Origin: an uncultured Spirochaetaceae bacterium
Lineage (GTDB): Bacteria; Spirochaetota; Spirochaetia; Sphaerochaetales; Sphaerochaetaceae
Reading direction: 5' to 3'
Assembly: GCA_944392935.1 (NCBI GenBank)
Contig: CALXYI010000044.1
Coordinates: 1-34,550, forward strand
DNA length: 34,550 nt
Part shown: piece after piece, positions 1 through 34,550 of the stretch
Layout of the letters: every line of letters begins with the position of its first letter
How positions within the stretch are numbered: the stretch's first letter is position 1
Notes under the pieces: model-generated
Seen by the model: only the letters and a program-made list of their open reading frames with translations
Told to the model about the DNA's origin: nothing
Database searches by the model: none
Translations under genes and position numbers: made by a program

Positions 1-64
1 ATGGAGTTGAGATAGTCCTTATTTTGAGCAATGACGTTACATAAGTGTGCAACGCCGAAGTCAA

Positions 65-95
65 TTGGTCAGCTTTTGGTCAGCTTTTGGTCAGC
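65..95. repeat. 11-bp tandem repeat, about 2.8 copies
   Basis: The unit TTGGTCAGCTT occurs twice in a row (65-75 and 76-86), followed by a partial third copy (87-95). It lies just beyond the 3' end of tRNA-Asp. No open frame of convincing length crosses it. Bases 1-125 otherwise hold nothing I can assign. The 3' flank of a tRNA gene is a common integration site for mobile elements, so this could be the worn edge of one, but no attachment-site duplication or integrase is visible. Confidence 0.5.
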
Positions 96-125
96 CGAGA
101 CCAAAATGAGACCCATCAGAAATGA

Positions 126-154
126 AATAAGTCCTTGCAGTGCAAGGACTTATT
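126..154 (-). terminator. Terminator of tRNA-Asp
   Basis: This is a near-perfect inverted repeat centred on base 140. On the minus strand it directly follows the tRNA, with a long stem (AAGTCCTTGCA pairing with TGCAAGGACTT) followed by the T-rich run TTTCATTTC. Stem plus T-rich tail is the form of an intrinsic terminator. Confidence 0.7.
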
Positions 155-160
155 CGAATT

Positions 161-234
161 CGTGAGAGACGGGGCTCGAACCCGCGATCTCCGGCGTGAC
201 AGGCCAGCGCGATAACCAGCTTCGCTACTCCCAC
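161..234 (-). tRNA. tRNA-Asp (GTC)
   Basis: On the minus strand the sequence folds as a full cloverleaf. The acceptor GTGGGAG pairs with CTCTCAC (one G-T pair), the D stem is GCGA/TCGC, and the anticodon stem is CTGGC/GCCGG around the loop CTGTCAC, which holds the GTC anticodon. The T arm is GCGGG, loop TTCGAGC, CCCGT. The discriminator base is G, as expected for tRNA-Asp. CCA is not encoded. Confidence 0.95.
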
Positions 235-245
235 AAGCGAGGATA

Positions 246-274
246 TTCTTACAGAAAACCGATAATCGTGTCAA
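246..274 (-). promoter_or_regulatory. Promoter of tRNA-Asp
   Basis: On the minus strand a perfect -35 TTGACA (274-269) lies 17 bases from TAAGAA (251-246). The predicted start is about base 239, just before the tRNA 5' end at 234. The distance and the -35 match fit a strong sigma-70-type stable-RNA promoter. Confidence 0.75.
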
Positions 275-371
275 CAGTTCTGCAATGATTTTGGAAGATA
301 TTTCCCAATTATCTGCAGAATAAGGAAATACGCAGGACCATGAAAAGGCATTTGATTGCATCTGCATGCGT

Positions 372-1169
372 TCAGCAACGCAGATTCCTCACAGGAGGGG
401 CATAATCTGGATAGAGATATGCTGTCCTTGTGCTCTGCCACCATTCAAGAGTATCCATGTCCATTATCGTGAGGTATCCATATGATCCTGCAGCGGTATC
501 GATATCCACCATATTGTACAGCCGGCTTATGAATGGCCTGTATGAAGAGAGCTCGGTATGGCCGACGAAAAGCCGTTTCCGCCCTGAGAGCTTCCCATAT
601 CGCACAGTGCCATCCCCGTGCTTCTCCGCATGATAGGCATGCTGGAAATAGCTTCTGTCCCATGTGGCGCGGGCCCCATCCGTTTCCATGTATGCCCCAT
701 AGCATGCAGGAATGTATTCCACCATCTCCCGCTTCTCTGCGGCGAGCATCTCCATTCCCTCATCGCTGAGGAAATCACCAGGGCCGCCATGGCAGATATA
801 CTCCTTCCCTGTATCGATGGCATAGGGCCATGACGCAAGGAATTCCGCCATATCCAGCCTCTCAGGCTGGCGACAATGGGCGCGGCGGAAGCTTTCCACA
901 GTCACGGCACCGCCCTGCCGCAGCCAGATTGATGGATCGGAGCCTATGGCCAGCCAGTTCTGAAGCCATGCATCATGGTTGCCGATAACGGGATGGAAAT
1001 GCCTGATCTCGCGGAAAAGGCAGAGGCAGCGGTATACATCAGGATAGCCATCAGCGGCATCCCCCGTGAAATATAGCTCATCACTATCGGAGAATGACAC
1101 TTTCCGGAGGACTTCACGGAGCGCCTTGTACGCTCCGTGGACATCCCCTATCATGAATCGCCTGCCCAT
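372..1169 (-). CDS. Calcineurin-like metallophosphoesterase (PPP-type phosphatase)
   Basis: This 265-residue protein has the metal-binding motifs of the PPP phosphatase family: GDVHG (D9, H11), GDAAD (D37), GNHD (N64, H65), a later YICHGG histidine and VGHT near the C-terminus. Members hydrolyse phosphoester bonds, either as Ser/Thr protein phosphatases or on small molecules such as diadenosine tetraphosphate; the substrate here is unknown. The second motif reads GDAADGYPD where canonical members have GDxxDRG, so the usual phosphate-binding arginine is not at its normal place. There is no signal peptide, so it should be cytoplasmic. The start codon follows the stop of the upstream hydrolase by one base, so the two genes are probably cotranscribed. 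Confidence 0.88.
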   Translation of the reverse strand: MGRRFMIGDVHGAYKALREVLRKVSFSDSDELYFTGDAADGYPDVYRCLCLFREIRHFHPVIGNHDAWLQNWLAIGSDPSIWLRQGGAVTVESFRRAHCRQPERLDMAEFLASWPYAIDTGKEYICHGGPGDFLSDEGMEMLAAEKREMVEYIPACYGAYMETDGARATWDRSYFQHAYHAEKHGDGTVRYGKLSGRKRLFVGHTELSSYRPFISRLYNMVDIDTAAGSYGYLTIMDMDTLEWWQSTRTAYLYPDYAPPVRNLRC

Positions 1170-1170
1170 G

Positions 1171-2235
1171 CTAGATCACGTAGCTGATATCCTCTGCTTC
1201 CGGTATCGGATAGTGCATTATCGTTTCGCCGCCCATTGCAGCAAGCGCGTTCTGCACACTATATGCGCTGATCCGTCTGTTGGAGGCTGGTGAGAAGTAG
1301 TAAGTGCAGCTCTCCGAGCACATCGCGGCAGTGCACTGGGTCTTCTCGCAATCGTCATGATCCGCGCTCTCCTTCAGCATCCCGTCAGGAACATAGACAA
1401 CGGAGAACGTATCGAACATGCGCGTGATGCCATCGATCTCATCCTTCCCGAGCGGAGCGAATTCCTTTGCGAATGCCATGCGCACGAAACGCGCAGGAGA
1501 GGAATAGCTGCCAGGGAGCCCGAAGCTGCCGCCTGTACCGACTCCGAATGCCGATACCGTCTCTCCGAGCAGCTCCCTGGGAGGAGTGTCGAGATTCGAG
1601 ACAGCCACATAGTTCTTCAGGTTGGTATGCTGCCACTCATATCCAGGGGCATTCGCCATGACTCCGATCGTGCTGCGATGCACGGTTATGCCATCCGCAT
1701 CAGGCTCTATTATGATAGCCTCTCCTGTGCTGTCGGAGAATATGTAATGAACTGACATGCTCGCTCCGAAGATGAGCTCATCGGTGAGATTGAGGTGCTT
1801 CACAGCCTCCACGACCTCATCAACGCTCGAGCATGTACCGAGCATGTACGGGACGAAGAACGCAGGATGGAGATCAAGATTGCCATTCCCTTCCTGCGTA
1901 TTGTAGTGGCCATAGCCCGGGAAGTTCAGAAGGCAGCCCATCAGCCCCTTCTCGTTTATGCCGTCGGTGAAGATCGGTGAAGGAGCCCCGATAAGCCCAT
2001 TGCCGAGGAATCCGTATTCCATCTCCACAGTCTCCCCTTCTCCAGAAGGGGATGTATGCAGCCTATAGCCGGGTGCCACCACGGTTATCCTGTTCCCGCT
2101 CAGATCGCCGAACATATCATAGGTGCGACCCAGCAGATGCTTCCCATCCTCGGTATGCCATGCGAAGCTCGTGCAGCCGAATGCGATTCCGGCAGAGAGC
2201 AGCGAGACAGCCGCAAAGGTAAGTGCTTTCTTCAT
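1171..2235 (-). CDS. Secreted choloylglycine hydrolase-family amidase (Ntn hydrolase)
   Basis: This 354-residue protein belongs to the linear amide C-N hydrolase family, which includes bile salt hydrolase and penicillin V acylase. A signal peptide (about residues 1-20, ending IAFG) precedes C21. Signal peptidase cut before C21 would expose the N-terminal Cys nucleophile that this family needs. R37 and D40 lie 16 and 19 residues after C21, exactly the spacing of Cys2, Arg18 and Asp21 in bile salt hydrolase. Later MANAPGYEWQ and SSPARFVR match the conserved Asn and Arg regions. The frame is open further upstream, but ATG 2235 is chosen because AAGGAG lies six bases before it and the signal peptide starts there. 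Whether the substrate is a conjugated bile acid, an acyl-homoserine lactone or a penicillin cannot be read from the sequence. Confidence 0.88.
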   Translation of the reverse strand: MKKALTFAAVSLLSAGIAFGCTSFAWHTEDGKHLLGRTYDMFGDLSGNRITVVAPGYRLHTSPSGEGETVEMEYGFLGNGLIGAPSPIFTDGINEKGLMGCLLNFPGYGHYNTQEGNGNLDLHPAFFVPYMLGTCSSVDEVVEAVKHLNLTDELIFGASMSVHYIFSDSTGEAIIIEPDADGITVHRSTIGVMANAPGYEWQHTNLKNYVAVSNLDTPPRELLGETVSAFGVGTGGSFGLPGSYSSPARFVRMAFAKEFAPLGKDEIDGITRMFDTFSVVYVPDGMLKESADHDDCEKTQCTAAMCSESCTYYFSPASNRRISAYSVQNALAAMGGETIMHYPIPEAEDISYVI

Positions 2236-2317
2236 TTGAGACTCCTTGGTATATATCCTACACCCAAAAATGCCTTCATACTCCCAAAAACAAGGAAGAA
2301 CTGCTAAAGTGCACACC

Positions 2318-3175
2318 ATGGACAGGAAGTACATAGGCATACTCTGCATCCTCTCATCGGCATTCTGCTTCGCGCTGATGAACCTGTTCGTGAGGCTCGC
2401 AGGGGATCTGCCATCGATCCAGAAGAGCTTCTTCAGGAACTTCATCGCCGCGGCAATCGCTCTTGCGATAGTCATCAGGGACCACAGGGATATCAGGATA
2501 AGGAAGGAGGATCTGCCGCTGCTGGTCCTCAGGTCGGTGCTCGGAACGCTCGGGATACTCGGCAACTACTACGCAGTCGATCATCTGATACTCTCAGATG
2601 CGACGATGCTGAACAAGATGTCGCCGTTCTTCACTCTCATATTCTCCGCTCTCTTCCTCAGGGAGAAGGTATCGCTGAAGGAAGCCGCGATAGTGGTCGG
2701 AGCCTTTGCGGGAAGCCTGCTTGTCATAAAGCCATCATTCAGCAATGCCGATCTGGGGGCATCCATCATAGGCTTCCTGGGCGGCCTCGGAGCCGGAGCG
2801 GCATATACCTGTGTCAGGGCACTGGGCAGGAAAGGAGTGCACGGCTCCGCCATCGTCCTGTTCTTCTCATCGTTCTCCTGCCTCGTCACGCTCCCCTTCC
2901 TGATATTCGATTTCCACCCGATGGGAATCGATCAGCTCATGTTCCTGCTCCTGGCAGGGCTCTCTGCAGCAGGAGGGCAGTTCTCCATCACTGCCGCATA
3001 CGGATTCGCGGCAGCCAGGGAGATATCGGTATATGACTATTCGCAGGTCATATTCTCCGCGCTTCTGGGTTTCATCCTGCTCTCTGAGCTGCCTGATGCG
3101 CTGAGCCTCCTCGGCTATGCTACGATAATCGCAATGGCTATCCTCATGTTCCTGCACAGCAGAAAGACACCGTGA
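2318..3175 (+). CDS. EamA/DMT-family transporter
   Basis: This 285-residue protein has about ten hydrophobic segments arranged as two EamA repeats (about residues 5-135 and 150-280), the layout of drug/metabolite transporter permeases that export or import small metabolites. The first repeat holds FCFALMNLFVRLA and a helix-connecting HRD segment. Substrate is unknown. The frame is open upstream to 2246, but those codons encode a charged, non-membrane leader, so ATG 2318 is preferred. No good ribosome-binding site precedes it. A weak extended -10 (TGCTAAAGT) ends seven bases upstream, compatible with a leaderless transcript. It is divergent from the secreted hydrolase gene. Confidence 0.85.
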   Translation: MDRKYIGILCILSSAFCFALMNLFVRLAGDLPSIQKSFFRNFIAAAIALAIVIRDHRDIRIRKEDLPLLVLRSVLGTLGILGNYYAVDHLILSDATMLNKMSPFFTLIFSALFLREKVSLKEAAIVVGAFAGSLLVIKPSFSNADLGASIIGFLGGLGAGAAYTCVRALGRKGVHGSAIVLFFSSFSCLVTLPFLIFDFHPMGIDQLMFLLLAGLSAAGGQFSITAAYGFAAAREISVYDYSQVIFSALLGFILLSELPDALSLLGYATIIAMAILMFLHSRKTP

Positions 3176-3192
3176 CCGCGATAGTGTATAAT
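3164..3192 (+). promoter_or_regulatory. Promoter of the PAP2 gene, leaderless type
   Basis: AAGACA (3164-3169), a 17-base spacer and a perfect TATAAT (3187-3192) end eight bases before ATG 3201. Transcription should therefore begin at or within about two bases of the start codon. No Shine-Dalgarno sequence is present. Confidence 0.65.
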
Positions 3193-3200
3193 CATCGGAT

Positions 3201-4112
3201 ATGCAGCTTTCAATATTGCTATTCCTCCAGCGGATACATGCACCGTTCCTGGATATGGCCGCAGAAGCGGCCTCCTTCACAGGCGAGATCATCCTACCCC
3301 TTATCCTGCTGTGCCTGATACACTGGTGCATCAGCAAGAAGAAGTCCTTCGCCATAGCAGTCCCGCTTCTGAGCGCACAGTACATATCGCAGGTTCTGAA
3401 GGCCATCATACGCTATCCCAGGCCTTTCCAGGTCCATCCCGATCTCATTGAGCCTGGCCGTCTCAGCACTGCCACGGGCTACTCGTTCCCATCGGGGCAC
3501 AGCACTCTTTCAGGCGTGTTCTACTCATCCCTTGCCGTTGCCGGATGGAAGAGATGGCTGACAGCCCTCTGCCTCATACCCATTGTCCTCGTGCCCCTGT
3601 CACGGCTCTATCTCGGAGTGCACTGGCCCGCCGATGTCGCTGCTGGGACGGCAATCGGGCTTGCTGCAGGCCTTATCCTCACCCCGCTTCTCCTCCGCCT
3701 GTATGACAGGAGGAGGCCATTCCTCGTGTTCACATTCATATATGCCATCATCTCCCTGGCAGCCTCAGCCGTGATGGCGGCCATGCTCTGCCTGGGCCGG
3801 GCAGATCCCGTGGCATTCTCCGATCTCCTGGCCAATTCCTCGATTTCCTCCGGCGTGATGCTTGGCTTCTACCTCGACAGGAAGACCCTCATGTACATTG
3901 CGGAAGAAGGAAGCCTGCCGAGGAAGATGCTGAGGGGACTGCTCGGAATAGCCGGGCTCATCGCCATCGTGCTCGTCCTCTCATCTGCAGGGCTTCCGAA
4001 GCCGATCGAGACATTCATAGCCTATTCTGCCGCAGGCCTGTGGATCACATATCTCTACCCGCTGATAGCCGTCGGGACAGGCCTCATGGCAAAGGAAAGC
4101 ACGAAGATCTGA
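3201..4112 (+). CDS. PAP2-family membrane phosphatase
   Basis: This 303-residue integral membrane protein carries all three acid-phosphatase motifs of the PAP2 superfamily: K67-x6-RP (K67, R74, P75), PSGH (97-100, H100) and SR-x5-H-x3-D (S134, R135, H141, D145). Such enzymes dephosphorylate lipid phosphates such as undecaprenyl pyrophosphate, phosphatidic acid or phosphatidylglycerophosphate at the outer face of the inner membrane. A second block of hydrophobic segments (about residues 170-300) with no catalytic motif follows the catalytic domain, making it longer than the common 200-230-residue form. Its stop codon abuts the stop of the opposing exonuclease gene. Confidence 0.88.
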   Translation: MQLSILLFLQRIHAPFLDMAAEAASFTGEIILPLILLCLIHWCISKKKSFAIAVPLLSAQYISQVLKAIIRYPRPFQVHPDLIEPGRLSTATGYSFPSGHSTLSGVFYSSLAVAGWKRWLTALCLIPIVLVPLSRLYLGVHWPADVAAGTAIGLAAGLILTPLLLRLYDRRRPFLVFTFIYAIISLAASAVMAAMLCLGRADPVAFSDLLANSSISSGVMLGFYLDRKTLMYIAEEGSLPRKMLRGLLGIAGLIAIVLVLSSAGLPKPIETFIAYSAAGLWITYLYPLIAVGTGLMAKESTKI

Positions 4113-4682
4113 TCAGAGATGCTTCGGATAGCTCCCATCCCTGTATACGCGCCTGAAGAAGCGCAGGGAGACCTCATCATCATACAGAGCAGCCCCGCAG
4201 AGACGCGAGAACAGCCGTCCGCAGGCAATGCTGTCCGAAAGCGCATTGTGAGCCTCGTGCTCCCATCCAAGATCGGAGGCAATCGAGGAAAGGCTGTATG
4301 ACCGCCGCCCCTTCCATAGCCTTCGGGCAAGCGAGAGCGTGCAGTAATACTCGTTGTGCCCGGGCTCAAGCCCCCAGGATGCCAGGGATGCGCTGAGCAC
4401 CTTCATATCGAATGGGGCATTATGGGCAACAAGGGGAAGATCGCCTATGAAAGCAGAGATCTCCGGCCAGATATCGGCAATCGAAGGGGCTCTGAGGATA
4501 TCCAGCGGATCAAGATGATGCACGGCGGAGCATGCCGGATCGAAGGCCGGCTGCTTCGGCCTTATCAGGGAATAGAACCTTCCGGCTTCGCATCCTTCCT
4601 CATCCATCCGCACGATACCGACGGAGACTGCGCTTGCAGGCGAGCCGGAAGCTGTCTCGAAATCGATCGCGGCATACCTCAT
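4113..4682 (-). CDS. DnaQ-like 3'-5' exonuclease
   Basis: This 189-residue protein has the DEDDh exonuclease motifs: D7-F-E9-T (Exo I), HNAPFD (Exo II) and HNALSD (Exo III, with His four residues before Asp). It resembles the free-standing epsilon or exonuclease-X-like proteins that trim DNA or RNA 3' ends. Nothing suggests a polymerase domain. The frame could start at GTG 4688, but ATG 4682 overlaps the upstream stop as ATGA, the typical arrangement for translational coupling. The weakly conserved C-terminal part (RFFRRVYRDGS) is unassigned. Confidence 0.85.
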   Translation of the reverse strand: MRYAAIDFETASGSPASAVSVGIVRMDEEGCEAGRFYSLIRPKQPAFDPACSAVHHLDPLDILRAPSIADIWPEISAFIGDLPLVAHNAPFDMKVLSASLASWGLEPGHNEYYCTLSLARRLWKGRRSYSLSSIASDLGWEHEAHNALSDSIACGRLFSRLCGAALYDDEVSLRFFRRVYRDGSYPKHL

Positions 4683-5959
4683 CTGCACTTCTCGAGCATT
4701 ATCTGGAGAATGGTCCTGTTCGTCTGCTCCATGCCTTCATGGGAAATGCGTGACAGATGGTCGATGGATGAGAGCGAATCCTCCCCGACGATGCCTGCCC
4801 CGCCTCCTGCATGGCTGCCAGCGAGCGCAAGCTGCACCGATACAGCCGCCGCTATGAGTGACGTGTAGATCTTCAGCGCGCATGTATCCTTCGCCCCATC
4901 GCATATGATCCCGGAAAGATTGCCGACCATGTTGTTTATGGTTGCATCCATGAGCTCTGCTGAACCACCCAGCAGATAGGCATATGCGCATGCCGTACCG
5001 ATTGCTGCGGTGAAAGCGCCGCAGAGGGCTGAAAGCCTGTCCTTATGGCACGTCAGCACAAGCCCGACAAGCTCGCTTATGGCTACCGCCGACAGCTTCT
5101 CATCCTCGCTTTTCCCGAGGTAATCAGCGATGATCGATACAGGGACCGTCACGGTTATCCCCTGATTGCCGGAACCGGAGTTTATCATGACAGGAAGCAC
5201 CGACCCGGCCATCCTGGCATCGGAGCCGGCTGCAGCTGCGGCAGCCGCCTTCCGCATTGCCTCATCAAGATTCCCAGGCGAAGAGGGGGCAGCATCCATC
5301 ATCACCTTGCCTACAGACAGCCCCCAGCCGCCTTCCAGCCCCTTGTCGCTTATGGCGGTATTCGCGCTGATCGCCTTCCTCAGCAGATCCTTCACATCAT
5401 CCGAGAGCGATGAAGCATAATCCATCAGATCCGGAAGCGTAAGCGTCTCCAGGAAGCTGTCTTCAGGGAAGGACTGGCATTCAGGGAAGAAGAGCGGAGT
5501 CTCCGAAAGCACGATGCCATCGAGCTCCAGCGATGTGAATCTATCATGCTCGCCGGATATCACAGCAGCTGCGGAATGCCCCGCTCCGCAGACGGAGACA
5601 CGCACATAAAGCGATGGCGCCGATTCGTCTATCCTCACCGCGAGGGGGAACGCGGAAGCCTCGTCCCGCTCCTTGTCCGTGACATGGGTCAGGACGGAAA
5701 GGCCATAGGATGAATCGTGCACCGCGATTCCGAGGGACACTGCCGCCCGGATTCCATGTAGATCCGAATTCGGGATGCTCACGCCCATCGCATTCTTCAT
5801 CATGTTCGCTGACACGACAGCCTCGCCCCTCTCAGGCTTCATGCCGAAGAGCTCGGCGGCCTTTGCCCCGGCAAGGGCCGCAGCCGCAGGCTCGGTGCAT
5901 CCCATAGCCTCTATGATCTCCCTCCTGAGTATCATATCTATCCTTTTCCTATTGAGCAT
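4679..5959 (-). CDS. L-cysteine desulfidase / serine dehydratase alpha family protein (UPF0597)
   Basis: This 426-residue protein has the family hallmark MGCTEPAA near its N-terminus and a glycine/asparagine-rich central NSGSGNQGI segment. Characterised relatives (E. coli CyuA/YhaM and archaeal CdsB) bind a 4Fe-4S cluster and break L-cysteine into pyruvate, ammonia and sulfide; some annotations say L-serine dehydratase. Cluster-ligand candidates are the Cys of GCTEP and the Cys residues of the CDGAKDTC region. ATG 5959 is chosen because GGAGG lies six bases upstream and it leaves the usual short leader before GCTEP. An internal ATG at 5935 also has a good ribosome-binding site. It overlaps the end of manA by 11 bases. 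Confidence 0.85.
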   Translation of the reverse strand: MLNRKRIDMILRREIIEAMGCTEPAAAALAGAKAAELFGMKPERGEAVVSANMMKNAMGVSIPNSDLHGIRAAVSLGIAVHDSSYGLSVLTHVTDKERDEASAFPLAVRIDESAPSLYVRVSVCGAGHSAAAVISGEHDRFTSLELDGIVLSETPLFFPECQSFPEDSFLETLTLPDLMDYASSLSDDVKDLLRKAISANTAISDKGLEGGWGLSVGKVMMDAAPSSPGNLDEAMRKAAAAAAAGSDARMAGSVLPVMINSGSGNQGITVTVPVSIIADYLGKSEDEKLSAVAISELVGLVLTCHKDRLSALCGAFTAAIGTACAYAYLLGGSAELMDATINNMVGNLSGIICDGAKDTCALKIYTSLIAAAVSVQLALAGSHAGGGAGIVGEDSLSSIDHLSRISHEGMEQTNRTILQIMLEKCR

Positions 5960-7109
5960 TGCCAGCCTCCGTAATATAAAGAGCACCACGGCACCTGAGG
6001 GTATAGCGCAGGGCCGCAGGTATGATGGCGCATTCGCCCTTCGAAAGGGAAAGGCTCTCGCCCCCTGATGAGAAACGCGCGCTCCCTTCCGTCACGAGGG
6101 CAATAGAGAGCCTGTCGCCTGCGATCCCATAATCCCCGGAAGGAACGGAGAGAAGGGTGAATGCACCGGATGATGATCTGTAGGCAGTACGTCCGTATCC
6201 ATCAGTCTCGGCAGCTGCCACCGATACCTCCGACTCCTGCAGATCCGCGATGCGTCCTGCTTCCCCGCGATCGATATGATCATGCGTAAGGCCTATGCGT
6301 ATCGTATTGTCGGAAGGATCCGAGCATTCGATCCCGAAGCCATGGAAGTAGGTATGCATGGTACCCGGCTTCACTTCCATCGCTTCCCCTGCCTTCATAT
6401 GCACCAGATTCATCAGATACGGCATAAGGCAGCTTATGTCATCGGGATGATGCCTGAGGCATTCCAGCGCAGCGCCGCGGCGGGTCAGGAACAGCCCTGA
6501 ACGCTCAGGCTCGGAAGCGCTTGCGGCCGCGGACCGGAATTCCGAAAGGATAAGCCTGCGCTCGCCCTGAGGAAGATCATACAGCGACTGGAAGAGGCTC
6601 CTGATGGACGGAAGCCCCTTCAGCACGCGTCCATATGATGCAGGAACCAGCACCGCAAGATCGGCCATGGCCTCCTCCGCATTCCTGAATCCGACAAGGG
6701 CTGTCACAGGGGAAAGAGCAAGGAAAAGCTCGCTCTTGCCGTTCCTGTCCGCATAGGAAACCGCCCTGCCCGCTCTCCTTGACTCCTCTTCCCTTTCCCA
6801 TCCGGCCTCTGCATCAGCCTTGCCGGGATGGCACTGAAGGGCAAGGGGGCATCCGATGTCCATCACCTTCATCATGAAAGGGAGGCTGCCTTGATGCCTC
6901 TCCCAGTCAGGACCAAGGAATGCGCGGTCCTCGCGTATAAGCTCTGAAAGCAGCGTACCGTCCTCCGTCACCGACTGTGCGGAAGGATGGGCACCGAACC
7001 ACAGCTCCGCATGCGTCCCTTCCTGCCTCCTCCCGAGAAGGGAGGCTATGTAGCTGCCATCTCCCCATGGATAGTCCCTGATGGCTCCTTTTATCTTCCT
7101 GATCTCCAT
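5949..7109 (-). CDS. manA: Mannose-6-phosphate isomerase, class I
   Basis: This 386-residue protein interconverts mannose 6-phosphate and fructose 6-phosphate. Type I zinc-site motifs are clear: LALQCHPGKADAEAG (Gln and His ligands), a KSELFLAL segment (Glu ligand), the PGTMHTYF loop and IECSDPSDNTIRIGLTHDH. Length is close to the usual 390-400 residues. No ribosome-binding site precedes ATG 7109; a perfect extended -10 formed by the end of the upstream MATE gene lies nine bases before it. It overlaps the following desulfidase gene, so the downstream genes probably share its transcript. Confidence 0.93.
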   Translation of the reverse strand: MEIRKIKGAIRDYPWGDGSYIASLLGRRQEGTHAELWFGAHPSAQSVTEDGTLLSELIREDRAFLGPDWERHQGSLPFMMKVMDIGCPLALQCHPGKADAEAGWEREEESRRAGRAVSYADRNGKSELFLALSPVTALVGFRNAEEAMADLAVLVPASYGRVLKGLPSIRSLFQSLYDLPQGERRLILSEFRSAAASASEPERSGLFLTRRGAALECLRHHPDDISCLMPYLMNLVHMKAGEAMEVKPGTMHTYFHGFGIECSDPSDNTIRIGLTHDHIDRGEAGRIADLQESEVSVAAAETDGYGRTAYRSSSGAFTLLSVPSGDYGIAGDRLSIALVTEGSARFSSGGESLSLSKGECAIIPAALRYTLRCRGALYITEAGNAQ

Positions 7110-7118
7110 ACATCAGTG

Positions 7119-7127
7119 ATTATACCA
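7119..7127 (-). promoter_or_regulatory. Extended -10 promoter of manA, overlapping the MATE stop codon
   Basis: On the minus strand TGG-TATAAT (7127-7119) includes the GTA-TAA codons (Val, stop) of the MATE gene. Nine bases separate it from ATG 7109, giving a leader of a few bases at most. No -35 match is seen, as is common for extended -10 promoters. Confidence 0.6.
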
Positions 7128-8514
7128 TCCGCGAGGCGGAAACCATATCCTTATTCTTCCTTTCCTCAATCCTCAGGGACCGCATGAAGAATGCGAAGAA
7201 GAACGCTGAGAGGATGAAAGCCGCCGCATCGCTGGCAGGCTGGGCAAGCGCCACGCCTTCCATGCCGAGCAAGCCAGGAAGCACGGCAATGGCAGGCAGG
7301 AAGAATATCCCCTGCCTCGCCATCGCAAGCATGGTTGCGCTCACGGCCTTGCCGGTTGACTGCAGCCCCATATTGGCTGTGGTGGAAAGGCCTGTAAGCG
7401 GAAGAAGGAGCATCTGGGCACGCAGCGCGAATGTGCCGATTGCTATCACAGCGGCATCGTCACGGCGGAATGCGGTCATTATCCCCTCTGCGCCGAGGAA
7501 GCACAGGGCAGCTATGATGCACATCATCGCAGTTCCCACTATCGCCGTGAAACGAGTAGCCTCCCTTACCCTGTCATAGCGCTTCGCACCGTAGTTGAAT
7601 GACGCCACAGGCTGGTATCCCTGGCCGAATCCGAGCATGCCGGAGAATGCGAACATCATTATGCGTCCAGTGATGCTCATCGCGGCAACGGAGGCATCCC
7701 CGAATGCGGACGCCGCGACATTGAGGGCGACTGCCGCGATGCTGGCCAGGCCCTGGCGGGAGAGCGTCGGCAGCCCGATGAAGAGGATGCGAAGGCATCT
7801 GCGAGGATGGAAGGACACACACCTGGCAGAGAGGCGCACGCTGCTCCTGCCCCTGAGGAAGACGGAGAGGAGGATGCAGAATGAGATGAGCTGGCTCAGT
7901 GCGGTTGCCATGGCAGCGCCTGCCGTGCCGAGACCCAGCGAGAATATGAATATGGGGTCGAGGATCATATTCAGTATGCCGCCAGCGGTTATTCCCACCA
8001 TGCCGTATACCGCCTTGCCTTCAGCGCGCAGGTAGTTGTTCATCACGAATGAGCAGCACATCACGGGGCAGCCTATGAATATATAGAGTGAATATGCCTC
8101 AGCATATGGCAGTATCGTCGGAGTTGCTCCCAGAAGCGTCATGAGGGGCCTGTTGAAGGCAATGCCCACGGCAGAGAGCAGCAGTGAGAGCACCAGAGCC
8201 ATCATGAATCCCGTGCTGGCCGTGACAGTGGCCTCCTCATCCTCCTTTGCCCCGAGCTGGCGCGACAGGATATTCCCCGCTCCCATGCCGATCGTGAAGC
8301 CGATTGCCTGTATGATGGCCATCACGGAGAAGACGATTCCTACCGCGCCGGCAGCGCTTGTGCCGAGCTGGGATACGAAGAACGTATCGGCAGCATTGTA
8401 TATGGAAGAGACAAGCATGCTGATGATCGTCGGCACGGCAAGACGCACGACAAGGCGGGGAACCGGTGTCTCCGTCATCTTCCTGTAATGTGCGATTCTT
8501 CCAGCTTCATCCAT
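7120..8514 (-). CDS. MATE-family efflux transporter (copy 1)
   Basis: This 464-residue protein has about 12 hydrophobic segments in two MatE repeats, the fold of Na+ or H+ coupled multidrug and toxin exporters of the inner membrane. Supporting segments are AVPTIISMLVSSIYNAADTFFVSQLG in the first helix region and GFGQGYQPVASFNYGA in the middle, typical of the DinF/NorM-like group. The start ATG 8514 has GGGAGG five bases upstream. The gene is divergent from tRNA-Gly. Substrate is unknown. Two further MATE genes occur in the window. Confidence 0.9.
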   Translation of the reverse strand: MDEAGRIAHYRKMTETPVPRLVVRLAVPTIISMLVSSIYNAADTFFVSQLGTSAAGAVGIVFSVMAIIQAIGFTIGMGAGNILSRQLGAKEDEEATVTASTGFMMALVLSLLLSAVGIAFNRPLMTLLGATPTILPYAEAYSLYIFIGCPVMCCSFVMNNYLRAEGKAVYGMVGITAGGILNMILDPIFIFSLGLGTAGAAMATALSQLISFCILLSVFLRGRSSVRLSARCVSFHPRRCLRILFIGLPTLSRQGLASIAAVALNVAASAFGDASVAAMSITGRIMMFAFSGMLGFGQGYQPVASFNYGAKRYDRVREATRFTAIVGTAMMCIIAALCFLGAEGIMTAFRRDDAAVIAIGTFALRAQMLLLPLTGLSTTANMGLQSTGKAVSATMLAMARQGIFFLPAIAVLPGLLGMEGVALAQPASDAAAFILSAFFFAFFMRSLRIEERKNKDMVSASRMV

Positions 8515-8532
8515 ATCTGCCTCCCATATAGC

Positions 8533-8561
8533 TTGCGCATAATCGGAAAAGCGGGTATCCT
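8533..8561 (+). promoter_or_regulatory. Promoter of tRNA-Gly
   Basis: TTGCGC (8533-8538) and TATCCT (8556-8561) are 17 bases apart. The predicted start at about 8568 is five bases before the tRNA. The context and spacing support it although the -10 is imperfect. Confidence 0.55.
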
Positions 8562-8572
8562 ACCACACAGAT

Positions 8573-8644
8573 GCGACTGTCGTATAATGGTTATTACCTA
8601 TGCTTCCCAAGCATAAGAAGCGGGTCCGATTCCCGTCAGTCGCT
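8573..8644 (+). tRNA. tRNA-Gly (CCC)
   Basis: The acceptor GCGACTG pairs with CAGTCGC. The anticodon stem TATGC/GCATA closes the loop TTCCCAA with anticodon CCC. The T arm is GCGGG, loop TCCGATT, CCCGT. Discriminator U73 fits tRNA-Gly. The 3' CCA is not encoded. Confidence 0.93.
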
Positions 8645-8647
8645 TGC

Positions 8648-8676
8648 AGGGACCTAGAGAGGGTCCCTTCTTCTTT
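8648..8676 (+). terminator. Terminator of tRNA-Gly
   Basis: AGGGACC (8648-8654) pairs with GGTCCCT (8662-8668), followed by the pyrimidine-rich TCTTCTTT. It starts four bases after the tRNA. Confidence 0.75.
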
Positions 8677-8791
8677 CCCGTTACGCATTGTACCCCTTAT
8701 CGGCAGAGCTGGAAAGTTCGGCTCTTCCGGCCTTCTCCGCACTTGACCATGAGGCCGTCCGGATGCTCTCCTCTTCCACAGTGGAGGATGA

Positions 8792-10144
8792 ATGAAAGCC
8801 CTGGATCTCTCAGAAGGACCGATAGCCAGCACATTGTTCCGCTTTGCCCTGCCCTTCCTCGCCGCGAACATCCTCCAGTCGCTCTATGGAGCCGTGGATC
8901 TCTTCGTGGTAGGGCAGTACTGCAGTGCCGAGAGCGTGGCCGCGGTATCGACGGGAACACAGGTCACGCAGATCGTCACCAGCCTCATGACAGGGCTGAC
9001 GCTTGGCTCCACTATCCTGATCGGGGAATACATGGGTGAGCGTGAAGCGGAGAAGGTGCAGAGAACAATAGGCACAACGCTGACGGCTTTCCTCGCAGCC
9101 TCCATCATCCTCACATTCCTCATGATCGCATTCTCGGATGCCATTCTCCATCTTCTCAGGACACCCGCGGAATCCTTTGCCCAGACAAAGACGTATGTAG
9201 TCATATGCTCAGCCGGCAATGTGTTCATATGCCTCTACAACGCCATATCCGCGATACTCCGCGGCTACGGGGACTCAGCGCGTCCGATGGTGTTCGCAGC
9301 TGCCGCATGCATCATGAACGTCGCACTGGACTTCCTGCTGACCGGTGCGATGGGAATGGGCGTGGCAGGCGTTGCCCTCGCTACCGTGATATCGCAGGGA
9401 GCAAGCATGGCAATCGCTGTCATATACCTCAGGAAGAATGGCTTCATATTCGATTTCCGGCTCCGGTCATTCCTCCCCAGCAGGAGCATCCTCTCCAAGC
9501 TTGCCGCAATCGGCATTCCGATATCCTTCCAGGAGCTGGCAGTCAGGATCTCATTCCTCTACCTCACGATGATGATGAACAGGGCCGGCGTATATGGGGC
9601 CGCAGTTGTCGGCGTAGGCGCCAATTACGATGTATTCGCGATGCTCAGTGCCACATCGATGGCCAATGCGCTGGCGGCGATCACGGCGCAGAACCATGGA
9701 CGCGGCAGGCCGGAAAGGGCAAGGAAATCCCTGTGGACAGCACTCGCGTTCTCGCTCGGGATCTCATCCATGTTCTGGCTGTGGGCACAGCTCTCCCCCG
9801 CCTCGATGATAGGCGTATTCACTTCGGATCCGGGAGTGATAGAGGCCGGCATCCCATATTTCAGGACAGCAAGCTACGACTATATGATGACAGCGCTCGT
9901 ATTCACCCTGAACGGCTATCTCAATGGACGGCAGAAGACGCTCTGGACAATGGCAAGCTGCACAGGCGGGGCGCTGCTGCTGAGGATACCGATGGTATGG
10001 TATTCCGGCAGCAGGTTCGGAACCGATCTAGGCCTTCTGGGCACGATAGCTCCCACGGTTTCAGGGATAATGGCGATCTACACGCTCATCTATGTCCTGT
10101 GGGAAGGACGGAAAAAACGCAGCACTGCAGGCAGGGAATATTGA
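8792..10144 (+). CDS. MATE-family efflux transporter (copy 2)
   Basis: This 450-residue protein has 12 predicted membrane segments in two MatE domains. It opens with FALPFLAANILQSLYGAVDLFVVGQYC, the usual first-helix signature of cation-coupled multidrug exporters. GGAGG lies a few bases before ATG 8792. Its sequence is clearly different from the neighbouring copy at 7120-8514, so it is not a recent duplicate. It follows the tRNA-Gly terminator. Substrate is unknown. Confidence 0.9.
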   Translation: MKALDLSEGPIASTLFRFALPFLAANILQSLYGAVDLFVVGQYCSAESVAAVSTGTQVTQIVTSLMTGLTLGSTILIGEYMGEREAEKVQRTIGTTLTAFLAASIILTFLMIAFSDAILHLLRTPAESFAQTKTYVVICSAGNVFICLYNAISAILRGYGDSARPMVFAAAACIMNVALDFLLTGAMGMGVAGVALATVISQGASMAIAVIYLRKNGFIFDFRLRSFLPSRSILSKLAAIGIPISFQELAVRISFLYLTMMMNRAGVYGAAVVGVGANYDVFAMLSATSMANALAAITAQNHGRGRPERARKSLWTALAFSLGISSMFWLWAQLSPASMIGVFTSDPGVIEAGIPYFRTASYDYMMTALVFTLNGYLNGRQKTLWTMASCTGGALLLRIPMVWYSGSRFGTDLGLLGTIAPTVSGIMAIYTLIYVLWEGRKKRSTAGREY

Positions 10145-10371
10145 CGGGCCTCCCCTGCTCTGCTTATCATGGAAAGCAATTCAACGGCACATGCATAGTG
10201 CAAAGGAACAAGAACAGCAAGTGGACGATGGCCCTGGCAGTAAACACAATGAAGAACCGGAAGTGCCTCCGCACTTATCCCGGCGGCGCATGAGGAAGCT
10301 CCTCCTCTGATCGATCATCATGATACCGCACGATATGGCATGATGACAGAGAACAGACAGAGGAGAGAAAG
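10145..10371 (+). promoter_or_regulatory. Intergenic stretch with a large inverted repeat before the CNNM-CBS gene
   Basis: No convincing gene is present. CATCATG (10316-10322) and CATGATG (10339-10345) form an inverted repeat about 26 bases before ATG 10372, and GAGGA/TCCTC a short hairpin near 10298. These could be an operator or mRNA structure for the downstream gene. A clear promoter hexamer pair was not found. Confidence 0.25.
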
Positions 10372-11715
10372 ATGAACCTAGCACAGCAGATACTTCTGCA
10401 GATAATACTCATAGCGATAAATGCATTCTTCGCTGCGACGGAAATCGCGGTGATATCACTCAATACCACGAAACTCAGGAAGATGGCGGATGATGGGGAC
10501 AGATATGCCCCGAAGCTGCTGAAGATGGCGGAGAATCCGTCAGGCTTCCTTTCGACGATCCAGATAGGCATAACGCTCGCAGGATTCCTCGGCTCGGCTT
10601 TCGCTGCCGACAATCTTGCGGAATACCTTGTACCGGCATTCACGGATCTGGGGCTGCCGGCAGGCGTATCCAGGACGATAGCGGTCATACTGATCACGCT
10701 CATAATATCGTTCTTCACGCTTATCTTCGGAGAGCTCGTGCCTAAGCGTGTAGCCCAGAGCAAGGCCTTCGAGGTAGCGAAGTTCTCATCGTCGGTGATC
10801 CTGATCACCGCGAAGGTGATGAGGCCGGTGGTATGGCTCCTGTCAGCCACCACGAACCTCATACTCCGCATCTTCAGGATAAAGGATGACGGGAACGGCG
10901 AGGCAGTGACCGAGGATGACATCAAGCTCATGGTCGATGCCGGCGGCGAATCGGGATCCATAGAGGAAGACGAGCAGGAATGGATCCAGAACGTCTTCGA
11001 GTTCAATGACATAAACGTCAGCGAGATAATGACAAGGGAGCCTGATGTCGTATCGTTCCAGGTGGACACGCCGGAAAGCGAGATACTCGATACGATAAAG
11101 GATTCAGGACTCTCCAGGTTCCCCGTCTACGGCGAGGATATCAACGATATACTCGGCATACTCAATGCCCGTGACTTCCTGATAAACCTCAACTCGCCCG
11201 AGCATCGCCCGATCAGGGAATTCCTGAGGCCTGCATACATGATCCCTGATTCGATCCATGCGGATAAGCTCTTCTCTGACATGCAGGAGAAGAAGACGCA
11301 CATAGCGATAGTGGTGGATGAGTACGGACAGACTGTCGGCATAGTGACGCTGGAGGATCTCCTTGAGGAGATCGTCGGCAATATCTATGACGAGTTCGAC
11401 CCGCAGGAGGAGAAGGAGATCCAGAGCATAGGCGATGGTGTATGGAAGGTAAGCGGATCCCTGAGCCTCTCGGACTTCTCCGATGAGACAGGCATAGAGC
11501 TCGAGGAGAACGAGGACTATGACACGATAGGCGGCATGGTGCTCTCCACTCTCTCCCAGATACCGGAAGACGGAACGACTCTGCATGCAGTCGTCAATGG
11601 CCTCGATATCCAGGTAACAAGGATAGAGGACAGGAGGATCGATGAGGCAATAGTCAGGAAAGCCGAGCCTCCTGCGGAAGAGACCGAGGAAAGCAGCGAG
11701 AAGAAGGCGGAGTGA
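10372..11715 (+). CDS. CNNM/CBS-domain membrane protein (hemolysin C/TlyC-CorC family)
   Basis: This 447-residue protein has an N-terminal CNNM (DUF21) membrane domain with about four helices (residues 1-185), a CBS pair (about 205-325; IMTREPDVVSF and HIAIVVDEYGQTVGIVTLEDLLEEIVG) and a C-terminal CorC/HlyC transporter-associated domain (about 340-425). The acidic tail ends in EETEESSEKKAE. Relatives act in Mg2+/Co2+ efflux or homeostasis; the spirochaetal TlyC hemolysin label is historic and does not prove haemolysis. AGAGGAG lies before ATG 10372. The stop codon directly abuts the stop of the opposing TetR gene. Confidence 0.9.
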   Translation: MNLAQQILLQIILIAINAFFAATEIAVISLNTTKLRKMADDGDRYAPKLLKMAENPSGFLSTIQIGITLAGFLGSAFAADNLAEYLVPAFTDLGLPAGVSRTIAVILITLIISFFTLIFGELVPKRVAQSKAFEVAKFSSSVILITAKVMRPVVWLLSATTNLILRIFRIKDDGNGEAVTEDDIKLMVDAGGESGSIEEDEQEWIQNVFEFNDINVSEIMTREPDVVSFQVDTPESEILDTIKDSGLSRFPVYGEDINDILGILNARDFLINLNSPEHRPIREFLRPAYMIPDSIHADKLFSDMQEKKTHIAIVVDEYGQTVGIVTLEDLLEEIVGNIYDEFDPQEEKEIQSIGDGVWKVSGSLSLSDFSDETGIELEENEDYDTIGGMVLSTLSQIPEDGTTLHAVVNGLDIQVTRIEDRRIDEAIVRKAEPPAEETEESSEKKAE

Positions 11716-12300
11716 TCACTCCACCATCTGAAGGACAAGCCCTCTGATCAGGAATCGGAGGGTTTTCTCCTTCTCATCGATCCGCTCCGCCTCCAGCAGC
11801 AGGAGGAGAATCGCCTCATAGCCCCTACTGAATGATTCTATATCCTCGGTATCGTCTATGGCGAAATATGAGAACAGCGTCTCCATGGCTGAATGCAGGC
11901 GCCGCCTCAGATCCGGCAGCGACTCATCCGGAAGCTTGCGCAGGACCTCCTCCAGCTCGGTGCCCCCAAGGAAACGATGGAGCCCCTCTTCATAGAAGCG
12001 CATCATTATGGCATGGAATATATCGGTCAGACTCGTTACTATGTGGTTCTCATCTATCTCCTGGAGCATCTCCGTATAGAGCGTCTCAACCTCATCCATG
12101 AATGACGAGAGGATATCGAAGAAGAGGGCTTCCTTCGATGGGTAGAAAAGATAGAAGGTCCCCTTCGGGATGCCTGCCCGCTTCACAAGCTCATCGACAG
12201 TGGTCTTCCTGACTCCGTAGAGCTGCAGGCATCTGCCGCCCTCCCTTCTCAGCGTACGCCGTATGTTGTTCCTCTCAATCTCGCTGTATGTCTTCGGCAT
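11716..12300 (-). CDS. TetR/AcrR-family transcriptional regulator
   Basis: This 194-residue protein has the N-terminal TetR helix-turn-helix (about residues 25-65; KTTVDELVKRAGIPKGTFYLFYPSKEAL) and a variable helical ligand-binding C-terminal domain. It should be a dimeric repressor. GGAAG precedes ATG 12300. It is divergent from the ABC ATPase gene, whose promoter carries a 14-base palindrome, and convergent with the CNNM-CBS gene, so either could be its target. The ligand is unknown. A TAGAAT box on the minus strand (12362-12357) is a possible promoter. Confidence 0.88.
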   Translation of the reverse strand: MPKTYSEIERNNIRRTLRREGGRCLQLYGVRKTTVDELVKRAGIPKGTFYLFYPSKEALFFDILSSFMDEVETLYTEMLQEIDENHIVTSLTDIFHAIMMRFYEEGLHRFLGGTELEEVLRKLPDESLPDLRRRLHSAMETLFSYFAIDDTEDIESFSRGYEAILLLLLEAERIDEKEKTLRFLIRGLVLQMVE

Positions 12301-12398
12301 TGTCTTCCTTTCTGACCAGAACAGTATGTATAGTCAACAAAACATCGTTTTTCCCCATTCTATAGGCATTTCCAGGGGTTTTCAAGGCATGGTTTTCC

Positions 12399-12437
12399 TT
12401 TACTTCCGGGCATCGGGCACTTACGATAGTGCTATCG
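12399..12437 (+). promoter_or_regulatory. Promoter and palindromic operator of the ABC ATPase gene
   Basis: TTTACT (12399-12404), a 17-base spacer and TACGAT (12422-12427) precede ATG 12456 by 28 bases. A perfect palindrome CGATAGTGCTATCG (12424-12437) covers the -10 and the predicted start point, the expected place for a repressor operator. AAGGAG lies just before the start codon. Confidence 0.55.
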
Positions 12438-12455
12438 AAAGAAAAGGAGCAATGA

Positions 12456-13550
12456 ATGGCAGAAGTTTTACTCAAGAATATCTGCAAGATCTATGATGGC
12501 GGAGTCAAGGCTGTAGACAACGTCAACATCGATATCAAGGATCAGGAATTCGTTGTTCTCGTAGGCCCTTCCGGCTGCGGCAAGTCAACGACGCTCAGGA
12601 TGGTCGCTGGCCTTGAGGATATCTCCTCAGGCGAGCTCTACATCGACGGAAAGCTTATGAACGACGTTCCTCCCAAGGACAGGGATATAGCGATGGTGTT
12701 CCAGAACTATGCTCTCTATCCGCATATGACCGTGTACGACAACATGGCTTTCGGACTCAAGATCAGGAAGTTCCCGAAGGACCAGATCGACCAGCGTGTG
12801 AAGGAAGCAGCGAAGATACTCGACATCGAATCGCTTCTCGACAGGAAGCCGAAGGCGCTCTCCGGTGGACAGAGGCAGCGTGTCGCAGTAGGCCGCGCAA
12901 TCGTCCGCAAGCCGAAGGTATTCCTCTTCGACGAGCCGCTCTCGAACCTCGATGCCAAGCTCAGGGTCCAGATGAGGGCAGAGATCTCAGGTCTCCACAA
13001 CAGGCTCAAGGCAACGATGATCTACGTTACCCACGACCAGGTGGAAGCCCTTACCATGGCTGACAAGATCGTAGTCATGAAGCTCGGTGTCATCCAGCAG
13101 ATAGGCGGACCTATGGAGCTCTACAATGAGCCTGACAACAAGTTCGTCGCAGGCTTCATCGGATCGCCACCCATGAACTTCCTTGTCGTGAGCATCAAGA
13201 AGGAAGGCGACAAGGTCTATGCGGACGAAGGAACATTCCGCCTCGAGGTGACACCGACACAGGCAAAGACGCTCCAGCCGTACATCGGGAAGGAAGTGAC
13301 ATTCGGAATCAGGCCTGAGGATGTGGAATTCTCCCACACCCCGATCGATGGCAAGACGATCAACGGACATGTCTCCGTCGTCGAGCCCCTCGGATCCGAG
13401 ACGCAGGTCTACATCTCGACATCCAAGGCGAAGGTAGTCGGAAAGATCGATCCGACGGTCATCCCTGAGCCGGATGAGAAGGTAGCTCTCATCGTGAACA
13501 TGGAGAAGGCGAAGTTCTTCGATCTCGATACAGAGCTCACGATCCGCTGA
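12456..13550 (+). CDS. ugpC: Carbohydrate ABC transporter ATPase, UgpC/MsmK/MalK type
   Basis: This 364-residue protein has Walker A GPSGCGKST (37-45), signature LSGGQ (135-139), Walker B VFLFDE (155-160), the H-loop YVTHD and a C-terminal TOBE/OB-like regulatory region (about 240-360). It energises importers for glycerol phosphate, maltose or other oligosaccharides. No permease or binding-protein gene is beside it, so it probably serves several sugar ABC systems encoded elsewhere, as MsmK and related ATPases do. The gene has its own promoter, a good ribosome-binding site and its own strong terminator. It also uses more C-ending codons than its neighbours, consistent with high expression. The exact symbol is by family resemblance only. 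Confidence 0.92.
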   Translation: MAEVLLKNICKIYDGGVKAVDNVNIDIKDQEFVVLVGPSGCGKSTTLRMVAGLEDISSGELYIDGKLMNDVPPKDRDIAMVFQNYALYPHMTVYDNMAFGLKIRKFPKDQIDQRVKEAAKILDIESLLDRKPKALSGGQRQRVAVGRAIVRKPKVFLFDEPLSNLDAKLRVQMRAEISGLHNRLKATMIYVTHDQVEALTMADKIVVMKLGVIQQIGGPMELYNEPDNKFVAGFIGSPPMNFLVVSIKKEGDKVYADEGTFRLEVTPTQAKTLQPYIGKEVTFGIRPEDVEFSHTPIDGKTINGHVSVVEPLGSETQVYISTSKAKVVGKIDPTVIPEPDEKVALIVNMEKAKFFDLDTELTIR

Positions 13551-13568
13551 GGATTGGAAGATATATCG

Positions 13569-13599
13569 GAATGCAGCCCGTGCGGCTGCATTCTTTTTT
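13569..13599 (+). terminator. Strong intrinsic terminator after the ABC ATPase gene
   Basis: GAATGCAGCC pairs with GGCTGCATTC around the five-base loop CGTGC, followed by six T residues (13594-13599). This is a textbook rho-independent terminator 18 bases after the stop codon. Confidence 0.93.
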
Positions 13600-13610
13600 C
13601 CGCATCCATA

Positions 13611-13639
13611 TTGGACAGCCGCAGGCAGGCGGCTATACT
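13611..13639 (+). promoter_or_regulatory. Promoter of the gtrA-like gene
   Basis: TTGGAC (13611-13616), a 17-base spacer and TATACT (13634-13639) lie between the preceding terminator and ATG 13657. The predicted leader is about 11 bases and includes AAGGGTGGG as ribosome-binding site. Confidence 0.72.
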
Positions 13640-13656
13640 TCTCCAAGGGTGGGTAT

Positions 13657-14064
13657 ATGATCGGGTTCATCAGGAAGAATGCGGATTTCCTCGTCTACTG
13701 CGTCTTCGGCGCCATGGCTACGGCAGTGAACATGCTGAGCTACGAAGCGCTATACAGGCAGCTGGGTCTTCCCAATACGCCTTCTGTTGCCCTCGCATGG
13801 TTCCTGGCCGTCACATTCGCATTCTTCACGAACAAGTACATCGTATTCAGGAAGAAAGGGACCGTGAACAGGCACTCCTTCCTCTCCGAGCTCATGTACT
13901 TCTATCTCTGCAGGGCGGCAAGCGGCGTGCTTGACATCGTGATTATGTTCATAGCAGTCGATCTCCTGGCATTGAACCATACGCTGTGGAAGTTCATATC
14001 CAATCTGGCAATGGGGCTCTGCAACTACCTTGCGGGACGTTTCTTCATCTTCGCGAAGGAATGA
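13657..14064 (+). CDS. GtrA-family membrane protein
   Basis: This 135-residue protein has four hydrophobic segments and family features: a FLVYCVFGAMATAVNM opening, FAFFTNKYIVFRKK near the middle and a closing NYLAGRFFIFAK. GtrA-like proteins are thought to help move polyprenyl-linked sugars across the inner membrane for O-antigen or other cell-surface glycan modification. No glycosyltransferase partner is adjacent. It has its own promoter and a good ribosome-binding site. Confidence 0.88.
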   Translation: MIGFIRKNADFLVYCVFGAMATAVNMLSYEALYRQLGLPNTPSVALAWFLAVTFAFFTNKYIVFRKKGTVNRHSFLSELMYFYLCRAASGVLDIVIMFIAVDLLALNHTLWKFISNLAMGLCNYLAGRFFIFAKE

Positions 14065-14065
14065 A

Positions 14066-14074
14066 TGCTATAAT
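14066..14074 (+). promoter_or_regulatory. Extended -10 promoter of the NCS2 permease, leaderless type
   Basis: A perfect TGC-TATAAT (14066-14074) starts two bases after the gtrA stop codon and ends six bases before ATG 14081. The expected transcription start falls on or next to the A of the ATG. Confidence 0.65.
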
Positions 14075-14080
14075 GGAAGG

Positions 14081-15391
14081 ATGAACGGCAGCAAGAAGCT
14101 CCTCTTCGACATGGATGGAGCGCTTCCACCCCTGAAGTATTCATTCCCCATGGCACTGCAGCATCTGGTGGCCATGATCGTGGGCTGTGTAACTCCGGCG
14201 ATAATCATATCCTCAGCAGCCGGTCTCTCCAGCCCGATGCGCATACTCCTGATACAGTCCTCGCTCATCTGCGCAGCGCTCTCCACCCTTCTCCAGCTCA
14301 TAGGGATCAGGGGCATATGCGGAGCCAGGCTACCCCTGATCATGGGCGTGAGCTTCGCATACCTGGCGACGATGCAGGAAGTGACCGAGAGCTTCGGGCT
14401 GGCAGAGATCTTCGGCGCACAGCTCATAGGAGGAGCCGCGGCGATAGCCATCGGGATATTCGCAAGGCAGCTGAAGCGGCTCTTCCCTCCCCTCATAACC
14501 GGAACGGTGGTATTCACCATAGGGCTCTCCCTGTACCCTACGGCAATAACATACATGGCAGGCGGAAGCGGAAGCGCATCATTCGGCTCCTGGCAGAACT
14601 GGGCAGTTGCCATCTTCACGCTTACTGCCGTAACCGTCCTCAATCATTTCGGCCGGGGGATGCTCAAGCTCGCCTCCATACTGCTGGGAATAGCGGCAGG
14701 ATACGTATTCTCCTCATTCTTCGGGATGGTCGACCTCTCGGCCGTCAGGGATGCCGGAGCATTCTCCCTTCCGGCAATAGCTCCGTTCGGCATACGCTTC
14801 GAATTCTCATCATCCCTTGCATTCACGATCCTCTTCGCGATAAATGCGGTGCAGGCAGTCGGCGATATGTCAGCAACAACGATAGGAGGCATGGACAGGG
14901 AACCGACCGGCGAGGAGCTCAGGGGCGGAATCATAGGCTTCGGCGTATCGAATATCATCTCCGCGCTCCTCGGAGGGCTTCCGAATGCCACGTATTCGCA
15001 GAATGTGGGAATAGTATCATCGACGAAGGTCGTTAACAGGAAGGTGCTATCGCTTACAGCCGTCCTGCTCCTTGCCGCAGGTCTTGTCCCGAAGTTCTCT
15101 GCACTGCTGACGACGATCCCGCAGTCGGTGCTGGGAGGTGCTACGGTGTCGGTATTCGCATCGATTGCGATGACAGGTATGAAGCTTGTGGCCATGCAGC
15201 CCATGAGCTACCGCAACACCTCCATCGTAGGGCTTTCGGCAGCGCTCGGCATGGGTGTCAGCATGGTGAGCGAATCGCTCTCGCAGTTCCCAGAGTGGGT
15301 GTCGATGGTATTTGCCTCATCGCCTGTGGTGATTGCCGCGATCGTAGCCATACTGCTGAACCTCATACTCCCTGCCGAGGAGAAGGAATGA
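14081..15391 (+). CDS. NCS2 nucleobase (purine/uracil) permease
   Basis: This 436-residue protein has about 14 hydrophobic segments of the nucleobase:cation symporter-2 family. Key features are PLIMGVSFAY in the substrate-binding region, INAVQAVGDMSATTIGGM (family signature, closer to xanthine/uric-acid members than to UraA) and NATYSQNVGIVSSTKVVNR. It imports purines or related bases with H+. The frame is open upstream to 14030, but those codons overlap gtrA and are not membrane-like, so ATG 14081 is chosen; the -10 box placed six bases upstream supports this start. It ends in an ATGA overlap with the esterase-like gene. Confidence 0.88.
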   Translation: MNGSKKLLFDMDGALPPLKYSFPMALQHLVAMIVGCVTPAIIISSAAGLSSPMRILLIQSSLICAALSTLLQLIGIRGICGARLPLIMGVSFAYLATMQEVTESFGLAEIFGAQLIGGAAAIAIGIFARQLKRLFPPLITGTVVFTIGLSLYPTAITYMAGGSGSASFGSWQNWAVAIFTLTAVTVLNHFGRGMLKLASILLGIAAGYVFSSFFGMVDLSAVRDAGAFSLPAIAPFGIRFEFSSSLAFTILFAINAVQAVGDMSATTIGGMDREPTGEELRGGIIGFGVSNIISALLGGLPNATYSQNVGIVSSTKVVNRKVLSLTAVLLLAAGLVPKFSALLTTIPQSVLGGATVSVFASIAMTGMKLVAMQPMSYRNTSIVGLSAALGMGVSMVSESLSQFPEWVSMVFASSPVVIAAIVAILLNLILPAEEKE

Positions 15392-16041
15392 TAGCCATCT
15401 CCGCAGGAGGAAGAAGCCTCAGGGTGTTTCCAGCAGCGGATGCAGCAGCCCCTCTCATCGTGCTCAGCACTTTCCAGGATGGTGGAATGGATGTGTGGAA
15501 GGAGACGAAGGCGCTCACCGATGCCGACTTCTCCCTTGCCGCAGTCTCATGCAATGACTGGAGCGGCGATATGACCCCATGGCCGCATGGGGAATACAGC
15601 GGGAACGCGGATGGATACCTGGAAGCGCTCGAAAGGGAGATCATCCCTGCGGCAATCGGGATGTGCGGGCTTGAACCGGGGTACATGGCGGCAGCCGGCT
15701 ATTCCCTTGGCGGTCTCCTGTCTTTATATGCCGCATACCGGACAGGCATCTTCTCCCGCCTGGCATCTGCCTCTGGATCGCTGTGGTATCCTGGTTTCGT
15801 GGACTTCGCCGGAAGCCATAGCATGATCAGGAAGCCGGAAAGGATCTATCTGTCGCTCGGAGCGAAGGAGAAGAAGACGCGGAATGCGGAGATGCGCTGC
15901 GTCGAGGAATCAACCAGGGCATTCTGCAGCCTGTGCAGGGACCGTGGGATATGCACTCTTTCGGAGATGAATCCAGGCAATCATTTCACGGAGCCGGCGA
16001 AGAGGATGGCAAAGGGCATACGGTGGCTGCTGGAGGGCTGA
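15388..16041 (+). CDS. Alpha/beta-hydrolase-fold esterase
   Basis: This 217-residue protein has the nucleophile elbow GYSLGG (the Ser is the likely nucleophile) and a late GNHF with the likely catalytic His. It resembles the esterase D/IroE/BesA group, which cleave carboxyl esters including siderophore or acyl esters. It has no signal peptide. ATG 15388 overlaps the permease stop as ATGA with GGAGAAGGA just upstream, so translation is coupled to the permease. The functional link to nucleobase uptake is not apparent. Confidence 0.8.
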   Translation: MIAISAGGRSLRVFPAADAAAPLIVLSTFQDGGMDVWKETKALTDADFSLAAVSCNDWSGDMTPWPHGEYSGNADGYLEALEREIIPAAIGMCGLEPGYMAAAGYSLGGLLSLYAAYRTGIFSRLASASGSLWYPGFVDFAGSHSMIRKPERIYLSLGAKEKKTRNAEMRCVEESTRAFCSLCRDRGICTLSEMNPGNHFTEPAKRMAKGIRWLLEG

Positions 16042-16075
16042 TGGCAGGAATCGCCGGATAAGGCGTATTGATAGC

Positions 16076-17449
16076 ATGGAACTGGACAGGAAGATACTAT
16101 CAAGGATGGGGATTGCCTACCCCAGGCCCTATCAGGAGCTGATACTTGCCCGCATATGCGAATGCCTGGAGGAAGGAAAGCGATGCGGGATACTCGGCTG
16201 CCTCCCGACGGGAAGCGGGAAATCGCTCTGCTTCATGTATCCTGCAGCAGCTTGCGGAAGACGCACGCTCATCATCTATCCGCTCCTTGCGCTGATGAAT
16301 GATCAGGCAGCGCGTTTCGGCAGGGCGGGGATACCGTACACAGTCCTGTCCGGAGGGCTTGGACGAGAGGAAAGGAGAAGAAGGCTCGCCGAGATACGCG
16401 ATGATCCGGCAAGGGCTGTCATAACGAATCCCGAGATGCTCCTGATCATGAAGGAGCGTGGTGAAATGCGCGAGCTCGGAGACATAGCTCTCATGGTGAT
16501 CGATGAGGCCCATACCGCAGTGACATGGGGAGGGAGCTTCAGGCCATCGTACCAGAGCCTCCCCGCGCTCATCGATGCTGCAAGGCCGCAGATCGTTATG
16601 GCATTCACCGCTACGATGGACAGGAGGATACGCAAAGGGATAGTGGAGAGCATCTTCGGCGGCACGATGCCGTACATCGTCCATGCCAGCCCGGACAGGG
16701 AGAACATCTTCTACCATTCCAGACGGTGCATCTCGAAGGAGAATGAGATAATCGCGATCCTCACTCCTACGGAAAGCCGGCCCGCCGTAATATTCTGCAG
16801 GTCCCGTCCCCTGGCAGAGAGGCTTGCCAGACGGCTTGGGACGGTCTTCAGCATAAAGCATTACCATGCGGGGCTGGAGAGGGAGGAGAAGAAAAGCATA
16901 GAGCGATGGTTCATGGCCAGCAGGGATGGCGTGCTTGCAGCGACATCGGCTTTCGGCATGGGCGTTAGCAAGGATGATATACGCACAGTTATACACCACA
17001 CGCTGCCATCCGATGCCTCGGAATACCTCCAGGAATCCGGAAGGGCCGGACGCGATGGTGGACAGTGCGATGCATGGGTGCTTCTCACAGCCTCGGATAC
17101 GGGTCCGCTTGTCTCTCTTTTCCGCGGAGAGGAGTGCATCAGGCACGGGCTGATGCAGGCAATGGATGAGACCCCTGAGAGGCTGCGCTGCCTCGGCTGC
17201 AGCCACTGCCTTCCCAGTCCATCAGCCCCTGCCGGAGAGAGGGAGATACTGCGCTATGCGATGCTCCATCCGTTCCAGAGGATACAGGATGCCGCCGCTG
17301 CCCTCACCTCGCCTCATCCATTCAGCCGCAGCCGGCTTGCGTCATGGAAGGAGCAGGAGGCGATGGCTGCGATCAGGCTGCTCGGCATGGAGGGAAGGAT
17401 CAGGATCATCAGAGGCAGGATCCTGGCCATCCCGAAGGATGCCGATTGA
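16076..17449 (+). CDS. recQ: RecQ-family ATP-dependent DNA helicase, short form
   Basis: This 457-residue superfamily 2 helicase has Walker A PTGSGKS (44-50), motif II IDEAH (142-146), FTATMD (motif III) and the motif VI region QESGRAGRDG. A reduced zinc-binding region with LRCLGCSHC follows. RecQ unwinds forked DNA during recombination and replication-fork repair. It is shorter than the usual 600 or so residues; no HRDC domain is visible and the winged-helix (RQC) part is cut down. The start ATG 16076 lacks a well-placed ribosome-binding site. GalK follows 37 bases downstream with its own -10 box. Confidence 0.87.
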   Translation: MELDRKILSRMGIAYPRPYQELILARICECLEEGKRCGILGCLPTGSGKSLCFMYPAAACGRRTLIIYPLLALMNDQAARFGRAGIPYTVLSGGLGREERRRRLAEIRDDPARAVITNPEMLLIMKERGEMRELGDIALMVIDEAHTAVTWGGSFRPSYQSLPALIDAARPQIVMAFTATMDRRIRKGIVESIFGGTMPYIVHASPDRENIFYHSRRCISKENEIIAILTPTESRPAVIFCRSRPLAERLARRLGTVFSIKHYHAGLEREEKKSIERWFMASRDGVLAATSAFGMGVSKDDIRTVIHHTLPSDASEYLQESGRAGRDGGQCDAWVLLTASDTGPLVSLFRGEECIRHGLMQAMDETPERLRCLGCSHCLPSPSAPAGEREILRYAMLHPFQRIQDAAAALTSPHPFSRSRLASWKEQEAMAAIRLLGMEGRIRIIRGRILAIPKDAD

Positions 17450-17458
17450 CGTTCCTTG

Positions 17459-17467
17459 TGGTAGAAT
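17459..17467 (+). promoter_or_regulatory. Extended -10 promoter of galK
   Basis: TGG-TAGAAT (17459-17467) lies 19 bases before ATG 17487, leaving room for the AAAGGAG ribosome-binding site. No -35 match at 17 bases is seen. Confidence 0.45.
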
Positions 17468-17486
17468 CTGAGGAAAGGAGTTTTCA

Positions 17487-18737
17487 ATGATATCTGATCT
17501 GCACGGAATCTACCCCGCTCTCTATGGGCATGAATATGATGAGAAGGCAATGGATGAGCGCTTCAGCCATCTCCTGGAGAAGCATACAGAGCTCTTCGGA
17601 GGCAAGGAGGCGGCGGTATTCTCCGCAGCGGGAAGGACCGAGATAGGAGGCAACCATACCGACCACAATCTCGGCAAGGTGATAGGCGGATCGGTGAACC
17701 TGGATACGATCGGAGCTGTATCGAAAAGGGACGACAGCCGCGTCATAATAGCAAGCGATGGATTCCCCGTCGTCGATGTGGATATCTCGGATCTTGAGGT
17801 GAAGGCCGGGGAGAAGAACGGGACGGACAGCCTCGTGCGCGGTATCGCCAGGGCTTTCATCGACAAGGGGCTAAGGATCGGAGGATGGGAAGCCAATACC
17901 ACGACCAGGGTCCTCGGAGGATCAGGGCTATCATCATCGGCGGCCATCGAGGTCCTGATAGCCGAGATCTTCAACGCCCTCTACAATGATGACAGGCTAT
18001 CCCCTGTCGAGCTCGCGAAGGCCGGAAAGTATGCTGAGAATGTCTATTTCGGCAAGCCCTCCGGGCTCCTTGACCAGATGTGCTGCGCCCATGGCGGCAT
18101 CGTCGGCATGGATTTCAGGGACAGCAGCGATCCCGCCATAACCCCGGTCAGCTTCAGCTTCGAGGACTATGGCTATACGATGATGATAACCGATACAAGG
18201 GGATCGCACGCAGATCTCACGGACGAGTATGCATCCGTGCCGCCTGAGATGAGGGAAGTCGCGGCATACTACGGCAAGACGAACCTCAGGGAAGTCAGCT
18301 TCCGCGATTTCCTCCGCGACATCAAGGCGATAAGGGGAAGCATCGGCAACGACAGGGCACTGCTTAGGGCATACCATTTCTTCAAGGAGAACGAGAGGGT
18401 GGACTTCATGCTCCAGGCCCTTCAGGAAGGGGACATAGATGGATTCCTCGGCTTCGTGCAGGAATCCGGGAACAGCTCATTCCGCTTCCTGCAGAATGTA
18501 TATCCCTCCTCATCCCCGAAGGACCAGGGGCTGTCGCTCGCGCTTGCGCTCTCTGAGGAGATACTTATGGGAGACGGTGCGTCGAGAGTGCATGGAGGAG
18601 GATTTGCCGGAACGATACAGGCATATGTCCCGGAAAGCCTCATCGGAAAGTACATCAAGGGCATGGAAGGCCTCTTCGGAGAGGGCTGTACGATGCGCAT
18701 AGCCATAAGGCAGCGTCCGGTATCGAGAATACTCTGA
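17487..18737 (+). CDS. galK: Galactokinase (GHMP kinase)
   Basis: This 416-residue protein phosphorylates galactose at C1, the entry step of the Leloir pathway. It has the galactokinase signature GRTEIGGNHTDHN (49-61), the GHMP ATP-binding loop GGSGLSSSAA (144-153), the catalytic-Asp segment GLLDQ and the third GHMP motif HGGGFAGT. Length is slightly above the usual 380-400 residues. A good AAAGGAG precedes the start. galT and galE are not in the window, so the gene stands apart from the rest of the pathway. Confidence 0.93.
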   Translation: MISDLHGIYPALYGHEYDEKAMDERFSHLLEKHTELFGGKEAAVFSAAGRTEIGGNHTDHNLGKVIGGSVNLDTIGAVSKRDDSRVIIASDGFPVVDVDISDLEVKAGEKNGTDSLVRGIARAFIDKGLRIGGWEANTTTRVLGGSGLSSSAAIEVLIAEIFNALYNDDRLSPVELAKAGKYAENVYFGKPSGLLDQMCCAHGGIVGMDFRDSSDPAITPVSFSFEDYGYTMMITDTRGSHADLTDEYASVPPEMREVAAYYGKTNLREVSFRDFLRDIKAIRGSIGNDRALLRAYHFFKENERVDFMLQALQEGDIDGFLGFVQESGNSSFRFLQNVYPSSSPKDQGLSLALALSEEILMGDGASRVHGGGFAGTIQAYVPESLIGKYIKGMEGLFGEGCTMRIAIRQRPVSRIL

Positions 18738-18767
18738 TTCCATCTTCTCCTCTCTCACCTTCCGCGT

Positions 18768-18773
18768 TATACT
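18768..18773 (+). promoter_or_regulatory. -10 box of MATE copy 3, leaderless type
   Basis: TATACT (18768-18773) ends seven bases before the GTG start codon at 18781. No ribosome-binding site lies between them. The -35 is weak (TTCTCC at 18745). Confidence 0.5.
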
Positions 18774-18780
18774 CCCCTCT

Positions 18781-20148
18781 GTGAATGCAGCCATCAGCAG
18801 AAACGGAATCACGGAGGGAGTGATCTGGAAGCAGATACTTTCCTTCTTCTTCCCCATCCTACTGGGGACTTTCTTCCAGCAGCTCTACAACACGGTGGAT
18901 GCTGTGATAGTCGGCCAGTTCCTCGGCAAGGCTGCCCTTGCCGCGGTAGGGGGCGGGACGGGAACCGCGATAAACCTGCTGATAGGGTTCTTCACGGGTC
19001 TCTCTTCCGGTGCGACGGTGGTCATATCGCAGCATTACGGAGCCAGGGATGATGATAAGGTATCGGCATCGGTGCATACAGCCATCGCGCTGGCCCTTGC
19101 AGGAGGGCTCCTGATCTCGGTGCTGGGCTATGCATTCACCCGCCCTCTCCTGGTGCTTATCGGGACTCCCGATGATGTCCTTCCGCTTGCCGTGCGGTAC
19201 ATGCACATATACTTCATAGGCGGCATCCCCGTCGTCATGTACAATATGGGAGCCGGCATATTCCGCGCCATGGGAGACAGCCGGAGCCCGTTCGTGTTCC
19301 TTGTCATCAGCTGCATCACGAACATATTCCTTGATCTTCTCCTGGTCGGCGGCTTCGGAATGAACGTGGAAGGTGCGGCGATAGCCACCGTTATATCGCA
19401 GCTTCTGTCGATGATACTGCTGATGGCAGGCCTGATGAGGCGCCGCGACAGCGGGAAGCTGCAGCTGAGGAAGATAGCATTCACATGGAGATATCTCCGC
19501 AGCATGCTCGCGATCGGCTTCCCTGCCGGGATCCAGTCGATCATGTATACGATCTCCAATCTCCTGATACAGGCTTCCATAAACAGCTTCGGCACCGATA
19601 CCGCGGCAGCCTGGGCAGCCTGGTCGAAGCTTGACCAGATATTCTGGATGTTCATAAATGCCTTCAACATCGCGCTTACGACATTCGTAGGGCAGAACTT
19701 CGGAGCTGGAAGGATCGACAGGGCACGCAAGGGCGTGCGCACTGTCATGGCGATATCCGCAGTATCCACGCTGGCTATCGAAGCCGGCTACTTCCTGGCA
19801 GGGAGATACGGCCTCATGATATTCACATCGGACAGCACCGTCCTCGATATCGGAACGGGGATCATGCACTACATCGTCCCATGGTACATAACATATATCG
19901 CGATAGAGCTCCTCTCCGGAGCGATGAGAGGCGCGGGGAAATCGATGGTGCCGACAATAATCTCCGTCTTCGGCATATGCCTTCTCAGGATAGTCTGGAT
20001 ATACGTATCCCCTGCCTTCTATCCCGGCCTCTACGGAGTCCTCGCATCCTATCCATTCTCCTGGATCGTCACATCGCTGCTGTCGCTGCTCTACTATTTC
20101 AGGGGGAATATCTACTCCGCGCGGCATCCCATCATCCGAGGACGCTGA
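18781..20148 (+). CDS. MATE-family efflux transporter (copy 3)
   Basis: This 455-residue protein has 12 predicted membrane segments in two MatE repeats, with the opening FFFPILLGTFFQQLYNTVDAVIVGQFLG and mid-protein GFPAGIQSIMYTISN typical of the bacterial DinF-like branch. It probably exports toxic cations or metabolites using an ion gradient. The start is GTG 18781; no ATG in frame would keep the first helix, and the -10 box seven bases upstream supports this start. The sequence differs from the other two MATE proteins. It ends about 30 bases before the DUF2188 gene. Confidence 0.88.
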   Translation: MNAAISRNGITEGVIWKQILSFFFPILLGTFFQQLYNTVDAVIVGQFLGKAALAAVGGGTGTAINLLIGFFTGLSSGATVVISQHYGARDDDKVSASVHTAIALALAGGLLISVLGYAFTRPLLVLIGTPDDVLPLAVRYMHIYFIGGIPVVMYNMGAGIFRAMGDSRSPFVFLVISCITNIFLDLLLVGGFGMNVEGAAIATVISQLLSMILLMAGLMRRRDSGKLQLRKIAFTWRYLRSMLAIGFPAGIQSIMYTISNLLIQASINSFGTDTAAAWAAWSKLDQIFWMFINAFNIALTTFVGQNFGAGRIDRARKGVRTVMAISAVSTLAIEAGYFLAGRYGLMIFTSDSTVLDIGTGIMHYIVPWYITYIAIELLSGAMRGAGKSMVPTIISVFGICLLRIVWIYVSPAFYPGLYGVLASYPFSWIVTSLLSLLYYFRGNIYSARHPIIRGR

Positions 20149-20153
20149 ATCCA

Positions 20154-20162
20154 TGCTAGAAT
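20154..20162 (+). promoter_or_regulatory. Extended -10 promoter of the DUF2188 gene
   Basis: TGC-TAGAAT (20154-20162) lies 16 bases before ATG 20179. The short leader contains the ribosome-binding site AAGGAGGG. Confidence 0.5.
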
Positions 20163-20178
20163 ACCGCAAGGAGGGATT

Positions 20179-20469
20179 ATGGCAGAAGACAGGATCCTTG
20201 AGGACGGCGCTACCATAAGCGTGGAGGGAAAGGCCCCGGACAGGAAGGAGAAGGTGAAGCAGGTGCGCTATATCTTCCATGACCAGGAGAAGGGCTGGTT
20301 CGAGAAGGAAAGGGACAATGTACGCGTCACCAAGTACTACAGGACCCAGAAGGAAGCCATCGAGGCGGCAAGGACGCATATCAGGAACTCAGGCCTGGCA
20401 GGATCGATAGTAATCCAGAGCAAGGTCGGGAAGATAAGGGCCAACACGAAAGTCGCGAAGAGGAAATGA
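20179..20469 (+). CDS. DUF2188-like small basic protein
   Basis: This 96-residue, Lys/Arg-rich protein matches the layout of DUF2188 proteins: a YIFHDQEKGWFEKERDN strand pair, a helix TQKEAIEAARTHIRNSG, then a strand ending in a KVGKIRA turn. The function of the family is unknown; a compact cytoplasmic alpha/beta fold is likely. It has a strong ribosome-binding site and is convergent with the metal ATPase gene, with only 11 bases between the stops. Confidence 0.75.
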   Translation: MAEDRILEDGATISVEGKAPDRKEKVKQVRYIFHDQEKGWFEKERDNVRVTKYYRTQKEAIEAARTHIRNSGLAGSIVIQSKVGKIRANTKVAKRK

Positions 20470-20480
20470 GGGTCTCTCCC

Positions 20481-22343
20481 CTAGAATTCCCTGTCGTAGA
20501 GCAGTGCGGCTATGAGGACGACAGACACTGAGCCTGCATTATGCACCAGGGCTCCGGTTGTCGGTGTAAGCACGCCCATCAGGGAAAGGACTATCGCAAC
20601 GGCATTTATGCAGAGCGAGAGCCCTATGCTGAGCCTTATGGTGGACACTGTGGCATCGGAGAGCCTCTTCAGATACGCTATCCTGGATATATCATCGCCC
20701 ATGAGCGCGATATCCGCAGCCTCAACGGCAATATCACTGCCCATGGCACCCATTGCTATCCCGATATCGGCAGCCTTCAGCGCAGGTGCATCATTGACGC
20801 CATCGCCTACCATGGCAACGATGCGCCCCTCTCCCTGCATGGCTGAGACAGCCTCCACCTTCTGCACCGGCAGCAGGTCAGAGCGCACATCCTGGATACC
20901 TGCCCGGGATGCCATATAGCGTGCGGCACGGCTGTTGTCGCCTGTGAGGAGAGTGCAGTGCATACCCATGGCGGCAAGGGCCGACACAGCATCCGCGCTC
21001 TCGGCACGGAGAAGATCGGAGAAGCCTATGATGCCGGCTATCCGGCCGCTGAATGCCACAGCGATGATTGCCTTGCCTTCCTCCCCTAGCCGGCTGATCG
21101 CTTCCTCTGATGCGGAGAGATCCACCCCATGCTCCTCCATCATCCTCCTGTTTCCGCAGAGGATCCCCATGCCTCTGAATGAAGCCTCCATACCCTTACC
21201 CGCCTCCATGGAGAATGAAGAGGAATCGGGGATGGCAATCCCCTTTGCTTCCGCATATTCCACGATTGCCCTGGCAAGAGGATGCCCGCTCCTCTTCTCG
21301 GCAGCAGCCACGGCTTCAAGGAAAGCGAATCCGCTGACCGCCGGATCGATGACCAGCACATCAGAGACCGTCGGACGGCCATATGTCAGGGTGCCTGTCT
21401 TATCGAAGGCAACCGTATCAGCGCGGCCCATCCTCTCCAGCGCCTCTCCTGATTTCACGATCACACCTTTCTTCGCAGCCTGTCCTATAGCCGCCATGAT
21501 GGCAGTCGGGGTCGCCAGCACCAGCGCACAAGGGCAGAATACGACGAGGACAGTCACTGCCCTTACGATATCCCCGGTGAGGATATAGGCGAAGATGGCG
21601 ATAATGAGGGCTGCCGGTACGAGATAGCTTGCAGCCTTGTCTGCGATGCGCTGTATGGGGGCTTTCTTCCTGTCAGCCTCCTCGATAAGCCTTATGAGCT
21701 GCTCAAGAGAGCTGTCATGGCCGGCTTTCCCCACGGTTATATCCACAGAGCCGTAGAGATTCATCGTACCGGAGAAGACCTCATCACCGGCTTCCTTGTC
21801 CACCGGAAGGGACTCCCCTGTCATGACTGACTGATCGATCGAAGTCGAACCGGATACTATCACGCCATCGGCCGGAATCGACTCCCCCGGTAGGATGCGG
21901 AGCGTATCGCCGACGCGTACATCCTCAATCGGCACAGCTGCCTCCCTGCCATCCTCGATCTTCCTTGCCGTCTTCGGCACAAGGCTGATGAGCTTCCTCA
22001 GCCCCTTGCGGGCACGTTCCGTGGTCTTTTCCTCGAGGATCGCACCGAGAGCCATTATGAAGGCAACCTCTCCCGCCGCGAAGAGATCCCCGATGGCTAT
22101 CGCGGCTATCATGGCTATGGATATGAGAAGCGCTGATGATATCTTCGATATCCCCTTGTTGCTGACGACCCTCCAGAGCGCCAGATACAGCAGAGGGATG
22201 CCGCATATGATGACAGAAAGCCATGCAGGATCGGCAGGAACGGAGATTCCCGCAACCCTGAGCGCAAGGCTCATCAGCAGGCAGCAGCCGCCCACGATGG
22301 TCATAGGCACACCAGCAAGGAAATCATTCAGCTCCTTCAGCAT
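20481..22343 (-). CDS. Heavy-metal translocating P1B-type ATPase
   Basis: This 620-residue inner-membrane pump has the A-domain loop TGES (175-178), the metal-path CPC (270-272), phosphorylation motif DKTGT (314-318), the P1B HP motif in SGHPLARA and the hinge GDGVNDAP. It exports a soft or transition metal. The last helix reads LVHNAGSVSVVL, which does not give a clear Cu, Zn/Cd or Co/Ni assignment. No N-terminal HMA domain or CxxC is present; the protein starts directly with membrane segments. The frame is open upstream to 22436, but ATG 22343 is chosen because GAGGAGGGGAG lies just before it. It is divergent from a TetR gene, its likely regulator. Confidence 0.9.
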   Translation of the reverse strand: MLKELNDFLAGVPMTIVGGCCLLMSLALRVAGISVPADPAWLSVIICGIPLLYLALWRVVSNKGISKISSALLISIAMIAAIAIGDLFAAGEVAFIMALGAILEEKTTERARKGLRKLISLVPKTARKIEDGREAAVPIEDVRVGDTLRILPGESIPADGVIVSGSTSIDQSVMTGESLPVDKEAGDEVFSGTMNLYGSVDITVGKAGHDSSLEQLIRLIEEADRKKAPIQRIADKAASYLVPAALIIAIFAYILTGDIVRAVTVLVVFCPCALVLATPTAIMAAIGQAAKKGVIVKSGEALERMGRADTVAFDKTGTLTYGRPTVSDVLVIDPAVSGFAFLEAVAAAEKRSGHPLARAIVEYAEAKGIAIPDSSSFSMEAGKGMEASFRGMGILCGNRRMMEEHGVDLSASEEAISRLGEEGKAIIAVAFSGRIAGIIGFSDLLRAESADAVSALAAMGMHCTLLTGDNSRAARYMASRAGIQDVRSDLLPVQKVEAVSAMQGEGRIVAMVGDGVNDAPALKAADIGIAMGAMGSDIAVEAADIALMGDDISRIAYLKRLSDATVSTIRLSIGLSLCINAVAIVLSLMGVLTPTTGALVHNAGSVSVVLIAALLYDREF

Positions 22344-22366
22344 TCTCCCCTCCTCTCCGGTTGACA

Positions 22367-22428
22367 GCATCAGATGATGCCGTACAATACTCCAGTAGCA
22401 AACATCATGTTCTGTATCGGATGATACA
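22367..22428. promoter_or_regulatory. Two related palindromes between the metal ATPase and TetR genes
   Basis: GCATC-AGAT-GATGC (22367-22380) and TGTATC-GGAT-GATACA (22413-22428) share the core ATC-RGAT-GAT. A possible minus-strand -10 of the ATPase, TATTGT (22389-22384), lies between them, and the first palindrome covers the predicted start of transcription. The layout fits operators of the divergent TetR-type regulator. The assignment is inferred. Confidence 0.5.
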
Positions 22429-22504
22429 TCAACCACGCATGGCGATGTAATGGTCAGATCAGGCCCTTCATGCCATAGCGGACAGAATGGAGGGAATGTA
22501 CTGT

Positions 22505-23062
22505 ATGGACAGGAGACAGCGCAGAAGCCGCAAGGCCATCATGGAGGCATTCATTTCGCTTCTGGAGGAGAAGAGCTACCAGAGGATAACCGTACAGGAG
22601 ATAATCGATGGAGCCGATGTCGGGAGGACTACGTTCTATGCGCACTTCCCGACGAAGGACGATCTCCTTGCAGAGCTATGCAATGATATATTCGACCATG
22701 TATTCTCAGAGTCGCCGGAAAAGGAGAGGACCCATGATTTCTCCGCAGGGAACCAGACACTGAAGGAGCATATTGCGCATATTCTCTACCATATCAGGGA
22801 GAGCAGCATACCGAGGATCCTCCGCGGAGAGAGCAGCGGCATCTTCCTGCGCTGCTTCCGCCAGCGTGTCACGGACTGGCTGCCGGAACGGATAAGGATC
22901 GGGAAAAGGGAGGGCATCCCCAGACCGTTCATGCTCCACCAGATATCATCAAGCCTCATAGCGGCAATCGAATGGTGGCTGGATGAGGATATGAGGACAA
23001 GCCCCGAAGTGCTGGCCGGATACTGGATGGAGATGCACGGCAGCCATCTGGATAATGGATAA
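22505..23062 (+). CDS. TetR-family transcriptional regulator
   Basis: This protein of about 185 residues has an N-terminal TetR helix-turn-helix (ITVQEIIDGADVGRTTFYAHFPTKDDLLAEL) and a helical C-terminal domain of the TetR_C type found in Firmicutes-like DhaS regulators. In-frame ATGs at 22487, 22496 and 22505 are possible; 22505 is preferred because it follows GGAGGG and leaves the usual short leader (MDRRQRRSRKAI), but the spacing is long. It is divergent from the metal ATPase, so metal-responsive or drug-responsive control of that pump is plausible; no Cys/His metal-sensing cluster is obvious. Confidence 0.83.
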   Translation: MDRRQRRSRKAIMEAFISLLEEKSYQRITVQEIIDGADVGRTTFYAHFPTKDDLLAELCNDIFDHVFSESPEKERTHDFSAGNQTLKEHIAHILYHIRESSIPRILRGESSGIFLRCFRQRVTDWLPERIRIGKREGIPRPFMLHQISSSLIAAIEWWLDEDMRTSPEVLAGYWMEMHGSHLDNG

Positions 23063-23082
23063 GGGAGGGATCGCCTCCCTTA
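23060..23082. terminator. Bidirectional hairpin between tetR and thrC
   Basis: TAAGGGAGG pairs with CCTCCCTTA around the loop GATCG. It begins on the TetR stop codon and ends four bases before the thrC stop codon. The T tract is poor on both strands, so it may act as a weak terminator or as mRNA 3'-end protection for both convergent genes. Confidence 0.55.
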
Positions 23083-23085
23083 TCA

Positions 23086-24342
23086 TCACTGGAAGAGCAG
23101 ATGGTAATCCGCAGCTATGTGCTTTGCCCTGGAAGGCCTCTGCATTATCTCATAGAGGCTTCTGGGAATGGCTATCTCCTCTCCGATCAGGGGCTCGACG
23201 GTATCGCTGAACTTCGCCGGATGGGCTGTTGAGACGACTATCGAATACGGTGAGGATACATGATCGCGCCTCACCCTCTCCCCGCATGCGGTGTGCGGGC
23301 AGATCACATAGCCTGACTCATCATGGACTTCCCTGATCGTCGCCTTTATCTCATCATCGGATACGGAGTAGGCGGAGACTGCGGAACGGAATGAATCATA
23401 ATCCGGGAAAAGCGCGAAGAGGCGCTCGATATTCGAAGGCGCGCCTACATCCATCGCATTCGCAAGCGTCCTTACCGAGGCCCTCGGCCTGTATTCCCCG
23501 CTCTCGAGGTAATCCGTGATGGGCCTGTTGGCATTCGCCGCAAGCACTATCTGCCGTATCGGAGCACCCATGGCCGCTGCCCAGTATGCACCGGTGGAGT
23601 TCCCGACATTGCCTGACGGGATGACGATGACAGGCTTCTCGCCATAGCGCAGCGCATAGAGCTCGGATGCATAGGCATAGTATGCCATCTGCGGAAGGAG
23701 GCGCCCGAGGTTTATCGAGTTGGCGCTGGAGAGACCGTGCAGCGATGGATCCATGAATGCCTCCTTCACCATCCTCTGGCAGTCATCGAACGAGCCCTCG
23801 ACCTCATAGCTTGAGACATTGCCGTCCCATCCTGTGAGCTGCAGCTCCTGCCTCTTCGATACCCTGCCCTCCGGGAAGAGCACCTTCACTGATATATGCT
23901 TCCTGCCATGGAATGCGGAAGCGACGGCGCCGCCGGTATCGCCGGAGGTCGCGACGAGTATCGTTATGTCCTCATTCCTCTTCTCAAGGAGCTTCTCCAT
24001 CGAGAAAGCGAGGAACCTTGCACCGAAATCCTTGAATGCGGCTGTCGGTCCGTAGTACAGCTCAAGCGTATCCTTGCCGCCGGCTGCATGGAACGGAACA
24101 GGGAACGAGAATGCCGAGCGGCAGATCTCCTCGAGATCCCCCTCGAGCTCATCACCCTCGAAGAAAGGAAGCATCGCGGTATACATCGCATACCATGCGC
24201 CCTTCGACAGCGTGAATGACGGAGAGAGCCGCGGAATCTCCCGTGGTATGAAGAGCCCGCCATCGGGGCAGAGACCCTTGAGGATAGCATCCGATGCCGT
24301 GAAAGGCGTTCCGCCGCCGTTCCTGGTAGAGATGAATTCCAT
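23086..24342 (-). CDS. thrC: Threonine synthase
   Basis: This 418-residue PLP enzyme converts O-phosphohomoserine to threonine. The cofactor lysine lies in PTAAFKDFGARF (K104). VATSGDTGGAVASAF and IPSGNVGNSTGAYWAA match the phosphate- and PLP-binding loops, and the N-terminal STRNGGGTPF is typical of the E. coli-type subgroup. AAGGAGG before ATG 24342 overlaps the thrA stop codon, so it is translated from the same mRNA. Homoserine kinase (thrB) is not in this cluster and must be elsewhere. Confidence 0.93.
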   Translation of the reverse strand: MEFISTRNGGGTPFTASDAILKGLCPDGGLFIPREIPRLSPSFTLSKGAWYAMYTAMLPFFEGDELEGDLEEICRSAFSFPVPFHAAGGKDTLELYYGPTAAFKDFGARFLAFSMEKLLEKRNEDITILVATSGDTGGAVASAFHGRKHISVKVLFPEGRVSKRQELQLTGWDGNVSSYEVEGSFDDCQRMVKEAFMDPSLHGLSSANSINLGRLLPQMAYYAYASELYALRYGEKPVIVIPSGNVGNSTGAYWAAAMGAPIRQIVLAANANRPITDYLESGEYRPRASVRTLANAMDVGAPSNIERLFALFPDYDSFRSAVSAYSVSDDEIKATIREVHDESGYVICPHTACGERVRRDHVSSPYSIVVSTAHPAKFSDTVEPLIGEEIAIPRSLYEIMQRPSRAKHIAADYHLLFQ

Positions 24343-24352
24343 GTTTTCCTCC

Positions 24353-26752
24353 TTATACCTTCGATCCGAGATATGCGCTCAGGCGCAGTATATCGGAGAA
24401 GACACCGCCTGCGGTGACATCAGGACCGGCACCTGGCCCTTTTATGACAAGCGGCTGCCTGTCGTATCTGACAGTGCGGAATGCTATGACGTTGTCGGTT
24501 CCCCTTGCCTGCGAGAATGGATGATCCTCCGGATATTCAGAAAGGGAGACAGAGCATACGCCTCCATCCACCTTGCCTACATAGCGGAGCCTCATCCCCC
24601 TCGACGCGGCATCGCGGTACATGGAGAGCATATGCTCATCCATCTCCGGAAGCCTCCTCATGAACTCATCGCTGGAGAGCTGCCGCATCTCAGGAGGGAA
24701 CAGAGGCTGGACATCTATATCCGACACCTCGGTATGATAGCCAAGCTCGCGGGCGAGGATGACTGTCTTGCGGGCCACATCCATCCCGGAAAGATCATCA
24801 CGGGGATCGGGTTCCGTATATCCGAGGGCCTTTGCCTTCTTCACGAGCTCAGAGAAAGGAACCGTGCCATCGTATTCGGAGAAGAGCCAGCACAGCGTTC
24901 CCGAGACCATTCCCTCTACGGTTATCACGCTGTCCCCTGTCTCGCGGAGATCGCGGAGGGTGCAGATGACAGGAAGCCCGGCTCCTACCGTAGTCTCATA
25001 GAGGAACTTGCGCCCTGTCCTCTTCGACTCTGCCATGAGCTCCGAGTAGTAGCTGTATGGGCCGGATCCTGCCTTCTTGTTCGGCGTCACTATATGGAAG
25101 CCCTCGCGTATGAACTTCGCATACTGCAGCGCACGAGCCTCCGATGAGGTGCAGTCCACGATCACGCGATGAGGATAGTACTGGGCGCCCACGTGGGAAA
25201 GGAAGATGCCCTCGTTGTATGCGACAGCATTCTCACGGAAGGAATCACGCCAGTTCTGCAGGTCTATACCCTCCTCCGAAAGGAGCATCTTCTTGGAAGT
25301 GGCTATGCCGCGGACGCGTATATCGAGATCGAAGCCACGGCGGAGCCTGTCGCTTTCCGAGGCAAGCTGGTCAAGGAGCGTACCCCCGATATTGCCAGGC
25401 CCGAAAAGCCCGATGGAGAGAGTCTGGGCGGAGAGGAAGAACGATGAATGGAGGGCCCTGAGGGCCTTTCCGCTCTCATCCTCCCGGATCACCGCGCTTA
25501 TGTTCCTCTCAGACGAGCCCTGTGCGATTGCCCTTACGTTGACTCCCGCACGGGCAAGCGAGGAGAAGAACTTTCCGGCGACACCCGGATGCCCCGGCAT
25601 CCCCTCACCGACGGCGGCCAGGATCGCAAGCCCGCTCTCTGCAGCTATCTCGGAAAGACCGCCGGAGGCTATCTCATGGGAGAACTCCGTGCGGAGGATC
25701 CTCTGCGCGGCAGATGACTCCCTCTGAGGCACGGCGAAGCATATCGAGAATTCGGATGAAGCCTGTGATATGAATATGACGGAAATGCCTTCATTGCGGA
25801 GCGCCGTGAAGAGGCGGGATGAGAATCCCGGGACTCCGGACATGCCGGAGCCTTCGACGTTGATCATCGCCACGGAACGCACCACGGAAAAGCCGCGGAC
25901 AGGGATGCCGCCGTCTGCAGCGGAAGCGGTCATGAGCGTACCGGGATCATCCATATCACCCCAGAAGCGGAGGGTGATCTCCACTCCTTTGTCCGCCGCT
26001 GGCTGGAACGACTGCGGATGGATTATGGGAGCACCGAAGAATGACAGCTCGGTTGCCTCCTTGTATGTAAGGTTCTTGATCACCGGAGCAGACGGGACAT
26101 CGCGCCTTGAGGCGGTGCAGAGCAGCGAACGGCTGTTCCAGAACGTAAGCGCTGCATCATGGTTCCTCGCGATAAGGGAGGCTGTATACTCGCTCTCCCC
26201 TTCCTTCCTTATCCTTCCGGAGGCATCCGGTGCGCTCTCTGCACGGAAGAGCTCCCCTGACACGAACACGGCGCCTTCAGGGAATGAGGCCGCTTCCACA
26301 GCCTCACGCGGCTGATAGACCGATGCAGGGATGCCGGATTCCGAGAAGAGTGTGCAGAGCATATCGGAGAGAAAGGAGCTCGTCATGCTGCCGAAATGCC
26401 TCACGGCAGCCTCAGGGACATCGTGCAGCAGCCAGAGGGCCCTGAGGATATCCTCGGCGATGGAGAACCTGGCATTCATCCGCTCCTGCACCTTCGATGG
26501 ATCTGAAAGGGTATTCTCTGCAAGCTCATTCCAGCTGCTCTGGCTTCTCTCGAGCTTCGACCAGAGCTTCTCGTCATTTCCTGCAGCTGCCTCCAGCAGC
26601 CCTGTGAGGGAAAGCTCCGGCGATGAGACCGGGGAAAGGACGAATATCTCTGTATCCTCACCATCATTCCTGTAGAGAGAAAGCAGCTTCCTCTGTCCGG
26701 TGCTGCTGCTGAGCATGGAGCCCTCAAGGGCATGGACGCGGATTCCGGGCAT
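24353..26752 (-). CDS. thrA: ThrA-like aspartokinase-homoserine dehydrogenase fusion with degenerate kinase domain
   Basis: This 799-residue protein aligns end to end with bifunctional ThrA (about 820 residues). Residues 1-285 correspond to aspartokinase, 290-440 to the paired ACT regulatory domains and 445-799 to homoserine dehydrogenase. The dehydrogenase is intact: GPGNIGG (451-457), TPNKKA, VGAGLPV, YTEPDPRDDLSGMDVARK and GAGPDVTAGGVFSD. The kinase is not: the KFGGTS stretch reads ALEGSM (8-13, catalytic Lys replaced by Ala), GRNGSD reads KEGESE (183-188), and TDVDGVYTCDP reads NSRSLLCTASR (206-216). Aspartokinase activity is therefore doubtful. Starts at GTG 26770 and ATG 26764 are in frame, but 26752 matches the family start and has GGAGGT just upstream; 26770 abuts a terminator tail. 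Confidence 0.9.
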   Translation of the reverse strand: MPGIRVHALEGSMLSSSTGQRKLLSLYRNDGEDTEIFVLSPVSSPELSLTGLLEAAAGNDEKLWSKLERSQSSWNELAENTLSDPSKVQERMNARFSIAEDILRALWLLHDVPEAAVRHFGSMTSSFLSDMLCTLFSESGIPASVYQPREAVEAASFPEGAVFVSGELFRAESAPDASGRIRKEGESEYTASLIARNHDAALTFWNSRSLLCTASRRDVPSAPVIKNLTYKEATELSFFGAPIIHPQSFQPAADKGVEITLRFWGDMDDPGTLMTASAADGGIPVRGFSVVRSVAMINVEGSGMSGVPGFSSRLFTALRNEGISVIFISQASSEFSICFAVPQRESSAAQRILRTEFSHEIASGGLSEIAAESGLAILAAVGEGMPGHPGVAGKFFSSLARAGVNVRAIAQGSSERNISAVIREDESGKALRALHSSFFLSAQTLSIGLFGPGNIGGTLLDQLASESDRLRRGFDLDIRVRGIATSKKMLLSEEGIDLQNWRDSFRENAVAYNEGIFLSHVGAQYYPHRVIVDCTSSEARALQYAKFIREGFHIVTPNKKAGSGPYSYYSELMAESKRTGRKFLYETTVGAGLPVICTLRDLRETGDSVITVEGMVSGTLCWLFSEYDGTVPFSELVKKAKALGYTEPDPRDDLSGMDVARKTVILARELGYHTEVSDIDVQPLFPPEMRQLSSDEFMRRLPEMDEHMLSMYRDAASRGMRLRYVGKVDGGVCSVSLSEYPEDHPFSQARGTDNVIAFRTVRYDRQPLVIKGPGAGPDVTAGGVFSDILRLSAYLGSKV

Positions 26753-26770
26753 CTTGACCTCCATATTCAC

Positions 26771-26792
26771 AAAAAGCTCCCTTTCGGGAGCT
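26771..26792 (-). terminator. Terminator-like hairpin between rpmB and thrA
   Basis: On the minus strand AGCTCCC pairs with GGGAGCT around the stable GAAA tetraloop, followed by a run of five T. It lies 20 bases after the rpmB stop codon and 18 bases before the thrA start at 26752. It may end rpmB transcripts and could also attenuate thrA if transcription starts at the TATAAT upstream of it. Confidence 0.78.
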
Positions 26793-26810
26793 CTTCCAGG
26801 TTTCCAATGG

Positions 26811-26819
26811 ATTATACCA
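26811..26819 (-). promoter_or_regulatory. Possible extended -10 promoter of thrA, overlapping the rpmB stop codon
   Basis: On the minus strand TGG-TATAAT (26819-26811) includes the final GTA-TAA (Val, stop) of rpmB. Transcription would start near 26804 and run through the terminator-like hairpin before reaching thrA. No -35 is seen. Chance formation by the L28 C-terminal codons cannot be excluded. Confidence 0.42.
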
Positions 26820-27042
26820 CCTTCTCGATCTTGCCGCTCCTGAGGCAGCGTGTGCAGACCTTGATAGTCCTCGGCGTACCATTGATGAGGGCCTTCACCG
26901 AAACGAGATTGGGCTTGAACGTGCGCTTCTTGGTCACACCGATATGCTGACCGACACCACCCTTCTTCTTAGCCTGTCCCTTGCGCGGTACAATGCTGCC
27001 GGAGATAGTCCCCTTGCCGCAGATATCACATCTTCTTGCCAT
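26812..27042 (-). CDS. rpmB: 50S ribosomal protein L28, zinc-binding form
   Basis: This 76-residue protein starts MARRCDICGKG and has RTFKPNLVSVKALINGTPRTIKVCTRCLRSGK, the L28 signature. Two CxxC pairs (C5/C8 and C63/C66) form a zinc ribbon, the so-called C+ form. GTG 27054 is in frame upstream, but ATG 27042 gives the canonical N-terminus. A standard promoter lies about 75 bases upstream, and the leader can fold into a hairpin. Linkage to thrA is unusual; L28 is more often next to L33 or alone. Confidence 0.95.
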   Translation of the reverse strand: MARRCDICGKGTISGSIVPRKGQAKKKGGVGQHIGVTKKRTFKPNLVSVKALINGTPRTIKVCTRCLRSGKIEKVV

Positions 27043-27078
27043 GTTATCATCCACCTTATATTGAGTTCTGTAAGTAGA

Positions 27079-27103
27079 GGCACGCTGCTGGAAGGCAGAT
27101 GCC
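27079..27103 (-). promoter_or_regulatory. Hairpin in the 5' leader of rpmB mRNA
   Basis: On the minus strand GGCA-CTGC pairs with GCAG-TGCC (small internal loop of A/CG... unequal sides) around a six-base loop CTTCCA, close to the predicted mRNA 5' end at about 27112. It could stabilise the message or serve autoregulation by L28. Function is unproven. Confidence 0.35.
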
Positions 27104-27118
27104 AGTCACAACTCAGAG

Positions 27119-27147
27119 ACTATACCCGAAGCAGGGACCTTTGTAAA
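27119..27147 (-). promoter_or_regulatory. Promoter of rpmB
   Basis: On the minus strand TTTACA (27147-27142), a 17-base spacer and TATAGT (27124-27119) give a start near 27112 and a leader of about 70 bases. Five of six bases match consensus in each hexamer. Confidence 0.75.
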
Positions 27148-27169
27148 TAGCTTCCATACATGATATTCT
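27141..27169 (+). promoter_or_regulatory. Promoter of the unrecognised gene at 27176, leaderless type
   Basis: TTGTAA (27141-27146), a 17-base spacer and extended TGA-TATTCT (27161-27169) end six bases before ATG 27176. The -35 overlaps the rpmB -35 on the other strand almost completely, so the two promoters should compete for RNA polymerase. Confidence 0.6.
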
Positions 27170-27175
27170 CCAGCC

Positions 27176-27583
27176 ATGGACAGGCTTGCTACGGTGCTGA
27201 CGCTTTCGGAGAAGGACCGCCTTCTCTGGCGAGGCATCCTCACCCGATACTACAGGAAGACCGGTGACTGGGGATCCTATGCCCTCTTCCCCGCGATCAT
27301 CCTTGCAGATGGCGATTTCTTCAGCCTCGGCATCGATATCGGGGATGGGATGTACGGGTATTCAGGGGAGATGGCGAGGCGAGGATGGGCCTCGGTGCTT
27401 CCCATTGAGGATGGAAGCCTGCCGCAGTATGCCGCATCGCCGGGCCTTTTCATAACGGCAGGCCAGGCCAGGCCATTCCCGTTCACCCCCGGCTCAGTCT
27501 CAGTGAGGTCCCTTGCGCTCGTGCGCATCTCGGAGGGAAGCTTCAGGATCCTCCGTGAACGGCCTCTGAGGAAGGGCAGATAG
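27176..27583 (+). CDS. Protein of unknown function
   Basis: I do not recognise this 135-residue protein. It is soluble-looking, with no signal peptide or membrane helix. It has an N-terminal helix (SEKDRLLWRGILTRYYRK), then a beta-rich middle with repeated Gly-Asp turns (LADGDFFSLGIDIGDGMYGYSGEMARRGW) and an Arg-rich end. The start is supported by a good promoter whose -10 ends six bases upstream. The last 41 bases overlap the 3' end of nth on the opposite strand. Codon use matches its neighbours, so it is probably a resident gene of the lineage. Confidence 0.7.
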   Translation: MDRLATVLTLSEKDRLLWRGILTRYYRKTGDWGSYALFPAIILADGDFFSLGIDIGDGMYGYSGEMARRGWASVLPIEDGSLPQYAASPGLFITAGQARPFPFTPGSVSVRSLALVRISEGSFRILRERPLRKGR

Positions 27584-28178
27584 CGGAAAGGAAGCAGGCG
27601 GCGCAATCCGGGCGGACACGGCAGACAGTACGTCCGTGGAGGTTCACGACCATCGACATCCTCCCCCATTGATCGGGAGGGAATCCTTCCCTTATCTCGG
27701 CAGCGGCCCTTGCCCTGTCGGATGTATCGGTGAAGCCCAGGCGCCTTGCGGTACGGACGAAATGCGTATCCGCGATCACTGCCGGCTCTCCGAGGATATT
27801 CACGAGATAGCATGCAGCTGTCTTCTCCCCGATCCCTGGCAGCGCCATCAGAGATGCGGCATCAGAGGGGATGCCGTAAGCCGCCACATAGGAGGACACG
27901 GCCTTTATCCTCCCCGCCTTCTGCCTTGACAGTCCTGCCGTCCTTATGAGCGCCTCTATGGAAGCCTCATCGGCATTCCCCACCGAGGCAGCATCCGGGA
28001 AGACTGAGAACAGGCGGCAGGCAGCCTTCTCTGCCTGGCTGTCCGTCGTCGATGCGCTCAGCATGACCGTTATCAGGAAGCGGTATCCATCCGTCTCATC
28101 CAGGAAGGATATCCTCTCGGGATAGCGCTCATCGAGCATTCTCCATATCATCTGAGCTGTGTTGACCCCTGATTTCAT
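27543..28178 (-). CDS. nth: Endonuclease III
   Basis: This 211-residue base-excision-repair glycosylase/AP lyase removes oxidised pyrimidines. The helix-hairpin-helix LPGIGEKTA contains the likely catalytic K119, and D137 lies in ADTHF. Four cysteines (C186, C192, C195, C201) form the 4Fe-4S loop; the first gap is five residues where E. coli Nth has six. No ribosome-binding site precedes ATG 28178; a weak extended -10 (TGA-CATTAT) ends seven bases upstream, so it may be leaderless. Its first codons on the other strand form the promoter of tRNA-Pro. Confidence 0.92.
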   Translation of the reverse strand: MKSGVNTAQMIWRMLDERYPERISFLDETDGYRFLITVMLSASTTDSQAEKAACRLFSVFPDAASVGNADEASIEALIRTAGLSRQKAGRIKAVSSYVAAYGIPSDAASLMALPGIGEKTAACYLVNILGEPAVIADTHFVRTARRLGFTDTSDRARAAAEIREGFPPDQWGRMSMVVNLHGRTVCRVRPDCAACFLSAICPSSEAVHGGS

Positions 28179-28190
28179 TTACCATATAAT
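28162..28190 (+). promoter_or_regulatory. Promoter of tRNA-Pro
   Basis: TTGACC (28162-28167), a 17-base spacer and a perfect TATAAT (28185-28190) precede the tRNA by 11 bases. The -35 and part of the spacer are the first codons of nth on the opposite strand. Confidence 0.8.
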
Positions 28191-28201
28191 GTCACACCGT
28201 A

Positions 28202-28274
28202 CGGGATGTCGCCTAGCGGCTATGGCGCCTGCTTTGGGAGCAGGATATCGATGGTTCGAGTCCATTCATCCCGA
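28202..28274 (+). tRNA. tRNA-Pro (TGG)
   Basis: The acceptor CGGGATG pairs with CATCCCG. The anticodon stem CCTGC/GCAGG closes the loop TTTGGGA with anticodon TGG. The T arm is ATGG, loop with TTCGAGT, CCAT. Discriminator A fits tRNA-Pro. CCA is not encoded. Confidence 0.94.
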
Positions 28275-28280
28275 TAATGG

Positions 28281-28301
28281 CCTGCCTCCGCGGCAGGTTT
28301 T
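28281..28301 (+). terminator. Terminator of tRNA-Pro
   Basis: CCTGCC pairs with GGCAGG around the loop TCCGC, followed by four T. It begins seven bases after the tRNA. Confidence 0.8.
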
Positions 28302-28345
28302 CCATTCTCTGGCACCCGCTGCTGTTCTTCACACCCCTCCCTTGC

Positions 28346-28353
28346 TGTATAAT
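28346..28353 (+). promoter_or_regulatory. -10 box of the barrel-like protein gene, leaderless type
   Basis: TG followed by a perfect TATAAT (28348-28353) ends seven bases before ATG 28361, placing the mRNA 5' end on the start codon. No ribosome-binding site is present. An ATG within the box (28352) is in frame but would lie upstream of the expected RNA start. Confidence 0.62.
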
Positions 28354-28360
28354 GCAGACG

Positions 28361-29134
28361 ATGAAGACTGTCGCCGCCATCCTGTTGCTGATGATGCTTG
28401 CAGCCCCCCTCTGCGCGGCGCTCTTCCCAGGCTATGAATTCAGCTTCATCGAGACAGCAGGGAATACATCCCTCAAGTCATCATTCAGCAATGGCGATAT
28501 AGGACTGGACTACACCGGCTTCGGCTTCGTAGGCTCTGACACGACCACCGGGATATACCTCCGCATAGGGCTGCAGGCCCCATACAGGAGCCTCCTGTCG
28601 CTCTTCACGGGACAGAAGGATCCGGATCCGATGAAGACAGAGACCCATCTCAGGCGCACGTTCCTCTTCGCCGGGGCGATAGGACCTGCCATGCGATCCT
28701 CCATAAGCGAGGGCGTCACATGGTACATGGGGATAGGCGCAAGCATCATAGCCAGGTATTCCGACAGGATATACTCAAGCGCCGACTACAGCCACAACAG
28801 GCTTGAGATGAATCTCGGCTGGTGCTTTGACACAGGACTGCGCTTCCATATACGGAGGAACATGTCATTCAACATAGGGCTTCTCGCAAGCTCCGTGGTG
28901 ATCTCCCTGGATATCTCCCGCAATCTCGGAAGCGGAGAGGAGAGCATCGAGATGATCCCATACCTCTTCACGATGAAGGACAAGACGGGAGAGAATCTCT
29001 TCAATGCCTGCTGCTATATAAGCCTGGGGCATACATTCGGCCCCAAGCGCGATGTCCCGGAGAAGAGATACATAATAACCACTTCCGAGAGCTTCACGGG
29101 AATACTCGTCGAAAGCCAGGATCAGGACCTCTGA
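28361..29134 (+). CDS. Exported, outer-membrane-barrel-like protein
   Basis: This 257-residue protein has a clear signal peptide (about residues 1-19, LLLMMLAAPLCA). The mature part is built of alternating polar and hydrophobic strands with many Gly, Ser and aromatic residues (GIYLRIGLQAPYRSLLS, TWYMGIGASIIARYS, FNIGLLASSVVISLDISR), which suggests a small outer-membrane beta-barrel or a related periplasmic beta protein. The C-terminus does not end in Phe, so it is not a textbook BamA substrate. No specific family is recognised. Its last 13 bases overlap the opposing coiled-coil gene. Confidence 0.75.
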   Translation: MKTVAAILLLMMLAAPLCAALFPGYEFSFIETAGNTSLKSSFSNGDIGLDYTGFGFVGSDTTTGIYLRIGLQAPYRSLLSLFTGQKDPDPMKTETHLRRTFLFAGAIGPAMRSSISEGVTWYMGIGASIIARYSDRIYSSADYSHNRLEMNLGWCFDTGLRFHIRRNMSFNIGLLASSVVISLDISRNLGSGEESIEMIPYLFTMKDKTGENLFNACCYISLGHTFGPKRDVPEKRYIITTSESFTGILVESQDQDL

Positions 29135-29625
29135 TCCTCAGGCACGTCGATCACCTCGGCATCCGTCCGTCCCGGTACATGCCTCTTGATGAAGGGGATG
29201 AATCCGGAATAGACCTTCTGGAATTCCTCCTCGCTCTCCTTGAGGGCAGCCTGCCAGACAGGTCCGAAGCCCGGGCTGTTGAGAGTGAGGCGGTCAGCTG
29301 CCTTCTGCAGTATCTGAAGCCTCTGCATCTCCTTGCGTCCGGGCTTATCCCTGAGGGCGAGGAGCGATACACGCAGATTCTCATTCGCCTTCCGCAGCTC
29401 CTCGTTCTCCTCCTTTATCCTCTTCAGTCCCTCTGCCTCAAGCTCCATCCTGTCTGAGAGCATCCTCCTGTAGCGCTCTGCCTCCTCCTTCCCCTCCTTC
29501 TTCGCGGCGGAAATGCGCGAGATGAGCATGAAGGCAACCACAGCTGCCACAACAAGACCGACACCAAGACCGTAAATGAACATTTCCATAGTGAGAGGAT
29601 AACCCAGAAAGCGCGCCACTTCCAC
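29122..29625 (-). CDS. Membrane-anchored coiled-coil protein of unknown function
   Basis: This 167-residue protein has one N-terminal transmembrane helix (about residues 17-36, YGLGVGLVVAAVVAFMLIS), then a long charged coiled coil (about 40-85, rich in Glu, Lys, Arg) and a globular C-terminal part with VWQAALKESEEEFQKVYSGF. The layout resembles RmuC-like or YtrH/DivIC-like anchored coiled coils, but no family is certain. GTG 29625 is chosen because a TAGAAT box lies eight bases upstream; ATG 29589 is an alternative start just before the helix. Confidence 0.72.
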   Translation of the reverse strand: MEVARFLGYPLTMEMFIYGLGVGLVVAAVVAFMLISRISAAKKEGKEEAERYRRMLSDRMELEAEGLKRIKEENEELRKANENLRVSLLALRDKPGRKEMQRLQILQKAADRLTLNSPGFGPVWQAALKESEEEFQKVYSGFIPFIKRHVPGRTDAEVIDVPEDQRS

Positions 29626-29649
29626 CCTCTTCGATTCTATGTTAGAATC
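29620..29649. promoter_or_regulatory. Palindromic divergent promoter for the 6S-like RNA and the coiled-coil gene
   Basis: GATTCTATGTTAGAATC (29633-29649) is a perfect inverted repeat around TGT. It places a TAGAAT -10 on each strand: plus 29643-29648 with a candidate -35 TTCCAC at 29620-29625 (17-base spacer), and minus 29639-29634, eight bases before GTG 29625. Polymerase bound for one direction would block the other. Confidence 0.6.
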
Positions 29650-29654
29650 CTCTT

Positions 29655-29828
29655 ACCTATAGAACGGCTCATCTGAAGCCTCTTGGAGCAAACCTTATGA
29701 ATGGGGTCTGGAATAGCCTTAGCGGCATTGCTCCCGCCTTCGGGCCCGGGAACAGAAAGCGGGCAACAAGGATCCCCCCTTGAACACTAGTTCAAGAGCA
29801 ACCAGCAGCCGTATCTATAGGACTTTTT
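29655..29828 (+). ncRNA. ssrS: 6S-like RNA
   Basis: This region of about 174 bases has the marks of 6S RNA, the RNA that mimics an open promoter and binds RNA polymerase holoenzyme. A closing stem pairs CCTATAGA-ACGGCT (29656-29669) with AGCCGT-A-TCTATAGG (29807-29821). The 3' side contains CTTGAAC-ACTA-GTTCAAG followed by AGCAACCAGC, closely like the CTTGAAC-CAAG-GGTTCAAG and following bases of E. coli 6S RNA. An inner UUCG-capped hairpin (CCCGCC/GGCCCGGG) forms the apical end. A -10 box lies seven bases before the 5' end, and five T follow the closing stem. Identification rests on this pattern; a covariance-model search was not possible. Confidence 0.72.
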
Positions 29829-29848
29829 CTTGTTCAGAGGTCCATAAC

Positions 29849-31123
29849 GTGAAGGAAGAAAGCCTCAGATCGATCCAGTACATAAAGGTTCCCAGGGGAA
29901 TGAGAGTCGAAAGCGGTGCATTCCGCCTCGATCCGGAGATAATGCTTCCGGTGCAGCTCCGCCCCGGGGAGACAAGGCTCAGGGCAGAGGATATATCGAT
30001 GGAGGCGATAGTCTCGGGAATGCTGACGGTGATCGCCTATGACGAGGCGGGAAGGAACACGCAGTACTACAAGGACTTCGTGATGACTGTCGATCCGACC
30101 CTCCCGGAGGAGCTCAACAAAGCCGCCATAGCCAAGGAGAAGCAGAAGGATTATGACTTCGCCGAGGAGCTCTTCCTTGCTGTCTATCACCTGCTTCCGC
30201 AGTCCGCATCGTGCATAAACCTGGCAACGCTCTATTCATACATGGCAGTCGATGCCGCAGACAGGAAGGATGGGGAGAAGGAGGATGAATGCCTCCTGAA
30301 GGCAAAGCACACCCTTCTTGACGGCCTCAGGCGCTTCGGGGAGAATCCCGAGCTGCTTGCGGAGATCTCGTCATTCGAGGCCTATCTGGGCAACCTCGAG
30401 GATGCGAGGGAGTATCTTGAGCGCTACATGGAATGCGCTGAAGAAGGAGAGAAGAAGCAGGAGATGAAGAAGCTCCTGCAGCGCATAACCATCCAGATGG
30501 AGAACGACGAGAGCATCAAGGAAGCATATGACTTCATAATGCTCGGGGAGAACGGGAAGGCGATCACGGCCGCCTCAGGCTTCATCGAGAGGAATCCGGG
30601 CGTTTGGAACGGATATTTCCTCAGGGCCTGGGCACTGAGGAAGGAAGGGAGATTCAGCGATGCCAGGAATGACCTCATGGAATGCCTGAAGCTCGGCGAG
30701 CGATCCGGGGATATCTACAACGAACTCTCGATATGCGAGCTTGAGGCAGGGGACAGGGAACTCGCGAAGACCTATCTCGAGACTGCCGCCGATCTCGATC
30801 CCGACAGCCTCACGATAGCCTCGAATCTCTCATACCTCTACATGCAGGATGGGCAGTACGATGAGGCCAGGGAATATCTGGAGAAGGCAAGGTTCCTCTC
30901 GGGAAGCGATGAGATGGTGCACTCGCTCATCGCCGAGTATGAGAAGGCCACCGGCGAGAAGATCGGCGAGCTCATACATGAGGAGATAGTCCACGACGAC
31001 GCAGATGGCGGCAGCAGCGATGATGATGCCTATGCTGCCGAGATCGCCGAGATCGAGAAGGATGGGATCCCGGACGAGCATGGATGCTGCTGCGGCCACC
31101 ATCATCACGGGGAGGAGAGATGA
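29849..31123 (+). CDS. TPR-repeat protein with a Cys/His-rich tail
   Basis: This 424-residue cytoplasmic protein has an N-terminal beta-like domain (about residues 1-85), then helical tetratricopeptide-type repeats (about 95-375; DYDFAEELFLAVYHLLP, AREYLERYMECAEE, ARNDLMECLKLGERSG, AREYLEKARFLSG). It closes with an acidic stretch of Asp and Glu and the tail HGCCCGHHHHGEER, a likely metal-binding cluster. TPR domains bind other proteins; no partner is identified. GTG 29849 is chosen, with GAGG upstream, just after the T tract of the 6S-like RNA. The next Met in frame would remove the first beta segment. Its stop overlaps the tsaE start as ATGA. Confidence 0.8.
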   Translation: MKEESLRSIQYIKVPRGMRVESGAFRLDPEIMLPVQLRPGETRLRAEDISMEAIVSGMLTVIAYDEAGRNTQYYKDFVMTVDPTLPEELNKAAIAKEKQKDYDFAEELFLAVYHLLPQSASCINLATLYSYMAVDAADRKDGEKEDECLLKAKHTLLDGLRRFGENPELLAEISSFEAYLGNLEDAREYLERYMECAEEGEKKQEMKKLLQRITIQMENDESIKEAYDFIMLGENGKAITAASGFIERNPGVWNGYFLRAWALRKEGRFSDARNDLMECLKLGERSGDIYNELSICELEAGDRELAKTYLETAADLDPDSLTIASNLSYLYMQDGQYDEAREYLEKARFLSGSDEMVHSLIAEYEKATGEKIGELIHEEIVHDDADGGSSDDDAYAAEIAEIEKDGIPDEHGCCCGHHHHGEER

Positions 31124-31548
31124 TCTCGCATTCTGACATGGAAACCGAAAGGATCGGATATGCACTCGGCAAGGAGCTCAGGAAAGGCGACGTGGTATCG
31201 CTCAGGGGTTCCCTCGGGGCCGGGAAGACCGTGCTTGCGAAGGGAATAGCCAGAGCCCTCGGGATAACGGAGTCCATCGTATCCCCCACCTTCACGCTCG
31301 TCCAGGAATATGACGGGACGATGAAGCTCTACCATCTCGACCTCTACAGGCTCTCCGGGGAAGACGAGTTCGAATCGATGGGCGGAGAGGAGTTCCTCTA
31401 TCCGGATGGCGTAACGCTCGTCGAATGGTCTGAGAAGATCGGAAGCATGCTGCCCGATACAACGATATACATCGAGATAGCGATACAGGACGACGGAAGC
31501 CGCAGCATCACAGCAGAAGGAGGATGCCATGAATATTCTCTTGGCTGA
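31120..31548 (+). CDS. tsaE: tRNA t6A modification ATPase TsaE
   Basis: This 142-residue protein has the Walker A loop GSLGAGKT (30-37), SPTFTLVQEY and LYHLDLYRL, followed by VTLVEWSEK, all signatures of TsaE (YjeE). It works with TsaB and TsaD to place the threonylcarbamoyl group on A37 of ANN-decoding tRNAs. ATG 31120 overlaps the stop of the TPR gene. The 3' end overlaps tsaB by 20 bases, which strongly supports coupled expression. Confidence 0.93.
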   Translation: MISHSDMETERIGYALGKELRKGDVVSLRGSLGAGKTVLAKGIARALGITESIVSPTFTLVQEYDGTMKLYHLDLYRLSGEDEFESMGGEEFLYPDGVTLVEWSEKIGSMLPDTTIYIEIAIQDDGSRSITAEGGCHEYSLG

Positions 31549-32227
31549 TACATCCACATCCATACTCTCCATCGCCCTCATGACGGAGAGCACTTATGAG
31601 GAGAGGCTCGTGGATGGGAGCTTCTCGCATTCCGAGGATCTCCTGCCGGAGATCGAGGCGCTCCTTGCACGATCGGGAATGGCTATGAATGAGCTTGAGC
31701 TCCTGATCGTTGCAAAGGGGCCCGGATCATTCACAGGGCTGAGGATCGGCATGGCATCGATGAAGGGCATCGCATCCGCCCTTTCCATCCCGCTTGTATC
31801 CGTTCCAACCCTGGATGCGGCAGCAGAGGCTGTCGGGATATATCCAGGAGCTGTCATCTCCGTCATCGATGCGAAGAGAAGGAAGTTCTACCTATCCATG
31901 AAGAGAGATGGCAATGATATCATTCCGGCTAGGGATGGAAATGCAGAAGATGTAATAGATGCAATCAGGATGGAAGAGCTTCCGGTGCTCATAACAGGCC
32001 CGGATGCGCTGCTCTTCTCGGAGAAGGTAAAGGAACTGGATCCGGAAGCATGCATCATCGTTGACCCGGAAGCCCCCCGGAATATATCGAAGGCGCTTCT
32101 TGCGCTCGGGCTGGAGAAGTACAGGTCAAAGGGAGCCGATGATATCGGCGAAGGCCCGGTATATATAAGGCGCTCAGATGCAGAGGAAGCGCTGGAAAGG
32201 AAGATCAAGGAGAGACAGGATGGCTGA
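31529..32227 (+). CDS. tsaB: tRNA t6A modification scaffold protein TsaB
   Basis: This 232-residue member of the ASKHA fold opens MNILLADTSTSILSIALM and carries LELLIVAKGPGSFTGLRIGMASMKG, the TsaB (YeaZ) signature. TsaB binds TsaD and is needed for t6A synthesis. The order tsaE-tsaB is common in bacteria. It overlaps tsaE at its start and trxB at its end (eight bases). tsaD is not in the window. Confidence 0.93.
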   Translation: MNILLADTSTSILSIALMTESTYEERLVDGSFSHSEDLLPEIEALLARSGMAMNELELLIVAKGPGSFTGLRIGMASMKGIASALSIPLVSVPTLDAAAEAVGIYPGAVISVIDAKRRKFYLSMKRDGNDIIPARDGNAEDVIDAIRMEELPVLITGPDALLFSEKVKELDPEACIIVDPEAPRNISKALLALGLEKYRSKGADDIGEGPVYIRRSDAEEALERKIKERQDG

Positions 32228-33128
32228 ATGCGATATACTCGTAATAGGCTGCGGACCTGCAGGGCTCACAGCGGCAGGATATGCAGCACGTGCAGGCTAC
32301 AGCGTGCTTGCGATCGACAGCCTTGCTCCCGGCGGGCAGCTTCTCTACATAGATGAGATCGAGAACTACCCGGGAACAGGGAAGACCTCCGGCTATGCGC
32401 TTGCAGAGAGCTTCGAGAAGGAAGCGGCCTCATTCGGTGCGCGCATGGAGTTCTGGGGTGCCCAGTCGATCCGCAAGGAAGGGAATCTCTTCCATGTGCA
32501 GACAACCGGTGAGGATGTCACGGCAAAGGCGGTCATATACGCAGCAGGTGCAAGGCACAGCCACCTCGGCTGCCCGGGAGAGGAAGAATACCAGGGGAAG
32601 GGAGTCAGCTACTGCGCGACATGCGATGGCCCCTTCTTCAAGGGAAAGACCATTGCTGTTGTCGGAGGCGGTGACACAGCGCTCACCGATGCGATCTATC
32701 TGTCCAAGCTCGGCAAGGAAGTGATCGTGATACACCGGAGAGCGCAGTTCAGGGCACAGAAAGTCCTGCAGGACAGGCTCCTCGCCCAGCCAAATGTACG
32801 CCTTGAGCTCGGGAAGACCGTGCAGAGCGTGAACGGCAACGGCAGCAACGTCACATCCCTCACGCTCTCAGATGGCTCAGAGATCCCTGCGGATGCACTC
32901 TTCGTATTCGTCGGCATCGTCCCCAATACCGAAATCCTCAAAGGCGTAGCAGAGCTCGATGAAAGAGGATTCGTGATCGCAGACGGACACATGCAGACAT
33001 CGCTTCCCGGACTGTTCGCCGCAGGGGATGTACGCACCACACCATTCAGGCAGGTCGTCACAGCTGCAGGCGATGGAGCTGCGGCAGCGCACAGCGCGGA
33101 TGGATACATACAGAACCTGCAAAACTGA
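32220..33128 (+). CDS. trxB: Thioredoxin-disulfide reductase
   Basis: This 302-residue FAD and NADPH flavoenzyme reduces thioredoxin. It has the FAD-binding GCGPAGLTAAGYAARAG (10-26), the redox-active C132-A-T-C135-D motif, the NADPH-binding GGGDTALTDA, HRRAQFRAQ and the C-terminal FAAGDVRTTPFRQVVTAAGDGA. ATG 32220 is chosen because it matches the family N-terminus and overlaps the tsaB stop; the frame is open further upstream inside tsaB. The thioredoxin gene itself is not in the window. Confidence 0.94.
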   Translation: MAECDILVIGCGPAGLTAAGYAARAGYSVLAIDSLAPGGQLLYIDEIENYPGTGKTSGYALAESFEKEAASFGARMEFWGAQSIRKEGNLFHVQTTGEDVTAKAVIYAAGARHSHLGCPGEEEYQGKGVSYCATCDGPFFKGKTIAVVGGGDTALTDAIYLSKLGKEVIVIHRRAQFRAQKVLQDRLLAQPNVRLELGKTVQSVNGNGSNVTSLTLSDGSEIPADALFVFVGIVPNTEILKGVAELDERGFVIADGHMQTSLPGLFAAGDVRTTPFRQVVTAAGDGAAAAHSADGYIQNLQN

Positions 33129-33138
33129 GGATAGTGAA

Positions 33139-34083
33139 ATGAGAACAAAGCTCCTGCTGGCTATTTCCGCAATCGTAATGTCATTGGCCGCATGTTCACA
33201 ATCAGCGGGAGAACTGAAGAACGCACCTGTTCCTTCGTTCATCGCTGCAGATCCCCTGGCCTCTGCTGCATCTGCCGCGATTCCGGCAAGGGCAGAGGCC
33301 AGCACAGATCAGACAGGACCAGGCCAGGAATCCCTGGCATTCATGTACAGAATCCAGATACCGCCGATCACGCGGTTTGAAGTGAAGTCATCCTATGACC
33401 GCGGAAGCTACCGCGTCTTCGGAGATGATATCACGATAGAACGCACGGAGGATCCTGACGGTACATACACATACAGCGGAGAATCCAGCAGGATCGCACT
33501 GGAGATCATATATTCCCCTGAAGAGGAAAAGTATTCATATGTACTTGTCACCCGAGTGGAGGCACCGCAGGAAACCGGAATCGATATGGAATACTATATC
33601 GTGGCTTCCGGCGAGGATATAGCATTGCAGGAAAACGGCAGCTGGGATGGCAAGACAGAAGCATATATACAGATAAGGCAGCCTGCCGGTGCCAGCACTC
33701 AATTCACATTCTCAAGAACACTCTCGCTATTCCACTCCGATGAACTGGTGACAGGAATCTGCATATATGGGAATTCCTACAACAATACGCAATTGACCGA
33801 TCTATGTGGATCATTCGATAGCCGCAGCGTGAGTGTGGAAACCGGAGAAGCATTCAGGAATGAACTCAAGGCTGCTGGAGGATGGAGCAATCCCTCAGAG
33901 TATTATGAGCTTGTGTATTTCCAGCCGGCAGAGAACAAGTACGGCTTATGCTTCCCCTCCGTCGATAACGGATATCAACAGAATCCGGATTCTGCTCGAG
34001 AAGATGTGATAGAAGAGGCACAGAAGCTCAGCAGCAAATGGGTCGTGACAGAGGAGCAGATGAAGCTGGATGCTGCTTTGTAA
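33139..34083 (+). CDS. Lipoprotein of unknown function
   Basis: This 314-residue protein has a type II signal peptide with the lipobox L16-A-A-C19, so it should be lipid-anchored in the envelope. A low-complexity Ala/Pro/Ser linker (about residues 20-60) is followed by a beta-rich domain (RIQIPPITRFEVKSSYDRGSYRVF, YTYSGESSRIALEIIY, DMEYYIVASGEDIALQ) with no recognised family. GAGG lies nine bases before ATG 33139, 10 bases after trxB, so it may be cotranscribed. Its base composition is visibly more A+T-rich than the genes upstream, hinting at faster evolution or acquisition. Confidence 0.78.
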   Translation: MRTKLLLAISAIVMSLAACSQSAGELKNAPVPSFIAADPLASAASAAIPARAEASTDQTGPGQESLAFMYRIQIPPITRFEVKSSYDRGSYRVFGDDITIERTEDPDGTYTYSGESSRIALEIIYSPEEEKYSYVLVTRVEAPQETGIDMEYYIVASGEDIALQENGSWDGKTEAYIQIRQPAGASTQFTFSRTLSLFHSDELVTGICIYGNSYNNTQLTDLCGSFDSRSVSVETGEAFRNELKAAGGWSNPSEYYELVYFQPAENKYGLCFPSVDNGYQQNPDSAREDVIEEAQKLSSKWVVTEEQMKLDAAL

Positions 34084-34383
34084 GCAGTGATTATCATATC
34101 ACCGGAAGATAGGGATGGGATACTGCCATACAGCAAGCATCTCATTCCGTGTGAATGCATTATCAATTTGATATAAAGCCTGACTAATATACAGGCAAGG
34201 AAAACGGGATTGCGCCTGGAGAGCAGCAATCCCTGATTTCAATATCTGGAGTCGGCTGTCCACAAGACCGCCTGTATCTCCCAAACTGATTCATGTTCCC
34301 GCATTCAGCGGACATATATCAAACGCTTATAGCGTGCGGTTTCCTATATCATCGGCTGCCGCCGGAGCAGCAGCCTCCACAGC
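34084..34383. other. A+T-richer intergenic stretch with inverted repeats
   Basis: No gene is supported here. GGGATTGC (34206-34213) and GCAATCCC (34226-34233) form an 8-base stem that could end the lipoprotein transcript, followed by TGATTTC. ACGCT-TAT-AGCGT near 34323-34336 is a second small palindrome. A G+C-rich stem (GGCTGCCGC/GCAGCAGCC) near 34350-34376 lies just after the stop of the minus-strand gene at 34384, without a T tract. Confidence 0.35.
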
Positions 34384-34550
34384 TCAGACTTCCGTCCTGC
34401 GCCCCCTCTCCGCCCACGTAACGTCCCCGGAATTGTACCTCCTGCGGTAATCCCTGACCGTATACGTGTTCAGACCCGAGAGCTTCGCCGTCTTCTTATA
34501 TCCATATCCCTTCTCGAAGAGGTCAAGGCATTCCCGCCTCTTCTCCGAAG
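34384..34550 (-). CDS. Small helix-turn-helix protein, transposase OrfA-like, cut by the window edge
   Basis: The last 54 residues of a minus-strand gene are visible; the start lies beyond the window. The sequence runs SEKRRECLDLFEKGYGYKKT, then AKLSGLNTYTVRDYRRRY, and ends AERGRRTEV. The pattern, basic helix, GYGYKKTAKLSGLN and a second helix, is a helix-turn-helix like those of IS3-type OrfA proteins and related small DNA-binding proteins. No downstream OrfB is present within the window on this strand, so it could be a stand-alone regulator or the remnant of an insertion sequence. Confidence 0.6.
   Translation of the reverse strand, partial: SEKRRECLDLFEKGYGYKKTAKLSGLNTYTVRDYRRRYNSGDVTWAERGRRTEV

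Follow-up and report, generated by a model that had tools for sequence, protein, structure and literature searches.

The window analysed here is a stretch of 34,550 nucleotides from an uncultured Spirochaetaceae bacterium, and it carries on its minus strand a gene for a fusion protein of the ThrA type, the textbook bifunctional, feedback-controlled enzyme of threonine synthesis, followed directly by thrC (Table 1). An alternative GTG start lies six codons upstream and would extend the ORF to 24353..26770; the ATG is preferred on account of a GGAGG just upstream and the agreement with relatives. The domains follow one another as AA_kinase, ACT, ACT, NAD_binding_3 and Homoserine_dh, the order by which ThrA (AK-HSD I) is defined, and the NCBIfam model for bifunctional ThrA (NF006959) is matched with a score of 791.5 against a cut-off of 726. 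The Pfam AA_kinase match is only partial (residues 124-265, model positions 75-230 of 234, E 2e-8), and since it begins at model position 75 the nucleotide-binding start goes unrecognised. Adjacency of thrA and thrC was seen in all 50 of the 50 loci of the genus that were checked. Between rpmB and thrA lies a terminator-like hairpin, GAGCTCCC-GAAA-GGGAGCTTTTT (26766-26795, minus strand), which lies just a few bases ahead of the ribosome-binding site of thrA and recurs in nearly all 17 relatives that were read; being so near this site, it leaves little space for a promoter, and a read-through or attenuation control of thrA-thrC is possible.

Table 1. Coordinates of the thrA-thrC locus and of the parts of the fusion protein
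Feature	Position	Strand	Basis
ThrA-type fusion gene, 799 aa from ATG 26752	24353..26752	minus	ORF list, Pfam, NCBIfam, alignment
Putative pseudokinase, N-terminal lobe, aa 1-180	26213..26752	minus	alignment; rate and dN/dS comparison
Putative pseudokinase, C-terminal part, aa 181-282	25907..26212	minus	alignment; rate and dN/dS comparison
Two ACT domains, aa 283-440	25433..25906	minus	Pfam ACT_9/ACT_7; conservation
Homoserine dehydrogenase, aa 441-799	24356..25432	minus	Pfam; NAD-binding GPGNIGG
thrC, threonine synthase, directly downstream of thrA	23086..24342	minus	NCBIfam; locus comparison

A first-pass annotation had read the aspartokinase motifs KFGGTS, GRNGSD and TDVDGVYTCDP as replaced by ALEGSM, KEGESE and NSRSLLCTASR, respectively, and all three replacements are borne out by an alignment of 140 sequences that includes E. 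coli ThrA, MetL and LysC. In LysC numbering, which is used throughout for the active site, the window protein has replacements at K8, G10, T45, E119, R198, G200, D202, T221, D222, Y227, P231 and K257 and retains G11, S39 and S201; K8, E119, R198, D202 and D222, needed for a complete aspartokinase active site, have become A, S, E, E and S, and K257 is lost in the change of FGAK to FGAP. In E. coli LysC, Glu119 and Arg198 are the salt-bridge partners of aspartate (PMC5481828). The same annotation had let a GEK segment turn into GSM, and here the loss of the substrate glutamate stands (it is Ser125 in the window protein) but the placement does not, the GEK of ThrA (126-128) aligning over TSS (124-126), with GSM three residues further upstream. 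No shifted alignment was found that restores the Lys or an Asp. Downstream of these losses, the C-terminal part of the kinase half conserves WN, P220 and EATELSFFGAP, and the earlier statement that EATELSFFG, both ACT domains and the dehydrogenase are well kept agrees with Pfam and with conservation.

The annotation had looked to related genomes for the same losses under purifying selection, and these are present in 109 distinct orthologues with open frames, drawn from the family of the window and from five further families in its class (f3, f4, f17, f22 and f25). The key aspartokinase residues, all replaced in the window protein, are replaced in nearly all of these relatives: the Lys column holds Ala in 90 of the 109 and Lys in six, all of one partly decayed family, and D202 has become Glu in 106. 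Within the family of the window, a search placed ThrA in 110 of 139 genomes, and every one that was read is without the active site. Such recurrence in 109 distinct genes rules out an assembly or sequencing fault. A second, intact thrA in the genome of the window was likewise considered and rejected, because the further copy on contig C49 (locus L069, 1-3271) is equally degenerate; it shares 72% identity with the window protein and, at the DNA level, 98.7% with a gene of another species (G027), and it is probably a contamination of the metagenome bin.

An intact ThrA site is found in families f24, f42, f45 and f5 (locus L130) of the class, and in Bacteroidota. In a FastTree phylogeny of the ACT and dehydrogenase part, 93 taxa of the degenerate form make up one clade (support 0.79) that adjoins the intact L130, and three long branches (L122-L124) fall outside it; IQ-TREE needs two changes, only one of which is forced by starred branches. 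Given these trees and a root on MetL, itself a very long branch, a single origin of the loss is likely, though unproven. The material can be arranged as a series of decay that leads from the intact site (f24, f42, f45, f5) through partial loss in f22, an intermediate in which the Lys is still present, and full loss in the window protein to the shrunken kinase halves of L119-L124.

In spite of the loss of catalytic residues, the gene bears the marks of constraint. In the degenerate group, the N lobe has a median dN/dS of 0.23, the C-terminal kinase part 0.15, the ACT domains 0.11 and the dehydrogenase 0.13; these values are rough, since dS approaches saturation in most pairs. A pseudogene is ruled out by this range of 0.11-0.23 together with an open frame of about 800 aa. 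The fold, too, appears to have been kept, as had been supposed. AlphaFold2 predicts the whole protein with a pLDDT of 84.7 and the kinase half with a pLDDT of 85.0 and a pTM of 0.85, and the best solved match to the predicted kinase half is the Thr-sensitive aspartokinase 3c1n (Z 24.7, rmsd 2.9 over 266 residues), with UMP kinases well below it at Z 16-17. For the predicted part 1-440, comprising kinase and ACT domains, the TM-score by target to Thr-sensitive aspartokinase is 0.76-0.84. Hence lost catalytic residues, a predicted fold that is kept and purifying selection, the three features by which a pseudoenzyme is recognised, are found together in this kinase half.

Rates of evolution bear on what the kinase half still does. 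With the dehydrogenase as reference, the N lobe changes 2.4-3.4 times as fast in the degenerate groups versus about 1.35 times in intact ThrA, and the C-terminal kinase part at 1.6-2.0 versus 0.6-0.75, while the relative rate of the ACT domains is similar in both. A faster kinase half beside unchanged ACT domains suggests that the catalytic constraint is gone and the structural constraint is kept; the faster N lobe is also compatible with passive decay. The kinase half might accordingly be pictured as a slowly eroding relic without a role of its own, which persists as it is translated before the dehydrogenase and whose abrupt deletion would destabilise the protein, a picture that suits the faster rate, the further shrinkage in three lineages and the gradation of decay, in which one family retains the Lys. 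We consider it unlikely, in view of a dN/dS well below 1, the full length of the half in 102 of the 109 distinct genes, a predicted fold of high confidence and a set of newly fixed residues. In the family of the window these are H7, W64, E68, W74, W107, P220, E188 in place of D202 and N206 in place of T221, with H7, E188, N206, W64, W74 and W107 at 95-100%.

The new residues admit another reading, in which the old active site or a new Trp-rich surface has been repurposed: it would bind another ligand or partner, such as the stand-alone LysC, and thereby exert a control that is absent from ordinary ThrA. Invariant residues at old catalytic positions (E188 and N206) and the new W64, E68, W74 and W107 on helices of the N lobe speak for such a domain, but a ligand or partner is not known, the residues may merely stabilise an empty pocket, and N206 is fixed only in the family of the window, so that we hold this, too, to be rather improbable. 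In its most specific form, His7, Glu188 and Asn206 together with the tryptophans at 64, 74 and 107 would have rebuilt the dead pocket into a ligand site or a docking face, again perhaps for LysC; this is a speculative proposal with a small chance of being right, and if true it would amount to a control circuit without known precedent among ThrA enzymes.

If the fusion protein no longer phosphorylates aspartate, this step has to come from elsewhere, and the separate intact aspartokinase that had been predicted is indeed present in the same genome, as a LysC on contig C37 with the motifs KFGGSS, RGGSD and WTDVSG. A further aspartokinase occurs in about 105 of the 110 family genomes that carry the degenerate ThrA, and all 30 of the 30 separate aspartokinase genes that were read have KFGG(S/T)S and RGGSD. 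For all that the score is above the cut-off of the NCBI equivalog model for bifunctional ThrA, it is exceedingly improbable that the window protein has remained an aspartokinase, albeit one with unusual residues, or that it is the product of a sequencing or assembly fault, with Lys, Glu, Arg and both Asp all lost, the same state in 109 distinct genes and a complete LysC in the same genome.

The remainder of the pathway is only partly accounted for. Canonical thrB (homoserine kinase) stays below the cut-off in 59 of 61 family genomes, exceeding it only in G082 and G084, and none of 61 genomes matched the homoserine kinase family TIGR02535; the ThrA-type dehydrogenase is present in most family genomes despite the missing canonical thrB. 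A weak homoserine kinase match in the genome of the window (contig C21, L163:1309-2118) resembles IspE, as judged by eye. The idea that the kinase half has itself turned into the missing homoserine kinase was rejected, as a domain stripped of every ATP-binding residue is unlikely to be a kinase of any sort. Aspartate-semialdehyde dehydrogenase (Asd) was not found in the genome of the window, where only ArgC was matched; an archaeal-type Asd, judged by sequence, is present in relatives, and its absence here is probably a gap in an assembly that is 94% complete. With canonical thrB and Asd not found, the steps leading from aspartate to threonine are thus accounted for only in part, though thrC adjoins thrA.

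The homoserine dehydrogenase half of the protein is intact in sequence. The dehydrogenase catalytic residues K559, E647, D653, D658 and K662 are all present in the window protein, and in the degenerate clade K559, D653, D658 and K662 are invariant and E647 is found in 108 of 109 genes. In the ACT domains, Q330 and Q411 correspond by alignment to E. coli Q351 and Q432, and presumably to the glutamines that bind threonine in the Arabidopsis enzyme. This presumed threonine-binding pair is kept in all 103 of the 103 genes of the clade whose kinase half is not shrunken. In six genes (L119-L124, from genera g46, g34 and g31) the N lobe is reduced to about half, at 81-104 residues. Five of the six, with N lobes of 88-104 residues, have lost one of the two glutamines (Q411 in L119-L121, Q330 in L123-L124), the dehydrogenase Lys being intact in these shrunken genes also. 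The losses fall in g46 and g31, two of the three shrunken lineages; L122 has a shrunken kinase half and retains both glutamines, so that the coupling between glutamines and N lobe is based on two lineages, a hint that the N lobe may be needed for the threonine response.

From these comparisons we infer that the kinase half has no kinase activity, and we consider it probable that it is a pseudoenzyme which serves as a structural and allosteric scaffold for the control of the dehydrogenase by threonine. Feedback through the pseudokinase is suggested by the ACT glutamines, kept where the kinase half is whole and lost in two of the three shrunken lineages. In a plausible scenario for this scaffold, an ancestral bifunctional ThrA of the spirochaete branch would have lost its aspartokinase activity, with a separate LysC supplying aspartyl phosphate, and the kinase half would have kept its fold, since the regulatory ACT domains and the oligomer both rest on it. 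Threonine bound at the ACT domains would then be relayed through the kinase scaffold to the homoserine dehydrogenase, so that the fusion would work as a threonine-controlled homoserine dehydrogenase.

Such a protein would be a natural, lineage-wide ThrA with one catalytic half switched off, in which the catalytic role of the kinase half can be separated from its allosteric role. It also points to a systematic error of annotation, given that proteins with the degenerate kinase exceed the cut-off for 'bifunctional aspartate kinase/homoserine dehydrogenase I', and metabolic models will consequently assign to the lineage a threonine-controlled aspartokinase that it would lack. No paper describing a pseudo-aspartokinase ThrA was found in a search confined to literature outside subscription.

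Compared with known systems, the window protein shares with ThrA of E. coli (b0002, NF006959) the domain order, the two ACT domains with both glutamines, an intact dehydrogenase and a nearby thrC, but it is without the catalytic and ATP-binding residues of aspartokinase, the step being supplied by a separate LysC. The closest solved structure of its kinase-ACT part is the Thr-sensitive aspartokinase of Methanocaldococcus jannaschii (3c1n, 3c1m, 2hmf), which unlike the reading preferred here is an active kinase and is not fused to a dehydrogenase. A parallel of function may be drawn with N-acetylglutamate synthase (ArgA/NAGS), whose amino acid kinase domain is described as the arginine-binding regulatory domain (PMC5146650); a 2012 paper cited there bears a title on restoring the ancestral N-acetylglutamate kinase activity of NAGS (PMC3370605). 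In both, a domain of amino-acid-kinase fold would be the regulatory part of another enzyme, but the enzyme pair is a different one, and in the window protein the effector is expected at the ACT domains and not at the kinase fold. By this analogy, the window protein may work in a manner similar to N-acetylglutamate synthase, although it stands outside that family.
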